DNA of 64,000 bases from Bacteriovoracaceae bacterium (GTDB taxonomy: Bacteria > Bdellovibrionota > Bacteriovoracia > Bacteriovoracales > Bacteriovoracaceae), in contig JAMPXB010000010.1 in the NCBI GenBank assembly GCA_023701435.1, forward strand, positions 1 to 64,000, read 5' to 3'. The notes beneath the pieces were generated by a model that saw only the letters and a program-made list of their open reading frames with translations, was not told the origin of the DNA and made no database searches. Made by a program: the position numbers and the translations under genes. This document shows, in pieces, positions 1-64,000 of this stretch. The first letter of the stretch is position 1. The number at the start of each line of letters is the position of its first letter.

Positions 1-111
1 ACCGATCCCCAAAAGTGTATAGAAGTTAGACAATTCAGTGATCAAAAAAACAACACAGCAAAGCTGCTGATAAGTGGTTCGGATCCTTACGTCTTTCTGC
101 AAACCAATTGA
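1..111 (+). CDS. C-terminal end of an unidentified protein (partial)
   Basis: Frame 1 is open from the first base of the window to a TGA at 109-111, giving 36 residues that end in LLISGSDPYVFLQTN. The composition is protein-like, and the following 110 bases before the next start look intergenic. The gene starts outside the window, so no family can be named. Being open by chance over 36 codons is possible, hence the modest confidence. Confidence 0.45.
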   Translation, partial: TDPQKCIEVRQFSDQKNNTAKLLISGSDPYVFLQTN

Positions 112-223
112 AAATAAGGAATTTTAGGAGCATAGGCCGGGAACCGCTGTCCCACTCCAATGCTATATGTTTTGGCACAGCGTTTGCTAAACATAATGAA
201 TATCATTAATAAGAGAGTATCTG

Positions 224-3223
224 ATGAAGAGAAGTCTATGGTTGATATCTATGCTAATTTTTTGCATTTCATGCGGGAAAGAGTCATCGAATACGCAAGA
301 AATCGACCAGACTCCACTTAACTCTGAAGTCTCTTCTGAAAGATCTCCCGTAAATTATACTGCTACCTTTAATTCGGGCGAATCCTATAAAACCTTAATA
401 AATATCGCTCCTATACCCAGTAAAGTGCACACACGTTATATTGATATTAATATTAAAAGAGATCTTTCTCAAAAAGAACTAAACTACACCTATTTCGATA
501 AAGGTGCTAAAGTCGTAAAAATTGTCGGTCTACACCTAGTACTAGGCGGAACTAATTCCAACCAAGTTTACGATTTAATCAAAAAAACGACTGACATTAA
601 ATCTCTTCATATCGACGTGGAAAAACTTGAAATCAATGGTCCGGTACATGTTGCAGGATCTCATGTTTTTATCAAAGCCAAAGAAGTCATTTTTAGCGAA
701 AGAGGTTTAATAGAAACAACTCCTGTGTCTAAGAGCGAAAAAGCACTTGCCCTCACCGATGGAGTAGACGGACTCAATGCTGGAGACATTACCATACTCA
801 CAGAAAATCTTGTTCATACAGGTGAATATCATTTAAAGGCTAACGGAGGAAACGGTCAGGATGCAGGCCCGGGGCAAGATGGTGCCCGTGGAAACAATGC
901 CCACGTTGTTAGCGGCAGCAATATTTACGAATCAGAAACCGAGACTAGTTTTCAGACATGTACAGGTTCAGACATGTGCATGGACATATCCAATGTAGAT
1001 GTTAAAAAGGGTCGTCCATCAGGTAATGGTCAAGATGCTCGCTCAGGTGGAAGACCAGGAAATCCAGGGAATGCTGGAAAGATAACCTTAAACCATCAAA
1101 GTGATTTAATGTATTCGTCAGTAGCCGGTAAACCGGGGGTTGCAGATATTAACCGAATTGGTGGTCAACCAGGAAATCCAGTCACCACATGCAAAGAAAA
1201 TAAAAAGGGTCAGCTACATTCTTGTGTGACAGCGCTTAAAGGGCGTGACGCCTTAGCCCCAAAAGCTGAAGTGGCAGAAGGCTTGTCGCGGGAAATCCAG
1301 CTTATTAATGAAAGAATGACTTCTTCATCTCTGGCAAAAATGCAGTTAAAATACGCAAAAGATTTATACCGAAACAACCACATAAATCTTGCCCAACAGT
1401 CATTTATAGAAATATTAAACCATTTAGAGCTTTCAATTGAAAAGGATGCTTTAGCTCTTGATGTCCAGGCTGCAACGACAGCATTATTAAATCAAATCTC
1501 ACTTCATAAAGATTTTTTTGGCAAGTCCCAAACCTGGACACCGAACATATCTTTTGAAGTAAACTATAAAACTTTCGAACAAGAAATTCAGAGAAACTTA
1601 AAAATACTTTATTTCACTGAATGGTTACATTCAAACCTTCTCACTCTAAAAGATAAAAGCTTCGCGATTAAAGAACTTCAGACAGAACTCTTTAAAGATA
1701 TTGATGACAAGCGCACGACGATTACCAAACTTATTAATCAAACGACTGACATCAGCGTGATGATTGAAGATATCAAAGTAGCTGAAGATGAATTTAATTT
1801 CGAACTGAAGCTGGTTGAGAAAGAAATCTTGGCAATGGCAAAAAGCAATCTTCAAGTACCTTTTCACCAAAAAGCATTAGCCTTAATAAGTGCAGCCTCA
1901 AGGGCAATACCGGTGGGTCAACCAACATTTGGAATAATTGGAACGGGAGTCGATTTCATTGATCAGATCGGCAAAAAGGATACTGGTCTCTGGGATATTG
2001 TTAAAAGCATTCCAGCCACAGCTAAAGCATTTAAAGGATTTGATTGGAAAAAAGCCAACAATGAACTCAACTCAGCATTAAATGAATTAGACCCTGGTCT
2101 TTTAGCAGACCTTAAAACGAACAAAGAAAGGCTAGCTTATTTAGAGCGCTTGGGTGATTTCACAGGACCTCTGTTTACTGCTGTCAGTAAGCAGATGGAG
2201 GAATTTAAAAAGCAGGAAGTTTCTAAGACTAAACTAGATGAAGAAATTAAAAAGATACAAACTAAACATCCACTTTATACTCGGCTGATCACGGCCTTAA
2301 ATAAACTGCATGCCAAGAAAGAACAATATCGTAAAAAATTGTCTGACTTTACCAATAAAATTGAAATTTCTCTTGTGGGTATCCAAAATAATTACATTTC
2401 TATTTCCAATCTCCATGATGATCTTGCTGAATTAAATTCTGTAACTGCTAGCGAGTTTATAAACCAAGCCGATGAGGTTAAACAAAAGGCGCTAGATCGC
2501 CTAAGTTACTATCACTACTTATTTTCTAAGTCATACGAATATCGATTTTTGAAGCCCTACCACCGCACGCTGTCCTATGACCTGCTTTTACAGGAGATGA
2601 CTAAACTCATTACTATCAATGCTTATGCCGTGGAAAGCGCTGTGGAAGCTTTACAAAGCTTTTACATGAACGAATTAACCACGGTTATTGCCGACATCAT
2701 TAAAGATTCTGTTAATAGGAGCAAAAACTTTGACCTAAACATTGAGTATCACTTCAGCAAGGAAGAAATAGAAGCTTTGAACAATGGAGACCGTATTTTT
2801 ATAGATTTGACCAATTTTTTTGATAAAGACAAAGAAGACATAAGATTGAAATCTGTAAGGCTTATGGATGGCTTCACCATTTGGGGAAATAATAACTCTG
2901 ACTTAGAATTAGTAGTGCAACATTTGGGTCTGTCCATTATCACCCAAGGAAATAACAAGTTTATTTTTGAACATGCAAACGCCAATAGCTCCAACCTCAC
3001 ATGGATCAGTTATAAGGGAACCAAGTCAGCTTTTACCACCTATTCAGAGACCAGTTCAAATGATGAAAACTTATTCAGAGAACTCTTTAAACTCGGTAAT
3101 CAAACGGATATTTTTGTCCGCCCAGGTGGCGAGACCTTTCTATCTGTTAAGTTGAAAAAAGATAGTAGGACAACAGTTAGTGATTTAAATCTGAATATTG
3201 AATACCAGGCTAGTTTTAAATGA
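224..3223 (+). CDS. Large lipoprotein with collagen-like Gly-rich patches and coiled coils
   Basis: I do not recognise the family. The protein begins with a lipoprotein signal (MKRSLWLISMLIFCISCGKE), with the lipobox Cys at residue 17, so it should be anchored in the outer membrane or inner-membrane periplasmic face. Residues about 206-228, 261-287 and 300-320 are rich in Gly-X-Y-like triplets (GGNGQDAGPGQDGARG, GRPGNPGNAG, GGQPGNP), and paired Cys flank the patches. The middle (about 350-800) is Lys/Glu/Leu-rich and mostly helical, probably coiled coil, with one apolar stretch near residue 555. The last 150 residues look like a beta domain. A GAGAG-like ribosome site precedes the ATG. It stands alone, ending in a strong terminator. 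It may be a surface adhesin or stalk protein, which is only inference. Confidence 0.85.
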   Translation: MKRSLWLISMLIFCISCGKESSNTQEIDQTPLNSEVSSERSPVNYTATFNSGESYKTLINIAPIPSKVHTRYIDINIKRDLSQKELNYTYFDKGAKVVKIVGLHLVLGGTNSNQVYDLIKKTTDIKSLHIDVEKLEINGPVHVAGSHVFIKAKEVIFSERGLIETTPVSKSEKALALTDGVDGLNAGDITILTENLVHTGEYHLKANGGNGQDAGPGQDGARGNNAHVVSGSNIYESETETSFQTCTGSDMCMDISNVDVKKGRPSGNGQDARSGGRPGNPGNAGKITLNHQSDLMYSSVAGKPGVADINRIGGQPGNPVTTCKENKKGQLHSCVTALKGRDALAPKAEVAEGLSREIQLINERMTSSSLAKMQLKYAKDLYRNNHINLAQQSFIEILNHLELSIEKDALALDVQAATTALLNQISLHKDFFGKSQTWTPNISFEVNYKTFEQEIQRNLKILYFTEWLHSNLLTLKDKSFAIKELQTELFKDIDDKRTTITKLINQTTDISVMIEDIKVAEDEFNFELKLVEKEILAMAKSNLQVPFHQKALALISAASRAIPVGQPTFGIIGTGVDFIDQIGKKDTGLWDIVKSIPATAKAFKGFDWKKANNELNSALNELDPGLLADLKTNKERLAYLERLGDFTGPLFTAVSKQMEEFKKQEVSKTKLDEEIKKIQTKHPLYTRLITALNKLHAKKEQYRKKLSDFTNKIEISLVGIQNNYISISNLHDDLAELNSVTASEFINQADEVKQKALDRLSYYHYLFSKSYEYRFLKPYHRTLSYDLLLQEMTKLITINAYAVESAVEALQSFYMNELTTVIADIIKDSVNRSKNFDLNIEYHFSKEEIEALNNGDRIFIDLTNFFDKDKEDIRLKSVRLMDGFTIWGNNNSDLELVVQHLGLSIITQGNNKFIFEHANANSSNLTWISYKGTKSAFTTYSETSSNDENLFRELFKLGNQTDIFVRPGGETFLSVKLKKDSRTTVSDLNLNIEYQASFK

Positions 3224-3224
3224 C

Positions 3225-3250
3225 AACAAGGCTCCCTAAGGAGCCTTGTT
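3225..3250. terminator. Bidirectional rho-independent terminator
   Basis: A perfect 11-bp stem (3225-3235 with 3240-3250, loop CTAA) lies between two convergent genes. It can end the large lipoprotein gene on the plus strand and the beta-barrel gene on the minus strand. Confidence 0.85.
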
Positions 3251-3260
3251 TATGTGAATA

Positions 3261-3821
3261 TTAGATAACAAAAGGAAGAGAAATACCTACCATAAAAGAA
3301 CTAAAATCAGTGTCTTCAGTTGTTTTAACACCACCTAGCTTATATTCACCAAATTTACCCTTGCGATATTCGAAGTTGATATCCACAAATGGTAGACCGG
3401 TAAAGCCCACTCCAAATTTTGTTCCAGTTCCATCTTCGAATTTAAGTGTTTCTTTTCCAAGACCACCATCATATTTTGATTCGCCTGTTGCTGAGAAAAT
3501 ATATCCAGCATAGACACGAAAAAGAATCGGAAATTCAAATCCAACAAAAGCTCCAAATTCACTCGTTTTAAGATCTTCCTTATAGCGATTTTCATCTACG
3601 TTAATCGTACTTTGAAGATAGTCTAGGCCAAGTTGAAAACCAAGATTCTGGTAACCAATTCTTCCACCCAAAGACGGACCTGTACCATTATCAGCTGAAC
3701 TGTCTTTAGGATCTATTTTTGTGAAGCTATAACCTAAAACCGGCTCAAGAAGGACCCCTGCTTGAGTCTGAGGGATAATAAGGAAAGCGAGAACAAGGAT
3801 AAATAACTGCATAATCTTCAT
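3261..3821 (-). CDS. Small outer-membrane beta-barrel protein
   Basis: The 186-residue product has a clear Sec signal peptide (MKIMQLFILVLAFLIIPQTQA, cleavage after QTQA). The mature part is made of alternating polar/apolar strands, with glycine-rich turns such as GGRIGYQNLGFQLGLDYL and FGVGFTGLPFVDINFEYRKG, and ends with an aromatic/apolar strand (FMVGISLPFVI), as in OmpX/OmpA-like eight-stranded barrels. Its function (pore, adhesin or structural) cannot be told from sequence. The Shine-Dalgarno AGGAG lies inside the 3' arm of a terminator hairpin (3825-3876) that ends the upstream gene, so translation or transcription of this gene may be tied to that structure. Confidence 0.8.
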   Translation of the reverse strand: MKIMQLFILVLAFLIIPQTQAGVLLEPVLGYSFTKIDPKDSSADNGTGPSLGGRIGYQNLGFQLGLDYLQSTINVDENRYKEDLKTSEFGAFVGFEFPILFRVYAGYIFSATGESKYDGGLGKETLKFEDGTGTKFGVGFTGLPFVDINFEYRKGKFGEYKLGGVKTTEDTDFSSFMVGISLPFVI

Positions 3822-3824
3822 GAT

Positions 3825-3876
3825 AAAAAAGCTCCTGAAATAAAAAGAAAAGTACTCTCTTTATTTTAGGAGCTTT
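3825..3876 (-). terminator. Terminator hairpin overlapping the next gene's ribosome site
   Basis: Read on the minus strand, a 9-bp stem (3868-3876 with 3828-3836) extends by seven A/T pairs inward and is followed by a run of six U ending 4 nt before the ATG at 3821. It lies directly after the stop codon of the S26-like gene. The AGGAG of the beta-barrel gene is in the 3' arm. Confidence 0.7.
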
Positions 3877-3889
3877 CGAATTTTATGCA

Positions 3890-5101
3890 TTACTTTTGTA
3901 TTCGACCAACCAAGTCTTCTATTTTCACAAAGACAATGTCTTTGCCATTAGCCGCTTTGATGGCGACATGATTTCGGGGAACTTCCTGGACGTTTTCACT
4001 GGCAATAGTTCGCCCTTGTGGATCTTCGTTCACCTGGCCTACCATATCCCCTTCTTTGGCGAGCACCTGGCCGATAAGACCACGACCGAAGACCACCAAG
4101 TCACCGTCTTTTAGTTGATGAGGGCATGAAACACAGTTGTAGCGGTTATCCACTATAATGGTGTGACCTTTCCTTAAATCAAAGTAAGCGAGATCTTCTT
4201 TGACCTTGCTGACTGAGAAGAGATTAACATCAAATCTTACTAGCAGGGTGAAGACGAAGCTCGCGGTTATCAATTGAAAGATTTTTGAACGTTGAAGGAC
4301 CACTCCCTCAAATTCCAGATCCCGGACTTTTTCGTCAGAGCTTTCAATTTGCGAAGATATCTTTTTGTCGAAGACGGCCTTCTTTAAGACCATGGTAAAG
4401 AAAAAGGCTGTCGTCAGCAGTACCAGCATCGCATACATAAAGAGGCGGAAGAAATAGAGACCCTGCTGATGTAGGACTACCTGGTTGGATTGATACATGT
4501 AGGTCAGAAAGATAAACATCAGCGGTAGAACCGCCCAGTTAAAGAGATCCACCATCTTGTGTTTAAAGAACCACTCTTTTCTTTTCTGGTGATGGTCGTA
4601 TTGAACGAGCTTAATGCGAAATTCTTCAAATTCTTTAGGATCCATTAGTTCCGGGCGCGAACGGTAGATCCCTTCCCAGATGTAATCCACCCGCTCAAGA
4701 CTGGAGTTAAAATAGTGTTTCAGACCATTTTTCATCTTTACGTAAAAAATGGACCAGCAAACAATGTTCACACTTTCAATGTCAGCGTACAAAACCTCGG
4801 TTTTAACACGACCGTTATGAATGAGGATATGCTCATTAAAGACCTGAACCGAATGACTGAGCTTTAAACGAAGCCAGAAGAAATAAAAAATCCCTGAGAT
4901 AACAAAATATATTCCGCTAAGAGCAAGTTCGTAGGCATAAGTGGAGACTACACTCTTAAAACTTCCTTCAGAAAATTGGATTGCCCAAAAGGCGAGCACC
5001 ATGAAGGAGAGAATAAGAAAGGCCAAGATATAGATCTTATAATGACTCCGATAGCGTAAGTTTCGGGGCTGCATTGGATCTAATTTGATGGTTGTATCCA
5101 A
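3890..5101 (-). CDS. Membrane protein with PH-like and S26 signal-peptidase-like domains
   Basis: The 403-residue protein has two N-terminal membrane segments (about 25-45 and 55-75), a PH-like soluble stretch (HILIHNGRVKTEVLYADI onward), further membrane segments around 195-250 and 275-290, and a C-terminal domain (about 300-403) resembling the S26 signal peptidase I core. Box B is recognisable as SCPHQLKDGD (family SMxPxLxxGD), box C as DLVVF, then IGQVLAKEGD and a final VGRI. The Ser is present but the catalytic Lys position holds Gly or Gln, so it is probably inactive or uses another base. A good GAGGAGA site precedes the ATG. It follows lgt and lspA on the same strand with a 72-bp gap. 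PH-like assignment is tentative; the S26 likeness is firmer. Confidence 0.7.
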   Translation of the reverse strand: MDTTIKLDPMQPRNLRYRSHYKIYILAFLILSFMVLAFWAIQFSEGSFKSVVSTYAYELALSGIYFVISGIFYFFWLRLKLSHSVQVFNEHILIHNGRVKTEVLYADIESVNIVCWSIFYVKMKNGLKHYFNSSLERVDYIWEGIYRSRPELMDPKEFEEFRIKLVQYDHHQKRKEWFFKHKMVDLFNWAVLPLMFIFLTYMYQSNQVVLHQQGLYFFRLFMYAMLVLLTTAFFFTMVLKKAVFDKKISSQIESSDEKVRDLEFEGVVLQRSKIFQLITASFVFTLLVRFDVNLFSVSKVKEDLAYFDLRKGHTIIVDNRYNCVSCPHQLKDGDLVVFGRGLIGQVLAKEGDMVGQVNEDPQGRTIASENVQEVPRNHVAIKAANGKDIVFVKIEDLVGRIQK

Positions 5102-5173
5102 AACAATTTCTCCTCGTTAAAAAAATTCTTTTAACCTATCGGAAGAACATCGTTAAAACTTGAGTAGAATAGT

Positions 5174-5902
5174 TTACTTAGATAACCATCTGTTTTTTAT
5201 GTAGATAAGAGCAGCGCCACTGAAGATTAAGCCGATGGAGATCCACTGCGAAGGAGTGAACAGACCCCAACTACCACGAACGATATCCCCACGAAGAGAT
5301 TCTACTAGAAAACGCAAAAGGCCATAGCCAATAAGGTAGACAACTATGAGATTTAAGCGCGGGGCCTTAGACTTCAGAAAATAAATGCCCATCACAATCA
5401 ATCCCACAGCTTCTATTAATTGAGTGGGATGGCGGTAATGATCATGGAGATAAATTCCCCAGAATGAATCAGTGGGCTTGCCGTAACAGCATCCGGCGAG
5501 AAAACAACCAATCCTTCCGATGCCGTGGCCGAGGACCAATGCCGGCACCATTGGCCATAGAGTATTGAGAGAAAACTTTCGATCAAAGTATTTCATTGCA
5601 GCGATGAAGAGTATTGCTCCCAGAAAACCACCGTAAAAGACAAATCCCCCACCTGTCCAAAAACTGATATTAGTGAGGAAGTTTCCTTGAGAAGTATCTG
5701 GATAGGTCTGATAGAAAAGCAGCTTGGCGCCGATCCATGCGGCAATAAAAATTCCCCAGAAATATAAATGGGCCTTAAGGCGCGGATAATCTTGGGGAAT
5801 GAGTGTGAAATAAATTTGATATCCTATCCCCCAGGCCAGACCCATGAATAGAGGATAGGAATATATAATGAGATCAGGACTTTGATACAGGATCGGTAAC
5901 AT
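5174..5902 (-). CDS. lgt: Prolipoprotein diacylglyceryl transferase Lgt
   Basis: Lgt transfers diacylglyceryl from phosphatidylglycerol to the lipobox Cys of prolipoproteins in the inner membrane, the first step of lipoprotein maturation. The protein is polytopic and contains the family signature as GHGIGRIGCFLAGCCYGKP followed by YRHPTQLIEA; the Arg of GRIGC and the His of the YRHP segment are the expected functional residues. At 242 residues it is shorter than the usual 260-290, with compact loops. The start overlaps the lspA coding end by 29 bp, so the two are translationally coupled. Many lipobox proteins in this window would be substrates. Confidence 0.93.
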   Translation of the reverse strand: MLPILYQSPDLIIYSYPLFMGLAWGIGYQIYFTLIPQDYPRLKAHLYFWGIFIAAWIGAKLLFYQTYPDTSQGNFLTNISFWTGGGFVFYGGFLGAILFIAAMKYFDRKFSLNTLWPMVPALVLGHGIGRIGCFLAGCCYGKPTDSFWGIYLHDHYRHPTQLIEAVGLIVMGIYFLKSKAPRLNLIVVYLIGYGLLRFLVESLRGDIVRGSWGLFTPSQWISIGLIFSGAALIYIKNRWLSK

Positions 5903-6401
5903 GCGGCTCTTGAGATTTCTTTGCCTTCAACTGCAGGAAGAAATCAATGATAAGTAACCCAGCGGCAATAGTGATGCAGCTATCGGCAACATTAAACGCC
6001 GGAAAGTGATTAGCTTCGTTTTTCCAATAGAACATTAGAAAGTCGACCACATAACCCAGACTGAATCTATCGATCAAGTTACCTACTGCTCCGGCAATAA
6101 TCAGAGCGTACGCCAGTGAAATAAAAAATGGACCTTTCAACGTTTTGATCAGAAGAAAGAAAATCCATCCACAGAAAATCACCGGCAAACCCAGGAAGAA
6201 AATTTGACGGAACCAAGTCGGGCCATCAGCACCAAAACCAAAAGCTGCTCCGGTATTTTTGACGTAAGCGATACTAAAAAAGCCATCAATGACTGGTATG
6301 GTTTGACCATAGAAAAGACTACTCTGAATCGCTCCCTTAGAGAGTTGATCCACAATAATCAAAGTTGCCATCATTAAGCATAAACTCCAAAAACGTGCCA
6401 T
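5874..6401 (-). CDS. lspA: Lipoprotein signal peptidase LspA (signal peptidase II)
   Basis: This aspartic membrane protease cleaves the signal peptide from diacylglyceryl-modified prolipoproteins. It has four membrane segments and the family blocks VDQLSKG, NTGAAFGF, AGAVGNLIDR and FPAFNVADSCI, which include both catalytic Asp (in NLIDR and NVADS). The length, 175 residues, is typical. The ATG lies immediately after the stop codon of the response-regulator gene, and its end overlaps lgt by 29 bp. So the order is kinase, regulator, lspA, lgt on one probable transcript, an unusual regulatory partner for lipoprotein processing. Confidence 0.95.
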   Translation of the reverse strand: MARFWSLCLMMATLIIVDQLSKGAIQSSLFYGQTIPVIDGFFSIAYVKNTGAAFGFGADGPTWFRQIFFLGLPVIFCGWIFFLLIKTLKGPFFISLAYALIIAGAVGNLIDRFSLGYVVDFLMFYWKNEANHFPAFNVADSCITIAAGLLIIDFFLQLKAKKSQEPHVTDPVSKS

Positions 6402-7904
6402 TTAGTAGTAATCCTTAGGATTGATTTCGTATTTCTCAATCTTTCTTAAAAGTGTTTTCTTAGGAATATTAGCATTAAGGGCCGTCTGATTAATACGTCC
6501 CTTATTGATCTTAAGTGCCTGGACAATAAATTCTCTTTCAAATAAGTCTTTGGCAACTGCAAAATCCAGCTTACCGCCCTCAGATAATTTCGCTCCGAAT
6601 GAAAAATGGACATCATTTCCAGTTTTAGGAGCAGGTGAAGCATGATCGAGTACTGAATTCTGAATATCTTCCAGATCAATAACGCTGTCTTCAGCAACCT
6701 GATCTTTGGCTTCCGCTTTCTTCTGATCTTTGAAAACAATCGCTGGCAGCGAGTTTACATGGATATAGTCAGAAGCTTCCATAATGAAACAGTGTTCAAT
6801 AATATTTCGAAGCTCGCGAATATTACCCGGCCATGAATAGTTACTTAACACTTCCAGCGCTTCAGGCTCAGCGCCCTTCACTCTTAGATTGTGAACATTA
6901 TTGAAGTAATTAATATAATGATTCACCAGATGAGGAATATCGGTTTTACGATCTCTTAGAGGCGGTAGATAAACTGGCAACACATTCAAACGGTAAAACA
7001 AGTCTTCCCGGAACGAGCCATCTTTAATCATTTCTTCAAAAGGCTTGTGGGAAGCCGCGATGATTCGGACATCAACTTTAATTTCGCGGTTTGATCCAAC
7101 TGGCATGAAGGTCTTTTCCTGGAGTACACGCAGAAGTTTTACCTGCATCGCCGCCGAAATATCCCCAATTTCATCCAGAAAGATCGTTCCACCTTCCGCA
7201 AATTGGAACTTACCAATCTTTCTTTGATCAGCACCAGTGAAGGCGCCCTTCTCATGTCCGAAAAGCTCACTTTCAATTAAGTTTTCCGAGATCGCACCAC
7301 AGTTAATGGTCACAAACTTTTCATCTTTTCGGGGTGAGTTGTAATGAATCGCCTTTGCTACCAGTTCCTTACCAGTACCTGATTCACCACGGATGAGAAC
7401 CGGAGTGTTGACTTTGGCCAACTTAGAAATGACATCAAAAACTTTTTTCATGGCATTGGATTCGCCCACGAACTTGTCATTTGATGTAGCCGATTCGCCA
7501 ATGGAAAGTGTCGGTGAAGAGAAGCCGACTGTTTCCACCATAGAGCGGGCCTTGAGAGCTCGCTTAATCAAGGCTACCAGATTTTCTGAACTGATGGGCT
7601 TTTCCAGATAATTATAAGCGCCCTCTTTAACCGCTTTCACGGCATCAGTGACGTTTGAATAAGCAGTCAAAATCAACACGATGACTGATGGATCATGTTT
7701 TTTAATTTCCGTGAGTGCCGCAATACCATCCATCTCTGGCATATTGACGTCCATCACCACTAAATCATACTTTTGCCCATAGACTTTGGTGACAGCTTCT
7801 TTGCCGTTATCAGCAACATCAACTACGAAGTGATGATATTCCAGTGCTTGCTTAACTGACTGCTGGAGAACCTTATCATCATCAACAACCAAAACCTTAT
7901 GCAT
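6402..7904 (-). CDS. Sigma-54-dependent NtrC-family response regulator
   Basis: The 500-residue protein has a receiver domain (1-120; acidic cluster D8-D10, phosphoacceptor D52, T80, K102), an AAA+ sigma-54 activation domain (about 140-380; Walker A GESGTGKE, intact GAFTGA loop for sigma-54 contact, Walker B TIFLDEIGD, R-finger region) and a C-terminal Fis-type helix-turn-helix (about 450-500). It should activate RpoN promoters when phosphorylated. The cognate kinase is almost certainly the CHASE2 protein encoded 10 bp upstream. A TAGGAG site precedes the ATG. A roughly 65-residue linker between AAA+ and HTH is acidic and longer than usual. Targets cannot be read from this window. Confidence 0.95.
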   Translation of the reverse strand: MHKVLVVDDDKVLQQSVKQALEYHHFVVDVADNGKEAVTKVYGQKYDLVVMDVNMPEMDGIAALTEIKKHDPSVIVLILTAYSNVTDAVKAVKEGAYNYLEKPISSENLVALIKRALKARSMVETVGFSSPTLSIGESATSNDKFVGESNAMKKVFDVISKLAKVNTPVLIRGESGTGKELVAKAIHYNSPRKDEKFVTINCGAISENLIESELFGHEKGAFTGADQRKIGKFQFAEGGTIFLDEIGDISAAMQVKLLRVLQEKTFMPVGSNREIKVDVRIIAASHKPFEEMIKDGSFREDLFYRLNVLPVYLPPLRDRKTDIPHLVNHYINYFNNVHNLRVKGAEPEALEVLSNYSWPGNIRELRNIIEHCFIMEASDYIHVNSLPAIVFKDQKKAEAKDQVAEDSVIDLEDIQNSVLDHASPAPKTGNDVHFSFGAKLSEGGKLDFAVAKDLFEREFIVQALKINKGRINQTALNANIPKKTLLRKIEKYEINPKDYY

Positions 7905-7914
7905 ATAAAAACTC

Positions 7915-9786
7915 CTATTCGTTCTTTAATTTTATTATAAACGAAGTCCCTTCACCAAATTGAGAAGTGGCAGTAATAACCCCATTATGAAGCTCGATGA
8001 AATATTTTACCAGATAAAGGCCCAGACCTGATCCCTTAATTGAATGGGAGGAATCGTTCTTCACCCGATAGAATTTATCAAAAATATGGGCGAGATCATC
8101 TGGTCCGACACCCACTCCGTTATCTTTGACCTCAATGTAGACCCACTCGGCATCATCCCAGGTTTTAACCCAGATGGATTTCCCGCTGCCCGCATACTTG
8201 ATGGCGTTTTCAATCAAATTCGAAATCACCCGGTTCATCAGTACTGTATCAATTTGGATGGGATATAGGGGCGAGAGTTCCAATTCAATATTAATATGCT
8301 TATTCGTCGCCTCAAATTCCAGCTTCTCTACGATGCTTTCAATGATTTTATTTACGTCCTTTGATTCCTTACTCAGGGTCAGATTCTGGGACTCAATCTT
8401 AGTCAGATCCAGAATAGAATTGATGAAGTTATTCAGTTCCTTGGTGGAATTCATCACATTATCAATCAACTCCGTTTGCTCAGGCGTATTATTAAATTTT
8501 ATTTTTAAAATATCAGCAATCCCCGCAATCTTTGCGACCGGGGTTTTCAAGTCATGACTCATAAGGGAGATGAAGTTCTGCTTTAAGTTATCCACCTGTT
8601 TTAACAGCTTAGTTTCTTCCTCAATGGCGTAGCGGGTTTGATACTCTTCAATCGCACGAAACGGTACCCAAATGTAATAAACCACAAAGATACTTAAAAC
8701 CAGATGAGAGAGCTTTATCCACCATCCGAGAGCGATGAAGGCAATGTAGCTGGAGGCCAGGATTCCAATGATGATCAGAATGGTGATCATCAGACCTTTC
8801 ACCGGCTGCACCCGGGAAATCACAAAAGAAAGCAGAATAGCAATCAAGAGGGCAGCCACCTGGGTGGTGATGTCTTTAACGTCATAGATGGTTTTTTCTG
8901 AAATCAGGGCTTCAATCACATCCGCATGGACTGCCAGCTTCGGAGATTTGGCGTTTTCCTTATCAAAGGGAGTCAGAACAAAATCATTGGAATTAGAGAG
9001 GTACTGAGGGCCAATCAGTACAATTTTGTCTTTAAAAAAACCTTTCGGAAAATTGCCCACCACTACCCGGTGGAAAGGGATCGAAGGAATCCGATTGCTT
9101 GATGGATTACCGGAATATTTAAAAAGTGCAAAGTTGGCATCCGCCTCAGAATTATAATAGGCGCCTTTGTAAGCAGTGGCATCCAACGCAGGTAAACCTT
9201 GTAATTCGCGGTATCTTTTAGCAGTCCATAAGTGCAGCGAGTCCTCACCGGAGATATTGAGAATCGCCCGACGAACCACTTCATCTTTAGAAAACACCAG
9301 CTGATCACGATAGAGCTGACCCAGGTAATAACCTATGTCTTTCAATGCTTCAGGTGGAACTAATTCCCCCACCTGATCAATCTCTGTACCAAATTTAAAC
9401 TTATCACCTGAGGGCGAATAACTTTTAATCGCCTCATGAAACTCTGTTTGATAGCGAGCCTCAACTTGTGAATCAGGCTCGAGAAGTGAAACAAAGTAAT
9501 TCATCAGCGCCGGTTCATCGGCCACCAGGCGGTTCATCAAGCGGGTATGAGAAGCGTAAGTATAAGGATAGGTCTCACCTAAGAACTGGTCACTCTCTTC
9601 ATCCAACGAAATAAGTACTATTGGATTATTAAAACTCTTTGCCGGTAAATCAGTTTTGATCCAGAAGTCATAGAAAATCGATTCCAAAGGATGGAAGGAG
9701 TATTGAATCAGAATCAAAATAAATGCGAGTGTCACAAACAGTGGTGCAAACTTACTGAACTCAACCGATTTAAGTTTACTCAGCAC
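7915..9786 (-). CDS. CHASE2-domain sensor histidine kinase
   Basis: The N-terminal half is an extracytoplasmic CHASE2 sensor: one membrane segment (about 13-33), a periplasmic domain (to about 300) with the typical VLISLDEES and KDKIVLIGPQ motifs, then three membrane segments (about 305-390). The C-terminal half is a HisKA/HATPase kinase with phosphoacceptor H411 in MSHDLKTP, an N box NLIENAIKYA and G boxes DNGVGVG and GSGLGLYL. It overlaps the upstream M48-like gene by 11 bp and precedes the NtrC-type regulator by 10 bp, forming a sensor-regulator pair. CHASE2 ligands are generally unknown. The link with lspA/lgt suggests envelope or lipoprotein status as a possible input (inference). Confidence 0.93.
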   Translation of the reverse strand: MLSKLKSVEFSKFAPLFVTLAFILILIQYSFHPLESIFYDFWIKTDLPAKSFNNPIVLISLDEESDQFLGETYPYTYASHTRLMNRLVADEPALMNYFVSLLEPDSQVEARYQTEFHEAIKSYSPSGDKFKFGTEIDQVGELVPPEALKDIGYYLGQLYRDQLVFSKDEVVRRAILNISGEDSLHLWTAKRYRELQGLPALDATAYKGAYYNSEADANFALFKYSGNPSSNRIPSIPFHRVVVGNFPKGFFKDKIVLIGPQYLSNSNDFVLTPFDKENAKSPKLAVHADVIEALISEKTIYDVKDITTQVAALLIAILLSFVISRVQPVKGLMITILIIIGILASSYIAFIALGWWIKLSHLVLSIFVVYYIWVPFRAIEEYQTRYAIEEETKLLKQVDNLKQNFISLMSHDLKTPVAKIAGIADILKIKFNNTPEQTELIDNVMNSTKELNNFINSILDLTKIESQNLTLSKESKDVNKIIESIVEKLEFEATNKHINIELELSPLYPIQIDTVLMNRVISNLIENAIKYAGSGKSIWVKTWDDAEWVYIEVKDNGVGVGPDDLAHIFDKFYRVKNDSSHSIKGSGLGLYLVKYFIELHNGVITATSQFGEGTSFIIKLKNE

Positions 9787-10600
9787 GCTTTATCTCCTCG
9801 CCCATAAATAAGTAATCCCATTCATGCGGCAGGAACTCCAAGGCAAGAATACTTTGAAAATGTTTACTTTTGTTGATTGAGGTTAATTCCATTAACTTAC
9901 GAGAAGGAATGGAATAATAAGAAAAGGGTTTGCGAAGTTTCAACCCCACCTGATCCAGCATTTCTTTTTCAAGAGGAAAGTCGGCCAGGTAACGTTCCAA
10001 TTTTTTAAAATAGCGTTGCCCTAAAATCATACTAAACAAGAAACTCAAAAATGGATGAAGGAGATAGTTTAAAAACCAATTGATGGTTTTTCTGAATTCT
10101 TTAAATGGAATGAGGGAAATCAATACCCCCACAACGGTGTGCGTCACCCAAGTCACCAGACCCAACAGGAACATCGCTTTGGTGCGTTTCGAGGCCATGC
10201 CTCTTTTGACCTGTAGCAGCAACTCAAAACAAATGGCCCTCATTTCCGGACCTGAGCATTTATCCAGCAGCTCCTTACTTAAGACCAAGCTGGTAGTCCT
10301 TCCCTTTTGAAGGACAAAAGAGCGCTCAAGAGTTCCATTGTAAAAGTACAGCCGAGGAGTCGATAACGACAATTTATAGGCCTCTTGGGCAGCAGCCTCG
10401 AAGAAAACTTTTTCGTCGCTGGCACGCACTTCCCGCGCCCCTAAAAGGTACAATAAAGCGACATCAGCATAAATCACTGTAATTATTAAAAGAATTAGCC
10501 AAAACAGCATTCCAAAGACAAATAATGCGCCGCTTAAGCTTGCCCATAGAAATAATGCCAGAATAAGAAAAACTACAAATAAGGTAAGGGTTGCTCGCAT
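9776..10600 (-). CDS. Degenerate M48 (HtpX-like) membrane protein lacking HEXXH
   Basis: The layout follows HtpX-like M48 proteases: two N-terminal membrane segments (1-55), a segment TPRLYFYNGTLERSFVLQKG resembling the HtpX strand before the active site, then LSKELLDKCSGPEMRAICFE where the family has a helix leading to HEXXH. Here the zinc-binding motif reads FELLLQ, so both His are lost. Membrane helices follow at about 140-165 and 180-195. It is probably a non-catalytic pseudoprotease, perhaps binding membrane proteins or regulating the kinase whose gene overlaps its end by 11 bp. No clear ribosome site is visible. The family call rests on pattern likeness and should be tested by profile search. 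Confidence 0.65.
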   Translation of the reverse strand: MRATLTLFVVFLILALFLWASLSGALFVFGMLFWLILLIITVIYADVALLYLLGAREVRASDEKVFFEAAAQEAYKLSLSTPRLYFYNGTLERSFVLQKGRTTSLVLSKELLDKCSGPEMRAICFELLLQVKRGMASKRTKAMFLLGLVTWVTHTVVGVLISLIPFKEFRKTINWFLNYLLHPFLSFLFSMILGQRYFKKLERYLADFPLEKEMLDQVGLKLRKPFSYYSIPSRKLMELTSINKSKHFQSILALEFLPHEWDYLFMGEEIKRAE

Positions 10601-10694
10601 AAGAAGTAAAACCAGCTTTTTTAATAAGTTAGTCTATTTTACCATCTCATAATTCTTATTTGCATTACTTTATTACAGCCTTAAGGCTTTCCCG

Positions 10695-10723
10695 TGGACT
10701 TTAATCTGCCTCCAAGTTATAAA
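10695..10723 (+). promoter_or_regulatory. Predicted sigma-70 promoter
   Basis: TGGACT (10695-10700), a 17-bp spacer and TATAAA (10718-10723) match the sigma-70 layout and sit upstream of the BFD-like and endonuclease-like genes. Transcription would start near 10730. Confidence 0.5.
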
Positions 10724-10787
10724 CCCTCAACGCTTTTTCACGAATGAAAACTGAATGTTTCTGCATGGCAGCGCGCGGGTACAAAGA

Positions 10788-11024
10788 ATGGATAAGGATT
10801 TTCTTCATCTGATAGAAACTGTGGATGAGTTATTACCATCAACAGAACAGAAACTTGATGACGATACTCTTATTTGTGAATGTTTTTGCGTAAGTGTCGG
10901 GGATATTCGGGAGACTTGTCTAACTAAAGTGGATTTAGATCTGTTAAAAGATCGCTTTCACATGGGTCAGGGATGTCAAAGCTGCTTTAAAAATAAAGAT
11001 AGTTGGATTAATAAAATATTTTAG
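10788..11024 (+). CDS. BFD-like [2Fe-2S]-binding protein
   Basis: A small protein of 78 residues with four Cys in the BFD-like arrangement: LICECFCVSVGDIRE near the N-terminus (CxC motif) and MGQGCQSCFKN near the C-terminus. Bacterioferritin-associated ferredoxin and the (2Fe-2S)-binding domain of related enzymes share this C-x-C ... C-x-x-C pattern. A role in iron release or electron transfer is plausible. Neither candidate start (ATG 10755 or ATG 10788) has a good ribosome site; the later one is chosen because the extra 11 residues look non-coding. It precedes the endonuclease IV-like gene by 27 bp on the same strand. Confidence 0.7.
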   Translation: MDKDFLHLIETVDELLPSTEQKLDDDTLICECFCVSVGDIRETCLTKVDLDLLKDRFHMGQGCQSCFKNKDSWINKIF

Positions 11025-11051
11025 TTCAAGTGAGTCCGAAAGGAGTTTCCA

Positions 11052-11888
11052 ATGGCTTTTGACCGTTTATTATTTGGTACTGCAGGTGTTCCGAACAGTA
11101 CAGCGAAGAAAAATAATCCAGTTGAAGGGGTTAAGCGCATTCACGAGCTAGGCTTGGATTGCATGCAGCTGGAATTCGCTCATGGCGTGCGGATGAAAGA
11201 AGAAGTGTCTTCTGCTCTTCGTAAAGTTTCTTATGAGTTGGGAGTTCCCCTGACTTCTCACGGTCCTTACTACATCAACCTCAATGCTCGTGAACAAGAT
11301 AAAATCGATTCATCAGTTGAGCGCATTATTCAAACTGCTAAGATCTCTGATCTTTGTGGTGCTGAATCAATGACTTTCCACGCGGCTTTCTACATGAAAG
11401 ATTCACCGTATGATGTTTTCGATCTGGTTGAAAAATCACTAAACGTTATCGAAGAAAGACTTTCTCGTCTGGACATCGAAATTGAACTTCGCCCTGAACT
11501 TACTGGTAAGACTTCACAGTTCGGTTCTTTGGAAGAGCTTATCAGCCTTTCAAAATCAGTAACTAGCTGTAAGCCATGCATGGACTTCTCTCATCTTTAC
11601 GCTCGTACGGGCTCAGTGAATGACTATAAAGGTTTCTGCGAAACGCTTGAAACTCTAAAATCAGAACTAGGTGCAAACGCTCTTAAAGAAATGCACATTC
11701 ATATTTCTGGTATCAGCTCGAACTCAAAAGGTGACTTAAAGCACTTGAACCTGGAAAAATCCAAGTTCAACTGGAAAGACCTGATGAAAGCTCTTAAAGA
11801 TATGGATTGCCGTGGGTATGTAGTATGTAACTCACCAAACCTGGAAGTTGATGCTGCTATGTTAAAGCAGTACTACGTTGCTCTTTAA
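11052..11888 (+). CDS. Endonuclease IV / xylose-isomerase-like TIM barrel
   Basis: The 278-residue protein fits the AP endonuclease family 2 TIM barrel: FGTAGVPNS at strand 1, LTSHGPYYINLN (endonuclease IV has HxPYxINL), AESMTFHAAFY, IELRPELTGKTSQFGSLEEL (metal Glu in ELTGK-like motif), CMDFSHLYAR and MHIHISGI. These carry the His, Glu and Asp residues that bind the three zinc ions, so it is probably a base-excision-repair AP endonuclease. The order of motifs matches Nfo, but divergent archaeal-type and sugar isomerase members share them. AAAGGAG lies ahead of the ATG, and a strong terminator follows. Confidence 0.8.
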   Translation: MAFDRLLFGTAGVPNSTAKKNNPVEGVKRIHELGLDCMQLEFAHGVRMKEEVSSALRKVSYELGVPLTSHGPYYINLNAREQDKIDSSVERIIQTAKISDLCGAESMTFHAAFYMKDSPYDVFDLVEKSLNVIEERLSRLDIEIELRPELTGKTSQFGSLEELISLSKSVTSCKPCMDFSHLYARTGSVNDYKGFCETLETLKSELGANALKEMHIHISGISSNSKGDLKHLNLEKSKFNWKDLMKALKDMDCRGYVVCNSPNLEVDAAMLKQYYVAL

Positions 11889-11915
11889 TTTTATCTCTCG
11901 AACACACACAGATAT

Positions 11916-11944
11916 AAAAAAAGCCTCCGAATGGAGGCTTTTTT
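11916..11944. terminator. Bidirectional rho-independent terminator
   Basis: An 8-bp GC-rich core stem (AAGCCTCC 11921-11928 with GGAGGCTT 11933-11940, loop GAAT) is flanked by A and T runs on the two sides, so it can stop transcription from both convergent genes. Confidence 0.88.
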
Positions 11945-11948
11945 ATTT

Positions 11949-12365
11949 TTAAGCTACGTTCAACCATTCCTGGGGATTCAAGAGATCATGGATATGAACT
12001 TCCTCCCCCGCCTTAAGACCGATTAAATAACAAAATCCATCCGAATGAGTTACCAGCATTTTTTCCATGCTGGAGTTCCAATGAGTCTTGAGTATTTCAA
12101 ATAAATGATCCGGATCGTTCTGGGCATCCAGAATGACTTCATTTTGATGAGAATCTGCGGAAAACACCGACCAGTTAATGGGTATATCGATGATGCCAAT
12201 GTCGGTTTTAAAGCGCAGGATCTGGCACTGAGGGATAAAAAAGCCACGTACATAGGCCAAGGAGTAATCTTGCAGCTTAAGTTCCAGGCTAGATAAATCA
12301 ACGGCCTTATCTGCCTGAAGCTTTAATGTCTCGTTAACGAGAAGTGAGATGAAATCTGTGGCCAT
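11949..12365 (-). CDS. Hypothetical protein, 138 residues
   Basis: I do not recognise this protein. It is a soluble-looking, acidic protein without signal peptide or membrane segment, with mixed alpha/beta character (QILRFKTDIGIIDIPINWSVF in the middle, ending HIHDLLNPQEWLNVA). A strong GGAGGG site precedes the ATG, which supports expression. It stands between the terminator at 11916-11944 and the lipoprotein gene, and faces the same way as the two genes upstream of it (12407-13572), so it may be the last gene of their transcript. Confidence 0.65.
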   Translation of the reverse strand: MATDFISLLVNETLKLQADKAVDLSSLELKLQDYSLAYVRGFFIPQCQILRFKTDIGIIDIPINWSVFSADSHQNEVILDAQNDPDHLFEILKTHWNSSMEKMLVTHSDGFCYLIGLKAGEEVHIHDLLNPQEWLNVA

Positions 12366-12406
12366 AGTGCCCTCCAGATTTCTTTTCGGTATTTATTAAA
12401 GATTCT

Positions 12407-12844
12407 TTATTCTAAAGGACTGATTGGCTCCAGCGCCTCATGGTAAGTTTTGACATTGCTGACGTCGGCAATCAACCATTTGCCGTCTTGGTTCACGACT
12501 TCTGCGATTTTTTTAACTTCGGAATTAAAGGTGCTTTTATCACCCTCTTTGGTCACATACGTCACCGAATAGGTCATGAAGCATTTTTTTTCCTGGCAAC
12601 TTTTTGAAAGGACCTTAAAACTATCCTTTCTGATATTACGAAGATCTGCAAACTTTTCGAATTCTTCCTCTGAGATGTTCTCCACCACTTGCTGTAATTT
12701 TCCTGTGACTCTTTCCAGGATAAATTCCCTGGTCACCACTTGACCCATTCGCGCTTCGACAAAGGACTTTAAAGATCCTTCCGGGGTATTGGTATCAGTT
12801 AGGCATGCTGTGAATAAAAAAAGTAGAGGAAAAATCCATTTCAT
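12407..12844 (-). CDS. Small lipoprotein of unknown function
   Basis: Starting at the ATG at 12844, the product is 145 residues with a lipoprotein signal (MKWIFPLLFLFTACLTDTN, lipid-bearing Cys 14). The mature part is a small mixed domain with the pair SCQEKKCF in mid-protein and the segment EVVNQDGKWLIADVSNVKTY, a pattern seen in NTF2-like or DUF4878-type lipoproteins (GSLKSFVEAR at the N-terminus fits). The start shares one base with the stop codon of the upstream PilZ-like gene (TAATG), so the two are translationally coupled. A longer reading upstream exists but would place 20 hydrophilic residues before the signal peptide and is rejected. Confidence 0.75.
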   Translation of the reverse strand: MKWIFPLLFLFTACLTDTNTPEGSLKSFVEARMGQVVTREFILERVTGKLQQVVENISEEEFEKFADLRNIRKDSFKVLSKSCQEKKCFMTYSVTYVTKEGDKSTFNSEVKKIAEVVNQDGKWLIADVSNVKTYHEALEPISPLE

Positions 12845-13572
12845 TATCTTAACCTTTCTGGTTTGAAGCCCAACTCCTGGACTATCTCCATAAATTCGGA
12901 CCAATTGAAGACATTCAAGTCTTTCTTTGTTTTTTCAAATTTTATCCCAACCCCTGACAAATCCAGAGTTCCGGCAACAACTTCCCCGTTTTGCGTGAAC
13001 TCACGGTCACCAAAAAAGACCTTAACCTGCACGTGGCGGGGAATATTTTTAGGCAGGGCCAATTTAATAAAACATCCATCGATGTCCCAATTACAAAGGT
13101 TACCTTCAATCTCTTGATCGTTAAAAATAACCGCACAAGGCATTTTCCTTAACAGCGGTTCAAAGAGGTCTGATTCACTGTAGTTGGGATTGATGCTGGC
13201 CAGTTTTAAATAATAAGCAAGTAGTTGATAAAGAAAGTATGAAATAATCGCATAAAAGAACAAAGCGATGACGATAATTTTATTAAACTCGATGAACAAT
13301 CCTTCCAGCACCTTAAAGCCCACCAAAAAAATCGAGAGCTGATAGGCCATGACGGCATACCGGTGATGTTTCCAGATCATAATAACGGCTCCGACTAAGA
13401 TGAGAGCAATATACCAAAAGAGTTCTACACCCTTTTCAAAATAGACCAGTGAGAATGGAGAAAGGTGATGGCGATAGGCATGCTGGAGATATACGAAAAA
13501 GAAAGACAGGCCCAGATAAATGACCACATTAATAATTATCGTATCTTTCTTTTTTACTTTCAATTGTTCCAT
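12844..13572 (-). CDS. Membrane protein with C-terminal PilZ-like domain
   Basis: The 242-residue product has four apolar segments in residues 12-125 (starting IIINVVIYLGLSFFFVY) and a cytoplasmic beta-rich domain (about 140-240) laid out like PilZ: CNWDIDGCFIKLALP corresponds to the D/NxSxxG motif and GTLDLSGVGIKFEKT to the following strand pair. The N-terminal RxxxR that binds cyclic di-GMP is not evident and the Ser of the motif is Asp, so nucleotide binding is uncertain. The start codon is 25 bp from the divergently read ferredoxin gene. A coupled lipoprotein gene follows. Confidence 0.65.
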   Translation of the reverse strand: MEQLKVKKKDTIIINVVIYLGLSFFFVYLQHAYRHHLSPFSLVYFEKGVELFWYIALILVGAVIMIWKHHRYAVMAYQLSIFLVGFKVLEGLFIEFNKIIVIALFFYAIISYFLYQLLAYYLKLASINPNYSESDLFEPLLRKMPCAVIFNDQEIEGNLCNWDIDGCFIKLALPKNIPRHVQVKVFFGDREFTQNGEVVAGTLDLSGVGIKFEKTKKDLNVFNWSEFMEIVQELGFKPERLR

Positions 13573-13585
13573 CTGAGATTTGCCC

Positions 13586-13591
13586 TATAAT
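13586..13591 (+). promoter_or_regulatory. Perfect -10 box 6 nt from a start codon (leaderless candidate)
   Basis: TATAAT ends 6 nt before the ATG at 13598, so the expected transcription start coincides with the start codon. A weak -35 (TTGTTC, 13564-13569) lies 16 bp upstream. No Shine-Dalgarno is present. Confidence 0.55.
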
Positions 13592-13597
13592 AGCATT

Positions 13598-13786
13598 ATG
13601 AATGAAGTCGTCCTAGAAATCTCCTCAATTTGCGTATCCTGCGACAATTGCCGCCTGGTTTGTCCGGAAAACGCTGTCGTGACCAATGGTCAGGCTTATT
13701 TCATTGATCGCTGGAGCTGCACTCTCTGCGGTCTGTGCGTTGAAGTTTGTCCCGTTGATTGTATCAAAGAGACCTCGGCTACTTAA
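13598..13786 (+). CDS. 4Fe-4S ferredoxin-type protein
   Basis: A 62-residue ferredoxin with two Cys clusters: CVSCDNCRLVCPENAV and CTLCGLCVEVCPVDCI, each giving CxxCxxC...CP, so it should hold two [4Fe-4S] clusters and act as a soluble electron carrier. The ATG at 13598 is preferred over an upstream in-frame TTG because that lies within the promoter region and the conserved fold starts after residue 5. The gene overlaps the end of murU by 8 bp in convergent orientation and appears to be transcribed without a leader. Confidence 0.9.
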   Translation: MNEVVLEISSICVSCDNCRLVCPENAVVTNGQAYFIDRWSCTLCGLCVEVCPVDCIKETSAT

Positions 13787-14732
13787 CCTCTTCTGTCAGC
13801 TCATTCCACCAGATCAAAGGCCGTGCATCTTTGTGCGCCCCCTGACCTTTGAGGATAATTCCCGCATTCAGCTCCCTGGCTTCTTCATCTGGATTAAGGT
13901 TCACAACTCGAGGTGATTTGGCGTGATAACTTAGTTCCTGCAAATTTATTTTCCAAGTTTTCAGCGCCCTCTCCTCCACCAAAAATCTCAGAAAGGGATG
14001 AGTCGATTTCATCCGATACGTTTGAAGAATCAGATGGGTCGTTTCCCAATATCTTTTTATAGTACCGAAGTCCCAGTAATCCACATTGTCCAAACGAATG
14101 GCGGGGATATCTTTTTTAGTAAAGGGACAAACTGATTCAAAAAACGGACTAACTCCAGGAATTTTTTCCAGTTGGGCCAGATCCACATAGGAGATGCCAG
14201 TATAAGTTTCAACCATCTTGCCGGCAGGAAGATCCTTGTTCTTAATGATGTTTTTTACCAGACGCTTATCATCGATCTCCAGGGCATTGTAACCCAAGGC
14301 TGGATTGACCCAGTAAGAGAACAAGGCAGCCGCGGACTTCTGGTAGGGCTCCAGGATTTTGTAAAAATCATCTTTCTTAAGATAGAAAAACTGATCTGCA
14401 TTTAAAATCAGAAGTTTTCCACGGTACTTCACCTCAGGCTGGGAAGCGAGGTTATGGACGGCTCCACCAATGTCGAGAATTTCTGGTTTTTCCCATAAAA
14501 ACTTAACACCATCGAAAGCACTCCTGGTCTTGCAGAAGTTTTCGATCTCCTCACCCATGTGATGGAGATTGATGTAAATCTTATCAATACCCAAGCTGCG
14601 GGCATAGGCCACCTGCAGTTCAAGTAGGCTTTTTTCAAAAACCGGCCAGAGTACTTTGGGTAATTTTTGGCCAATGGCACCCATACGGGTTCCAAATCCA
14701 GCGGCCAGGATTAAGCAATGATCAATTCGCAT
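13779..14732 (-). CDS. murU: MurU-like sugar-1-phosphate nucleotidyltransferase
   Basis: The N-terminal 220 residues are a nucleotidyltransferase of the MurU/RmlA type: LILAAGFGTRM...KLPKVLWPV (phosphate-binding loop and Lys), YINLHHMGEEIE, EKPEILDIGGAV, and LLILNADQFF (metal Asp). In the MurNAc salvage route, MurU makes UDP-MurNAc from MurNAc-1-phosphate. The adjacent kinase matches AmgK, so the pathway call rests mainly on the pair. The protein has 317 residues, against about 225 for typical MurU, because of a C-terminal tail of about 95 residues (from HLILQTYRMKSTHPFLRFLV). It overlaps amgK by 11 bp. Another NDP-sugar product remains possible. Confidence 0.78.
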   Translation of the reverse strand: MRIDHCLILAAGFGTRMGAIGQKLPKVLWPVFEKSLLELQVAYARSLGIDKIYINLHHMGEEIENFCKTRSAFDGVKFLWEKPEILDIGGAVHNLASQPEVKYRGKLLILNADQFFYLKKDDFYKILEPYQKSAAALFSYWVNPALGYNALEIDDKRLVKNIIKNKDLPAGKMVETYTGISYVDLAQLEKIPGVSPFFESVCPFTKKDIPAIRLDNVDYWDFGTIKRYWETTHLILQTYRMKSTHPFLRFLVEERALKTWKINLQELSYHAKSPRVVNLNPDEEARELNAGIILKGQGAHKDARPLIWWNELTEEVK

Positions 14733-15753
14733 AGTAGTGTTGAAAAAGTTTCTTTTTAAGTTCAGTATATCTCGGATTATCCATCATAATCCTTCTTATT
14801 TTTTCCATCGCAAAACCGATATATTTTAAATAGCGGTCATCTTTACGCCAGTTATAAATGTAACAGAAACTTCCCACCGCCTTAAACACTCGCTGAATGG
14901 TCATGTCTTCATAAAGAGCGAGGAAGTCATCATAGCTTTTCTGGCCATGAATCGCCGGATCCAGATTCTCATAATAGTAGCGTTTAAGGGCCACGCGGTT
15001 TTCTTCTTTTAAATCGTAATAGCAATCTTCCAGAAGGGAAACCAGGTCATATTGAGGAATTCCCCAGCGGGCATCCTGAAAATCAATAAAAATATAATCT
15101 GCGTCCTTCACCATGATGTTACGGGAATGGAAGTCACGATGAGTGATAACCATTTTTTGCTCCGCCAGTCGTTTCATAATGGGGTCAAAGAGCGCTTCCA
15201 ATTCACTGATCAGGTTTTCATCCTGCGTCTTATAAAAGAAGTTCAAAAAGTACTTAAAAGTAAATCGTGTTTCATCCATGTACTTTTGATAATCAAACTT
15301 TAACTGAAAGAGGTTCGGGTTTTTTACCGCCGAAGGCTGAATACGGTGCAGTTCCAGCAGCTGATCAACAATGGTCTTGTAAATTTTAAATTCGGTTTGA
15401 CTGGAAGTAATGGTGCTCAAATGATGAAGCAGGGTCAGATTACCCAGATCTTCTTGAAGGGAATAACCGCGGGATAAATTATGGTCGACGATCTTTGGTA
15501 CTTTGATGCTGTTTGAAGCAAGGAATTGCTGAACCGACAGGAACGGATGCTTTTCCATAGATTCATTAAATGGGTTGTCTAAACAAACCACATAACTGTC
15601 TTTGGTTGTGAAAATGCGGTAATAACGTCGGGTAGAAGCATCACCGGTTAATTTATCGACTTCTTCGAGTTTTTCATCTTTTAAGAGATCTTTGTCCTGA
15701 GTCTTATTGAATAGTTCTTCAATAAAAAATTGTTCTGCCTGTTCTGGTTTCAT
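14722..15753 (-). CDS. amgK: AmgK-like anomeric amino-sugar kinase
   Basis: An aminoglycoside phosphotransferase-fold kinase of 343 residues. It has GDASTRRYYRIF (matching the AmgK family DASFRRYFR block), the catalytic loop ITHRDFHSRNIMV and the metal site FIDFQDARWG. AmgK phosphorylates the anomeric carbon of MurNAc or GlcNAc in the cytoplasm, feeding MurU and bypassing de novo UDP-MurNAc synthesis. It overlaps murU (11 bp) and the upstream lipoprotein gene (4 bp, ATGA), so all are translationally coupled. Together with the LysM gene upstream this looks like a cell-wall salvage operon. Confidence 0.87.
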   Translation of the reverse strand: MKPEQAEQFFIEELFNKTQDKDLLKDEKLEEVDKLTGDASTRRYYRIFTTKDSYVVCLDNPFNESMEKHPFLSVQQFLASNSIKVPKIVDHNLSRGYSLQEDLGNLTLLHHLSTITSSQTEFKIYKTIVDQLLELHRIQPSAVKNPNLFQLKFDYQKYMDETRFTFKYFLNFFYKTQDENLISELEALFDPIMKRLAEQKMVITHRDFHSRNIMVKDADYIFIDFQDARWGIPQYDLVSLLEDCYYDLKEENRVALKRYYYENLDPAIHGQKSYDDFLALYEDMTIQRVFKAVGSFCYIYNWRKDDRYLKYIGFAMEKIRRIMMDNPRYTELKKKLFQHYYAN

Positions 15754-16592
15754 TGATTCTGGTCCCTAATGCTGTTGATGAATGTGTAAAAAGTTTTAGA
15801 TGAATTTTTTTTGGCCAGAGGATTCTCTTCATCAGAACTTTTAATTAAAAAGGCCTTGAATAATGATTCTTCCCTGTTTATCAGATTCGCATCCCCCACC
15901 TGTAAAATGAAGTCAGCAGTATTGCGGTTTTGAGTTTGAAGCCAGGACAAGTAGTACTCACCGTCAAAGCCAGACCTAACGGTTAAATAATAGGCCCATT
16001 TATGAATTTCCATTTTCTCTTCAAGGACCAATCGGTTCAGAAGAAGAATTCTTTCTAACGGAAGGTAACCAACCGGAACGATGGTGTGCTTTGGGTAGAG
16101 AAGATTTTCACTTCTTACTAATTCGTAGGCTAGGATACTGACCAGCATACTTTCATGCTTGATGTATTTTTCAATAAGGCCCCGGGAGATAAAAAGCTCT
16201 CCCTTGGGAAGCGAAAAGTGCAAAGGAGCATCAGAATCCAAAACGGTGATGCTGGCACTTTTAAGATCTTTGAAGAAGATCTCATTGTTGGAAATAATTT
16301 CGTTAGTTACCCACTGGAGGTATTTCTTGGAGGGGGCACTAAGCTCCAGGGTCTTAGTCTCCGGTGTTATCAGGAAGCCCTTTTTAAGTGAGGCCAGATG
16401 ATCTGCAAAGTCCTGTGAGGACATGACACTATAGCCATCCCCCAAGGATTTTTCTTTCTTTTTGCCGGGGATCTTAAAAGTGCTGCAAGCTGACAACAGA
16501 AGGAGCAGAAGAAAATAGCAACCCCCCGACGTAAGCGGGGGTTTGTTGAAGTAATATGAATGCTGGATATTAAATTTCGTTTGCGACTTCAC
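15750..16592 (-). CDS. Lipoprotein with degenerate M48-like domain (no HEXXH)
   Basis: A lipobox (LLLLLLSAC, Cys 36) follows an unusually long N-terminal stretch. Residues about 115-165 follow the M48 pattern: SLPKGELFISRGLIEKYIKHESMLVSILAYE resembles the family's alpha/beta lead into the zinc site, but the motif reads YELVR instead of HEXXH, so metal binding is lost. The C-terminal WAYYLTVRSGFDGEYYLSWL also recalls the M48 helix that carries the third ligand. It should be an outer-membrane pseudoprotease. Its start overlaps the LysM gene by 23 bp, its end overlaps amgK by 4 bp. The first 25 residues are encoded across a strong hairpin (16520-16543). No alternative ATG exists before the lipobox. 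Confidence 0.7.
   Translation of the reverse strand: MKSQTKFNIQHSYYFNKPPLTSGGCYFLLLLLLSACSTFKIPGKKKEKSLGDGYSVMSSQDFADHLASLKKGFLITPETKTLELSAPSKKYLQWVTNEIISNNEIFFKDLKSASITVLDSDAPLHFSLPKGELFISRGLIEKYIKHESMLVSILAYELVRSENLLYPKHTIVPVGYLPLERILLLNRLVLEEKMEIHKWAYYLTVRSGFDGEYYLSWLQTQNRNTADFILQVGDANLINREESLFKAFLIKSSDEENPLAKKNSSKTFYTFINSIRDQNQ
16520..16543 (-). terminator. GC-rich intercistronic hairpin inside the lipoprotein gene start
   Basis: The arms 16520-16528 and 16536-16543 pair through five G-C pairs plus closing A-T pairs around a 7-nt loop, directly downstream of the LysM stop codon. The U-tract after it on the minus strand is broken (TTGCTATTTT), so it may be a weak terminator, attenuator or mRNA-stability element rather than a full stop. 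Confidence 0.5.
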
Positions 16593-17232
16593 GACCGTTT
16601 TCTAGGTAATAAATGGTGAAGCCCGCATAAATCTTGTTCGGATCTTTGATCAGAGGGCGATTGTTTTCCCAGATAAGCTTCCACTTACTGATTGTAGTAT
16701 AAACCTGCTTGGAAATACCACCAAGAGTATCACCAGTGCGGATCAAATAAGGAAGACCTTGCGGGTTCCATACGAATTCCTCAGCAGGCGCGGTATAATT
16801 CAAAACCATGCCTTCTTTGATATTAGTGCTGCCTTTAAGGGCTTCTCTATTTTGGTTAGCAAGGTCTTTCCAAAGCTCATAGTCTCCGTAAAGTTTGAAA
16901 GCAATCAACATCAGGGTTTCATTTTTCTGAACAGTATACTGTTTAACCATTCCAGCATCATTGGAAATGACCGGAGCTGCTTCCGTACTAGTTTCTGAAA
17001 CTACCGGAGCGTCCATCAGACTGGTTTCCGGAACTGACTCTTCAGTGGCCGTAACTTCCTGAGCACCTGTTTCAACCAGGGACTGATCTCCCTCGGCTGG
17101 ATTTTCAATAAATTCGTCAGCATCTGACAATTCAATCTGAGGGGTTTCCTCATTCACTTTCTGTGCAGATTTAGAGCCGGAACAAGAAACAAGGCTAAAA
17201 CTTAGAATTACCAACCATGGTAATAGATTCAT
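16570..17232 (-). CDS. LysM-domain lipoprotein
   Basis: From ATG 17232 (preceded by AGGGAG) the protein has 220 residues with a lipobox near its N-terminus (MNLLPWLVILSFSLVSCSG, Cys 17). An acidic, low-complexity Thr/Glu/Pro-rich linker (about 20-95) leads to two LysM repeats: the first starts YTVQKNETLMLIAFKLYG, the second YLIRTGDTLGGISKQVY and ends NKIYAGFTIYYL. LysM binds N-acetylglucosamine in peptidoglycan, so the protein likely tethers the outer membrane to the wall or guides partner enzymes. It heads the run LysM, M48-like, amgK, murU. An 8-residue upstream extension lacks support. Confidence 0.88.
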   Translation of the reverse strand: MNLLPWLVILSFSLVSCSGSKSAQKVNEETPQIELSDADEFIENPAEGDQSLVETGAQEVTATEESVPETSLMDAPVVSETSTEAAPVISNDAGMVKQYTVQKNETLMLIAFKLYGDYELWKDLANQNREALKGSTNIKEGMVLNYTAPAEEFVWNPQGLPYLIRTGDTLGGISKQVYTTISKWKLIWENNRPLIKDPNKIYAGFTIYYLENGREVANEI

Positions 17233-17315
17233 AATCACTCCCTGATAATGACACACAGATAGAGTTTATTATAACTGCAACCCTACGGGGAGGGTGGAAA
17301 AATTTGCTAAGTTAT

Positions 17316-17990
17316 TTAAAAATGAAAAAACATATCTTTCTGGTCAATTGAATCCCAGATGCGTTTTACCAAACGATCAAAGTGTTCTTCATTGTCCAGG
17401 AAGTCTAATTCATCAGTATCGACGATCAGCGACTTACCCAAATTATAATTGCTGTACCATTCATCATAATACTTATTCAGACTGGTAAGATATTCAGTAG
17501 GAATCGCCTGCTCGTAGTCACGGCCACGCAGCTTGATTCTTTCCTGAAGTTTAGGAATTGAGCGGCGTAAGAAAATCATCAAGGTCGGTGGGCTAAGGAA
17601 CTGGGTCATGGACTCATAGAGATTACGGTAGTTGGTGTAATCCCGCTCATCCAGCATACCCTGATCAAAAAGCGAACGAGCGAAGATATTAGCATCTTCA
17701 TAGATGGAACGATCTTGAACAGAGCTGGCCGGTAAATTTTCAATTTCTTTGTGGGTGTTAAAACGGTGAGTCAGAAAATAAACCTGCAAAGGAAATGACC
17801 AGCGACTCATGTCTCCGTAGAAGTCAGAGAGATAAGGATTATCTTGAACCGATTCAAAATGCGGCTTCCAGCCTAATCTTTCAGACAGTTTTTTAGTGAG
17901 AGTTGTTTTACCACTACCAATATTTCCCGCCACAACCACAAACATGGGATTAGCGACGGTGCTAAGACGATGGTAGGCCTGTTCTGACAT
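17316..17990 (-). CDS. Deoxynucleoside kinase (dNK family)
   Basis: A 224-residue P-loop kinase: VVVAGNIGSGKTTLTKKL (Walker A), ESVQDNPYLSDFYGD (substrate-binding Glu), QDRSIYEDANIFA (the DRS motif typical of deoxyadenosine/deoxyguanosine kinases) and a LID segment IKLRGRDYE. It phosphorylates deoxynucleosides for salvage, which fits life on host or environmental DNA. The ATG at 17990 is chosen because AGGAGA lies 7 nt before it; an upstream ATG at 18011 would run through that site. Purine or pyrimidine preference cannot be set from the motifs. It is 83 bp ahead of the LysM gene. Confidence 0.88.
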   Translation of the reverse strand: MSEQAYHRLSTVANPMFVVVAGNIGSGKTTLTKKLSERLGWKPHFESVQDNPYLSDFYGDMSRWSFPLQVYFLTHRFNTHKEIENLPASSVQDRSIYEDANIFARSLFDQGMLDERDYTNYRNLYESMTQFLSPPTLMIFLRRSIPKLQERIKLRGRDYEQAIPTEYLTSLNKYYDEWYSNYNLGKSLIVDTDELDFLDNEEHFDRLVKRIWDSIDQKDMFFHF

Positions 17991-18083
17991 TAAGTTCTCC
18001 TGAATTTGCATCGTAAAAGCGTATTATGAAATCCGCTAGAAATCTTGACTCATTTAATCAATTTTATATTTTTTTTTGATGCG

Positions 18084-18112
18084 TTTACGTTATCGCGTTA
18101 ATTACTTAGAAT
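18084..18112 (+). promoter_or_regulatory. Predicted promoter for a near-leaderless gene
   Basis: TTTACG (18084-18089), a 17-bp spacer and TAGAAT (18107-18112) lie just upstream of the ATG at 18121, so transcription would begin about 1-2 nt before it. There is no Shine-Dalgarno. Confidence 0.5.
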
Positions 18113-18120
18113 GAAAAGAA

Positions 18121-19098
18121 ATGAAGTTAATCAGTATTTATTTTATTTATGTCTTACTCACTTTAAGCTTTACCGTAGCGGCTCAGTCCCTCGTGGAAGA
18201 CGCAAATTTAAACCAAGATTCCAGTGGTAATGAAAATCTTTTCACTGAAACAATAAAAATTATTTCAGACTCAAAGAAGATTTTTATTCTCACCAATAAT
18301 AATCAACAACTCGGTACGGGAGATTTTATTTCTCTCGCCTTGGACAATAATCTCGCCGCTCGTGCCTTGGTCGCTAAAACTCACCAAGGTCAAGTTGGGA
18401 TAAAAATTCTAAAAATTTATTCCCTCGCCCAATGGGGCCGATTGAAACGCAACCAGGAAGTACAAATCATCAAAGGTGATGACTCTACTTTCGGAAAAAA
18501 ACCTGTCGAAGCAGCTGATGATACTCCGATCGCCAAAATCCGCAGTGAAGAAGATCTTTATACCGGAGACGTGGTGGTAGAAGATGATATCGGTGTTTTT
18601 GATGAAAATAAAAATCGTCACATTAAACCAGACAATATCGTGGCCTTGACCGGCGCTTTTTATGAAGCTGCAGAAGTTGAGTCACGAGGCGGGAAATTAC
18701 GGACCAATGAGTTTGGCATTTCCTGGGCTTTTCAATTTGCAGACAATTATTTCGCTGAAGGTCTTTATGGTCGGGCCTTGATGGATAATTTCCCGGGGGA
18801 TGGCAGTCAGACTTTGGCCAATCACCTAACCGCGCGACTGAAGTACAATATTAAAGGACCACTTTACACCTTCTTCATGCCTTACATTGGCTTTCACACT
18901 TACACTATTTCTAGTCCTGATGCCGGTAAGACAAATAACGATGCTGTTAATCAGGAAGAACTAAATGCAATTGATGATTTGAAAAAATCCGGTCCGGTCT
19001 TCGGTGTCACTATTATGCGCCGATTAGTGCCTGGGTGGTTTATTAAAGGTGATATTGGTTCTGATATCATTAATGTGGGTTTTGCCATTGAGTTTTAA
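18121..19098 (+). CDS. Exported protein: FlgT-like domain plus outer-membrane barrel
   Basis: I do not know the family. The 325-residue product has a signal peptide (MKLISIYFIYVLLTLSFTVAAQS). Residues about 35-125 form a small beta domain (SKKIFILTNNNQQLGTGDFI ... VGIKILKIYS ... EVQIIKGDD) similar in pattern to the C-terminal domain of FlgT-like proteins. From about 175 to the end there is a beta-barrel-like region (LTGAFYEAAEVESRGG ... VGFAIEF, terminal Phe). The same layout appears in the protein at 59848-61308. It starts a plus-strand run leading to folK. Its start seems leaderless. Confidence 0.7.
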   Translation: MKLISIYFIYVLLTLSFTVAAQSLVEDANLNQDSSGNENLFTETIKIISDSKKIFILTNNNQQLGTGDFISLALDNNLAARALVAKTHQGQVGIKILKIYSLAQWGRLKRNQEVQIIKGDDSTFGKKPVEAADDTPIAKIRSEEDLYTGDVVVEDDIGVFDENKNRHIKPDNIVALTGAFYEAAEVESRGGKLRTNEFGISWAFQFADNYFAEGLYGRALMDNFPGDGSQTLANHLTARLKYNIKGPLYTFFMPYIGFHTYTISSPDAGKTNNDAVNQEELNAIDDLKKSGPVFGVTIMRRLVPGWFIKGDIGSDIINVGFAIEF

Positions 19099-19243
19099 AT
19101 TATTTTTGCTTTTATTTTTTGCGGCAGCTTGTGGAGTAAAAGGTGATCCTATTGCACCTACTACTAAACCTATGCCCTCTTTTTTAGACAATTATCCGGA
19201 CATCGAAACGGAACAGCCGCTTAATGAATACAAGAATCGCTAA
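19073..19243 (+). CDS. Small LptM-like lipoprotein
   Basis: The 56-residue product has a short hydrophobic signal with lipobox (FKLFLLLFFAAACGVKG) and the sequence CGVKGDPIAPTTKP, which matches the CGxKGpLxxP pattern of LptM (YifL), a small lipoprotein that helps mature the LptD LPS translocon in other bacteria. The start overlaps the preceding gene: ATG 19073 gives a 20-residue signal, while TTG 19088 gives 15. It ends in TAATG, sharing a base with the folK start. The family call is based on this short motif only. Confidence 0.65.
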   Translation: MWVLPLSFKLFLLLFFAAACGVKGDPIAPTTKPMPSFLDNYPDIETEQPLNEYKNR

Positions 19244-19701
19244 TGTCATTAATCATCGCCACTGGTTCTAACATTGGTCATTCCCTGCAAATTTTAAAAG
19301 ACGCCCGCCAAAGGCTAAGTGAGAGCTTTGAGCTTATTGCGGAAAGTCGGATTTATACATCCCCTGCTGTGGAGTATGAAAATCAGCCTGATTTTTTCAA
19401 TCAAGTGTTAGAGTTCAAAATACCTGATCTAGATCCTGAACAAGTGATGCAAAAGTTATTAGACTTAGAGCAGGAATTTGGCAGAAACCGGAATATTCCT
19501 AAGGGACCCCGGACTTTGGATTTGGACATTATTTTTTGGAATCTGGAAAAAATAGACCAAGACGCGCTCACCGTGCCTCATCCGCGCTGGGCAGAACGCA
19601 GCTTTGTGGTAAAACCGCTTAAGGAATTACCTTTCTTCCAAACAATTGAAAAATGTTTTACAATACCCAAGTCATTCATTGTAGATGCCTTTCCCGTTTA
19701 A
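19243..19701 (+). CDS. folK: 2-amino-4-hydroxy-6-hydroxymethyldihydropteridine pyrophosphokinase FolK
   Basis: FolK transfers pyrophosphate from ATP to the pterin precursor of folate. The protein, 152 residues, has IATGSNIG, the Asn/Phe segment QPDFFNQVLEF, EFGRNRNIPKGPRTLDLDIIFW (the family signature with two metal-binding Asp) and VPHPRWAERSFVVKPL. All are standard. The ATG overlaps the stop of the LptM-like gene. The acyl-CoA dehydrogenase gene follows after 24 bp with its own ribosome site. Confidence 0.95.
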   Translation: MSLIIATGSNIGHSLQILKDARQRLSESFELIAESRIYTSPAVEYENQPDFFNQVLEFKIPDLDPEQVMQKLLDLEQEFGRNRNIPKGPRTLDLDIIFWNLEKIDQDALTVPHPRWAERSFVVKPLKELPFFQTIEKCFTIPKSFIVDAFPV

Positions 19702-19725
19702 GTTTTTATAATCAAGGATTAGATT

Positions 19726-20862
19726 ATGGACTTTGCCCTATCCTCAGAACAACTCGAGATTCGCGAGCTTGCTCTCAAGTTTGCCAAAAATGAGATGATT
19801 CCTCATGCTCAGGAATATGATGAGGCGGGAACCTTTCCTCATGAAATTTTCAGAAAGGCTTGGGAACTAGGCTTGATCAATACCTGTATCCCGGCAGAAT
19901 ACGGCGGCACCGGGTTTTCTTCAGTCGACAGTGTGATTATTTCGGAAGCCCTCGCCTATGGCTGCATGGGCATGAACACTTCCTTCATGGCCAACGACCT
20001 GGCGCTGTTGCCGATTGTGATCGGCGGCTCTCATGAGCAAAAGAAAAAATTCCTCGAACCCTTTACTCAAGATTTTAAAATCGCTTCTTTTTGCTTAACC
20101 GAGCCAGGCAATGGTTCCGATGCCGGGGGCATTAAGACCCAAATAAAAGATGGCGGTGATCACTGGATCGTATCCGGTGAAAAGATGTGGATCACCAACG
20201 CCGGTTATGCTGATTTGTTTGTGGTTTATGGAACCATTGATCCCAATTTAAAACATAAAGGGATCTCGGCCATTGTGGTTGATCCCAAGTCACCGGGAAT
20301 TGAACTGGGTAAAAAAGAAGACAAAATGGGTCACCGTTCTTCTGACACCCGAGGTGTGCGCTTCAATAATGTGAAAGTGCCCAAAGAAAATATGTTGGGA
20401 AAACCAGGGGAGGGCTGGGCGATTGCCATGAAGACCCTGGACCACTCACGCCCGCTGGTGGCCTCTTCAGCATTGGGCGGTTCGGCCCGAGCGCTGGAAC
20501 TTTGTATTCAGTATTCCAAAGAAAGAATTCAATTTGGAGTTCCGATTGCAAAGCATCAGGCCATTCAATTTATGATTGCCGAAATGGGTATGAAAGTTGA
20601 GGCTGCCCGGCTACTTGTCCACAAAGCCGCATGGCTCTGTGATCAAGGTGCCCACAATACCGAAATTGCCTCTTATGCAAAGGCTTTTGCGTCCGACTCT
20701 TGTATGCAAATAACGACAGATGCAGTACAAATTTATGGCGGTTACGGTTATAGTAAAGAATACCCTGTTGAAAAACTCATGCGCGACGCTAAACTAATCC
20801 AGATTTATGAAGGGACCTCTCAAATCCAGCGTTTAGTGATGGCCCGCGAGTTGTTAAAATAA
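19726..20862 (+). CDS. Acyl-CoA dehydrogenase
   Basis: A flavoprotein of 378 residues that dehydrogenates acyl-CoA thioesters and passes electrons to ETF. Signatures: FCLTEPGNGSDAGG (FAD/substrate contact), WITNAGYADLFVVYG, RIQFGVPIAKHQAIQF and the C-terminal IYEGTSQIQRLVMAR, where E362 is the catalytic base as in short-chain, butyryl and related enzymes. The exact chain-length or branched-chain specificity cannot be told. AAGGA precedes the ATG. etfB and etfA follow in the same direction with 25- and 17-bp gaps, giving a complete dehydrogenase-ETF electron chain. Confidence 0.94.
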   Translation: MDFALSSEQLEIRELALKFAKNEMIPHAQEYDEAGTFPHEIFRKAWELGLINTCIPAEYGGTGFSSVDSVIISEALAYGCMGMNTSFMANDLALLPIVIGGSHEQKKKFLEPFTQDFKIASFCLTEPGNGSDAGGIKTQIKDGGDHWIVSGEKMWITNAGYADLFVVYGTIDPNLKHKGISAIVVDPKSPGIELGKKEDKMGHRSSDTRGVRFNNVKVPKENMLGKPGEGWAIAMKTLDHSRPLVASSALGGSARALELCIQYSKERIQFGVPIAKHQAIQFMIAEMGMKVEAARLLVHKAAWLCDQGAHNTEIASYAKAFASDSCMQITTDAVQIYGGYGYSKEYPVEKLMRDAKLIQIYEGTSQIQRLVMARELLK

Positions 20863-20887
20863 GTTCAGTTTCTTTAAAGGAGATACT

Positions 20888-21676
20888 ATGAATATTTTTG
20901 TGTGCGTGAAGCAAGTTCCAGACACAGAAACAAAAATCACTCCAAATGGTGATGGAAGTTTCATTGAAACAGCTTCGATTAAATGGATCATGAACCCATA
21001 TGATGAATTTGCTGTTGAACAGGCCCTTTTAGTTAAGCAAGCAAATCCAGCCGCCAACGTAACAGTTGTTCGCGTCGGTTCTGTTAAAGATACTGAAGCT
21101 CTTCGTACAGCAATGGCGATGGGAGCTGATGAAGCCGTTTTGGTTGAAGCAGTTGATAACCTGGACTCATACTCAATTGCGAAGGCCCTTAAAGGCGCTA
21201 TTGAAAAGACTGGAAAAAAGCCAGATATCATCCTGACTGGTAAACAGGCCATTGATGATGATGCTCTTCAAGTTCCACAAATCCTGGCCGAGATGTTAAA
21301 TCTTCCTTCGGTATCAGTGATTGTAGGTTTCGAGCTAGCTGGCAACACCGTAAAAGTTAAGCGTGAAGTTGAAGGTGGAGCACTGGAAGTTTACGAAGTA
21401 GCAACTCCGGTTCTTCTGGCCGCTAACAAGGGTTTAAACACTCCTAGATATGCTTCTCTTCCAGGAATTATGAAAGCGAAGAAAAAACCAATGGCCCAAT
21501 TCTCACTGGCCGACGTTGGTGTTTCAGATGCTGATAGACGTGTGAAGTATTCAGGTTTCAAACTTCCACCAGAAAAACCAGCTGGTAAGAAATTTGATGC
21601 AACTGATGCAACTAAACAAAAAGATGTAGTTGCTCAAGTTGTTGGTCTTCTTCGTACAGAAGCTAAAGTTATTTAA
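20888..21676 (+). CDS. etfB: Electron transfer flavoprotein beta subunit
   Basis: EtfB binds AMP and forms the ETF heterodimer that takes electrons from acyl-CoA dehydrogenases. The 262-residue protein has the family opening (NIFVCVKQVPDTETKI), the SIKWIMNPYDEFAVEQAL block and VKREVEGGALEVYEVATPVLLA, which includes the EtfB signature region. Strong AAAGGAGA ahead of the ATG suggests high expression. Between the acyl-CoA dehydrogenase and etfA, as in many genomes. Confidence 0.96.
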   Translation: MNIFVCVKQVPDTETKITPNGDGSFIETASIKWIMNPYDEFAVEQALLVKQANPAANVTVVRVGSVKDTEALRTAMAMGADEAVLVEAVDNLDSYSIAKALKGAIEKTGKKPDIILTGKQAIDDDALQVPQILAEMLNLPSVSVIVGFELAGNTVKVKREVEGGALEVYEVATPVLLAANKGLNTPRYASLPGIMKAKKKPMAQFSLADVGVSDADRRVKYSGFKLPPEKPAGKKFDATDATKQKDVVAQVVGLLRTEAKVI

Positions 21677-21693
21677 TTTTAAAGGACACAAAT

Positions 21694-22656
21694 ATGGCAA
21701 ACGTATTAGTTTTCACAGAACTTCATGACGGTCACGTTAAACCTGTGACTCTGGAAATTCTAGGTAAGTTAGCAGGTCAAACAGCAGATGTAGCCGTTAT
21801 TGGTGATATCGCTGCTGATCAGGTAGCTGAACTGGCCAAGCACGGCGCTCAGAATGTTCACAAATTAAAGGGTGCAAACCTCGATAAGTATTCTCCAGAA
21901 GGCTACGCTAATGCCTTGGCCGAATTCATCAAGTCGAAGTCTTATGACTACGTCTTTGCTGGTGCTACTTCTATGGGGAAAGACCTTCTTCCTCGTCTAG
22001 CAACTAAGTTTGATGCCGGTCTGGCTTCAGACGTAGTTAACTTCACAATGGATGGTGGTAGCTTCGCTGGTACTCGTCCTCTCTTTGCTGGTAAATGTCT
22101 GGCAAAAGTTGAAATCACTGGTCCTAAACCGCATTTCGTTTCTATTCGTCCCAATGCTCTAGGTATGACCGCTAATCCAACTGCTGGAGCCGGTGCTGCT
22201 GCTGACGTGAACGCTAATGCCGGTGAAATCCGTGCTGCCATTAAAGAAATCATCAAAGCTGCTTCTACGAAAGTGGATTTGACTGAGGCCAATATCATCG
22301 TCACTGGTGGCCGTGCTATGAAGAATGCTGAGAACTTCCAGATTCTGGAAAAATTAGCAGACACTATCGGTGCAACGGTTGGTGCATCTCGTGCAGCGGT
22401 GGATTCAGGTTTTGCTCCACACTCTATGCAGGTTGGTCAGACAGGTAAAACTGTTGCTCCTTCTCTTTATATTGCTTGTGGTGTTTCAGGTGCTATTCAG
22501 CATTTGGCCGGTATGAGAACTTCAAAAGTTATCGTGGCCATTAACACTGACCCAGATGCTCCAATCTTTACTAGAGCTGACTACGGTATCGTGGGAGATC
22601 TCTTCCAGATCGTACCGATTCTTACTGAAGAATTTAAAAAGCTTTTAGGAAAGTAA
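21694..22656 (+). CDS. etfA: Electron transfer flavoprotein alpha subunit
   Basis: EtfA holds the FAD of the ETF heterodimer. The 320-residue protein has VLVFTELHDGHVKP at the start, the domain-II FAD site VDSGFAPHSMQVGQTGKTV followed by PSLYIACGVSGAIQHLAGM and VAINTDPDAPIFTRADYGIVGD, which is the alpha-subunit signature. Its stop is followed by a terminator-like hairpin lying inside the next reading frame (22678-22700). Codon use is biased like etfB, suggesting high expression. Confidence 0.97.
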   Translation: MANVLVFTELHDGHVKPVTLEILGKLAGQTADVAVIGDIAADQVAELAKHGAQNVHKLKGANLDKYSPEGYANALAEFIKSKSYDYVFAGATSMGKDLLPRLATKFDAGLASDVVNFTMDGGSFAGTRPLFAGKCLAKVEITGPKPHFVSIRPNALGMTANPTAGAGAAADVNANAGEIRAAIKEIIKAASTKVDLTEANIIVTGGRAMKNAENFQILEKLADTIGATVGASRAAVDSGFAPHSMQVGQTGKTVAPSLYIACGVSGAIQHLAGMRTSKVIVAINTDPDAPIFTRADYGIVGDLFQIVPILTEEFKKLLGK

Positions 22657-22659
22657 TAC

Positions 22660-23271
22660 TTGTTACTCCAAAAATTGGCCGGCCTTTTGGCCGGCTTTCT
22701 TTATAAAAACTACGCCGCAACTTATCGTTACGAAGTTGTTTTTGAAGATCCTGCTGACAAGAAAATCTTCTTTGAAGATTTATCTACCAGAGAAAGCAAT
22801 CCTGGAAAGAACCTCATTTATGCCTGCTTCCACCAGGATGATCTAAGCTGTCTGCCCTATTTCGCGGATAAGAATATTTACATTCTTATTTCCCAATCAA
22901 AAGATGGTCAGATCCTCGCCAGTGCCGTCGAACACATGGGTTATCAGACGGTACGAGGTTCCTCTCATCGTGGTGGTGTTGCTGGTCTGTTGGCAGGAAT
23001 GAGAAAAGTCAAAGAAGGCAATAAAATAACCATTGCCGTAGATGGACCCCGTGGACCCATTTATAAAGTAAAAGAAGGGATTACTGCCGTTTCCGAAAAG
23101 TCCGGCCGGCCGATTGTGCCCGTTCGTGGTTATCCTTTTCGAAAAATTGTATTTGAGAAAAGCTGGAACAAAGCGACGCTTCCCATGCCTTTCACCAAGA
23201 TCATCTTAAAAATTGGCAAGATTCGTTTTTATTCGACTGAAGAATTAGAACAAAAGATGCAGTCTTTATAA
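22660..23271 (+). CDS. DUF374 lysophospholipid acyltransferase-like protein
   Basis: The 203-residue protein matches DUF374: ACFHQDDLSCLPYF (acyltransferase H-x4-D motif), GYQTVRGSSHRGGVAGL, ITIAVDGPRGPIYKVKEG and SGRPIVPVRGYPF. Related proteins acylate lipid A or its precursors (LpxL-like fold), so a role in outer-membrane lipid modification is likely. The start is probably TTG at 22660, three nt after the etfA stop; no ATG exists before conserved sequence. The apolar N-terminal anchor is encoded over a terminator-like hairpin, so expression may be limited relative to etfBA. Confidence 0.8.
   Translation: MLLQKLAGLLAGFLYKNYAATYRYEVVFEDPADKKIFFEDLSTRESNPGKNLIYACFHQDDLSCLPYFADKNIYILISQSKDGQILASAVEHMGYQTVRGSSHRGGVAGLLAGMRKVKEGNKITIAVDGPRGPIYKVKEGITAVSEKSGRPIVPVRGYPFRKIVFEKSWNKATLPMPFTKIILKIGKIRFYSTEELEQKMQSL
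22678..22700 (+). terminator. Terminator-like hairpin within the acyltransferase gene start
   Basis: A perfect 7-bp GC stem (GCCGGCC 22678-22684 with GGCCGGC 22689-22695, loop TTTT) is followed by TTTCT. It lies 21 nt past the etfA stop and encodes residues LAGLLAGFL of the downstream protein. It would partially end etfBA transcripts. Confidence 0.65.
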
Positions 23272-23296
23272 AAAAAGGCCAGTCCTAAGACTGGCC
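23271..23296 (-). terminator. Rho-independent terminator
   Basis: An 8-bp perfect stem (23277-23284 with 23289-23296, loop CTAA) followed on the minus strand by six U. It ends the first duplicate gene (23321-23911); the plus strand has no U-tract. Confidence 0.85.
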
Positions 23297-23320
23297 CCAT
23301 ACCGTTGTCTTCTCTAAGAA

Positions 23321-23911
23321 TTACTTCTTAAGAACAGTTACTTCTTTTACAGTTGTTTGAGCTGGCTTGTAGACCAGGCGCTCAACACATCCAGCTTCAA
23401 TTTCACCGTTTTCCATCGTTCTACAAATTTTAGAATTACGAACATCTACGATCTGAATTGTTCTAGGTGCTTTTACTACCTGAAGCTCAAGGTTCTTTCT
23501 AACAAAGCGAGAACCAGCGCGAGAGAAAGGGTGTCTCCATGTTGGGTAAGCAGCTTTAAGCTCAGCGACGTCTTCAGCATCGAAATCTTCCAGTTTAAAG
23601 TTAAGAGTTAACCATTCTTTCTGATTTCCTTCCTGACGGTTGTAGTGATCAACATAAGAGATGTTAACAGCGACTACCGGCTGAGATTCAAGAACGATTG
23701 TTTCCTGACACTCAACTGGGTGTCTGTCGCCAGTAGCTACGCAACCAGGGATTTGGCGGATTTCAGTTTTAGTCGGGACCAGCTTGTATTCAGCATCTAC
23801 CAATTTGTGCTCAATTGTAGATGAAGAAAGATCAGCGGTGTTTGAGTAGATAACTCCTGCGAAAGAGTTAACAGAGGCGATTAGAGCGAAAGCGATTGCG
23901 AGCGTTTTCAT
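23321..23911 (-). CDS. Secreted protein, tandem-duplicate family, copy A
   Basis: A 196-residue exported protein of unknown family with signal peptide MKTLAIAFALIASVNSFAG. It has four Cys in the mature part (CVATGDRHPVEC and the KIC ... GC pair), which could form disulfides, and many beta-type segments. It is the same length as its upstream neighbour at 23971-24561 and differs by about 30 residues by eye, mostly after residue 110. Strong CAGGAGA precedes the ATG and a terminator follows. Codon use is that of well-expressed genes. Compared with copy B it is more basic at the C-terminal half (RHPFSRAGSRFVRKN). Confidence 0.85.
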   Translation of the reverse strand: MKTLAIAFALIASVNSFAGVIYSNTADLSSSTIEHKLVDAEYKLVPTKTEIRQIPGCVATGDRHPVECQETIVLESQPVVAVNISYVDHYNRQEGNQKEWLTLNFKLEDFDAEDVAELKAAYPTWRHPFSRAGSRFVRKNLELQVVKAPRTIQIVDVRNSKICRTMENGEIEAGCVERLVYKPAQTTVKEVTVLKK

Positions 23912-23936
23912 GGGAATCTCCTGATGGTTACTGGTT

Positions 23937-23964
23937 AAAAAAAAGGCCGGTCATTTGACCGGCC
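23937..23964 (-). terminator. Rho-independent terminator
   Basis: An 8-bp stem (23945-23952 with 23957-23964, loop ATTT) followed on the minus strand by eight U. It ends copy B and separates the two duplicate genes, which are thus probably transcribed independently. Confidence 0.88.
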
Positions 23965-23970
23965 CGTGGA

Positions 23971-24561
23971 TTATTTTGTAAGTACTGTCAGTTCTTTAAC
24001 TGTTGTTTGAGCCGGCTTGTACACGATGTCTTCCACACATCCTGGCATCGTTTCACCGTTTTCCATGATCATACAGATCTTAGAGTTACGAACATCTACC
24101 ACCTGGATAGTTCTCTCAGCATCGACAACCTGAAGATCAAGGTTGCGAGCAGCGAAGGCCTTGCCTACTGAAGAGAAAGGGTGCGCCCAAGTCGGGTAAC
24201 CAGCTTTAAGAGCAGCTACGTCCTCAGCCGCGAAGTCTTCCAGTTTGAAGTTAAGAGTTAACCATTCTTTCTGATTTCCTTCCTGACGGTTGTAGTGATC
24301 AACATAAGAGATGTTAACAGCGACTACCGGGTGAGATTCAAGAACGATTGTTTCCTGACACTCAACTGGGTGTCTGTCACCAGTAGCAACACAACCAGGG
24401 ATTTGGCGGATTTCAGTTTTAGTCGGGATCAGCTTGTACTCAGCATCTACCAACTTGTGGCCAATTGTAGATGAAGAAAGATCAGCGGTGTTTGAATAGA
24501 TAATTCCTGCGAAAGAGTTAACAGATGCGATTAGACCGAAAGCGATTGCGAGCGTTTTCAT
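23971..24561 (-). CDS. Secreted protein, tandem-duplicate family, copy B
   Basis: A 196-residue protein with signal peptide MKTLAIAFGLIASVNSFAG, near-identical to copy A over the first 110 residues and divergent later: at the variable patch it reads AHPFSSVGKAFAARN, and IMENGETMPGCVEDIVY near the end. The four mature Cys are conserved. The family is not recognised. Both copies have their own ribosome site and terminator, so a dosage role or split specificity are both possible. The nucleotide sequence of the first half is almost unchanged, which points to recent duplication or gene conversion. Confidence 0.85.
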   Translation of the reverse strand: MKTLAIAFGLIASVNSFAGIIYSNTADLSSSTIGHKLVDAEYKLIPTKTEIRQIPGCVATGDRHPVECQETIVLESHPVVAVNISYVDHYNRQEGNQKEWLTLNFKLEDFAAEDVAALKAGYPTWAHPFSSVGKAFAARNLDLQVVDAERTIQVVDVRNSKICMIMENGETMPGCVEDIVYKPAQTTVKELTVLTK

Positions 24562-24723
24562 AAAATCTCCTGATGAGGGGTTAAGGTTACTTCGTTTTGA
24601 AGTTGCGCTTTTATAGCCCGATCAGGAAAAAAATCACGTTAAGAAGTGTGTGAATTATGTCAGGTTTTTGTTAAGTAAGTACTTGAAATTATTGGGTTTT
24701 TTAGAGTAGAAAGGAAAATTAGC

Positions 24724-24840
24724 ATGCATTCGGATCAGTCGTCAATCAAACAAACACTTGTAACAAGGCTTGCATACACTGCTTTCTCAAAGACTTTGAA
24801 AGATATCAATCAATTGGGACTATCTAAATTTATCATGTAG
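24724..24840 (+). CDS. Possible small protein, 38 residues
   Basis: An ATG at 24724, 8-9 nt after AAAGGA, opens a frame of 38 codons ending in TAG at 24838-24840. The peptide starts MHSDQSSIKQTLVTRL and has a basic, possibly amphipathic helical character. It lies in the 293-bp gap between copy B and the next minus-strand gene, on the opposite strand. The ribosome site is good but no clear promoter or homologue can be shown, so it may be a chance frame. Nothing else is evident in the gap apart from the upstream region of copy B. Confidence 0.3.
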   Translation: MHSDQSSIKQTLVTRLAYTAFSKTLKDINQLGLSKFIM

Positions 24841-24854
24841 CCACAACGCAATAA

Positions 24855-25619
24855 TTAAATGCTTTGAGTTAAGTTAAAACTCTGGGCCTCTACCGCTATT
24901 TTTTGCATTTGCTGATCATCTTCAACCATCATGTCTTCATGTAGAGCGTCCCCAAAATTTCCAACATTCACCTGATTGTATTCAGCAAGTCTCGCTTGTG
25001 TTTCATTTTGTTCAAGCTCTGGGGATAGACCTGAAAAGCGCAAACGTGTTCCCTCTAATGGACCATTGGTTAAAGTCACCATGAAAGAGTTTTGATCAAC
25101 CTGATACATCATTCCTGAATAGAGTTCACCTTCCAGAGTATATTCGAATACATTGCCAGTCATTTCCGAGAAGTAAACAGTCACACCTTCACCATCAGGC
25201 AAAGAAACCGAAAGATCTTCGATGACACCATTATTCGTTGAAAGAGATCCACTGAAGTGAGTATTGGAAAGTCCTTGCTGCCATTTTTTCGGGTTAATAA
25301 CTTCAACCAACGAAAGCGTCAGTTCTTGTTGAACGGCTGGAGCAGGTTCAATGACTGGAGCTGAAGAAGGAGTTGCAGTAACTGCAACCGCTGGTGCTAT
25401 TTGTGTGACCGGAGCTAATTTTTGCCACTTCGTAACAGTTGCCACTTTTCGGCCTTCAATCACCACGCCATTCATTTCATCTAAGCGTTTCACAAATTTA
25501 ATCTGAGAGTCAGCAAGATAGGATTCAGAATTGATCACCAGGGCATTATAGCTACCAAGAGCTACAAAGAGTCCCAAGACCGTAAAAGCGAAAGATTTTG
25601 TTTTTTTGTCCCAATTCAT
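24855..25619 (-). CDS. Membrane-anchored periplasmic protein of unknown function
   Basis: The 254-residue protein has one N-terminal membrane anchor (FAFTVLGLFVALGSYNALVI) and an otherwise periplasmic part: a Pro/Ala/Val-rich linker (about 75-95) and a C-terminal beta-type domain (about 100-215) with repeated short strands (GSLSTNNGVIEDLSVSLPDG, LTNGPLEGTRLRFSGL). I do not recognise the family. AGGGGAA precedes the ATG. It is encoded alone, with about 14 nt between its stop and the small plus-strand frame. Confidence 0.75.
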   Translation of the reverse strand: MNWDKKTKSFAFTVLGLFVALGSYNALVINSESYLADSQIKFVKRLDEMNGVVIEGRKVATVTKWQKLAPVTQIAPAVAVTATPSSAPVIEPAPAVQQELTLSLVEVINPKKWQQGLSNTHFSGSLSTNNGVIEDLSVSLPDGEGVTVYFSEMTGNVFEYTLEGELYSGMMYQVDQNSFMVTLTNGPLEGTRLRFSGLSPELEQNETQARLAEYNQVNVGNFGDALHEDMMVEDDQQMQKIAVEAQSFNLTQSI

Positions 25620-25732
25620 TGAATTCCCCTGTGCTTTTATTTAAGCAAAGGGAATGCCAGTTCAGGTCTCGGAAGATCAGTTAGTTAGAAGCTCTTTTAG
25701 AGGAGAGAATAGCTAGATTTCAGTCAGTGTCT

Positions 25733-25759
25733 AAAAAAAAGGCTCCTTTCGGAGCCTTT
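25733..25759 (-). terminator. Rho-independent terminator
   Basis: Stem GGCTCC (25741-25746) with GGAGCC (25751-25756), extended by A-T pairs and followed by eight U on the minus strand. It directly follows the RHH gene. Confidence 0.87.
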
Positions 25760-25761
25760 CA

Positions 25762-25953
25762 TTATTCTACTGCTGGTGTCTGTTTTAAATAATCAGAGTG
25801 AGAAGAGCGGAAGCGCTTAAGAGCAATCGTCACAATATCATCAACAGGCATGCCTGTGTTCTTTGACATAAGCTCTAGATCTTGAGCGACCTTCACTTCG
25901 ATATTAACTGTAACTTTCTTCAATTCACCTTCATTGTGCTTTTGCGATTTCAT
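25762..25953 (-). CDS. Small ribbon-helix-helix-like protein
   Basis: A 63-residue protein whose core reads KKVTVNIEVKVAQDLELMSK followed by GMPVDDIVTIALKRFRSSH: a short basic strand then two helices, as in Arc/MetJ-type ribbon-helix-helix DNA-binding proteins. No toxin gene lies beside it, so an antitoxin role is not supported. GAGGG precedes the ATG. It is 81 bp downstream of the DUF4388 gene in the same direction and has its own terminator. Confidence 0.65.
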   Translation of the reverse strand: MKSQKHNEGELKKVTVNIEVKVAQDLELMSKNTGMPVDDIVTIALKRFRSSHSDYLKQTPAVE

Positions 25954-26034
25954 GAAAACCCTCTTTGAAATTTGAAAGAATCTTATCCGTTTTTTTATTT
26001 TAGGTCATCATCATCTTTTTTATTATCTGGTGCA

Positions 26035-26595
26035 TCAGCCATCCACCACGGAGCCCTTAGGAGCGATGATTTTCAGAGCGCCCTTTTTCCGCAAACTTAC
26101 CAAGGCCCAGGTAATTTCATGGTCCAACAGCTCACAGTGTTGATAAATCTCGTAAGGATTGTTCCATTCAGTTAAGGCCTTGAGGACGTCAAATTCTTCG
26201 GCCGTAACTGGTAAAGTATCCTCAAGAAATTCAGCGTCGATCAGAATTTTTACATTCTCCGGCGGTCGCATTTTTAGGGACTCTCGATACTGTTTTAAGA
26301 CGTCCCCTAATTTATTTTTAATGACTGAAAAGGGGTAATGAATCTGTCGTTGTTCCTCTTCGACTAGTTCTGGTTCCACAACATAATCAAAGGAATTTAA
26401 GGAATACTCCTGAATGAGCAGTTGGTAGAAAGCCTTCAGTCCCTTATAGGAATTGAAAGTCACCTGGATAATGTCTCCATCTTTAAAGAGAATATGTCCC
26501 AGGAACTGGCGGTTAAAGCTCGCTAACACATTTACCTTACCGGTGAAGCGCACGGCAACCTGCTCTTCAATCACACCCATCACTTTAGATTCCAT
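26035..26595 (-). CDS. DUF4388 (PATAN-like) domain protein
   Basis: The N-terminal 85 residues follow the DUF4388 pattern (RFTGKVNVLASFNRQFLGHIL, FKDGDIIQVTFNSYKGLKAFYQL), found in delta-proteobacterial and cyanobacterial signalling proteins. The C-terminal 70 residues look like a winged-helix fragment (AEEFDVLKALTEWNNPYEIY ... ITWALVSLRKKGALKII). It is cytoplasmic. It starts 9 bp after the mrp stop, so the two are co-transcribed. A role in gliding, pilus or second-messenger signalling is known for relatives but cannot be fixed here. Confidence 0.7.
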   Translation of the reverse strand: MESKVMGVIEEQVAVRFTGKVNVLASFNRQFLGHILFKDGDIIQVTFNSYKGLKAFYQLLIQEYSLNSFDYVVEPELVEEEQRQIHYPFSVIKNKLGDVLKQYRESLKMRPPENVKILIDAEFLEDTLPVTAEEFDVLKALTEWNNPYEIYQHCELLDHEITWALVSLRKKGALKIIAPKGSVVDG

Positions 26596-26604
26596 TCCCT
26601 CTTC

Positions 26605-27780
26605 CTATTTGTTAAGGCCAAGAACCCTTGAGAAGAAACCCGGCTTGGATTGGGTTGGTTCAGGACTAAAATAATTTTCTACTCTATGGGCCACTTCATA
26701 GAAAGCTTTCCAGACGGGACGATCGCTGAACTGCTCTTGAGTCATGTAAGGCACACCATTATCTGAACCGGTACGAAGTTCCATTTCCAGAGGAATTTGT
26801 CCGATCATTTCAACACCTAGCTGCTCAACTGCCTTGGCCACTCCACCTTCACCAAAAATATGGTGTTCGGTTCCACAATTGGTACAGATAAATGAGGTCA
26901 TGTTCTCAACCATTCCCAAAACCGGAAGGTTCAACTTCTTGAACATTTCCACACCTTTCTTGGCATCCAAGAGAGCAATGTCCTGAGGAGTTGAAACCAC
27001 AATCGCTGCATCAACATGAGCATTTTGAATCATGGATAATTGAATATCGCCAGTTCCTGGCGGAAGATCGATCAGCAAATAATCAAGGCCCGCCCAATCA
27101 ACATCGAAGAGGAATTGGTTGATAACTCCTCCAAGCATTGGTCCGCGCCAGATGACCGGATCATTTTCATTAATAAAAAAGCCAAAGCTCATAAATTTAA
27201 TGCCAAAAGATTCAACCGGAATGATTTTTTTCTCGGCACTTGAACGTGGCTTTTCATCACGCTTGCCGAAGATCATTGGAAGAGATGGGCCATAAACGTC
27301 GGCATCAATGATCCCTACCTTGTGTCCCATTTTTGAAAGAGTGATAGCAAGGTTAGAGGTAAAAGTAGACTTTCCGACCCCACCTTTTCCGGAACCAATA
27401 GCAATAATTTTGCCTACCCCTGGAACGGCTTTTTTATTTCCAACTGTGCCGTGACCAGCTTTCAATTGGGCCGGTTGAGTTTCAGCGGCAGGCGCCGGTT
27501 TATCTCCGGTGTTTTTATCCAGAGCCTTGAAGACGTCTTGAGAACGGGTAGAAGTTGTCTTAACTAGTATGTTGTTAACTTCCACGAGGTCACTTAAAGC
27601 CTTTTGAATATCAGTTTCAATTGTTCTCTTCTCTGCTGGAGAAATGCCGTCCCGGTTGTATTCGGCGATTAGTTTGCCGTCTTCCAGGGCAATATGCTGC
27701 CAGCGCTTTTCGACAGCAAAAGTCCCTCCAGTGGCGGGGTTTTTAATTTGATTCAAACGTTCTTTTATTTGTTCTAACAT
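26605..27780 (-). CDS. mrp: Mrp/NBP35-family Fe-S carrier ATPase
   Basis: A 391-residue P-loop ATPase with a deviant Walker A (IIAIGSGKGGVGKSTFTSNLA), GIIDADVYGPSLPMIFG, LLIDLPPGTGDIQLS (Walker B region) and CTNC near residue 320, the cluster-binding pair of Mrp/ApbC. It should ferry [4Fe-4S] clusters to apoproteins in the cytoplasm. The N-terminal 90 residues resemble the short MIP18-like domain. The ATG at 27780 is preferred over one 45 bp upstream because the upstream extension is not family-like. The DUF4388 gene follows. Confidence 0.92.
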   Translation of the reverse strand: MLEQIKERLNQIKNPATGGTFAVEKRWQHIALEDGKLIAEYNRDGISPAEKRTIETDIQKALSDLVEVNNILVKTTSTRSQDVFKALDKNTGDKPAPAAETQPAQLKAGHGTVGNKKAVPGVGKIIAIGSGKGGVGKSTFTSNLAITLSKMGHKVGIIDADVYGPSLPMIFGKRDEKPRSSAEKKIIPVESFGIKFMSFGFFINENDPVIWRGPMLGGVINQFLFDVDWAGLDYLLIDLPPGTGDIQLSMIQNAHVDAAIVVSTPQDIALLDAKKGVEMFKKLNLPVLGMVENMTSFICTNCGTEHHIFGEGGVAKAVEQLGVEMIGQIPLEMELRTGSDNGVPYMTQEQFSDRPVWKAFYEVAHRVENYFSPEPTQSKPGFFSRVLGLNK

Positions 27781-27886
27781 AATACCTACTTGAGTAATTT
27801 GATTGGTTAATACCCTTATTTCCATCTAGTAGAAATACCAAACTCATTTTATGATTCTATATAAACCTTGAATAGGATTTAAAGCA

Positions 27887-28444
27887 TTGGCATTTTATAA
27901 ACGTTCAGTTTTTTTAATCAATCCGTCGTTTCAGCTGAAATTTAGTCTGATTGTCTGCTCTATTATTCTGATTTCAACCCTGATCTATCCAGTTATCATT
28001 TACGACTTTTTCAAATTGATGGTTTCTACTATCCCCAATATTCCCCCGGGGCTTGTTGCTGCACGAAATGAACTGGTCACTTATTTAGTATTCATCCAGA
28101 TCATTATTACTTTGCTCACTTTTATAGTGTTTATTTTCATCACTCACAAAATTGCCGGCCCTCTTTATAAGCTAAAGAATCATCTGGCTGGAATTCGTGA
28201 AGGCCAGCCGCTTACCCCTCTTACTTTTAGAAATGGTGATCACTTTCATGATGTAGCCGAGGAAGTTACTTTGTTCCTCGAAACCGTTCAGGCCAATCAG
28301 GAAAATGACTTTGGATATTTGGATGAAGTGACTCTATATATTGAAAATCTCTCCACCGTTGTTCCCGACGATAAGAAACCAGTTTTAACGGAAATCTCCC
28401 GTCGCCTTTACAATATTAAAACCCGTTACAAAAATCCTCTATAA
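27887..28444 (+). CDS. Membrane protein with HAMP-like linker
   Basis: The 185-residue protein has two membrane segments (about 17-38 and 68-88) with a short loop between them, then IFITHKIAGPLYKLKNHLAGI, the entry of a HAMP linker, and a helical tail of about 75 residues. There is no kinase, cyclase or methyl-accepting domain, so it is a stand-alone sensor stub or scaffold. The start is TTG at 27887 with AGGA 9 nt upstream; no ATG occurs before the membrane segment. It is followed by slt after 74 bp. Confidence 0.7.
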   Translation: MAFYKRSVFLINPSFQLKFSLIVCSIILISTLIYPVIIYDFFKLMVSTIPNIPPGLVAARNELVTYLVFIQIIITLLTFIVFIFITHKIAGPLYKLKNHLAGIREGQPLTPLTFRNGDHFHDVAEEVTLFLETVQANQENDFGYLDEVTLYIENLSTVVPDDKKPVLTEISRRLYNIKTRYKNPL

Positions 28445-28518
28445 CGGATGAAAAATATTTTATAAATGTTATAATAAAACCCAATTCTGCCATAAGGGTC
28501 GAATAAGTATTTGGGTAC

Positions 28519-30603
28519 ATGAAACTATTCTTCATTTTGCTTTCTATTGTTCCTCTGCAACTTCTAGCCACTACTGAGTCGGCTTCGGGGATCAATGCTA
28601 TTCTTGCTTCTGATAAATTGAAACTTTCCAAGAGTGATCACATTATTGCTGAGCATATGGTCAACATGATGCGCTTCACGGAGAAGGGTTACATCAATAA
28701 AGAAGTGCTCGCTAAAGTGCTGAGAGAAACCAGCAACTCAAAGCACTTTTCTGTTTTTACTCCATGGTTAAAGACCATTGATGCCATTACAAAAATCACT
28801 CAGACCAGTGAGTTTATAGCTCATTGTGGCCAGTACTCGACTAAGAAAGAAACTCTTCCGCTCGAGAGAGTGCTGGAACGGGTGGTGGGAAATTATTGTC
28901 GTGAAAGAACCCTGGAGGCCATTGGTCGAGACATCGACAAGACGCAGGTGTTATCCGAAGAGGCAACGTTATTCATTCAACAAAACCTCAAATTTTTCCT
29001 GACTAAGAAAAATAAAAAGAACTTCGCTTATTTCGTTCAAACCCAATCTTCTCGTCCAGAGATCCTTAAAAAACTCTCACAAGAAGTGACCACTTACAGT
29101 GTGATGAATGAAATTGTTCCTTCGCAGGAGGTGCTGAAAGACATCGTTATTAATGAGCAGATTACCAAGCTTATTCAGGATAAGGGCTTTAATCCTCTCC
29201 AGCATCAAAATGTCTTTTATGTGGAATACGGAAAACTTATTTCCCTAGGATACAAGTCGCTGGAAGATAAGCCCAAGCTGGACAAGGTTAAAGACCACTA
29301 CCATTTTCTAAAAAATTATCTGGAACTTAACCAGGATCACCTTCCGGTTGGTCTGTGTCTGACTCGTTTGAATGATTTTGCCAAAGCGGTCTTTCGCGGC
29401 GGTTTTACCGATTTATCGCGCGACATTTTCAAGTACATTATTAAAAAGAACAATAAAGAGATTCATGAAGACGCATTGTTCTTCCACTTGTGGACTCATT
29501 TATCGTTCAATGAATTTAAAGAAGCCCAGAAGCTCGCCAATCATCATGGCCTGATTAAAAACAGTAAGAAAATCATAGATCCTCGTCTAAAATTCTGGAT
29601 TGCCTTCATCCATGAAAACCTTGATCAAAAAGATGAAGCCACACATATCTATGAAGATATCATTCTTAATCATCCATTAAGTTATTACAGCATCATGTCC
29701 ACTAAGAAGCTCCAGGCCCTAAAGCCTGAGTCCCCGGCGGTGACCTTTTATCATAATTCAGTGAAAACCACTGACTCCACTTCGCTGGAGATCAAGGACA
29801 TTGATGATGACTACATCTCTTCCCTGGTAAGACTTAAGGCCTGGTCAAAAATTGATTCCGCCCGAATGATCAACCTGGAATTAAAACGTCTTAAAAATCA
29901 CAGCATGCCGGCCTTCCTGGTGAAGCAGCCGCTTGAAAAACAGCTTTATTTAAAATCTGATCTCCATTTATTGAATGCTCACCTCATTCAAGATTCAGAT
30001 AATCACCTGGCCACCTTCCGTTATATCTACCAGGTGCTCGACAGCAAGGAAGTTATCTTTAACCGTCAGGTCCTGGAAATTCTTTATCCAAAGCCTTATC
30101 TGAACATCCTGACCAAGGCGCTTAAAAAAGAAAACCTTGATCCCATCGTCATCCTTTCACTTATCCGTCAGGAATCAGTCTTTAATCCTCTGGCCCGCTC
30201 TGCTGTCGGCGCCCGCGGACTGATGCAGCTGATGCCTACCACTGCCCGTCATATGAGACGATCAGTAAGAGATAAGCATTTGGTTAATCCACAGATCAAT
30301 ATCGAGTTGGGAACGAAGTATTTTAAAGGTCTCACTAAGCGCTATGATGGCAATCTGGTCTATGTGCTCTCGGCTTATAATGCCGGAGAATCCCGAGTGA
30401 GTCGTTGGCAGGGTCTTTATTTTGATTCGGATGAAACAATACTTAAAAACATTGAGGCGATTCCGTTTCTGGAAACCAGAAACTACGTAAAACTCATTTT
30501 CCGCAACATTTTCTTCTATAAATTATTGCTGGAAAATAAAGAGCTCGCTGATCCCAGCGAGCTCAATAAAATTTTCGATATAAATTTAGGTTTTAAACGT
30601 TAA
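28519..30603 (+). CDS. Soluble lytic transglycosylase (Slt-like)
   Basis: A 694-residue periplasmic enzyme with signal peptide (MKLFFILLSIVPLQLLA). Residues about 60-500 are helical repeats as in the Slt70 superhelical ring. The C-terminal lysozyme-like domain (about 535-690) has LIRQESVFNPLARSAVGARG with the catalytic Glu 552, LMQLMPTTARHM and YVLSAYNAGESRVSRW. It cleaves peptidoglycan between MurNAc and GlcNAc with anhydro-ring formation. It is longer than E. coli Slt70 (645). Its end overlaps ychF by 11 bp in convergent orientation. Products would feed the amgK-murU salvage route after further processing. Confidence 0.93.
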   Translation: MKLFFILLSIVPLQLLATTESASGINAILASDKLKLSKSDHIIAEHMVNMMRFTEKGYINKEVLAKVLRETSNSKHFSVFTPWLKTIDAITKITQTSEFIAHCGQYSTKKETLPLERVLERVVGNYCRERTLEAIGRDIDKTQVLSEEATLFIQQNLKFFLTKKNKKNFAYFVQTQSSRPEILKKLSQEVTTYSVMNEIVPSQEVLKDIVINEQITKLIQDKGFNPLQHQNVFYVEYGKLISLGYKSLEDKPKLDKVKDHYHFLKNYLELNQDHLPVGLCLTRLNDFAKAVFRGGFTDLSRDIFKYIIKKNNKEIHEDALFFHLWTHLSFNEFKEAQKLANHHGLIKNSKKIIDPRLKFWIAFIHENLDQKDEATHIYEDIILNHPLSYYSIMSTKKLQALKPESPAVTFYHNSVKTTDSTSLEIKDIDDDYISSLVRLKAWSKIDSARMINLELKRLKNHSMPAFLVKQPLEKQLYLKSDLHLLNAHLIQDSDNHLATFRYIYQVLDSKEVIFNRQVLEILYPKPYLNILTKALKKENLDPIVILSLIRQESVFNPLARSAVGARGLMQLMPTTARHMRRSVRDKHLVNPQINIELGTKYFKGLTKRYDGNLVYVLSAYNAGESRVSRWQGLYFDSDETILKNIEAIPFLETRNYVKLIFRNIFFYKLLLENKELADPSELNKIFDINLGFKR

Positions 30604-31702
30604 ATTTGAAGTGGATGACGTCACCGTCTTTCACTTCATATTCCTTACCTTCCATTCTGAACTTACCGGCTTCTTTAACTTTGGCTTCTGAGCCGAAAGT
30701 GAAAAGATCATTGCAGTGATAAACTTCTGCCTTAATGAAGCCACGCTCAAAGTCAGAGTGAATCACGCCGGCCGCCTGAGGAGCCTTGGCACCTTTCGGG
30801 AAAGTCCAGGCACGAACTTCTTTCACCCCAGCGGTGAAGTAAGTGCACATGTCCAGCATGTTATAACCAGCACGGATCATCTTCGATAAACCAGACTCTT
30901 CAATGCCGATATCTTTTAAGAAAGCTTCTTTTTCTTCCTGAGATTCCAAAGCAGCAATTTCTGATTCAATTTTTCCGCAGATGGTGATGACTTGAGAGCC
31001 TTCTTTGGCGGCAATTTCTTTAACTTGTTTTACGTATTGGTTTTCTTCCAAAAGATTGGCCTCATCAACGTTACAAACATAAAGAACTTTCTTCATGGTA
31101 ATAAGGTGAAGGTCAGAAATGGCTTCGATTTCATCAGCATCAAGGGGAAGTGAACGAGCAGGCAGACCTTCTTCCAAAGTCTTAACCAGTCTTTCCAGAA
31201 TTGGCTTAGAGATCTTTGCCTTCTCCTGGATTTTTTTATCCTGCGACTTTAAATATTTATCCAAAGTCTGGATTCTCTTAGTTACTGATTCAAGGTCGGC
31301 CAAGGCCAACTCGATATTAATAACTTCGATATCTGAAGCGGGATCAACTTTACCGGCAACGTGAACAATATCAGAGTCGTCAAAGCAACGAACTACGTGA
31401 CAGATTGCTCCAACCTGACGGATGTGACCTAGGAATTGGTTACCTAGACCTTCACCTTTAGAGGCGCCTTTCACTAGACCTGCAATATCTACGAATTCAG
31501 TTACGGCCGGAATTAGTTTTTCTGGGCCAACGATTTTGGCAATTTTCCCTAAACGCTCATCTGGTACATGCACGATCCCAACGTTGGGTTCGATAGTACA
31601 GAAAGGGTAATTGGCGGCTTCGGCCGGTGCCGATGTTAGTGCCGAGAAAATTGTCGACTTACCCACATTTGGTAAACCCACAATTCCACAATTCATACCC
31701 AT
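30593..31702 (-). CDS. ychF: Redox-regulated ATPase YchF (OLA1 family)
   Basis: YchF is a GTPase-fold protein that prefers ATP and interacts with ribosomes. Motifs: [12 protein letters not shown] (G1), [20 protein letters not shown] (G3), NVDE (the altered G4 that explains the ATP preference), a coiled-coil domain (about 125-200) and the C-terminal TGS domain ([23 protein letters not shown]). At 369 residues it has usual length. AGGAG sits 6 nt before the ATG at 31702. It follows pth by 8 bp in the order prs-pth-ychF, which is conserved widely. Confidence 0.96.
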
Positions 31703-31710
31703 AAATACTC

Positions 31711-32274
31711 CTAAGCTAAAAGATTCTTCTTATTATAAATTCCGACTTTGTTTAATCCATCTACCATAGCGCTTAGCATGGGGTCATGCAATTTCTGGAG
31801 CAAGAGGGGCAATTGAATTTGCTCATCTTTGCCAAACTGACTTAAAACCCAATTGGAAACGTCCCCATGAGGCGGGCGCCCTATTCCAATCCGCATGCGA
31901 CCAAACTCAGTGGTGCCTAATTGAGCAGCAATGGATTTCAGTCCGTTATGTCCTGCTAGTCCCCCACCCATTTTGAAATGAACCTGGCCAAAAGGTATGT
32001 CCAATTCATCGTGAATGACCAAAATCTCTGCCGGGGGAATCTTAAAAAAGGCGGCCATGGGCTGCACCGATTCTCCCGAAAGATTCATAAAGGTCTGGGG
32101 TTTTAAGGCATAGAGCTTGTGATTTTGGTAAGAGCCTTCAGCGTAAAGGCCTTTAAACTTGGCCTTCCAGTTGCTGAATAAAGGTGAACTATCCAGCAGC
32201 ATCCAAGCAATATTATGCTTCGTCTCTGCGTACTGAGATCCAGGATTTCCAACACCTACTACTAATTGAAACAT
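31711..32274 (-). CDS. pth: Peptidyl-tRNA hydrolase
   Basis: Pth releases tRNA from stalled or dropped peptidyl-tRNA. Signature blocks: VVGVGNPGSQYAETKHNIAW with catalytic H20 and N10, MNLSGESVQPM, VIHDELDIPFG and GGLAGHNGLKSI, GIGRPP. At 187 residues it has normal length. The gene starts one nt after the prs stop and precedes ychF. No strong ribosome site is visible, so translation is likely coupled to prs. Confidence 0.96.
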   Translation of the reverse strand: MFQLVVGVGNPGSQYAETKHNIAWMLLDSSPLFSNWKAKFKGLYAEGSYQNHKLYALKPQTFMNLSGESVQPMAAFFKIPPAEILVIHDELDIPFGQVHFKMGGGLAGHNGLKSIAAQLGTTEFGRMRIGIGRPPHGDVSNWVLSQFGKDEQIQLPLLLQKLHDPMLSAMVDGLNKVGIYNKKNLLA

Positions 32275-32275
32275 A

Positions 32276-33220
32276 TTAGATGAACAGTGAGCTCACCGAA
32301 TCATGATTAAATGTTCGGTGGATGGCCTTTGCTAAAATATCGGCCGTGGTGACTACTTTAATTTTATCCAGCTTGCGGGCATTCTCCGAAAGCGGAATAG
32401 TGTCGGTGACCAGCACGGCTTCCAGTTCATCACATTCAGCTATTCTTTGAATGGCGGGATCTGAGAAAACCGGGTGAGTGGCCGCCGCATAAATGCGTTT
32501 AGCACCATTCTTACGAAGGGCCTTGGCCGCCTGAACCAACGTTCCTGCAGTATCGATCATATCATCTATGATAATACAGTCTTTACCAGCAACATCCCCA
32601 ATAACGTTCATCGCTTCCGCGACGTTTGGACCGGTACGGCGTTTATCAATCAGCGCCAGATCGGCCTGCAATTTCTTGGCATAATGACGAACGCGCTCCA
32701 CCCCACCAGCATCCGGAGATACGGTAATAAGGTTAGTGCGGTCCAAGTTCTTCTGGATGTATTCCAGGAGAACCGGCGAAGCAAAGATGTTATCAAATGG
32801 AATATTGAAAAAGCCCTGAATCTGACCGGCATGAAGATCCATCGTTACGACTCTGGAAGCTCCGGCCACAGTCATCATATCAGCGACTAATTTTGCAGTA
32901 ATGGGAGTACGAGGTGCGCCCTTTCGGTCCTGACGGGAGTAACCGTAGTGAGGAACCACGGCAGTGATCGAATTAGCAGAGGCGCGCTTAAGAGCGTCCA
33001 CCACAATCAATAACTCCATCAAATTCTCATTCACGGGAGCACAAGTCGACTGGATCACGAAAACGTCTGCCCCACGGACATTCTTTTCCATTTCACAGTA
33101 AATTTCACCGTTAGCGAATCGTCGAATTTGGGGATTTACAAGGGGGACATCAAGGAATTCGGAGATTTTCTTCGAGAGGGTTGGGTTTGAGGTCCCCGAG
33201 ACTAAAACCATTCGTCTCAC
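32276..33220 (-). CDS. prs: Ribose-phosphate pyrophosphokinase
   Basis: Prs makes PRPP from ribose 5-phosphate and ATP for nucleotide, His and Trp synthesis. The 314-residue protein shows FANGEIYCEM, PYYGYSRQDRKGA-like block VVPHYGYSRQDRK, MDLHAGQIQGFFNIPFDN and the PRPP loop IIDDMIDTAGTL. The start is GTG at 33220, with AAAGGAG 6 nt upstream; the ATG at 33211 is too far from it. The usual rplY gene between prs and pth is absent. The ribosome site borders a hairpin at 33231-33250. Confidence 0.96.
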   Translation of the reverse strand: MRRMVLVSGTSNPTLSKKISEFLDVPLVNPQIRRFANGEIYCEMEKNVRGADVFVIQSTCAPVNENLMELLIVVDALKRASANSITAVVPHYGYSRQDRKGAPRTPITAKLVADMMTVAGASRVVTMDLHAGQIQGFFNIPFDNIFASPVLLEYIQKNLDRTNLITVSPDAGGVERVRHYAKKLQADLALIDKRRTGPNVAEAMNVIGDVAGKDCIIIDDMIDTAGTLVQAAKALRKNGAKRIYAAATHPVFSDPAIQRIAECDELEAVLVTDTIPLSENARKLDKIKVVTTADILAKAIHRTFNHDSVSSLFI

Positions 33221-33226
33221 TCTGAA

Positions 33227-33250
33227 CTCCTTTGAAGAATCATCTTCAAA
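33227..33250 (-). promoter_or_regulatory. Hairpin next to the prs ribosome site
   Basis: An 8-bp perfect stem (33231-33238 with 33243-33250, loop of 4) lies between tRNA-Gln and prs; the AAA of the AAAGGAG site is in its 3' arm. There is no U-tract, so it is a processing or translation element rather than a terminator. Confidence 0.45.
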
Positions 33251-33253
33251 AAG

Positions 33254-33328
33254 TGGTAGGGGTGGCAGGGTTCGAACCTGCGCATGGCAGAATCAAAATC
33301 TGCTGACTTACCACTTGTCGACACCCCT
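33254..33328 (-). tRNA. tRNA-Gln (UUG anticodon)
   Basis: A 75-nt cloverleaf including encoded CCA: acceptor AGGGGTG paired with CACCCCT, discriminator A, CCA; D arm GAC AAGTGGTAA GTC; anticodon arm GCAGA TTTTGAT TCTGC with anticodon TTG (Gln, CAA/CAG); T arm GCAGG TTCGAAC CCTGC. The U8-C9 and GGTAA D loop match other bacterial tRNA-Gln. It lies ahead of prs with only a hairpin between. Confidence 0.95.
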
Positions 33329-33354
33329 ACAATAACTTTTAAAAACGTTCAGAG

Positions 33355-33383
33355 AATATAAAGTATTATAGCCTTTTTTGCAA
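33355..33383 (-). promoter_or_regulatory. Promoter of tRNA-Gln
   Basis: On the minus strand TTGCAA (33378-33383), a 17-bp spacer and TATATT (33355-33360) place transcription start about 20 nt ahead of the tRNA. prs is probably co-transcribed. Confidence 0.55.
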
Positions 33384-33506
33384 GTCATCCAAAAACAGTT
33401 TTTATATTTTTTAACCAGGATGATTGGACACTTTCTTGGGGATTACTTATAGTTTTTTAATATATTTCAAACTCTGGTTCGGATGCCAGTACACCAAGGA
33501 AAACCT

Positions 33507-35006
33507 GTGACCCTCAAAAGTTTTCGCAACTCAAGCATTTTAATTGTTTCTGCCCTGAGCATCAATTCTGCCATGGCCCTACCAATCGACTGGACCGGGG
33601 TTTTTGGGGCCGATACCCATATGATCAGTAACTCTTGTCGGACTTCCGACAGTATTGGGGCGGGCGAAAAGCCAGAACCACCTGCCCAAAGAACCGGAAC
33701 CCAGGCTCTGCGTAACGGTGACTGCGGCGCCGCTTTCCAAACTTATACCTTCCGTTTGAACCCAAATATCATCGTTAACGATGCCGTAACCTTAAAAGGG
33801 GAACTCTCTTCTGGTTACCTGCGTGGCGGTTTTGCCGGTGATGATTCGGCCAATAACTTAGACGGTTCGGGAAATAATGCCTTTTTCCACACTACTCCGG
33901 CCCAAAGAAGTGCCCTAAACGTTAATCAAATGTACATGGAGCTTTACGCTGATACGGCCTTAATCAAAATCGGTCGTATTTCCCGTCATTTTGGTATGGG
34001 CATTACTTTTGATAATGGCAGTGATCCTTGGGATCGTTTCCTTACTATGTATGATGGAATTGAAGCTGAAATGAAAATCGGAAATTTCAGCGTGACTCCT
34101 CACTACGCTAAAATCTCTAGTTTTGATGATGGCAAGGGATCTTCCCAGCCTTCTGGCGAATACGATGTTAGAGAGCTGGGCTTAATTGCGAAGTATGATA
34201 ATAAGAACAGTGATTTGGTTGCCAGCGTTCTTTACGCCAAGCGCTCTTCGGAAAAGTTAAACTCGCTTTATAATTCAACAACTGACGGTACAATAGGTAC
34301 TTTAGGTGAAATTCCTCGCGGCAAGTCTGCCATTACCGTCATTGAGCCGTATGTTTCAAAAAAATGGAACAAACTAAAAGTTCAAGCGGAAGCTTCTATC
34401 CAGTCAGGTGACTACGGTAATGTTTACGGTACCGGAGAATCTAAGCTTTCTGCCCAGGCCTATGTTGCTGAAGTAAAATATGACCTTAACCCTAATTGGG
34501 ACATCGGTTTCCTAGGTGGTCAGGTTTCTGGTGATGATGGTGACAGTTCAAAGTTTGAAGCTTCTTACCTTCATCCAAACTTCCATATCGCTGACTTAAT
34601 GTTCCGTTATAACTACGCGGCTTTCAATGAAGGTGGAAAATCAATTTTTGATTCTTCTATTACTAATGCACGTTTCTTTAAGTTTTACGGAAATTACAAG
34701 GCAGACAAGTGGACTTGGAAAGGTGCTTTGATTTTTGCTAATGCCATGGAAACAGCTGAAGGTGGTGGAAAGGGTGCTTACCACCATGAAGAAAACTATT
34801 CATTTGATTCTGATTTTAAGCAGGATGATAACTATGGTTACGAACTAGATTTCGGTTTTGATTACCAGTGGAATCCAAACGTGACGATTGGTGGTTATTA
34901 CGGTTACTGGTTTGTGGGCGATTACTACGCCTTCACCAACGGCGCCGAGGAACTATCTCTTTCAAACGTCCACGGCGGCGGCTTGAGAGCAACTCTGCAA
35001 TTCTAA
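33507..35006 (+). CDS. Outer-membrane porin-like beta-barrel
   Basis: From the GTG at 33507 (AAGGA six nt upstream) the 499-residue product has a signal peptide (TLKSFRNSSILIVSALSINSAMA). The mature part has about 16 or more amphipathic strands with Gly/Asp/Asn-rich loops (AEMKIGNFSVTPHYAKISSF, WDIGFLGGQVSGDDGDSS) and ends with alternating LRATLQF, terminal Phe, the mark of barrels inserted by the Bam complex. Two Cys pairs near residues 40-75 may form a loop disulfide. Specificity is unknown; general porin is most likely. An upstream ATG at 33483 has no ribosome site. The next gene is convergent, one nt away. Confidence 0.85.
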   Translation: MTLKSFRNSSILIVSALSINSAMALPIDWTGVFGADTHMISNSCRTSDSIGAGEKPEPPAQRTGTQALRNGDCGAAFQTYTFRLNPNIIVNDAVTLKGELSSGYLRGGFAGDDSANNLDGSGNNAFFHTTPAQRSALNVNQMYMELYADTALIKIGRISRHFGMGITFDNGSDPWDRFLTMYDGIEAEMKIGNFSVTPHYAKISSFDDGKGSSQPSGEYDVRELGLIAKYDNKNSDLVASVLYAKRSSEKLNSLYNSTTDGTIGTLGEIPRGKSAITVIEPYVSKKWNKLKVQAEASIQSGDYGNVYGTGESKLSAQAYVAEVKYDLNPNWDIGFLGGQVSGDDGDSSKFEASYLHPNFHIADLMFRYNYAAFNEGGKSIFDSSITNARFFKFYGNYKADKWTWKGALIFANAMETAEGGGKGAYHHEENYSFDSDFKQDDNYGYELDFGFDYQWNPNVTIGGYYGYWFVGDYYAFTNGAEELSLSNVHGGGLRATLQF

Positions 35007-35007
35007 T

Positions 35008-37098
35008 CTAATAACGGCGGCCGTACATAGAATACATATTGTATGACTGGTACGGCTGCTGCCAATAACCCTGCTGTTGTGTGTACATGTACGGGTTCTG
35101 TTGTTGTTGTTGAACCGCTGCTCCCCCATTCCAATTAAAATTATAGGCCCCACCATACTGACCAGCTTGCTGCTGATATCCGTATGGACTCTGCTGTTGC
35201 ATGAACATGTTCTGCTGGGAATAAGGATTCATCGGATACTGGTATTGTTGCGGAGTCATCTGGGCCTGCTGCTGTGGCATTTGTCCCTGATTGTAATTAA
35301 ATGAATAAGTCTGATTATCCTGGGCACGCGGTGTCGGCACAGTGGTATTCACTGCCGGCGTAGGAGTTGTCGCCACTTCCGGTTTTTCTTCAGGAACTTC
35401 CTCACCATTTTGAGCAGCTACATAACGGCGTCCTTGAGCTTCAAGTTCACCATAATGTTTCGACTGCGCATCGTATTCGGCAGCTCTTTCGGTATCAATA
35501 TTATTGTAGTGAGTGAGCAGAGCCTGAAGTTCCTGGATTCGCTGAGCCGTGTCTTGAATACACTTCTGCGCATTTCGCCAGTACTTATAACAGTAGCCGT
35601 TTGGTTGCTGAACACGCTCGTATTCGCTCTGAATTTCGGCCGTAAAGTTCTGGTTACGAACATTAATATTACTGCGCATTCTTTGAGCTAGTTCACTGTA
35701 GTAACTGGCCTTACCGGAAGACTGTCCGGTTTTGTACTCATACCGTTCTTTTTCTGTCTCTAACAGCGACTTAAAGCTAGCACGACCAGAAGACACTTTT
35801 TGGGAAGCCAGTCCCGGAGTGATGACCACATTATTCTGTTTTGAGCCAAGGTTCTGATAAGAATCCATGACCAGCAAAATTCCGTTTAATTTTTCAGCTT
35901 CTTCAAAACGTCCATCATCCAGAAGTTTTCTGGTGTGAATCGCTGTGAAGTATGGCTTTTGTTTGAAAGTTTTGATTTGTGCAAGAACAGCTTTCAGCTC
36001 TTCCTGTTTAGCAGCCTTCGCGTCCCCTTCAAGCTCAATCATTTGCTCATAGATGGCAGTTGCCTGTTCAACTTTCGGAGTCACAACATAGCGTTCAAAG
36101 TCGGAGAGAACTTTTAAATCTTCTTCCGTATATTTTCCTGATTGCACAGCTTCGGCAGCTTTTTTAGCAGCTTCCAGAATCAGACGGTCTCTGATGTCCC
36201 CCAGCTCGGATGAATAGTTTTCATATTTTTCAATGAAGTCCGCAAGCTTATGATACTCATCAGCCTTACATTCTTTAAGCTTTGAGGCTTCAGCATCAAG
36301 ACGCTCTCTTTCAGCATCTTCCAGCGTCAGCAATGTTTTAATCTGCGGATGGGCTGTCTCATAACGATCACATCCATCAACAAACTCTAAACCATACTTA
36401 GGTTTGACCTGATTTGACGACGGGCCATGGGCCAGAAATACAAGTTTTCCCGAGTGCTCAAGACCTGAGAATTTCTCTTTAATCGGAGAATTATAAATAG
36501 CCCCAGGCACGACTTTACCGCCGGCAACTACGCCTGACTTTTGTAAACATTCCTCAAAACCTTTAAGTGTCGGCTTAAAGTTCATCGCTTCAAAATCCTG
36601 AAACTCGCCCTTACTTACTTTGGCGACATCATAACTACAACCGCTAGCGGTACAGTCCTTTCCCTCTTTGATAGCGACTTCAATGGCGTAAGATTTCTTC
36701 CCCTCAATTTCGGGCTGCTTCAATCTCCACTCAAGCATCGATGAACAGTTACCAATCATATCCGCACCGGTAATCGTTAAAGTCCCGGCACGAGGATCAT
36801 GAACAAGATCTAATTTGGCATTCTTCTCCTGCATCAGAGATATGACATATGAGAGAGGAAGTGAGGTCTGATCTTTTTCAGTACACTGTGAACTGGCAGA
36901 AGAAACACTATTCGAGGAAGGTTTAACATCCGGCTTAGAGCTAACATTAGACCCAGGTTTGGCCACTTCATCCGATGAGCCGCTGCTAGTACTTGGTACC
37001 TTCAAAGAGTCCTGATATTGACTCAAAGTCGAGAGTATCGAAGAGCCCAAAGCAGGCATAGTTATCAGTGGCAGCATCAAGATTGAAAGCTTTTTCAT
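35008..37098 (-). CDS. Secreted protein with prion-like Gln/Tyr/Pro-rich tail
   Basis: I do not recognise the family. From ATG 37098 (GAGGA upstream) it has 696 residues, with signal peptide (MKKLSILMLPLITMPALGSS). Residues 20-70 are Ser-rich. A Cys-bearing domain (about 75-240; CTEKDQTSLPLSYVISLMQEKNA) is followed by an extended helical, coiled-coil-rich middle (250-530), a Thr/Pro linker (TTPTPAVNTTVPTP), and a terminal 90-100 residues low in charge and very rich in Gln, Asn, Tyr, Gly, Pro and Met (QGQMPQQQAQMTPQQYQYP). That tail resembles prion-like or condensate-forming domains. A 12-residue upstream extension lacks support. Confidence 0.8.
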   Translation of the reverse strand: MKKLSILMLPLITMPALGSSILSTLSQYQDSLKVPSTSSGSSDEVAKPGSNVSSKPDVKPSSNSVSSASSQCTEKDQTSLPLSYVISLMQEKNAKLDLVHDPRAGTLTITGADMIGNCSSMLEWRLKQPEIEGKKSYAIEVAIKEGKDCTASGCSYDVAKVSKGEFQDFEAMNFKPTLKGFEECLQKSGVVAGGKVVPGAIYNSPIKEKFSGLEHSGKLVFLAHGPSSNQVKPKYGLEFVDGCDRYETAHPQIKTLLTLEDAERERLDAEASKLKECKADEYHKLADFIEKYENYSSELGDIRDRLILEAAKKAAEAVQSGKYTEEDLKVLSDFERYVVTPKVEQATAIYEQMIELEGDAKAAKQEELKAVLAQIKTFKQKPYFTAIHTRKLLDDGRFEEAEKLNGILLVMDSYQNLGSKQNNVVITPGLASQKVSSGRASFKSLLETEKERYEYKTGQSSGKASYYSELAQRMRSNINVRNQNFTAEIQSEYERVQQPNGYCYKYWRNAQKCIQDTAQRIQELQALLTHYNNIDTERAAEYDAQSKHYGELEAQGRRYVAAQNGEEVPEEKPEVATTPTPAVNTTVPTPRAQDNQTYSFNYNQGQMPQQQAQMTPQQYQYPMNPYSQQNMFMQQQSPYGYQQQAGQYGGAYNFNWNGGAAVQQQQQNPYMYTQQQGYWQQPYQSYNMYSMYGRRY

Positions 37099-37270
37099 AA
37101 TATCCTCAAAACAGAAGTTGAGTCTTCTCACCTTCTATTCGGAATGGATGCCTTGAAACTTAAGCAGTTAGACCAAATTCAAGCTAATAAGGGGTATTTA
37201 TAGCTGACTAGAAAGTTTACATAATTTGAATTAATTAAAGATTTCGGAAGGTTGAGGCCAAATAAGAGGG

Positions 37271-38200
37271 TCACTTATTTGGGAGATCAAAGGAGCACAA
37301 CGATTTCTTTTTATTTGAGTCAATAATAACATTGAAGGATTGACCCCTAAAATTACCATTCGCTCTTATTTCCGCGTACAAGCGGTCCTTTGTATTTAAA
37401 TACTGATCTTTGACCATTCTTCTCATTGTCATCTCCATTTTAAGCCCAACCAGGCCATCAAGACATGTCGTACTATCTAGAAACTTTCTAGCAGCTCCGA
37501 TGGATTCATCTTTATTCTCTATAGTTGTCAATAAACTTTGAAATGTACTCGCCATCTGCTTAACAGCCAATCCCACCTCTGGTTGCTCACCGAATGTATT
37601 ATTAATCCAAATCTGCACATCATCTCTAATGCCATCATTATCCGAATCTATTCCACCAACCGTCGCATTGTTTTGAACGGGATCCGGCATAGGTACTTCT
37701 GATTTTTTTGGTTCCACCACAAATCGCGCAAAATCAATATAGGCTGAGCGATACTGGTGTTCTTGATCTTTGTCTTTCTTGGTCTTAACCTTCACATATA
37801 ATCGATAAAACCCTGGCGAATAATCTTTCACATCAATATGAAGTTCTTTTTGTTTGTTATTTTGAAGTAATTTGGCGACCGAATAGTTTTTATCTTTAAG
37901 GACAAGTTCCCGAGCACTATGAATTTTGATTTTAACTTCTTTAATTTCAAATCCACTTGGTTCTTTTATCGCAAAGCGGGCCAATCCGTCCGTCACAGGA
38001 GTATTAAGAGGTACAACATCAAAGACCGATTTTTCAAACTGTCCCCCTTCTTTTAATGTAGGCTTGAAACCCTGTTTTACCTGTTTAGAGTTTTGATTAC
38101 TTTCTTGTCTTCTGCCTTCCTGATTAGCAAGCACCGGATTTACGACTAAGATAAGTGTGCTTATCAAAACAAAACAATTCATTTTATATCCATTGAACAT
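37271..38200 (-). CDS. Secreted protein with TSP3-like Ca2+ motif, paralogue 1
   Basis: The product of about 309 residues has a signal peptide (CFVLISTLILVVNPVLA), a conserved central domain (FEKSVFDVVPLNTPVTDGLARF on, about 150 residues) ending in the calcium-binding thrombospondin type-3-like loop DSDNDGIRDDVQIWIN, and a C-terminal region with two Cys. Its central 500 bp are nearly identical to paralogue 2 at 39864-40757, while both ends differ. The start is taken at ATG 38200, sharing a base with the stop of the lipase gene (TAATG); ATG 38182 is an alternative. It is the last gene of the three-gene cassette. Confidence 0.78.
   Translation of the reverse strand: MFNGYKMNCFVLISTLILVVNPVLANQEGRRQESNQNSKQVKQGFKPTLKEGGQFEKSVFDVVPLNTPVTDGLARFAIKEPSGFEIKEVKIKIHSARELVLKDKNYSVAKLLQNNKQKELHIDVKDYSPGFYRLYVKVKTKKDKDQEHQYRSAYIDFARFVVEPKKSEVPMPDPVQNNATVGGIDSDNDGIRDDVQIWINNTFGEQPEVGLAVKQMASTFQSLLTTIENKDESIGAARKFLDSTTCLDGLVGLKMEMTMRRMVKDQYLNTKDRLYAEIRANGNFRGQSFNVIIDSNKKKSLCSFDLPNK
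37540..38040 (-). repeat. Dispersed direct repeat, copy 1 (with 40130-40630)
   Basis: About 500 bp nearly identical at the nucleotide level to 40130-40630, with constant offset of 2590 bp at the two anchors checked, so no indels between them. Both copies are in the same orientation within coding sequence. Confidence 0.85.
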
Positions 38201-39855
38201 TAATAAGGCCAATTAGCTAACGTGCCAGACCAGTCGCCATAATAAATATAATCCCCATAAATTGTTAAAGGATAGATAAGGCTCAGGAAATTCATGCCGC
38301 TAACCGAGGCATCTTCAATGTTGAAACCATGCCCACTAATGGTGGTATTAACTACGTTGCTATTCCAAAAGATAAGATAAGAATTACTTTCATTTATATC
38401 AAATGCCGAGTCACTAATATTACTATACTCAACCATAATAAAGTCAGATGGACGCACCATTTGTACATTGCTCATCATGCTTTCCAAGATACTCAAATAA
38501 TTCCCAGATTTAATGGTTGTATCAATAATTAGAACATCTGTTAGAAGCTTCTGATTTAACGGCAAGGTATCTGCTGAAGTGATTGAAGAAGCTCCAAGAA
38601 TCTGAGAGTTTCCACAAATAGAAATAATTGGTGAAATATAAGAAGTCTCTGCCACTGTAGCGGTATTTGATACAAAACCACCTACAGTGCCATCAGGATT
38701 TATATGATACTTTCCAACAGCATCGTTACAGCCCTGGATTAAAGTTCCGACTTCTATTTCTTTAACAATTGTTCCCTTGTCCCAAAATAGTGATCCATCA
38801 TTTCGGGTCAAGCGAAGGACAACTGTGTACTTTCCTGGTTTTTCATACTTATGATTTATATATTTGCTGGAAGTTATCTCTGATGGGCCATCACCAAAAT
38901 CCCAATTATACAGAATATCTTTTAAGTCTAAGCGTTCAGGATCAGTTGCATCAAAATTGACATTGAAACCATCTGACTCAATTTCATGTTCAAAAACAGC
39001 AACAGGACAATTGGACTCAATTTGTGAGGTCGCTTCGTATAGCTTTTCAAGAACTAGCTTTTCTACCCTTGAGTCAAATAGATAAGTGGTAAGAATTCCG
39101 TGACGCAAGAATTGATCTTCCGAATCACCAGGATCACTTAATATATCTTCAGGGGCATTAATATTGTAACTCAAAGGGCGTACAAGCCACATTGCCTTAT
39201 CTAAATCATGAGTTGCATAACCATACTTAGGAATATTGGTGAAAGAAACAGGGGTTGCAACCTGAAACCCAATAAAATATTTAAACTTCTTATCTGTTGC
39301 AATATCTGAAAAAGAATCTTCCATAAATAGGCCACCCTGAGAGTGTGAGATGGCCAGTACACGATATTGATCATTGAGAGCTGTCTCATAAAGCTCTTTT
39401 AAAGCAACCCTGTCATTTATATAGCGTGAATCTTTATCATAGTTTTGAATATAATCTGAAAACAAAGCAAGCGTATCATTATAAAATAATGATTGTGTTA
39501 ACTCAACCCACAATCTACCTTTCTCTCCAATGAAACTTCGAAATGCCGCATAAGGATCTGATAATTGCATAAACTCAAGAAAGCTATCTGGAATCTTCTG
39601 AACTATTGATTCGAGGACATCTTTCCTAAAACTTTCATTATAGTTATGGCGCATCTCCGGTTTAATCTGCTTAGAGCTATCAAAGTTAGTGTAAACTATT
39701 TTCAAATGTAACAGATCCATCGTTTTTTTTGCATCTGCCTCAGGTGTTTGAATTCCATTAACATAAATTAGTTTTGTACCTTTAATGGAGCATTTATTCG
39801 ATGCCCACAATGAAGCAGATGTAATTAAAATTATAATAACAACAACTAATTTCAT
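38200..39855 (-). CDS. Secreted lipase-like protein with PKD domain and beta-helix-like tail
   Basis: A 551-residue exported protein with signal peptide (MKLVVVIIILITSASLWA). The first 270 residues are alpha/beta-hydrolase-like with LAISHSQGGLFMED, the lipase nucleophile elbow (SHSQGG, Ser as candidate nucleophile). Next is a PKD domain (about 285-350; DILYNWDFGDGPSEI and HKYEKPGKYTVVLRLT). The last 180 residues are rich in Ser, Ile, Asn repeats (SDSAFDINESNSYLIFWNSNVVNTT-like spacing), as in parallel beta-helices. It may degrade prey or host lipids. Remaining catalytic residues were not assigned. It lies between two paralogous genes. Confidence 0.8.
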   Translation of the reverse strand: MKLVVVIIILITSASLWASNKCSIKGTKLIYVNGIQTPEADAKKTMDLLHLKIVYTNFDSSKQIKPEMRHNYNESFRKDVLESIVQKIPDSFLEFMQLSDPYAAFRSFIGEKGRLWVELTQSLFYNDTLALFSDYIQNYDKDSRYINDRVALKELYETALNDQYRVLAISHSQGGLFMEDSFSDIATDKKFKYFIGFQVATPVSFTNIPKYGYATHDLDKAMWLVRPLSYNINAPEDILSDPGDSEDQFLRHGILTTYLFDSRVEKLVLEKLYEATSQIESNCPVAVFEHEIESDGFNVNFDATDPERLDLKDILYNWDFGDGPSEITSSKYINHKYEKPGKYTVVLRLTRNDGSLFWDKGTIVKEIEVGTLIQGCNDAVGKYHINPDGTVGGFVSNTATVAETSYISPIISICGNSQILGASSITSADTLPLNQKLLTDVLIIDTTIKSGNYLSILESMMSNVQMVRPSDFIMVEYSNISDSAFDINESNSYLIFWNSNVVNTTISGHGFNIEDASVSGMNFLSLIYPLTIYGDYIYYGDWSGTLANWPY

Positions 39856-39863
39856 ATTATTCC

Positions 39864-40757
39864 TTAGTTATTTAAACTAAATTCACATAACGATTTTTCT
39901 TCTTCAACATCAACCACACCACTAAAGACCTGCCCACTAAAGTTCCCACTAGCTTTTATGTCGGCATACAACCGGTCTTTTGTATTTAGATAGAGATCTT
40001 TAAGTTTTCTTCTTATAGGGGTTTCTTCATGGAATCCAACAATCAACTCTACGCAATCCATGCTTAACAGATACTTTCTAGTAGCCATAACCGACATTGG
40101 CTTATCATGAACCATCAGTAGTCGACTTTGAAATGCACTCGCCATCTGCTTAACAGCTAACCTTACTACTGGTTGATCACCGTATGTATTATTTATCCAA
40201 ATCTGAACATCATCTCTAATGCCATCGTTATCCGAATCTATTCCTCCTACTGTCGCATTGTTTTGAACGGGATCCGGCATAAGTACTTCTGGTTTTTTTG
40301 GTTCCACTACAAATCGTGCAAAATCTATGTAGGCTGAGCGGTACTGGTGTTCTTGATCTTTGTCTTTCTTGGTCTTAACCTTCACATATAATCTATAAAA
40401 GCCTGGCGAATAATCTTTCACATCAATATGAAGTTCTTTTTGCTTGTTGTTTTGAATTAACTTGGAAACGGAATAGTTCTTATCTTTAAGGACGAGTTCC
40501 CGAGCACTATGAATTTTTATTTTTACTTCTTTAATTTCAAATCCACTTGGTTCTTTTATCGCAAAGCGGGCCAATCCGTCCGTCACGGGAGTATTAAGAG
40601 GTATAACTTCAAAGACCGATTTTTCGAAGATTCCCTCTTTCTTTATTTGATATTTGTATTGTTTATTATTGGATATTTGATTTTGCTTTTTTTCTTGATC
40701 GGCCTGTGCTGAGGTAATCAGCAAGATTAGGGTGATCATCGAAATTAGATACTTCAT
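39864..40757 (-). CDS. Secreted protein with TSP3-like Ca2+ motif, paralogue 2
   Basis: A 297-residue exported protein (signal peptide MKYLISMITLILLITSAQA) and first gene of the cassette. Its central domain matches paralogue 1 over about 165 residues with only about a dozen substitutions, and carries the DSDNDGIRDD loop. The N-terminal 35 residues after the signal and the last 85 residues differ strongly (ending VVDVEEEKSLCEFSLNN). CAGGAG precedes the ATG. The lipase gene begins 8 bp after its stop. It may be a specificity partner or immunity factor for the lipase, which is inference. Confidence 0.8.
   Translation of the reverse strand: MKYLISMITLILLITSAQADQEKKQNQISNNKQYKYQIKKEGIFEKSVFEVIPLNTPVTDGLARFAIKEPSGFEIKEVKIKIHSARELVLKDKNYSVSKLIQNNKQKELHIDVKDYSPGFYRLYVKVKTKKDKDQEHQYRSAYIDFARFVVEPKKPEVLMPDPVQNNATVGGIDSDNDGIRDDVQIWINNTYGDQPVVRLAVKQMASAFQSRLLMVHDKPMSVMATRKYLLSMDCVELIVGFHEETPIRRKLKDLYLNTKDRLYADIKASGNFSGQVFSGVVDVEEEKSLCEFSLNN
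40130..40630 (-). repeat. Dispersed direct repeat, copy 2 (with 37540-38040)
   Basis: Second copy of the roughly 500-bp conserved block. It marks the shared central domain of the two paralogues; sequence similarity drops sharply on both sides. Confidence 0.85.
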
Positions 40758-40944
40758 TTATAACTCCTGTTTGATCTAAGCATTGTGCTTTAAGTTTTTA
40801 TTTGATTGATTTTTTTCTTTGTATTTAATTGTAACCTTGTTTGATTTAACAAAGATAAAGAAGTGGGCCAAAGATTAATCAGTGCCGACATTCTGAGCGA
40901 CTGCTTTATGACTTCTAAAGTTTTCTTAAATATTAAGTAATCTT

Positions 40945-42939
40945 TTACACAAGAGTATAGGGATCGATATCGATCTTATAGCTCACAGAACTCATCGATC
41001 GATAATTCATCTCAAAAGACTTAAGGAGGTTGTGGAGTTGGGAGACGTCACTGGACTTCACTAAAATCGACCAGGTGAACTGATTAGATTTCTTCTCAAT
41101 GTGCGCCGGACGCGGGCCCAGAATAGTCACGTCAGGAAAATGCTGAGCGACGAGTCCGCGGATCATGGTTCCCACGTGTTCGGTCACATGGGGGATGAGG
41201 CGGTCTTGGAAACGGGAAGAAAAGTGGATCATCGCCAGGCGCTTAAAGGGCGGACAATCGCAGAGCTCGCGGATCTCCAACTCATCTTTATAGAATTGAT
41301 GGAAGTCGTGGTTTTTTACGATTTGGAAAAGGGAGTTGTCGGGATTGAGCGTTTGGATCAGCACTTTGCCGTCTTGGGAATAGCGGCCCGCCCGACCTGC
41401 CACCTGCGTGAGGGTTTGGTAGACTCGCTCGGATGAGCGGAAGTCGGGGAAATTGAGTTGGCTATCAATTCCCAGGATCAGCACCAGTTTTACTTTCTCA
41501 AAGTTGTGGCCCTTGGAGAGCATCTGGGTTCCCACCATTAAATCAATTTTTCCGGAGTGGAAGTCACTGAGGCGCTCTTCGAGTTGTTTGAAGTTTTTAA
41601 TTTCGTCGCGGTCAAAGCGCTCGATTATTTTGTCGGGAAATAAGCGCACCAGCACTTCCTGGATCTTCTCGGTACCAAATCCCTTGTGGGATAAGGTCAT
41701 ACAGCCGCAGGAAGGGCATTGATTGGGCATGGGCTCTTTGTATTCACAGTGGTGACAGGCGAGCTGATTTTTTCTTTTGTAGTAACGAAGGGTGATGGAA
41801 CAATTGGGGCAGTTAAATTGGTGACCGCAGGCGCGGCACTGCAGGTAATTGGCAAAACCCAGGCGGTTCACGAAAACCAGCACCTGCTCTTTACGGTCTA
41901 AGGCTTCTTTGATGGCCTCCACTGAAGGCGGCACCATAGGCCAGATATCATCTTCTTTGCCGGATTTGTCGCGGGCATCGATGAGTTGAATTTCAGGTAA
42001 GAAGGCGTCCCCGGCGCGCTCTTTCATTTCAAAGAGATTGGCCTTGGGTTGATGAAAAGCCGCGTAGGTTTCAATACTCGGAGTGGCCGAACCCATCACA
42101 AGCGGGATGCCTAAGAGTTGAGCTTTTTTAGAAGCTACGTCGCGGGCATTATATGGGCAGCGGTCATCTTGTTTAAAGGAGGTGTCGTGCTCTTCATCGA
42201 TTACGATCAAACCTAAGTTGGAAACGGGAATGAAGACTGAACTTCGCACACCTAGGATCAGTGCTCCCTTGTTCATGCTGCGGGCACTTAACCAAATTTG
42301 ATATTTTTGTGAGTCTGAGAGCTCCGAGTGATAAGAAAAAATGGGAGCATCGAGGTATTTAGCAAAGGTTGAAACAAACTGGGGGGTGAGGTTAATTTCC
42401 GGCAACAGAAACAACACACTCTTGCCTTGTTCAATGGTGGTCTTAATGAGGTTTAAGTACACCACGGTCTTACCACTGCCGGTCACACCGTGAACCAAGT
42501 AGCGTTTAAATTGACCGAGACCTTCGCGAATGGAATCGGTGATAGATTTTTGAATGGGATTGGGAACGAATTCCAGCTCCTGCCCTTCCCCCTTGGTTTG
42601 CTCTAAACCACGAGGACGTTTTAAGTGATGAGGCAGGCAATCGAAGATCAGTTGACCCAGGCTGTAATGATAGTAGCTGGCCATCCACTCAAAGAGCTGC
42701 AACTCGACCTCGCCAAGCTTCCAGTCTGGGACAATGCCCTTGATGGTTTTGATCTTATCGAGTGGAGTGTCTTTTAGTTCCGGAGAATTGGATTCATCAA
42801 TACTTAATACGCAGCCCAGCTCCGAGCGCTTGCCCAGCGGAACTTCCACCACCTGACCACGCGTCAGGGCCTCTTCGTAAAAATAAAGAAGCCCGTTATT
42901 TTTCAGGGGATAATTAACAGCAATGCGAGCAATTTTCAT
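40945..42939 (-). CDS. priA: Primosomal helicase PriA
   Basis: PriA restarts stalled replication forks. The 664-residue protein has the N-terminal DNA-binding region, HGVTGSGKTVVYL (Walker A), LIVIDEEHDTSF (DEAH-type box), GSATPSIET, the zinc region CRACGHQFNCPNCSITL and CHHC ... CPSC, and VGTQMLSKGHNFEKV, VAGRAGR. It is shorter than E. coli PriA (732), mainly in the N-terminal part. The ATG shares one base with the stop of the upstream unknown gene (TAATG), giving a coupled galU-unknown-priA unit. Confidence 0.96.
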   Translation of the reverse strand: MKIARIAVNYPLKNNGLLYFYEEALTRGQVVEVPLGKRSELGCVLSIDESNSPELKDTPLDKIKTIKGIVPDWKLGEVELQLFEWMASYYHYSLGQLIFDCLPHHLKRPRGLEQTKGEGQELEFVPNPIQKSITDSIREGLGQFKRYLVHGVTGSGKTVVYLNLIKTTIEQGKSVLFLLPEINLTPQFVSTFAKYLDAPIFSYHSELSDSQKYQIWLSARSMNKGALILGVRSSVFIPVSNLGLIVIDEEHDTSFKQDDRCPYNARDVASKKAQLLGIPLVMGSATPSIETYAAFHQPKANLFEMKERAGDAFLPEIQLIDARDKSGKEDDIWPMVPPSVEAIKEALDRKEQVLVFVNRLGFANYLQCRACGHQFNCPNCSITLRYYKRKNQLACHHCEYKEPMPNQCPSCGCMTLSHKGFGTEKIQEVLVRLFPDKIIERFDRDEIKNFKQLEERLSDFHSGKIDLMVGTQMLSKGHNFEKVKLVLILGIDSQLNFPDFRSSERVYQTLTQVAGRAGRYSQDGKVLIQTLNPDNSLFQIVKNHDFHQFYKDELEIRELCDCPPFKRLAMIHFSSRFQDRLIPHVTEHVGTMIRGLVAQHFPDVTILGPRPAHIEKKSNQFTWSILVKSSDVSQLHNLLKSFEMNYRSMSSVSYKIDIDPYTLV

Positions 42940-43931
42940 TAAAGTAGAAACGGCGGACGTAGTTCAGTGCTTTCTTTACCTTTAAGAATCTGATCCCAGG
43001 CCCCAAGTCTTTTTACAAAGTCATCAGGCTTTTCCACATAATGACGAAGATTAGTTATCTCCACTTGATAGGACTGACCGTTTAGGCTTTTAATCAAAAT
43101 GAATCTTGGTAGGGAGTGAGTGCCGTTAGCTAGCCAGTAATCCTTAAAAAGCATTTCATAATCGCCAGCAGCGGATTTGAATTTAATTTTATAGAGGTCT
43201 CTTAACTTATAAGAAAAGACTGCTTCAAAATTTCCAGCGTTAACGATCCAGGCAATATTGCCGCTATCTCTGCCAAGTTTTACCTGCTCATTATCCACAT
43301 ACATTGGTTGCCCCATGATTTCTTCGACTCTTGCACGGGCCGCCGGATCCTCCGGTCTCATAGGATTCACTTCTGTTTTGCGGGCATTGCGGTCTTTACT
43401 GATGGTCACGAGATAGCGCTTATAATCGGCCAAGAATTCAATTTTTTCTCGATTAAGAATTTCATCATTAAGGCGAACCGGAACTTCCAGCGCCTTTAAG
43501 TAATTGACTACATGACGGCCATTGTTCAGAACCAGTGATTGTAAAAGGGCATAGAACAGACCTTTTTCCATGTGTTCGATGTCGGCCTTGATGGTATGAC
43601 TAGAAAAGTTTGAGAAATAAACTTTATGTTCCAGGGAAGTTTCCGCAAACTGTGCGCCGTTATAACGAGCTTGAGCAATTTTTACTGTTTCATTTTTTTT
43701 AGAGAAATAAATCTTATAAAAGTCCTCTTCTCTTTCACTGGTCAGTAGAGAGGCATCACCGGTCGGAGCTTCTGATTTTTCACCCGGATTAATTCTTTTC
43801 ACATTCAAGGCGATGGACACACCATCGGCCGAGACTTCCGGATTGGAGCCGTGTCTAAAAAGGGATTCCACCGTCGGAACATAAGCATGAGCGGTAGAAA
43901 CAAAAAATACCAGAGCGAAAAGTTTCATCAT
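42939..43931 (-). CDS. Exported protein of unknown function
   Basis: A 330-residue protein with a signal peptide (MMKLFALVFFVSTAHAYVP). The mature part starts SLFRHGSNPEVSADGVSIAL and is rich in beta strands, with several Lys/Arg-Asp/Glu patches; there is no membrane segment or recognisable motif. It overlaps galU by 4 bp (ATGA) and priA by 1 bp, so it is translated in step with both. It may be a periplasmic partner of envelope synthesis, but this is only suggested by context. Confidence 0.75.
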   Translation of the reverse strand: MMKLFALVFFVSTAHAYVPTVESLFRHGSNPEVSADGVSIALNVKRINPGEKSEAPTGDASLLTSEREEDFYKIYFSKKNETVKIAQARYNGAQFAETSLEHKVYFSNFSSHTIKADIEHMEKGLFYALLQSLVLNNGRHVVNYLKALEVPVRLNDEILNREKIEFLADYKRYLVTISKDRNARKTEVNPMRPEDPAARARVEEIMGQPMYVDNEQVKLGRDSGNIAWIVNAGNFEAVFSYKLRDLYKIKFKSAAGDYEMLFKDYWLANGTHSLPRFILIKSLNGQSYQVEITNLRHYVEKPDDFVKRLGAWDQILKGKESTELRPPFLL

Positions 43932-44812
43932 AGTGAGAGTCCGTGTTTAACAAGTCGACCTTTTAGAGATTCTAAAAATTTATCACGAATTGCCGGATCT
44001 TTGAGGGCAAAATCAATCGTGGCATCCAAATAACCATGAACATTACCGGTATCATAGCGTTCACCTTCAAATCGATAGGCGAAGACGTCCCGACGCTGGC
44101 AAAGTACATTAATTGCGTCAGTTAATTGGTACTCATTTCCTGCACCCCGAGGAATCGTTTCAAGAATATCAAAAATCTCCGGAGTTAAAACATATCGCCC
44201 TGGAGTCGCCAGATTGGTCGGGGCTTCTTCCGGCTTCGGTTTTTCAACCATGCCGTTCATGCGTAAGGTTTTTTCATCAACGATTTCACCCTTCACAATA
44301 CCGTATTTAGAAGTGTCACTCTTGGGAACTTCCATTACGCCAATCACTGGAGCGCCATTATTTTTGTCCGAAACATCCATTAACTGCTGGATCGCCGGTT
44401 TTTTATTGATCACGATATCGTCACCCAATAAGATGGCGAAAGCTTCATTACCAATCATGTTCTTGGCACATAAAACAGCATGACCTAAACCAAGCTGCTC
44501 TTTTTGTCTGACACTGGTGACATCCACCATTGATCCGATTTTACGAATCATTTCCAGTTCTTTTAATTTATTGTTTCTTTCCAGGAAAGCTTCTAGCTCC
44601 AGGTTACGGTCGAAATAATCTTCCACGGCAAATTTCCCTGAGGAGGTAACAAAAATAATTTGTTCAATCCCGGCTTCACACGCTTCCTGAACGATATAAT
44701 GGATCATGGGAACATTGATGATAGGTATAATCTCTTTAGCAATCTCTTTGGTAGCGGGAAGGAAACGTGTACCTTTACCTGCAATAGGGATGATAGCCTT
44801 TTTGATTTTCAT
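43928..44812 (-). CDS. galU: UTP-glucose-1-phosphate uridylyltransferase GalU
   Basis: GalU makes UDP-glucose for LPS, exopolysaccharide and glycolipid synthesis. The 294-residue protein has AIIPIAGKGTRFLPATKEIAKEIIPI (nucleotide loop and Lys), IIFVTSSGKFAVEDYFD, AILLGDDIV, NGMVEKPKPEEAP and YDTGNVHGYLDA. AAGGACA precedes the ATG. It is divergent from the barrel gene at 44856 (43 bp between starts). Confidence 0.97.
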   Translation of the reverse strand: MKIKKAIIPIAGKGTRFLPATKEIAKEIIPIINVPMIHYIVQEACEAGIEQIIFVTSSGKFAVEDYFDRNLELEAFLERNNKLKELEMIRKIGSMVDVTSVRQKEQLGLGHAVLCAKNMIGNEAFAILLGDDIVINKKPAIQQLMDVSDKNNGAPVIGVMEVPKSDTSKYGIVKGEIVDEKTLRMNGMVEKPKPEEAPTNLATPGRYVLTPEIFDILETIPRGAGNEYQLTDAINVLCQRRDVFAYRFEGERYDTGNVHGYLDATIDFALKDPAIRDKFLESLKGRLVKHGLSL

Positions 44813-44820
44813 AAATGTCC

Positions 44821-44849
44821 TTGTTTAAGAGAGAAAAGTTCTCTACATT
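44821..44849 (+). promoter_or_regulatory. Predicted promoter for a leaderless gene
   Basis: TTGTTT (44821-44826), a 17-bp spacer and TACATT (44844-44849); the -10 ends 6 nt before the ATG at 44856, which lacks a Shine-Dalgarno. Transcription would start at or beside the ATG. Confidence 0.5.
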
Positions 44850-44855
44850 TTTCAT

Positions 44856-45764
44856 ATGAAGAAAGTCATTATTTTAGCTGTCTTAACACTAGTGGGCCAG
44901 ACTTCCTGGGCCGATAATAAAAAAGTCATCCGGGATTTTCAAACCACCAGGCTCATGTCCACTGCCGGTGCCGGAGTCGCGAGCATCCTTTCTACCGAAG
45001 CCGCGGTGTTAAATCCAGCAGCCTCGACATTTTTTGAGGGTTCAAGCTTTTCTTATCAGTCCTACAAGACCAGCTTAGATAATGAGAATGCTTTGCGTGA
45101 TAATCCCGCCAATAAATTTCCTAGTGATAACTCCAATCAAGGGATCTTTTTGGCCGACCATAGCGGTCCAGTAAAGGGTGGAGTCGCCTATTTGCAACAA
45201 GAAGAAAATAACTTCCAACGTGAGCGCATGGTATTGCATGGGGCTTCCGCCATGGGTCCCAATGCTTCTCTCGGCGTGAGCTATAACTTTGTTCAAGATG
45301 TATTACCGAAGCAATATAAAAATCGCCGCCAGACTCATCACATGGCCACCATTGGAACCACCCACATTATCGATGAAGACACCATTTTGGGATTGGTGGT
45401 TTTGGACCCAACCAGAACTATTCCTGATAGTGAAAGGGCCATTGGAGGCTTTCAGTACAATATTGCCGATCGCTTCATGGTTATCGGGGACTTCGGTGTT
45501 CAATACACTGAAGCGGTTTCTGAAAAATACCAGTGGAGTGCTGCCGTTCAATTAAATGTTTTTAGTGATTTTTTCTTCCGCGCCGGACAGTTTTACGACA
45601 ATATTCGCCACTTCAAAGGCACTGGCTGGGGGGCGAGCTGGATCGGACCCCGTTTTGGTGTCGAGTTTGCCCAGAAATTCTCCGAGCAGTTTGGAGAGGA
45701 TGGCTATATCTATGAGGGTGAAAAACTTGTCGATACCTCCCTCTCGGCTATTTTAAAGTTTTAA
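44856..45764 (+). CDS. PorV/FadL-like outer-membrane protein
   Basis: A 302-residue exported protein with signal peptide (MKKVIILAVLTLVGQTSWA). The opening of the mature part, STAGAGVASILSTEAAVLNPAAS, matches the PorV/FadL-type N-terminal hatch (GAGxA...NPA), and the rest is a beta barrel ending in LSAILKF with terminal Phe. Such proteins transport hydrophobic compounds or serve secretion shuttles. It begins a plus-strand run with the CFI-box and LptF/G genes. The start looks leaderless. Confidence 0.78.
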   Translation: MKKVIILAVLTLVGQTSWADNKKVIRDFQTTRLMSTAGAGVASILSTEAAVLNPAASTFFEGSSFSYQSYKTSLDNENALRDNPANKFPSDNSNQGIFLADHSGPVKGGVAYLQQEENNFQRERMVLHGASAMGPNASLGVSYNFVQDVLPKQYKNRRQTHHMATIGTTHIIDEDTILGLVVLDPTRTIPDSERAIGGFQYNIADRFMVIGDFGVQYTEAVSEKYQWSAAVQLNVFSDFFFRAGQFYDNIRHFKGTGWGASWIGPRFGVEFAQKFSEQFGEDGYIYEGEKLVDTSLSAILKF

Positions 45765-45787
45765 TTTCATTGGTTTCTTGCCGATAA

Positions 45788-46516
45788 GTGGTCATGACCA
45801 GTAAATCAATGCGGCAAGCACGAGAAGAACACCAACGAATGCTTATTTTCAAACATAAATTTGAAAATAGGATCACCATCGCCAAATTTGGCAAAGAATC
45901 TCTGGATGCCGGTGATTACGGGAATGCCATTCACCGCTTTGGTGAATACATGGAAATCATGGCCGAATACAAAAAGACCAAGGATTTCTATTCTTTAAGG
46001 GTTTCCCATTTTGATCCCAAGACAGAATTAACTGAGATGCTGATGATGAGCCATATCTTCTTTGAAATGGCCCGGGTCTACGATGCTGTTCCTAAATTCC
46101 AACCCGAGTCTAAGCGTTGCCTCGATCAGTTCGTGGCTTTCTCCTCTAATCAACCCTACCAGGTGGTCAACTCAGAGCTGATTCGCAAACACATGAAAAA
46201 ATCTGTCTTTAAGCAACCCGAGCTCTTTCAAAACGCCCATAGACAGATCTACGTGCAGTCCAAAAAATGTTATGTCGTAACGTTTTGCTACGGAACAGAT
46301 CATCCCCTCACTCACGACTTCCGCCTTTTTAAGGATTGGCTGCTCGATTATGCAGCCGGCAGAGAAGCGGTCAGAATTTATTACCAATACTCTTCGGTCA
46401 TGGTCGAAAAATGGGAAAAAAACCCGTTTATGACTCTGGCATCAAAAATCATTATCCGTCCCCTGCTCGTTTTGTTTTCAAAAACGATCCTGCGCCTTAT
46501 ACTACCTAAATGTTAA
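45788..46516 (+). CDS. CFI-box C-terminal domain protein
   Basis: The 242-residue protein has a helical N-terminal part with a TPR-like stretch (GKESLDAGDYGNAIHRFGEYM) and a C-terminal domain KCYVVTFCYGTDHPLTHDFR ... WLLDYAAGREAVRIYYQYSS, matching the CFI-box-CTERM layout (CFIATAAYGS ... FRD..L...GR..VR.YY..S). Its function is unknown, though such tails end in an apolar segment (LVLFSKTILRLIL) that may attach to membrane. GTG 45788, ATG 45794 or ATG 45809 could be the start. It overlaps the LptF/G gene by 7 bp, so the products may act together in envelope assembly. Confidence 0.72.
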   Translation: MVMTSKSMRQAREEHQRMLIFKHKFENRITIAKFGKESLDAGDYGNAIHRFGEYMEIMAEYKKTKDFYSLRVSHFDPKTELTEMLMMSHIFFEMARVYDAVPKFQPESKRCLDQFVAFSSNQPYQVVNSELIRKHMKKSVFKQPELFQNAHRQIYVQSKKCYVVTFCYGTDHPLTHDFRLFKDWLLDYAAGREAVRIYYQYSSVMVEKWEKNPFMTLASKIIIRPLLVLFSKTILRLILPKC

Positions 46517-47604
46517 TTCTCTCCGGGTTCATAGTTAAAGAATGGTTTAAAAGTTTGATTGGTGCCGTCACGGTGCTTTTCCTCCTCATTTCTACAGCTG
46601 ACCTGATTAATGGTTTTCTTCAAGGTAAAGATGCCACCCGGGTGCTGTTAGAGTACTCGCTTAAAATGCCCGACCTTATGGGAAAAATGTTTCCCATCTG
46701 CTGCCTGGTGGCCACCCTCTTTTCCCTTAATAAACTGAAGGCCCATTCAGAACTTATCTCGATCTTAGCCGCTGGTTATTCTTATCGAAAAATTTATACC
46801 TTAATTGGAATCTGCGCCCTGACGGTCGTGGCGGTGCAATTTATTAACCTGGGTTTTATTGAGCCTTATGCCAATAAAGTGAAACGCCAGGAAATTCAAA
46901 AAAGCCGAAAATCCGAAGGTAAATACCTTACCCGCAGCTCTATTGAAGGTGGCAAATTCTGGTATAAGTACCAAAATTACTTCGCTTCATTTTCATTCTT
47001 TGACCGTCACACCAATTCATTGCAGAATTTTGAAATTTATTTTTTCACTCCCAGCCATACCAGTGAAAAAATTATTCGTGCGGATAAGGCAACCTTTATT
47101 GAGAAAGGTCGCTGGTCACTTCAAGGAGTCACGGTTTTATCTCAACTCGATAATGCCACTTTTCCGGTCCAAACTTTTGAAAGCGAGATGACCCTTCATC
47201 TGGACGAACGTCCGGAAGACTTCGGCGAATTTGAGGCCGACTTGACCACTCTGAACTTTTTTAAATTGCGACAGTTTATCTCCCGATTATCTAAAACCGG
47301 TATCAACATCGAGGAATATGAGATCATTCTTCTCAATAAAGTCTTTCTAAGCTTTATTTGCCTGGTCTTTGCCCTCTTACCAGTGTCGACCATTTTTAAT
47401 CCCAACCGCCGTTCCAGCTCTTTTGGTAAGAATGTAGTTCTGACTTTGTTAGTTACCGTCGTCTTTTGGGTGCTTTATAGTTCCAGTGTTGCCTTTGGTA
47501 ATTCTGGTGCTATTAATCCATGGCTGGCCACCGGAACTGTGCCTCTCTGTTTTCTTTTTTATGTCCTATGGATCTTCTATAAAAATCGAAAACTCTCAGC
47601 TTAA
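46510..47604 (+). CDS. LptF/LptG family LPS export permease
   Basis: The 364-residue protein has six membrane segments (about 13-33, 55-78, 97-120, 273-295, 305-325, 335-355) and a periplasmic beta-jellyroll (about 135-260), as in LptF and LptG, which with LptB extract LPS from the inner membrane. The family opening ILSGFIVKEWFKSLIGAV and KMFPICCLVATLFSLNKLKAHSE fit either paralogue. Only one such gene is present here; its partner must lie elsewhere. It overlaps the CFI-box gene by 7 bp. Confidence 0.9.
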   Translation: MLILSGFIVKEWFKSLIGAVTVLFLLISTADLINGFLQGKDATRVLLEYSLKMPDLMGKMFPICCLVATLFSLNKLKAHSELISILAAGYSYRKIYTLIGICALTVVAVQFINLGFIEPYANKVKRQEIQKSRKSEGKYLTRSSIEGGKFWYKYQNYFASFSFFDRHTNSLQNFEIYFFTPSHTSEKIIRADKATFIEKGRWSLQGVTVLSQLDNATFPVQTFESEMTLHLDERPEDFGEFEADLTTLNFFKLRQFISRLSKTGINIEEYEIILLNKVFLSFICLVFALLPVSTIFNPNRRSSSFGKNVVLTLLVTVVFWVLYSSSVAFGNSGAINPWLATGTVPLCFLFYVLWIFYKNRKLSA

Positions 47605-47631
47605 ACAGCTCTCGTTTCTTCAAATTCTCTG

Positions 47632-47640
47632 TGCTATAAA
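47632..47640 (+). promoter_or_regulatory. Extended -10 promoter of a leaderless def gene
   Basis: TGCTATAAA forms an extended -10 whose last base is 6 nt from the def ATG, with no Shine-Dalgarno and no good -35. Transcription is predicted to start at the ATG. Confidence 0.55.
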
Positions 47641-47646
47641 AAGCTC

Positions 47647-48219
47647 ATGAACATCGAAAATTACAAGCTAGAGGGAGAGCATCTCCCTATTTTAAAATAC
47701 CCCGATCCTGTGCTTTCTAAGAAGGCCTTGCCGGTTACAGAATTTACACCTGATCTTGAGAACTTAGTAAAAGATATGCTGTTTACTATGTATCATGCTC
47801 CAGGGATTGGACTCGCTGCACCTCAAGTAGGCCAGAGCATCCGTCTTTTTGTGCTTGATGTCGATTATGAGCGTGAAACCATCACCAATGCCAGTGGTGA
47901 AGATGAAGTCAGAATGTCGGACTTTAATCCCATGGTTTTCATCAATCCGGTCATTACTGGAACCTCTGGGACCACCACTTTTGAAGAAGGTTGTTTGTCA
48001 GTGCCCGGTGTTTATGAAGAAGTAAAACGTCACAAATCAATCCACGTAAAGTTTCAAAACCTCAAAGGTGAAACCCAGGAAATTGAAGCCGATGATATGC
48101 TGGCCATTTGTATCCAGCACGAAAACGATCACCTTGATGGTGTGGTCTTTATTGAGCGCCTCAGTAATCTGAAAAAGAATTTCTATAAAAAGAAACTCGT
48201 TAAAGAGAAAGTGCGATGA
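47647..48219 (+). CDS. def: Peptide deformylase
   Basis: Def removes the formyl group from nascent N-terminal fMet. The 190-residue protein has GIGLAAPQVG (residues 53-62), EEGCLSVPG (about 113-121; metal Cys) and QHENDHLDG (about 157; HExxH). It is the usual companion of fmt, overlapping it by 4 bp. Its start appears leaderless. It opens a run of six genes that ends with hutI. Confidence 0.97.
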   Translation: MNIENYKLEGEHLPILKYPDPVLSKKALPVTEFTPDLENLVKDMLFTMYHAPGIGLAAPQVGQSIRLFVLDVDYERETITNASGEDEVRMSDFNPMVFINPVITGTSGTTTFEEGCLSVPGVYEEVKRHKSIHVKFQNLKGETQEIEADDMLAICIQHENDHLDGVVFIERLSNLKKNFYKKKLVKEKVR

Positions 48220-49160
48220 AAAAACTTCGGGTAGCTTTTTGTGGAACGCCAGACTTTTCTGTTCCGACGTTGGATCTTCTGGCCCATCATCCGGATATCG
48301 AACTGGTGAAAGTGATCTCTATGCCTGATCGACCGGCCGGTCGTGGGATGGAAATGAAATCACCGGAAGTAATCGAGTTTGCCAAGGCCAATAAAATTCC
48401 TTTCATTCAAACTGAAAACATCAATAAGGAACCAGCATTTCTAGCTGAGCTCAAAGAGCTGGAGTTGGATTTTGTGGTGGTGCTCGCCTTTGCCCAGTTT
48501 CTCGGCAGCGAAATGCTTACCATGGGAAAGCTTGGTTGCTTTAATATTCATACTTCCATACTGCCAAAGTATCGTGGAGCCGCTCCCATTCAGTACGCTC
48601 TCTGGAATGGTGATACTGAAACTGGTGTGTCGATTCAAAAAATGGTTAAGAAAATGGATGCCGGTGATTTAGTTCATTTCCATACGGTGGCCATTGCTCC
48701 CACAGAAACCGGAGGCCAGCTTTATACCCGCCTTAAATTTCAAGCGGCGCTGGCGATGAATGACTTCATTACCAAAATTTTAAATAATGAAGTTATCTAC
48801 ATTCCTCAGGATGAGTCACAAGTTTCTTTTGCCCCAACCTTAAAAAAAGAAGATGGGCTTTTGAACTTTGAAGATAAAACTATTTCCCAAATTCAAAACT
48901 TGATCCGCGCTCTTGATCCATGGCCAGGAACTTATTGTTTCCTCAATGGAAAACGCATGAAGGTTCTTGCTGCCGAAAAGTATCACGGTAAAATGACACC
49001 CGGTAAGGCCCAGAACGATATGGGTTCACTAGTTGTCGGCTGCCTTGATGGAGCCCTTCGCCTGACAGAGGTTCAGCTAGAGGGTAAAAAGCCCTGCAGT
49101 GACCGCGAACTTCTAAACGGTATCAAAACCGAGATCATCTTATCTTCTGCCAAGGAATAA
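48216..49160 (+). CDS. fmt: Methionyl-tRNA formyltransferase
   Basis: Fmt formylates initiator Met-tRNA using 10-formyl-THF. The 314-residue protein has VAFCGTPDFSVPTLD, MPDRPAGRGMEMKSPEV, HTSILPKYRGAAPIQYALWNGDTETG (catalytic Asn/His/Asp region) and a C-terminal OB domain (about 205-314). Standard length. It overlaps def by 4 bp and leads rpe by 1 bp. Confidence 0.97.
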   Translation: MKKLRVAFCGTPDFSVPTLDLLAHHPDIELVKVISMPDRPAGRGMEMKSPEVIEFAKANKIPFIQTENINKEPAFLAELKELELDFVVVLAFAQFLGSEMLTMGKLGCFNIHTSILPKYRGAAPIQYALWNGDTETGVSIQKMVKKMDAGDLVHFHTVAIAPTETGGQLYTRLKFQAALAMNDFITKILNNEVIYIPQDESQVSFAPTLKKEDGLLNFEDKTISQIQNLIRALDPWPGTYCFLNGKRMKVLAAEKYHGKMTPGKAQNDMGSLVVGCLDGALRLTEVQLEGKKPCSDRELLNGIKTEIILSSAKE

Positions 49161-49161
49161 T

Positions 49162-49815
49162 ATGTCAGTCATTATTTCACCAAGTCTGCTTTCGGTTGAT
49201 TTCCTTGAGCTTAAAACAGAGATCGAGCGTTTAAATCAAATTGATGATCTGTGGCTTCACCTGGACATCATGGATGCCCACTTTGTTCCCAATCTGACTT
49301 TTGGGGAACCGGTCTTAAACAAACTTAAAACCATCAGTAAGCATAAGCTTGATGCTCACTTCATGGTCACAAATCCTGATTTATTTGCTGATAGCTTTAA
49401 AGACGTCGGTCTTCATAACTTCACCTTTCATTGGGAAGCTGTGACTCATCATGACCGTTTGATTGATAAATTAAAGTCAATGTATCCATCGGTGGGGATT
49501 TCGCTTAATCCGTCTACTCCTATCAATGTTATTCCACCTTACCTCTTGGGTAAGATCGATCTAGTGCTCTTAATGAGTGTCAATCCTGGTTTTGGTGGTC
49601 AGAAGTTTATTCCTGAGATCGTAGACAAGGTCATTGAACTGGACCAACTCCGCCACGCTCATGGATTTAATTTTCAGATTCAGGTTGATGGCGGCATCAA
49701 TGATCAAAATGCTGGTTACTTGATCCAGGCCGGGGCCAATAACCTGGTTGCTGGTTCTTATATCTTTTCTGCTCCTAATAAAGACTATCTCTCTCGTATT
49801 AATAAAATTCGTTAA
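49162..49815 (+). CDS. rpe: Ribulose-phosphate 3-epimerase
   Basis: Rpe interconverts ribulose 5-phosphate and xylulose 5-phosphate in the pentose phosphate pathway. TIM-barrel motifs: PSLLSVDFLELKTEI, LHLDIMDAHFVPNLTFG (metal His/Asp), MSVNPGFGGQKFIP, IQVDGGIND and NNLVAGSYIF. AAGGA precedes the ATG. It follows fmt closely and is followed by hutH with a 9-bp gap. Confidence 0.96.
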   Translation: MSVIISPSLLSVDFLELKTEIERLNQIDDLWLHLDIMDAHFVPNLTFGEPVLNKLKTISKHKLDAHFMVTNPDLFADSFKDVGLHNFTFHWEAVTHHDRLIDKLKSMYPSVGISLNPSTPINVIPPYLLGKIDLVLLMSVNPGFGGQKFIPEIVDKVIELDQLRHAHGFNFQIQVDGGINDQNAGYLIQAGANNLVAGSYIFSAPNKDYLSRINKIR

Positions 49816-49824
49816 GGTCCAATT

Positions 49825-51363
49825 ATGAACGTTTTCAATTTAACAGGTACTAATTTAACCCTTGAAGATCTCGCCTACATTGCCAAAGCAAAAACTGGTC
49901 AGGTCAAATTACAGATCGATCCAGAAGCCTGGAAGAAAATGCATCAATCCCGTGAAGTGGTGATGAATATCGTCAAGAAGGGCAAGCCCGTCTACGGTAT
50001 CAATACTGGCTTTGGCGCCCTCGCCTCCAAACAAATTGCCGTCGAAGATTTAGAGCAACTTCAATACAACTTGATTCGCTCCCATTGCACTGGTGTGGGC
50101 CGACCTTTTAGCCGCGAAGTAACTCGCGCTATCATGCTCGCTCGTGCCAACTGCTTAATTCAGGGTTTCTCTGGCGTCACACCAGAAACCATCGCCCTCC
50201 TCCTGGACTTTATTAATCATGGTATTAATCCGGTTATTCCTGAGAAAGGATCAGTCGGCGCTTCTGGTGACTTGGCCCCACTTTCCCACATTGCCCTGGC
50301 CTTAATTGGTGAAGGTGAAGTGGAATATGAAGGTAAGATGGTGAAGTCGGACTTTGCTATTCACCAAATCGGCAAGGAACCAGCCAAACTTGGACCCAAA
50401 GATGGTCTCGCCTTAATTAACGGAACTTCCGTCATGCTGGCACTAGGAACTTTGGCGCTAGTAGAAGCAAAGAAAATCGTTAAACTTGCTGATATCATCT
50501 CCTGCTTAACTCTCGATGCTGTTCGCGGAACTTCTGCCGCTTTTGATGAGCGTATCTCTATGCTTAAGCCTCAACCGGGACAGGTTGATGTTTCCCGCAA
50601 TTTATTAAAGCTCATCAATGGTTCTGAAATTGCTGTCTCTCACAAGGATGATGGTAAAGTTCAAGATCCATATTCCCTTCGTTGTATTCCTCAAGTCCAT
50701 GGCGCTTGCAGGCAAACTCTTCGCCACACCGAAGAAGTTTTAAATATCGAGCTGAACTCAGTTACTGATAACCCGTTGGTGTTCATCGAAACTGGTGATG
50801 TAATTTCTGGCGGTAACTTCCACGGTGAAGCCCTGGCCTTAACGATGGATTACCTGGCAATGGGTCTTTCAGAAATCTGTAACATCGCTGAAAGAAGAGT
50901 TGAGAAGATGATGAATCCTCACTTCTCTGATCTTCCAGCATTCTTAACTAAGAACTCCGGTCTTAACTCGGGTCTAATGATTGCTCATGTAACCATGGCG
51001 GCGCTGGCCTCCGAGAATAAGTACCTTTGTCATCCGGCTTCAGTTGATTCCATCCCAACATCAACTGATAAAGAAGACCATGTTTCTATGGGTGTGACAT
51101 CTGGTAGAAAACTGCATGAAGTGGTCAGCAACGTTCAGTACGGCCTGGCCATTGAACTTCTGTGTAACACTCAGGGAATTGAATTCCTCCGTCCGATGAA
51201 ATCATCTGCGGCGCTGGAAAAAGTTGTCACACTAGTGAGAAAGCATGTGGAGCCAATTGAAAACGACCGCACTTTCCATAAAGATATCGAAAATTTAACT
51301 AAACTCATCCAAACCGAAGAGATCATCCAGGAAGTTGAATCAATTACTGGTGTTCTGGCCTAA
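49825..51363 (+). CDS. hutH: Histidine ammonia-lyase
   Basis: HutH deaminates L-histidine to trans-urocanate, step 1 of the Hut pathway. The MIO prosthetic group forms from A146-S147-G148 in GSVGASGDLAPLSH. Other family residues are in YGINTGFGAL and DAVRGTSAAFDE, and in VTDNPLVF. At 512 residues it has the usual length. hutU follows after 9 bp. AAGG is just ahead of the ATG. Confidence 0.97.
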   Translation: MNVFNLTGTNLTLEDLAYIAKAKTGQVKLQIDPEAWKKMHQSREVVMNIVKKGKPVYGINTGFGALASKQIAVEDLEQLQYNLIRSHCTGVGRPFSREVTRAIMLARANCLIQGFSGVTPETIALLLDFINHGINPVIPEKGSVGASGDLAPLSHIALALIGEGEVEYEGKMVKSDFAIHQIGKEPAKLGPKDGLALINGTSVMLALGTLALVEAKKIVKLADIISCLTLDAVRGTSAAFDERISMLKPQPGQVDVSRNLLKLINGSEIAVSHKDDGKVQDPYSLRCIPQVHGACRQTLRHTEEVLNIELNSVTDNPLVFIETGDVISGGNFHGEALALTMDYLAMGLSEICNIAERRVEKMMNPHFSDLPAFLTKNSGLNSGLMIAHVTMAALASENKYLCHPASVDSIPTSTDKEDHVSMGVTSGRKLHEVVSNVQYGLAIELLCNTQGIEFLRPMKSSAALEKVVTLVRKHVEPIENDRTFHKDIENLTKLIQTEEIIQEVESITGVLA

Positions 51364-51372
51364 GGAGAACGT

Positions 51373-53031
51373 ATGTCAAATATTCCTCTACCTCCTACGG
51401 GAGATAAACTTACTTGTAAGGGTTGGCACCAGGAAGCGGCTCTTCGCTGCCTCTTAAATAACCTCCATCCGGATGTGGCCGAAGACCGTGAAAACCTCAT
51501 CGTTTATGGTGGTAACGGTCAGGCAGCTCGTAACCATAAAGCACTGAACGACATCATTCATTCTTTGCAAAATCTTGAAAACAACGAAACCCTGATCGTG
51601 CAATCAGGAAAACCGGTAGCGATATTCCCGAGTAATCCCCAGGGTCCAAGAGTCTTGATTGCTAACTCTAACCTCGTTCCTAACTGGGCCAACTGGGATC
51701 ACTTCAATAAATTGAAAGACGAAGGCCTCATGATGTACGGCCAGATGACTGCTGGCTCATGGATCTACATCGGCTCACAAGGAATTCTCCAGGGAACTTA
51801 TGAGACGTTCATGGCCGCTGCCCGTAAGCACTATGGAGAAGGAGCAACTCTCAAAGGTAAGCTCGTTCTAACTGGTGGTATCGGCGGTATGGGTGGAGCA
51901 CAACCGCTAGCAGTGAAAATGGCAGACGGTGTTTGTCTTTGCTGTGATGTCGATGTGACTCGTATTGAGAAACGACTTAAGACCAAGTATCTCGACGTGC
52001 TGGCCAACTCTTTTGATGAGGCGATTGAAATCGCTCTTAAAGCAAAAAATGAAGGCACCGCTCTTTCAGTTGGTGTAGTCGGAAACGGTTCTGAGTTTTT
52101 TGATTATGTTCTAAAAAAAGGCATCGTACCTGATCTGGTTACTGACCAGACTTCAGCTCACGATCCGCTCAATGGTTATGTTCCGGACAGAATGTCTTTG
52201 GCAGAAGCCACTTCATTAAGAAAAACTGATCCACAAAAATATACCAAACTCTCTTACGAAACTATGGGCCGTCATGTGGAGGCCATGCTGGCTTTCATGA
52301 AGAAAGGCTCCCATGTTTTTGATTACGGAAACAACCTGCGCGCAGGTGCGGAAAAAGTTGGTGTTAAAGACGCCTTCGCTTTCCCGGGTTTTGTGCCAGC
52401 TTATATCCGCCCACTCTTCTGCGAAGGCTCAGGCCCCTTCCGTTGGGTAGCCCTTTCGGGCGATCCGGATGACATTCGAGTTACCGACGAAGCCTTGAAA
52501 GAACTTTTCCCGGAAAACAAATCCATGATTAACTGGCTAGAGAAGGCCGGTAAAATGATTCAATTCCAGGGTCTGCCATCACGCATCTGTTGGTTAAAGT
52601 ATGGTGACCGTGAAAAAGCGGCGCTGCTCTTTAATAAACTTGTACGTGAGAAAAAAGTTAAGGCCCCAATCGTCATTGGTCGCGATCATCTGGATTGCGG
52701 ATCAGTAGCGAGCCCTAACCGTGAAACTGAATCGATGAAAGATGGCTCCGATGCTGTTTCTGACTGGCCACTTCTTAATGCCATGATCAATATCAACAAT
52801 GGCGCCAGCTGGATTTCCCTCCACCACGGCGGCGGAGTAGGTATGGGATTCTCACAACACTCCGGTATGGTGATTGTGTGTGATGGAACTGCCGAGATGG
52901 ATGAAAGACTTTCCCGTGTACTGAATTCTGATTCAGGTATGGGCATTGTCCGTCACGCCGACGCCGGCTATGACATCGCTTTAGATATCGCCAAGAAGCC
53001 AGAAACTAAAATCAAGTTTCCTTCTCTGTAG
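51373..53031 (+). CDS. hutU: Urocanate hydratase
   Basis: HutU uses NAD as electrophile to convert urocanate to imidazolonepropionate. It has [20 protein letters not shown] (NAD site), [16 protein letters not shown] and [31 protein letters not shown]. At 552 residues it has standard length. AAGGAGA precedes the ATG. Confidence 0.97.
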
Positions 53032-53039
53032 GATAAAAA

Positions 53040-54254
53040 ATGCTTAAAGCTTTAATAGATTTGAATGAAATTGTGACACTGAAAGGCGCCCATTCCAAAG
53101 AGGGGCGCCACTTAGTGGCGGATGATCTTTCAATCATTAAAGATGGGGCCATCGTTTACGATGAATCCAAAATTCTATGGGTCGGGGAAACTACCCGTCT
53201 ACCAGAACAGTACCGTAACCTTGCTCAAAGTATGAAGGGCCATGTACTGACTCCAGAAGTGGTCGACTCCCATACTCATATTGTCTTTGGTGGCGACCGC
53301 GCCCAGGAATATGCCGATCGTTTAAATGGTGTGAGCTATGAAGAAATCGCCAAGCGTGGCGGTGGTATTCTCTACACCATGAAACAAACCAATGAAGCAA
53401 GCCAGGAAGAATTATTTCAAACGGCCTGTGAGCGCATTGAACGTTTGCACTCTTATGGCATTGGGACCATTGAAATTAAATCCGGTTATGGACTTAATTT
53501 TGAGAAAGAATTTGAAGTCACTCTATTGATTGACCGCTTAAAGAAAAAGTACGCTCCGCGGATTCAGATTTTTAATACTTATCTCGCCGCTCATGATGTG
53601 CCCAAATCCTTTCAGTCATCAGCAGATTATATGGCAAAAGTAGTTATTCCTCTGCTGGAAAAACTCGCACCGCTAAAGGTGATCGATGCCGTTGATATCT
53701 TCCATGAAAAAAATTATTTCACGGCGGATGATGTCGAGCTGCTTTTTAATAAGGCCCAATCACTGGGTATTGCCTGCAAAACTCATGCTGATGAATTAAA
53801 TGACAATGATGGTGCTGCCCTCGCTATTAAGCATGGCGCTTTGTCGGCCGATCATCTGTTAAAAATTTCAAGCTCCGGCATTAAAGCACTCGCTGGTAGT
53901 CAAACTGTGGCGACCCTACTGCCGGGAACCGCTTTTTTCCTGGGAAAACCCCTGGCCCCGGGCCGTGCTCTTTTGGATGGCGGTGCGAAGGTGGCCATTG
54001 CCTCTGACTACAATCCAGGTTCTTGTCATTGCGATAACGTTCTCTTAGTAGCCTCTATGTCTGCTGCGCAGTTAAAGCTCAATCAAGCGGAACTGTGGAG
54101 TGGGATCACCCTCAATGCCAGCGCGGCTCTTGGTTTTAAAAATCAAGGGGCGATCATTCCGGGCATGAAACCTCGTTTCTCGTTATTTAAAACAGAAAGT
54201 CTTTCACACATTACTTATAACTGGGGAAGAAATTTCGCGGTTAGTTTGCCTTAA
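53040..54254 (+). CDS. hutI: Imidazolonepropionase
   Basis: HutI opens the imidazolone ring to give N-formimino-L-glutamate. The 404-residue amidohydrolase has PEVVDSHTHIVFGGDR (metal His), SGYGLNFEKE, CKTHADELND and AIASDYNPGSCHCDN. Nothing in the window encodes the next enzymes (HutG, HutF or FtcD), so formiminoglutamate handling must lie elsewhere. The end overlaps the convergent TlpA gene by 14 bp with no terminator. Confidence 0.97.
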   Translation: MLKALIDLNEIVTLKGAHSKEGRHLVADDLSIIKDGAIVYDESKILWVGETTRLPEQYRNLAQSMKGHVLTPEVVDSHTHIVFGGDRAQEYADRLNGVSYEEIAKRGGGILYTMKQTNEASQEELFQTACERIERLHSYGIGTIEIKSGYGLNFEKEFEVTLLIDRLKKKYAPRIQIFNTYLAAHDVPKSFQSSADYMAKVVIPLLEKLAPLKVIDAVDIFHEKNYFTADDVELLFNKAQSLGIACKTHADELNDNDGAALAIKHGALSADHLLKISSSGIKALAGSQTVATLLPGTAFFLGKPLAPGRALLDGGAKVAIASDYNPGSCHCDNVLLVASMSAAQLKLNQAELWSGITLNASAALGFKNQGAIIPGMKPRFSLFKTESLSHITYNWGRNFAVSLP

Positions 54255-54798
54255 GCGACTTATCAATCAGAGATAAAAATTCCGGATCCATGAAGTTGTG
54301 AAGCTTCTTATTCACATAAATGACTTTGCCTTGATGATAGACAATAGAGACGGGATAGGTCCTGATCAAAAACTTCTCGGCAACCCGTTCATAAGGGTCC
54401 TCAACCGATTCGAAATTTAATTTAAACTTAGCTTCAGTCTTCTTGATCAAATTGGCCTGATCTTCAGTATCACCGTTGATGCCAATGACCTTAACTTTAC
54501 CCTTATATTTTTCCTGAAATTCCACCAAGCTGGGGAATTCTTTTAAACAAGGTATGCACCAAGATGCCCAGAAATTAAGCAGGATAATAGGCGTCGGATC
54601 TTTCTTGAGTTCAATGGTCGTATTTTTAGTGGTCGTTAAATTAAGTGTTTGGAAATTAGTCTCATATACGGAGTACTTTTGTTTATCGGCATCGACTAAT
54701 TGTGCGTTACTATTAAAGGCATCCCATAGGATTTGGGTGGAAAGAAATCCACTAAAGGCCATAATAAAGAGAATAACGGGAATTAGTTTTCTGTTCAT
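54241..54798 (-). CDS. TlpA-like membrane-anchored thioredoxin
   Basis: A 185-residue thioredoxin-fold protein with an N-terminal anchor or signal (MNRKLIPVILFIMAFSGFLS) and redox motif WCIPC in LLNFWASWCIPCLKEFPSL. TlpA/ResA-like proteins reduce periplasmic disulfides, for example in cytochrome c maturation. It is divergent from the pilin-like gene (21 bp between starts). Confidence 0.88.
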   Translation of the reverse strand: MNRKLIPVILFIMAFSGFLSTQILWDAFNSNAQLVDADKQKYSVYETNFQTLNLTTTKNTTIELKKDPTPIILLNFWASWCIPCLKEFPSLVEFQEKYKGKVKVIGINGDTEDQANLIKKTEAKFKLNFESVEDPYERVAEKFLIRTYPVSIVYHQGKVIYVNKKLHNFMDPEFLSLIDKSLKAN

Positions 54799-54819
54799 CG
54801 TGACTCTAACTTACCCCAT

Positions 54820-55053
54820 ATGGATAGCTTTATGAAGCCCTGGAAGATGCTACCTTATTTAAAACTAAAAAAGTCGCTGGGCGAGCGTGGCCAGTCGATT
54901 GTGGAATTTGTCTTATTGCTGGCTGTTATCAGCGGCATTTCTTATGGTTTTGTCGCGCTCATGAATAAAAATGTAGCGCGATATTGGGAATATTCTGCCA
55001 ATCTAATAGTTAATGATAAGCCAGGTGGCCCTAAGGCCGTTTCCCTGGACTAA
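54820..55053 (+). CDS. TadE/Flp-like pseudopilin
   Basis: A 77-residue protein with the prepilin-like stretch LGERGQSIVEFVLLLAVISG, where Glu at position +5 after the Gly-like processing site and an adjacent apolar helix fit TadE or Flp pilins. The rest is short (NKNVARYWEYSANLI). There is no Tad apparatus nearby, so it may be a minor pilin or remnant. Its ATG at 54820 has no good ribosome site; an in-frame ATG at 54832 is another choice. glpK follows after 25 bp. Confidence 0.6.
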   Translation: MDSFMKPWKMLPYLKLKKSLGERGQSIVEFVLLLAVISGISYGFVALMNKNVARYWEYSANLIVNDKPGGPKAVSLD

Positions 55054-55078
55054 TAATTTTTGAATTAAGGACAGATTC

Positions 55079-56557
55079 ATGAATTTTATTTTGGCCATCG
55101 ACCAAGGCACAACCGGCACGACTTCTTTACTCATCGATGCCACTTCTCTGAAGATTCTCGACAAAGAAAAATCCGACTACCGTCAAATATATCCTAAACC
55201 AGGTTGGGTGGAGCATGACCTCGACGATATCTGGACTTCGGTTTCTCAGTCAGTTGGAGCTATACTAAAAAGAACGAAGATCAATCCTCAACATATCATC
55301 GGCATTGGTATCACTAATCAGCGGGAAACGACCTGCGCTTACGACAAAAAGGGTAAGCCGCTTCATCATGCTATTGTGTGGCAGGATCGACGAACAGCTG
55401 CCTACTGCGAAGAAAATGCTGAACGCTATAATCAGATTTGCCGTAAGAAAACCGGTCTGCCACTTGATCCTTACTTTTCAGGCTCTAAAATGCGTTGGTT
55501 CCTGGATCATGTCCCAGCTGTGAAAGTTGCTGCCGACCGAAAGGACCTGTGCCTATCAACGGTCGATACTTTCCTGGTTCACCGCCTGAGCGCAGGAACA
55601 AGTTATGTGACCGAGCCTTCCAATGCTTCTCGAACCATGCTGATGAATCTGAAAACATTTAACTGGGACAGTGAGCTTCTAAATTTCTTTGGTATCTCCA
55701 AGGAATTTCTTCCGGAGATCAGAGAATCATTCAGTAATTTTGGCGTGACTAAAAACGCTGGCATCCTCCCGGATGGTATTCCTATTCTCTCCATTTTGGG
55801 TGACCAACAAGCAGCACTTTTTGGTCAGGCCTGCGTTCGAGTTGGAGACATTAAATCCACTTATGGAACCGGTGCCTTCCTACTATTAAATACTGGTGAA
55901 AAGATTGTTCATTCAACCACCGGTCTTTTGACTACTGCCGCTTATGCTTTCCGTGGCCATAAAGTTTATGCCCTGGAAGGATCCGCCTATATCGCAGGCG
56001 CTGCTGTTCAATGGTTGCGAGATAATCTGAAGTCGATTAAATCATCTGCCGAGGTTTCGGAACTCGCCAGTCAGGTCACTGACTTATCAGAAATGGAACA
56101 TATTCTCTTCCTACCGTTTTTTACCGGGATCGGAACACCTTATTGGAATCCCCATGCTAAATCAGCGATCATCGGCCTCACCCGAGATACCCACAATGGC
56201 CACATTGCTCGCGCTTGTTTAGAAGGAATCGCCTTATCCCTCAATGATTCAGTTGCTAGCTTTAAAAAAGATTTTCCTCAACTCAATGATATTCGAGTTG
56301 ATGGTGGTGCCGCAGCCAATGATCTCCTGATGCAAATGCAGGCGAATTTCTCTCAGAAATCAATCCTAAGACCAGAGGTCATTGATACCACCGCTTTTGG
56401 CGTAGCCGTCGGTTGCTTAGTGGGATTAGGTGAGGTTGGCATTGAAGATATGGGCAAATTCTGGCGCCTGGAACGGGAATTCAACCCACAAGTTAGTTCT
56501 TATTACCAAAATAAGAAGGCCCTGTGGGATGAAACCATTAAGCGACTTTATCTTTAA
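55079..56557 (+). CDS. glpK: Glycerol kinase
   Basis: GlpK phosphorylates glycerol to sn-glycerol 3-phosphate. The FGGY-family protein (492 residues) has AIDQGTTGTTSLL, IGITNQRETTCAYD, IVWQDRRTA, STYGTGAFLLLNTG (ATP site) and DGGAAANDLLMQMQ. AAGGACA precedes the ATG. It fits use of glycerol from phospholipid turnover, in line with the lipase and patatin genes. radA is convergent, 2 bp away. Confidence 0.97.
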   Translation: MNFILAIDQGTTGTTSLLIDATSLKILDKEKSDYRQIYPKPGWVEHDLDDIWTSVSQSVGAILKRTKINPQHIIGIGITNQRETTCAYDKKGKPLHHAIVWQDRRTAAYCEENAERYNQICRKKTGLPLDPYFSGSKMRWFLDHVPAVKVAADRKDLCLSTVDTFLVHRLSAGTSYVTEPSNASRTMLMNLKTFNWDSELLNFFGISKEFLPEIRESFSNFGVTKNAGILPDGIPILSILGDQQAALFGQACVRVGDIKSTYGTGAFLLLNTGEKIVHSTTGLLTTAAYAFRGHKVYALEGSAYIAGAAVQWLRDNLKSIKSSAEVSELASQVTDLSEMEHILFLPFFTGIGTPYWNPHAKSAIIGLTRDTHNGHIARACLEGIALSLNDSVASFKKDFPQLNDIRVDGGAAANDLLMQMQANFSQKSILRPEVIDTTAFGVAVGCLVGLGEVGIEDMGKFWRLEREFNPQVSSYYQNKKALWDETIKRLYL

Positions 56558-56559
56558 GC

Positions 56560-57930
56560 TTATTTAAAAAGCAGATTTTTTAACTCACTGGCCTTGGTGA
56601 TACCAACGATGTCCAGTTTGTATTTACCTTTAAAGTCTTCAGCAGCGCGCTTAGAAGTGATGACCCGTTTGTAATTCATTTGGGCCACCTCTTTTAGGCG
56701 CATCTCCATCATCGGCACTGAACGCACTTCACCGGTCAGACCAACTTCTCCCAGAAAAAGTGTGTCGTTGGGTACCGGCGTCTGATAATAAGAACTAAGC
56801 AGTGAAGCGATGACGGAAAGATCATTTTCTCGCGTTGTGAGTTTCATGCCACCCACGACATTCACATAAATATCATTATAGGAAAGAGGAATTCCTAAAT
56901 ACTTATCAATCACTGCCACCAGTAGCGCCACCCGATTTGAATCGAGTCCCTGGGTTGTTCTTCGTCCCACAGCAAACTTGTTTTCCACTACCAGTGCCTG
57001 GATCTCTACAAAGAGTGAGCGGCTCCCTTCTAAAATACAAGTTAATGAGCGCCCGTATGAACCAGGAAGGGACTGCTCCAGAAAATACTGCGATGGATTT
57101 TTAATCTCCACCAGTCCCTTTTCCTGCATTTCAAAAATTCCCACTTCATTAGTATTTCCGAAACGGTTTTTCATCACTCGGAGCATCCGGTACTGACCGA
57201 GCTGATCACCTTCAAAGTAAATAACCGTATCCACCATGTGTTCCAAAATTTTTGGTCCAGCGATCTGCCCCTCTTTGGTCACGTGACCAATAATGAAACA
57301 AGTTAAGTCATAAGCCTTGGCATAATTCATCAACTCATAGGTCACTTCACGAATTTGCGTCAGCGTACCGGCTGCGGAATCAACCTGATTGGAGTGCGTG
57401 GTCTGAATGGAATCGAGTACTAAAAATTTGGGTTTTAATTCTTTAACTTGTTCTAGAATTTTCTGCCAGTTGGTTTCATTGAAAATATAAAAACCATTGT
57501 TATGCACACCCAGACGTTTTGAACGTTGAGCAACCTGGGATTCCGACTCCTCACCACTGACATAGAGAATGCGCTCATCACCATATTCATTAAGGAGTTT
57601 TCCGCACACCTCCATCAAGAGCGTGGACTTACCAATTCCTGGTTCACCGCCGATCAAAGTCAGGGAACCAATGGTAACTCCACCGCCCATCACCCGGTCA
57701 AATTCCCCGATCTTGGTGTAGTAGCGATGAACATTTTCATGCTCAATTTCATTAATGGTTTTGGGACGACTTTCCCGTCCGGAAATAGATTTGGGAGCTC
57801 CCTTACTGGGCTTGATGGTTTCTTCTTCTGAAAAAGAATTCCACTGATTACAATCGGGACATTTACCCAACCACTTGGCAGACTTGTATCCACACTCCTG
57901 ACAGGTAAAAACCGTTTTAATTTTGGCCAT
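56560..57930 (-). CDS. radA: DNA repair protein RadA
   Basis: RadA is a RecA-like ATPase helping branch migration in recombination. The 456-residue protein has an N-terminal C4 zinc finger (FTCQECGYKSAKWLGKCPDC), GGEPGIGKSTLLMEV (Walker A), the RadA motif KNRFGNTNE and a Lon-like C-terminal domain (VNVVGGMKLTTRENDLSVIA, FLGEVGLTGEVRSV). Standard length. GAGGGAT lies ahead of the ATG, within the end of ligA. Confidence 0.97.
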   Translation of the reverse strand: MAKIKTVFTCQECGYKSAKWLGKCPDCNQWNSFSEEETIKPSKGAPKSISGRESRPKTINEIEHENVHRYYTKIGEFDRVMGGGVTIGSLTLIGGEPGIGKSTLLMEVCGKLLNEYGDERILYVSGEESESQVAQRSKRLGVHNNGFYIFNETNWQKILEQVKELKPKFLVLDSIQTTHSNQVDSAAGTLTQIREVTYELMNYAKAYDLTCFIIGHVTKEGQIAGPKILEHMVDTVIYFEGDQLGQYRMLRVMKNRFGNTNEVGIFEMQEKGLVEIKNPSQYFLEQSLPGSYGRSLTCILEGSRSLFVEIQALVVENKFAVGRRTTQGLDSNRVALLVAVIDKYLGIPLSYNDIYVNVVGGMKLTTRENDLSVIASLLSSYYQTPVPNDTLFLGEVGLTGEVRSVPMMEMRLKEVAQMNYKRVITSKRAAEDFKGKYKLDIVGITKASELKNLLFK

Positions 57931-57931
57931 C

Positions 57932-59824
57932 TTATCCCTCGATCATTTTCATTAATTGCGCTTCATTAATTATTGGTACGCCTAAACTTTTGGCCTTCAC
58001 GAATTTACTGGAACTGCTTTCTTCTTCGTTGGTCACCAGATAGTTCAAATTCTTTGAAACCCCGGCAATAACTCCGCCGTTCATTTTAATCATTTTTTCA
58101 ATCTGTGGACGAGGCTGACTGAGTTCTCCAGTTAGGCAAAACTTAAGTCCAGAAAGAGGGCCTTCTCCAGAGGAGATTTCATCGGCCTTAACCACCACCC
58201 CGACACTTAACAGTTCTTCAATCAAGGACTGTTTCTTTTTAAGTGATTTCAGAATTGAGAGTGATGATTTCTCAGCAAAGCCCTCGATCTGAAGCATTTT
58301 ATCTAGCGTGATCTGCTGGATTTTCTCCAGCGTATTGTAGCCTTGAGCGATGATCTTTTCACTTTTGGCGATGGATACTCCCTCAACTCCGATGGCAGAA
58401 ATGAACTGGGCGAGTCCCAGTGATTTCGTTTTTTGAATATTCTCATACATTTTAGTGGCAAGTTTCTCTTTCACTTTATCAAGTAGAAGGAAATCATCTT
58501 TTTCCAGGCGGTAAAGATCAGGAATGCCCACCACCAGACCCTTGTTGATTAATTCATCAAGTCTTTTATCGGAGACATCATCAATGCCAGCCTTGTGAAC
58601 GTAATTTAAAATGACTTCTTTTACTTTGGCTGGGCAAGATTCATTTTCACAAAACAGCCAAATATCTTCGATCACTAGTTTTGAGTCACAGCTCGGGCAA
58701 TTTTCTGGATAAACAAACTTATTCTCAGAGCGCTCCACCACTCCTAAAAATTTTGGAATAACTTCCCCGGAACGAATAATTTCGATCTTATCGCCTGCTT
58801 TTAACTGAAAGTTTTGAACCATACCAAAATTATGCAAGGTCACTCTTCCAATAACGGCACCCGAGAGCTCAGTGGGCTCAATTAGTGCAACCGGAGTAAG
58901 GGTTCCGTTACGGGAAACACCCCATTCAATATCTTGGATGCGAGCGACCTTAGTCTCACCTTGAAATTTAAAGGCAAGCTTGTAGCGCGGATGATGGCTG
59001 GTTTCCCCTAATTCTTCGTGCAGTTTCAGATTATCATAAACCAGCACAAGACCATCGATCAGATAATCTCCACCAGACATAAAATCTTTGGCTTCTGCGA
59101 TTCTTTCCTCAAGTCCCTTTCCGCTTTTATGAACCAGATAATCCGGCGTCACAAAACCAAAACTTTTTAGCTTATCAAGCTTTTGATGTTCACGACTAAA
59201 CTTCTCTTCATTAATTAAGTCAAAAGCCTGGAAGCTTAAGTGACGGCTCAGCTGAATATTTTCTTTTCGACCCAGTAGACCTGCGACGATATTTCTTTGA
59301 GAGGTCGGCGCCTCAAGGCCCAAATCCTGCATTTCCTTAGAGAGAATAAAAAAGTTTTTTTCGATACAGAATACTTCCCCTCTGATTTCCAAATTTTGAC
59401 TACCAGGAATGTGCTTGGGTATATCAGGAATAAAAACCGCTTTCTTGGTAATGTTCTCTCCAAAAACACCGTCACCACGGGTCTTGGCGGTTACCAAATG
59501 ACCATTTTCATAAATCAGGGAACAGCTGGAGCCGTCGATTTTAAAAACAGAAACAACTTCTTCGTGGCCCACCCATTTTTTTAAATCATTTTCATCATAG
59601 GTTTTATCCAAGGAAAGCATCTTTCTTTGGTGTTCCACCTTGTTTAGGGTTTCGGTTTGCTTAAAACCCACAAGCTCTAGCACAGGATTGGCTGGATCCA
59701 GGGACTTTAGTTCATCTTCGTAGAGATCGTATTGTTCATCGGATATCTCGGCATGACCAAGATAGTAGCGTTCTTTGTGATGAAGGATGAGTTTTTCGAG
59801 TTCTTGAATTCTCTTTGTTTTCAT
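57932..59824 (-). CDS. ligA: NAD-dependent DNA ligase
   Basis: LigA seals nicks in DNA using NAD. The 630-residue protein has domain Ia, the adenylation site SVFKIDGSS with K95, an OB fold, a C4 zinc region (CPSCDSKLVIEDIWLFCENE ... CPAK), HhH repeats (about 430-540) and a C-terminal BRCT domain (ISSGEGPLSGLKFCLTGELS). It is 40 residues shorter than E. coli LigA, but all domains are present. radA follows directly. Confidence 0.96.
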   Translation of the reverse strand: MKTKRIQELEKLILHHKERYYLGHAEISDEQYDLYEDELKSLDPANPVLELVGFKQTETLNKVEHQRKMLSLDKTYDENDLKKWVGHEEVVSVFKIDGSSCSLIYENGHLVTAKTRGDGVFGENITKKAVFIPDIPKHIPGSQNLEIRGEVFCIEKNFFILSKEMQDLGLEAPTSQRNIVAGLLGRKENIQLSRHLSFQAFDLINEEKFSREHQKLDKLKSFGFVTPDYLVHKSGKGLEERIAEAKDFMSGGDYLIDGLVLVYDNLKLHEELGETSHHPRYKLAFKFQGETKVARIQDIEWGVSRNGTLTPVALIEPTELSGAVIGRVTLHNFGMVQNFQLKAGDKIEIIRSGEVIPKFLGVVERSENKFVYPENCPSCDSKLVIEDIWLFCENESCPAKVKEVILNYVHKAGIDDVSDKRLDELINKGLVVGIPDLYRLEKDDFLLLDKVKEKLATKMYENIQKTKSLGLAQFISAIGVEGVSIAKSEKIIAQGYNTLEKIQQITLDKMLQIEGFAEKSSLSILKSLKKKQSLIEELLSVGVVVKADEISSGEGPLSGLKFCLTGELSQPRPQIEKMIKMNGGVIAGVSKNLNYLVTNEEESSSSKFVKAKSLGVPIINEAQLMKMIEG

Positions 59825-59847
59825 CCCTTAGGTTTATCATTTTTATT

Positions 59848-61308
59848 CTAAAAATTAAACGAAACGCCGAGTTTTAGACGATTGTCTTTATAGGAAAGTT
59901 CTTTAAAAGCACCGTTAAATTTAGCTTTACGGGACATCGTTTCAAAACTGCCGTCGACAGTCATTCGCGGTGTATATTGATATTTGACACCAATTTCTAA
60001 ATCCAAGGAAGAGACACTCTTGGACGAGCCGTAAATTTCATCGTCTTCGCTAAATGATGGAAATGGGATAAATTCGGCTTGAGCAAATAACCGGTATTCT
60101 CGATTAATGGGAATATTGGCATTTGTCCCTAAAAGTAGTCCTGAAATGTTGTTTTTACCAAAACCATCCACTTCAGAAACATCCTGGTCAAAGCTGTAGT
60201 TAGCATAACCAGCATACAAATCAATTTGCGGACCGTAGAAGAATCCAATCGGCAAATATTTATAACCACCAGTAAGTTTAAATGTTCCATTGTTAGTACT
60301 GACATCCGACTTGTCCGGATTGCCTGATGACTTACTTAAGGTTCCCAGTGAACGGTCAATTTCTAAAGATGCAAAATACTGACGGGTGATCCACCCCTCC
60401 ACGCGAAAGTCGATCCCGAAAAGATTTCCACTCATCCGGTTTGACCCACTAGGAGTGGTGGTATTCAAACTGGAACTTGAACCAAATAAAGCAACTGAAA
60501 CAATTCCCAATGTACCTGGTGATTGATCTTCTTTTTCGCCAATCGTTGGATCTTCAATGACTTCGTCACTTCCCTCTTCTAATCGCACCCAATCTCCACT
60601 GGAGACTTTATTTCCACTCTTGTAAGCGGAGATCATACCTAGGGCTTGATTACCAGAAACACTGAAAACCTTCCCTTCAGCAACGGTTCTGGTTTCCCAG
60701 TCCACAATTTTTTTCAGCAAGGGATGCTTCTTTTTGTTCACCGGTCGCTTCACAATAAATCTTTGTCCCGCCTGGACCGGGAAACTCTTGTCGACATCCA
60801 TGGTAACCTGATCACCCAGAATGCCATTAATTTGAGCATCGTAAGGAATCATTTTGGAATACATCTGTAGCCAGTTTTGCACCAGACGAGAAATTTTTTC
60901 TATCTCATCACTGTTAAGCAGGGTCTTTTCATTGAAATATATATCTTCGCCGTTTTCACCAAAAACAGTTATCTCAACTTCTACACCGTCGATCTCATTT
61001 TTCAAATTAACAAGTACCAGCGAGCCAGCCTTTAATTTTTCAGAGACGGTCTTTAAAACTTCTTTAGTCTTGAGATATTGCGGAAGGTTTTCACGATAGC
61101 GACTAAAAATATTGATCATTTCCGAATTGGAAACGTAGGAACACCAGCTACTTCTTCTTAAGTCATTTTCCACTTCTTCAAAAACTTTAAAGCCTATGGC
61201 CCCCCCCACTCCGTCTGTAACCGGCAACAGTGTGCATCGTCTCATGGATGTTTGCGCCAGAGTGGTAAAAGAAAGTGTCAAACCAAGAAACAGTAATAAA
61301 TATTTCAT
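59848..61308 (-). CDS. Exported protein: FlgT/CsgG-like domain plus outer-membrane barrel
   Basis: A 486-residue protein with signal peptide (MKYLLLFLGLTLSFTTLAQ). Residues about 25-150 recall the CsgG/FlgT middle fold (LLPVTDGVGGAIGFKVFEEV), residues 160-245 a FlgT C-terminal-like SH3 domain (VTMDVDKSFPVQAGQRFIVKRP ... VSSGDWVRLEEG), and residues 270-486 a beta barrel ending LKLGVSFNF. The family is not recognised. It resembles the 18121 protein in layout. The end lies after ligA's start region by 23 bp; the ATG overlaps the HTH gene by 4 bp. Confidence 0.72.
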   Translation of the reverse strand: MKYLLLFLGLTLSFTTLAQTSMRRCTLLPVTDGVGGAIGFKVFEEVENDLRRSSWCSYVSNSEMINIFSRYRENLPQYLKTKEVLKTVSEKLKAGSLVLVNLKNEIDGVEVEITVFGENGEDIYFNEKTLLNSDEIEKISRLVQNWLQMYSKMIPYDAQINGILGDQVTMDVDKSFPVQAGQRFIVKRPVNKKKHPLLKKIVDWETRTVAEGKVFSVSGNQALGMISAYKSGNKVSSGDWVRLEEGSDEVIEDPTIGEKEDQSPGTLGIVSVALFGSSSSLNTTTPSGSNRMSGNLFGIDFRVEGWITRQYFASLEIDRSLGTLSKSSGNPDKSDVSTNNGTFKLTGGYKYLPIGFFYGPQIDLYAGYANYSFDQDVSEVDGFGKNNISGLLLGTNANIPINREYRLFAQAEFIPFPSFSEDDEIYGSSKSVSSLDLEIGVKYQYTPRMTVDGSFETMSRKAKFNGAFKELSYKDNRLKLGVSFNF

Positions 61309-61643
61309 AGGATAATTGGTAACTCTGGTGGAAGCTCTGCTGGTTGATTTTTTATCGACTGCTTTTCATAGATTTCGATCAGCATTTTTAATTCATTATT
61401 CTCTTCGCGCAATTGTCTTATTTGCGTGCGTAACAATTCCACTTCGAGCTTAACCCTAAGAACTTCTTCTCCTTCGCGTAACTTTACTTTTTCAGTTGAA
61501 GGCACGTAGATAAAATACTTTCCGTTTTCTTCTTTGTGCTTCAAAATATTAGTCTTGATATGTCTTCGTATGGTCGAAATGGAGACATTCTTATAGCGAG
61601 AATAGTCATTGATGGATAGCCAGACACCTTCAGTGGCGTTCAT
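61305..61643 (-). CDS. Winged helix-turn-helix with C-terminal coiled coil
   Basis: From ATG 61643, preceded by AAAGGAGC, the product has 112 residues. The first 60 look like an excisionase/MerR-type winged helix (SINDYSRYKNVSISTIRRHI ... KYFIYVPS), and the rest is a leucine-rich coiled coil (LEVELLRTQIRQLREENNEL) that could dimerise. It overlaps the exported barrel gene by 4 bp. This suggests a DNA-binding regulator acting on its own or the neighbouring operon. No phage genes are near. Confidence 0.75.
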   Translation of the reverse strand: MNATEGVWLSINDYSRYKNVSISTIRRHIKTNILKHKEENGKYFIYVPSTEKVKLREGEEVLRVKLEVELLRTQIRQLREENNELKMLIEIYEKQSIKNQPAELPPELPIIL

Positions 61644-61727
61644 GATTGCTCCTTTAGCATTAATCTTTATGTTAAAGAATCCGATGAAGATGTGCAAAAT
61701 CAAAATTTTTGTAAAAGTTGAGTAGAG

Positions 61728-62909
61728 ATGTCGGTTGATTTGAACGAACTAAAAAATAAAAAAATCGCACTCGTACTTTCCGGCGGGGTAGTAAAGGCAG
61801 CGGCCTGGCACCTCGGCGTAACCCTGGCCCTGGAAGAACTGGGTTTTCACCTCAAAAGTAATAAAAATTCTTCCGCCGCCCATGACCTCAATCAAAGAAG
61901 CTTGGAAATCGGTACCTATGTGGGCTCCTCTGCCGGAGCAATGATTTGTGTTTACCTGGCGGCTGGCTATACCCCTCAGGATGTAATTCAGGCCACCTTG
62001 GGAATCAAGGGTTCCAAACTCAAAGGTATTACCTACAAAGATATGTTTGCCATCAAACGGCCTGACCTTAAGGCCCCTAAAGGGGACTTATACTTTCCGC
62101 TGGATGGTTTTCCCACTCTGGTAAAAAACATTTTAAAACCGGTCATCTCGCTGCCTGGTTTATTTACCACCGAAGGAATCAGGAACTACCTGCTACAAAA
62201 TGTGATTGAAAATGACCGCTTTGAAGACTTTGCCGCTGATCTTTTCATCGTGGCGACCCAGCTAGATCACTCAAGAAAAGTTATTTTTTCTAAATATAAC
62301 TACCCTAATCCTTCTCATGACAGCACTTCCGTTTATTATACTGGCACCAATGTCTCGTATGCGGCAGCGGCCAGTATGAGTGTTCCGCCTTTTTACTGCC
62401 CCTATCCCATCAAAAATCGTCTTACTAACGGGATCGATTACTATATTGATGGTGAAATTCGTGAAACGCTCTCTACCCATGTGGCAGAAGACAATGGCTG
62501 TGATGTAATTATTAGTTCCTGGACCCATACACCTTATCATTTTCATGACGAGGTCGGCTCGCTGGTTAACTATGGTCTTCCTCCCATCGCCATCCAGTCC
62601 ATTTATCTGATGATTCAAAAAAAGATTGTCGCCTCCCGGGCCGAACGGGCCAAGGCGATTGATATTATCGACACGGTTAACGACTATATGAAGATGGAGA
62701 AGTTTTCGCAGACTCATCGCCGGGAAATCATGGCGATCCTCCAGCGTAAGCTCAATATCAATCCCAAGGTTAAGTTGATCGATATTTTCCCAGATCATCA
62801 CGACTACAAATTGTTCTTTGCTAATTCCTTCTCACTAAACTCCAAGGTTTCGGCCCATGCCGTTGAAGCCGGCTACAAGCGCGCCATGCAGATTTTGGGC
62901 CCTAAATGA
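61728..62909 (+). CDS. Patatin-like phospholipase
   Basis: A 393-residue patatin-fold lipid hydrolase: LVLSGGVVKAAAWHLGV (oxyanion loop), YVGSSAGAMICVYLAAG with nucleophile S68 in GSSAG, and YYIDGEIRETL providing the dyad Asp of the DG motif. No signal peptide, so it may act in the cytoplasm or be secreted by another route. It overlaps the MltD-like gene by 4 bp (ATGA), so lipid hydrolysis and wall cleavage are coupled here. Confidence 0.9.
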   Translation: MSVDLNELKNKKIALVLSGGVVKAAAWHLGVTLALEELGFHLKSNKNSSAAHDLNQRSLEIGTYVGSSAGAMICVYLAAGYTPQDVIQATLGIKGSKLKGITYKDMFAIKRPDLKAPKGDLYFPLDGFPTLVKNILKPVISLPGLFTTEGIRNYLLQNVIENDRFEDFAADLFIVATQLDHSRKVIFSKYNYPNPSHDSTSVYYTGTNVSYAAAASMSVPPFYCPYPIKNRLTNGIDYYIDGEIRETLSTHVAEDNGCDVIISSWTHTPYHFHDEVGSLVNYGLPPIAIQSIYLMIQKKIVASRAERAKAIDIIDTVNDYMKMEKFSQTHRREIMAILQRKLNINPKVKLIDIFPDHHDYKLFFANSFSLNSKVSAHAVEAGYKRAMQILGPK

Positions 62910-64000
62910 TCCGTAAATATATTTTAATGGCGCTCGCGACACTCATTTTAGTCACGGCTTCTGATCCATTTTTTGGAATTGAACTCAGTTTCAAACCACT
63001 TCCCAAAGAAGAACGGACCGATGTCACTGAACGTTTATGGATGTCGACTGATGCCTTCAGACCTTATCTCACGGATTATGAAGACAAAGTTTCTGACCTT
63101 TTCCCGGTGACTCCTTACTATTATCCCAATGTGCACTTCTGGTTTTTAATCTACACCCAGTTTGAATCAAGCTCGGTGGTGATTCACGACAAATCTGATA
63201 TCTCTATTATCTATAAGGTCCTGGATTTCTCCTCACTTCATGAAAAGAAACTTCCCCTAAACACCATCTATGTTCTTCAGGATAAAATCTCTGAGGAAAA
63301 AGTTAAGGATCTTAAAAAAGATCTGGAAGACCTGGCCAAAGATCCTTACTCCAACACTGCCGAAGCAAAGAACATTCTGCGCACTCTTAAACAGGCGAAT
63401 ATTACCCTACCCTCCGGAAAATCCGAGCGCAGTATCCTGTTCACCAAACTCAAAAAAAACCTCCGCACCCAAACCGGGCAAAAGAACTTCATCCGAAACG
63501 GAATTGTTCAGTCTCTTCCCTATCAGTCGTTTTTTACCCGTTATTTTACCGACAAAAAACTGCCGAAAGAATTGGTCGCAATTCCTTTTCTGGAATCGAG
63601 CTTCAATCCCCACGCTCACTCAAAAGTTAGCGCCGTTGGGGTTTGGCAATTCATGCCACTCATTGCCAGCTTCTTTATTCCCAAACGTACAAATTACGTT
63701 GATTACCGCTCCAATGTGGGAGTCTCCTCACTGGCCGCCGGTTTCTTGCTGGCGGAAAACTTTCAGATCATGAAGTCCTGGGACCTGGCCGTTACCGCTT
63801 ATAACTCGGGCACAAAACACCTGCTCAAAACCAAGCGGGAATTAGGCGGAGATAAGGTTGACCTGGAAGCCATTATTAAACATAGCGACTCTGAACACTT
63901 TGGTTTTGCTTCTAAAAATTTTTACAGTGAATTCCTGGCCCTGGTGCATACCCTGGCCTATCGTGAAGAACTCTTCGCTGACTTGCATGCCTCCGATCGC
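62906..64000 (+). CDS. MltD-like lytic transglycosylase (partial, 3' end beyond window)
   Basis: The frame opened at ATG 62906 stays open for 365 codons to the window end. It begins MIRKYILMALATLILVTA, a signal-like stretch without a clear lipobox, then an unrecognised beta/alpha region with FLIYTQFESSSVVIHDKSDI. The catalytic domain has IPFLESSFNPHAHSKVSAVG with catalytic Glu 230, VWQFMPLIASFF and WDLAVTAYNSGTKHLLKT, matching MltD/Slt-type lysozyme-like enzymes. LysM repeats typical of MltD would lie beyond the window. It overlaps the patatin gene by 4 bp. No stop lies in the window, so the length is unknown. Confidence 0.9.
   Translation, partial: MIRKYILMALATLILVTASDPFFGIELSFKPLPKEERTDVTERLWMSTDAFRPYLTDYEDKVSDLFPVTPYYYPNVHFWFLIYTQFESSSVVIHDKSDISIIYKVLDFSSLHEKKLPLNTIYVLQDKISEEKVKDLKKDLEDLAKDPYSNTAEAKNILRTLKQANITLPSGKSERSILFTKLKKNLRTQTGQKNFIRNGIVQSLPYQSFFTRYFTDKKLPKELVAIPFLESSFNPHAHSKVSAVGVWQFMPLIASFFIPKRTNYVDYRSNVGVSSLAAGFLLAENFQIMKSWDLAVTAYNSGTKHLLKTKRELGGDKVDLEAIIKHSDSEHFGFASKNFYSEFLALVHTLAYREELFADLHASDR

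Follow-up and report, generated by a model that had tools for sequence, protein, structure and literature searches.

The window, the whole 64,000-nt stretch of contig JAMPXB010000010.1 that we analyzed, belongs to a Bacteriovoracaceae genome of 3.63 Mb in 53 contigs. Four genes on the minus strand of the window, lysM, PP, amgK, and murU, lie among the following features.

13580..13786, plus strand: small ferredoxin-like ORF, convergent with murU (labeled by eye from its cysteine pattern)
13779..14732, minus strand: MurU-like nucleotidyltransferase
14722..15753, minus strand: AmgK-like sugar kinase
15750..16592, minus strand: PP, an M48-fold lipoprotein with a GTG start, in which HExxH is replaced by YELVR
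16523..16541, minus strand: terminator-like hairpin 3' of lysM with a T-rich tail behind it, in the 5' portion of the PP frame
16570..17232, minus strand: LysM lipoprotein (the open frame extends up to a GTG at 17256)
17316..18011, minus strand: deoxynucleoside kinase (dNK; PF01712) upstream of lysM, found in the same place in several other families

The four minus-strand genes overlap by 23 nt (lysM/PP), 4 nt (PP/amgK), and 11 nt (amgK/murU), and the ORF coordinates confirmed all three overlaps given in the preliminary description of this DNA. The 23-nt overlap depends on a GTG start for PP within the 3' end of lysM, and the hairpin lies between that GTG and the PP lipobox. The ferredoxin-like ORF extends into the 3' end of murU, which is the side on which other families carry anmK.

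The kinase and the nucleotidyltransferase resemble enzymes of a known recycling route. As in AmgK-MurU recycling in Pseudomonas putida, a kinase and a uridylyltransferase-type enzyme of the same families are encoded by adjacent genes. Among NCBIfam models, AmgK matched the kinase best (NF045759, E 1.1e-35), at 123 bits, far below the cut-off of 550. The residues H205, R206, D207, H209, and N212 and D224, Q226, and D227 were invariant in 29 sequences, and they correspond to HRDxHxxN and DFQD, which we take to be the catalytic motifs of the APH fold. The nucleotidyltransferase is a member of the GlmU/MurU superfamily and its gene adjoins amgK. It scored 45 bits with the MurU model (NF045761, cut-off 250, not reached) and higher, 64 bits, with the GlmU model. 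When the phylum profile of this protein was compared with the PDB, the best match was a mannose-1-phosphate guanyltransferase, and 8hhd, with a chain named N-acetylmuramate alpha-1-phosphate uridylyltransferase, was close behind (E 9e-40). The GlmU score and the best PDB match would fit a pair that works on a sugar or alcohol other than MurNAc. We consider this very unlikely: AmgK is the best model for the kinase, 8hhd is nearly as good a match as the first, the top-scoring model for the corresponding nucleotidyltransferase in a relative, G042, is MurU, and collinear pairs elsewhere have anmK as a neighbor.

Genes for other steps of MurNAc recycling are found near amgK-murU in relatives, strengthening the earlier assignment of this pair to MurNAc salvage. 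Outside the Bacteriovoracaceae (family f1), anmK adjoined murU in 24 of 58 loci (not counting the f1 loci L205 and L206) and was found in 27 of 54 genomes. A search of f1 genomes for anmK found it in 0/44 (0/26 and 0/18), a difference from the P. putida route, as is the presence of lipoproteins in the neighborhood. A GH3 (NagZ-type) gene was 5-6 kb from amgK in two genomes (G038 and G053), and the window genome has, like P. putida, a GH3 (NagZ-type) gene, the only one found. MurA is encoded there too, as is a MurB-like protein (127 bits, below the cut-off of 144.5), so salvage would supplement new synthesis and not replace it. PMC5371407 describes the roles of AnmK, MupP, AmgK, and MurU in Pseudomonas, and the comparison in PMC8067016 reports that, in one marine group of Bdellovibrionota, about half have anmK.

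The LysM lipoprotein has two LysM stretches (PF01476, E 1.2e-7) behind a lipobox, LVSC, that was read by eye, as was the lipobox of PP. In these respects it is like known LysM lipoproteins, and LysM domains bind peptidoglycan glycan. It differs from others in its fixed position adjoining M48-type and salvage genes: the LysM gene sits next to PP in f1 and, in other families, next to M48-type genes.

PP has the predicted fold of M48 peptidases and lacks their active site. It had no Pfam or NCBIfam match above cut-off. The structure of PP was modeled from 23 aligned f1 sequences (mean pLDDT 84.2, pTM 0.77), and a Foldseek search of the PDB with this model gave nine matches with E <=1.6e-4, all of them M48 peptidases (BepA, 3c37) and most of the best ones BepA; the next match had an E of 0.18. 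PP has 280 residues and is shorter than the matched BepA chains (406-418 residues). Comparisons of sequence profiles agreed with the fold. The f1 PP profile matched that of three HExxH-bearing relatives from the same slot beside amgK with E 9.6e-7 and that of ten with E 1.2e-10, and the other degenerate groups matched the HExxH-bearing group with E 4.6e-32 (f8), 1.7e-24 (f12), and 8.4e-31 (f15/19/20). Three HExxH-less proteins (L166, L171, and L186) exceeded the Pfam M48 cut-off and L184 was below it; L033, L051, and L072 had no match to Pfam M48. The short G042 protein is weakly supported as M48-type, with a probability of 8.2% against the HExxH-bearing group and 95.4% against f8.

The loss of catalytic residues was uniform in f1. 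HExxH was found in 0/34 f1 sequences; both His were replaced and the Glu was kept in all 34. In the motif alignment, the first His was present in 10/10 HExxH-bearing and 0/58 degenerate sequences (G042 has a gap there), and the second His was retained in 8/12 f8 and 4/7 f12 sequences. L158, whose protein is also without HExxH, was left out of this alignment. The third zinc ligand of M48 is presumably the Glu of ExxxD, and the corresponding column had Glu in 0/34 f1 and 2/24 other degenerate sequences, with the alignment being uncertain here: 31/34 f1 sequences have a Glu two columns further on. Values of dN/dS for PP were 0.06 and 0.20 and are weak evidence of purifying selection, as only two pairs were in the usable dS range (0.05-1.5). 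PP is M48-like by its profiles and its modeled fold and, lacking HExxH, is not an M48 peptidase, which bears out the original description of a degenerate M48-like lipoprotein.

The four-gene order is kept throughout f1. This survey took as its base the 95 f1 genomes in which PP was strongly matched, a listing from which f1 genomes without a match may be missing. An amgK match was present in 92 of these, and PP adjoined amgK on the same strand, with a gap of -7 to 93 nt, in all 91 genomes that have both on one contig; in G013 the two are on separate contigs, each at a contig end. The three genomes without an amgK match are G021 and G148, both of which have PP at a contig end, and G270. In G270 (L205, 3285-5673), ORFs for LysM, PP, and MurU are contiguous and no amgK was found between PP and MurU. 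One amgK match, in G284, has two stops inside and is cut by a contig end. Apart from L038 (G026), which yielded no LysM, the f1 loci compared have the four-gene order within the limits of the sequence retrieved. The named f1 loci L077-L081 have the same order, with L081 stopping short of murU; L077 (DISW01000011.1, Bacteriovoracaceae bacterium UBA6200) repeats the genus member G018 (G018:C18). An order kept throughout f1 is beyond chance, and the conservation that the preliminary description had proposed as a check is found through the family. Synteny in f1 is high across the whole region, including unrelated genes, so the f1 neighborhood alone is weak evidence of a functional connection.

The M48-type gene beside amgK extends beyond f1. 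We inspected 79 non-f1 Bdellovibrionota loci (21 + 58), with several loci for some families and one for others. By profile search, an M48-type ORF was directly upstream of amgK in 35 of the 79, representing nine families; most of these 35 proteins had also gone into building the search profiles. Ten have HExxH (f4, f13, f17, and f24) and 25 do not (f8, f12, f15, f19, and f20). The other 44 loci, in thirteen families, lack an M48-type gene in this position, and the M48-type lipoprotein is therefore not required beside amgK-murU. One of these, L040 (f5), has an HExxH-bearing ORF one gene further upstream. Among 80 named amgK loci from many phyla, an M48-type ORF was directly upstream in eight (L077-L083 and L092), all with titles that name Bdellovibrionota-type organisms; of the remaining 72, 70 have no such ORF directly upstream and two have no amgK ORF by profile. 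By these counts, the linkage of M48 and amgK is seen in Bdellovibrionota only, and not in all of that phylum. An amgK gene with no M48-type gene next to it on the upstream side, which comes under one of the results named at the outset as refuting the link, occurs across the phylum (the 44 loci above) and not within f1.

The order LysM, M48-type, amgK, murU is found in f1, f8, f15, f17, f19, f20, and f24. LysM was upstream in 12/13 f8 loci, and dNK in 9/13 f8 loci and also in f15, f17, and f19; no dNK was seen in the remaining kilobase of the f24 stretch, and the f20 stretch ends too early to tell. In the f4, f12, and f13 loci, the M48-type gene is present without a LysM match. Judging from these comparisons, the PP-amgK pairing looks old and widespread, and the grouping of lipoproteins with amgK noted at first in the window reflects LysM and M48-type lipoproteins that are old neighbors of amgK across families. 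The observation stands, and what it describes dates back further than the preliminary description supposed. In f6, f11, f14, f18, f21, and f22, the gene before amgK encodes a different protein of 220-414 residues (L174-L178, L185, L189-L194, L207-L212, and L216), and L036 and L037 have a sigma-54-type-regulator-like gene further upstream of amgK.

Protease chemistry was probably lost more than once while the protein stayed. In an AmgK tree of 84 rows, the HExxH-bearing f17 and f24 grouped with the degenerate f20 (SH-aLRT 88), and this group was inside a set that also holds the degenerate f8, f12, f15, and f19 (SH-aLRT 96). The tree implies three losses of HExxH, including that in f1, if loss is irreversible, and two changes by unordered parsimony; it is moderately supported and includes some long branches.

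These results could also be explained if the M48-type and LysM lipoproteins are BepA-like factors for envelope assembly or quality control that share a stable neighborhood with amgK-murU and have no direct role in salvage. BepA acts in outer-membrane assembly, not salvage, so the M48 fold that PP shares mostly with BepA does not point to salvage. The 44 loci in which amgK lacks the M48-type gene directly upstream, the retention of LysM and PP in G270, and the f1 synteny of unrelated genes would also fit this explanation, which we regard as the main rival and a real possibility, if the less probable one. Against it, in families whose further neighbors differ, the M48-type gene still abuts amgK and often overlaps it by 4 nt.

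The genes at the locus appear to be divided by a conserved hairpin. A hairpin of <=-10 kcal/mol with a T-rich tail was present after lysM in 28/31 f1 loci, compared to 0/34 after PP, 3/35 after AmgK, and 0/34 after MurU. At -7 kcal/mol, the counts for the same loci were 28, 3, 10, and 2, respectively. Four of the five named f1 loci have the hairpin after lysM (<=-10 kcal/mol); L081 does not. The helix was 98.9% paired in 19 genus members, in an alignment that omits G010 and G011, whose 33 bases are identical to those of G008 and G003, and G014, which has an N, and slid versions of the helix were at most 63% paired. Changes on both sides were seen in 3/10 pairs. The covariation score was reached by 0/500 shuffles and the number of pairs by 10/500, in shuffles that ignore relatedness. 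In the window there were 8 terminator-like sites versus a shuffled mean of 4.3 (sd 2.3), and a promoter scan gave 7 versus 9.8; such a site count from a single window proves little, and the evidence for the hairpin is its conservation. These results make it probable that lysM and PP-amgK-murU form separate units, or attenuated ones, with termination predicted from sequence, and they do not support the proposal of one four-gene coupled operon. The PP frame reads through the hairpin and T-rich tail (16487-16541), which fall just before and within the hydrophobic signal segment, and several other f1 genera have a similar hairpin in or just before the PP start.

The division of the genes bears on the interpretation offered in the preliminary description, in which both lipoproteins form a surface module that would capture muropeptides and supply AmgK-MurU. 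Glycan binding by LysM domains, the lipobox on both lipoproteins, and the order shared by seven families are consistent with such a module, but the hairpin separates lysM from the remaining genes in f1, three families have the M48-type gene without a LysM match, and no transporter was recognized among the named neighbors of the surveyed loci. We think this module quite unlikely.

The gene order, the M48 homology, the loss of catalytic residues, and the conserved hairpin are established computationally, and the explanation to which we lean, with about as much doubt as confidence in it as a whole, is that the locus is the form taken in Bacteriovoracaceae by an old peptidoglycan-salvage neighborhood, with a non-catalytic M48-type lipoprotein. 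This neighborhood comprises dNK, the LysM lipoprotein, the M48-type lipoprotein, amgK, and murU, plus anmK in other families. AmgK and MurU would convert MurNAc to UDP-MurNAc in the cytoplasm. Since f1 is without anmK, the substrate of its AmgK would be free MurNAc, released for instance by lysozyme-type cutting, rather than anhydroMurNAc. The M48-type lipoprotein, with its translation coupled to that of amgK, may bind partners in the wall or outer membrane, or serve as their scaffold, outside the cytoplasm. Peptidoglycan binding would fall to the LysM lipoprotein, which, because the terminator-like hairpin is directly 3' of lysM, is probably expressed in part separately. Here we infer the substrates, the locations, and termination, and, from context, the functional tie between the lipoproteins and salvage. 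Counted against this explanation are the 44 of 79 loci without the M48-type gene directly upstream, G270 without an amgK match, and the scores of AmgK and MurU far below the cut-offs.

A bolder form of the salvage explanation is improbable in our judgment. A salvage-linked M48 protease would have turned non-catalytic repeatedly at a fixed slot by amgK-murU and would now be a periplasmic receptor or regulator tying the supply of wall fragments to MurNAc salvage, with the f1 hairpin over its start letting translation of the overlapping frame set the level of the salvage enzymes. The Bdellovibrionota include known bacterial predators; predation is known from the Bacteriovoracaceae, and the host of this DNA may be a predator.

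If the link between the lipoproteins and salvage is real, it would name envelope partners for the AmgK-MurU route, and a protease family would, probably more than once, have lost its chemistry yet kept its fold and position. Families that retain HExxH could then be compared with those that lack it as a test of the non-catalytic role. The f1 genomes also raise the question of how wall sugar is reused without anmK. A literature search, with most subscription-journal papers outside its reach, returned nothing on AmgK with M48, Bdellovibrio with AmgK, or Bacteriovorax with M48. By their titles, the papers on M48 and pseudoprotease concern Babesia, Theileria, and Arabidopsis. A word search of PMC7511926 found no word beginning with recycl or salvag.

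We considered whether G042 (L219-L222; 97% complete, 2.0 Mb) makes its wall from salvage alone. It has amgK, murU, anmK, and MurF- and Mpl-like genes, the last two being the only Mur ligases found; its sole and weak match to the MurA model is AroA, and there was no match to MurB. We rejected this idea: searches of G042 also found no MraY, MurG, or MurC, compared to at least 5 matches in each of 23 relatives, and missing contigs are thus at least as likely. In the window, ARAGORN called a tRNA-Pro at 20088-20186, within a same-strand acyl-CoA dehydrogenase-like ORF, and this is probably a false call.
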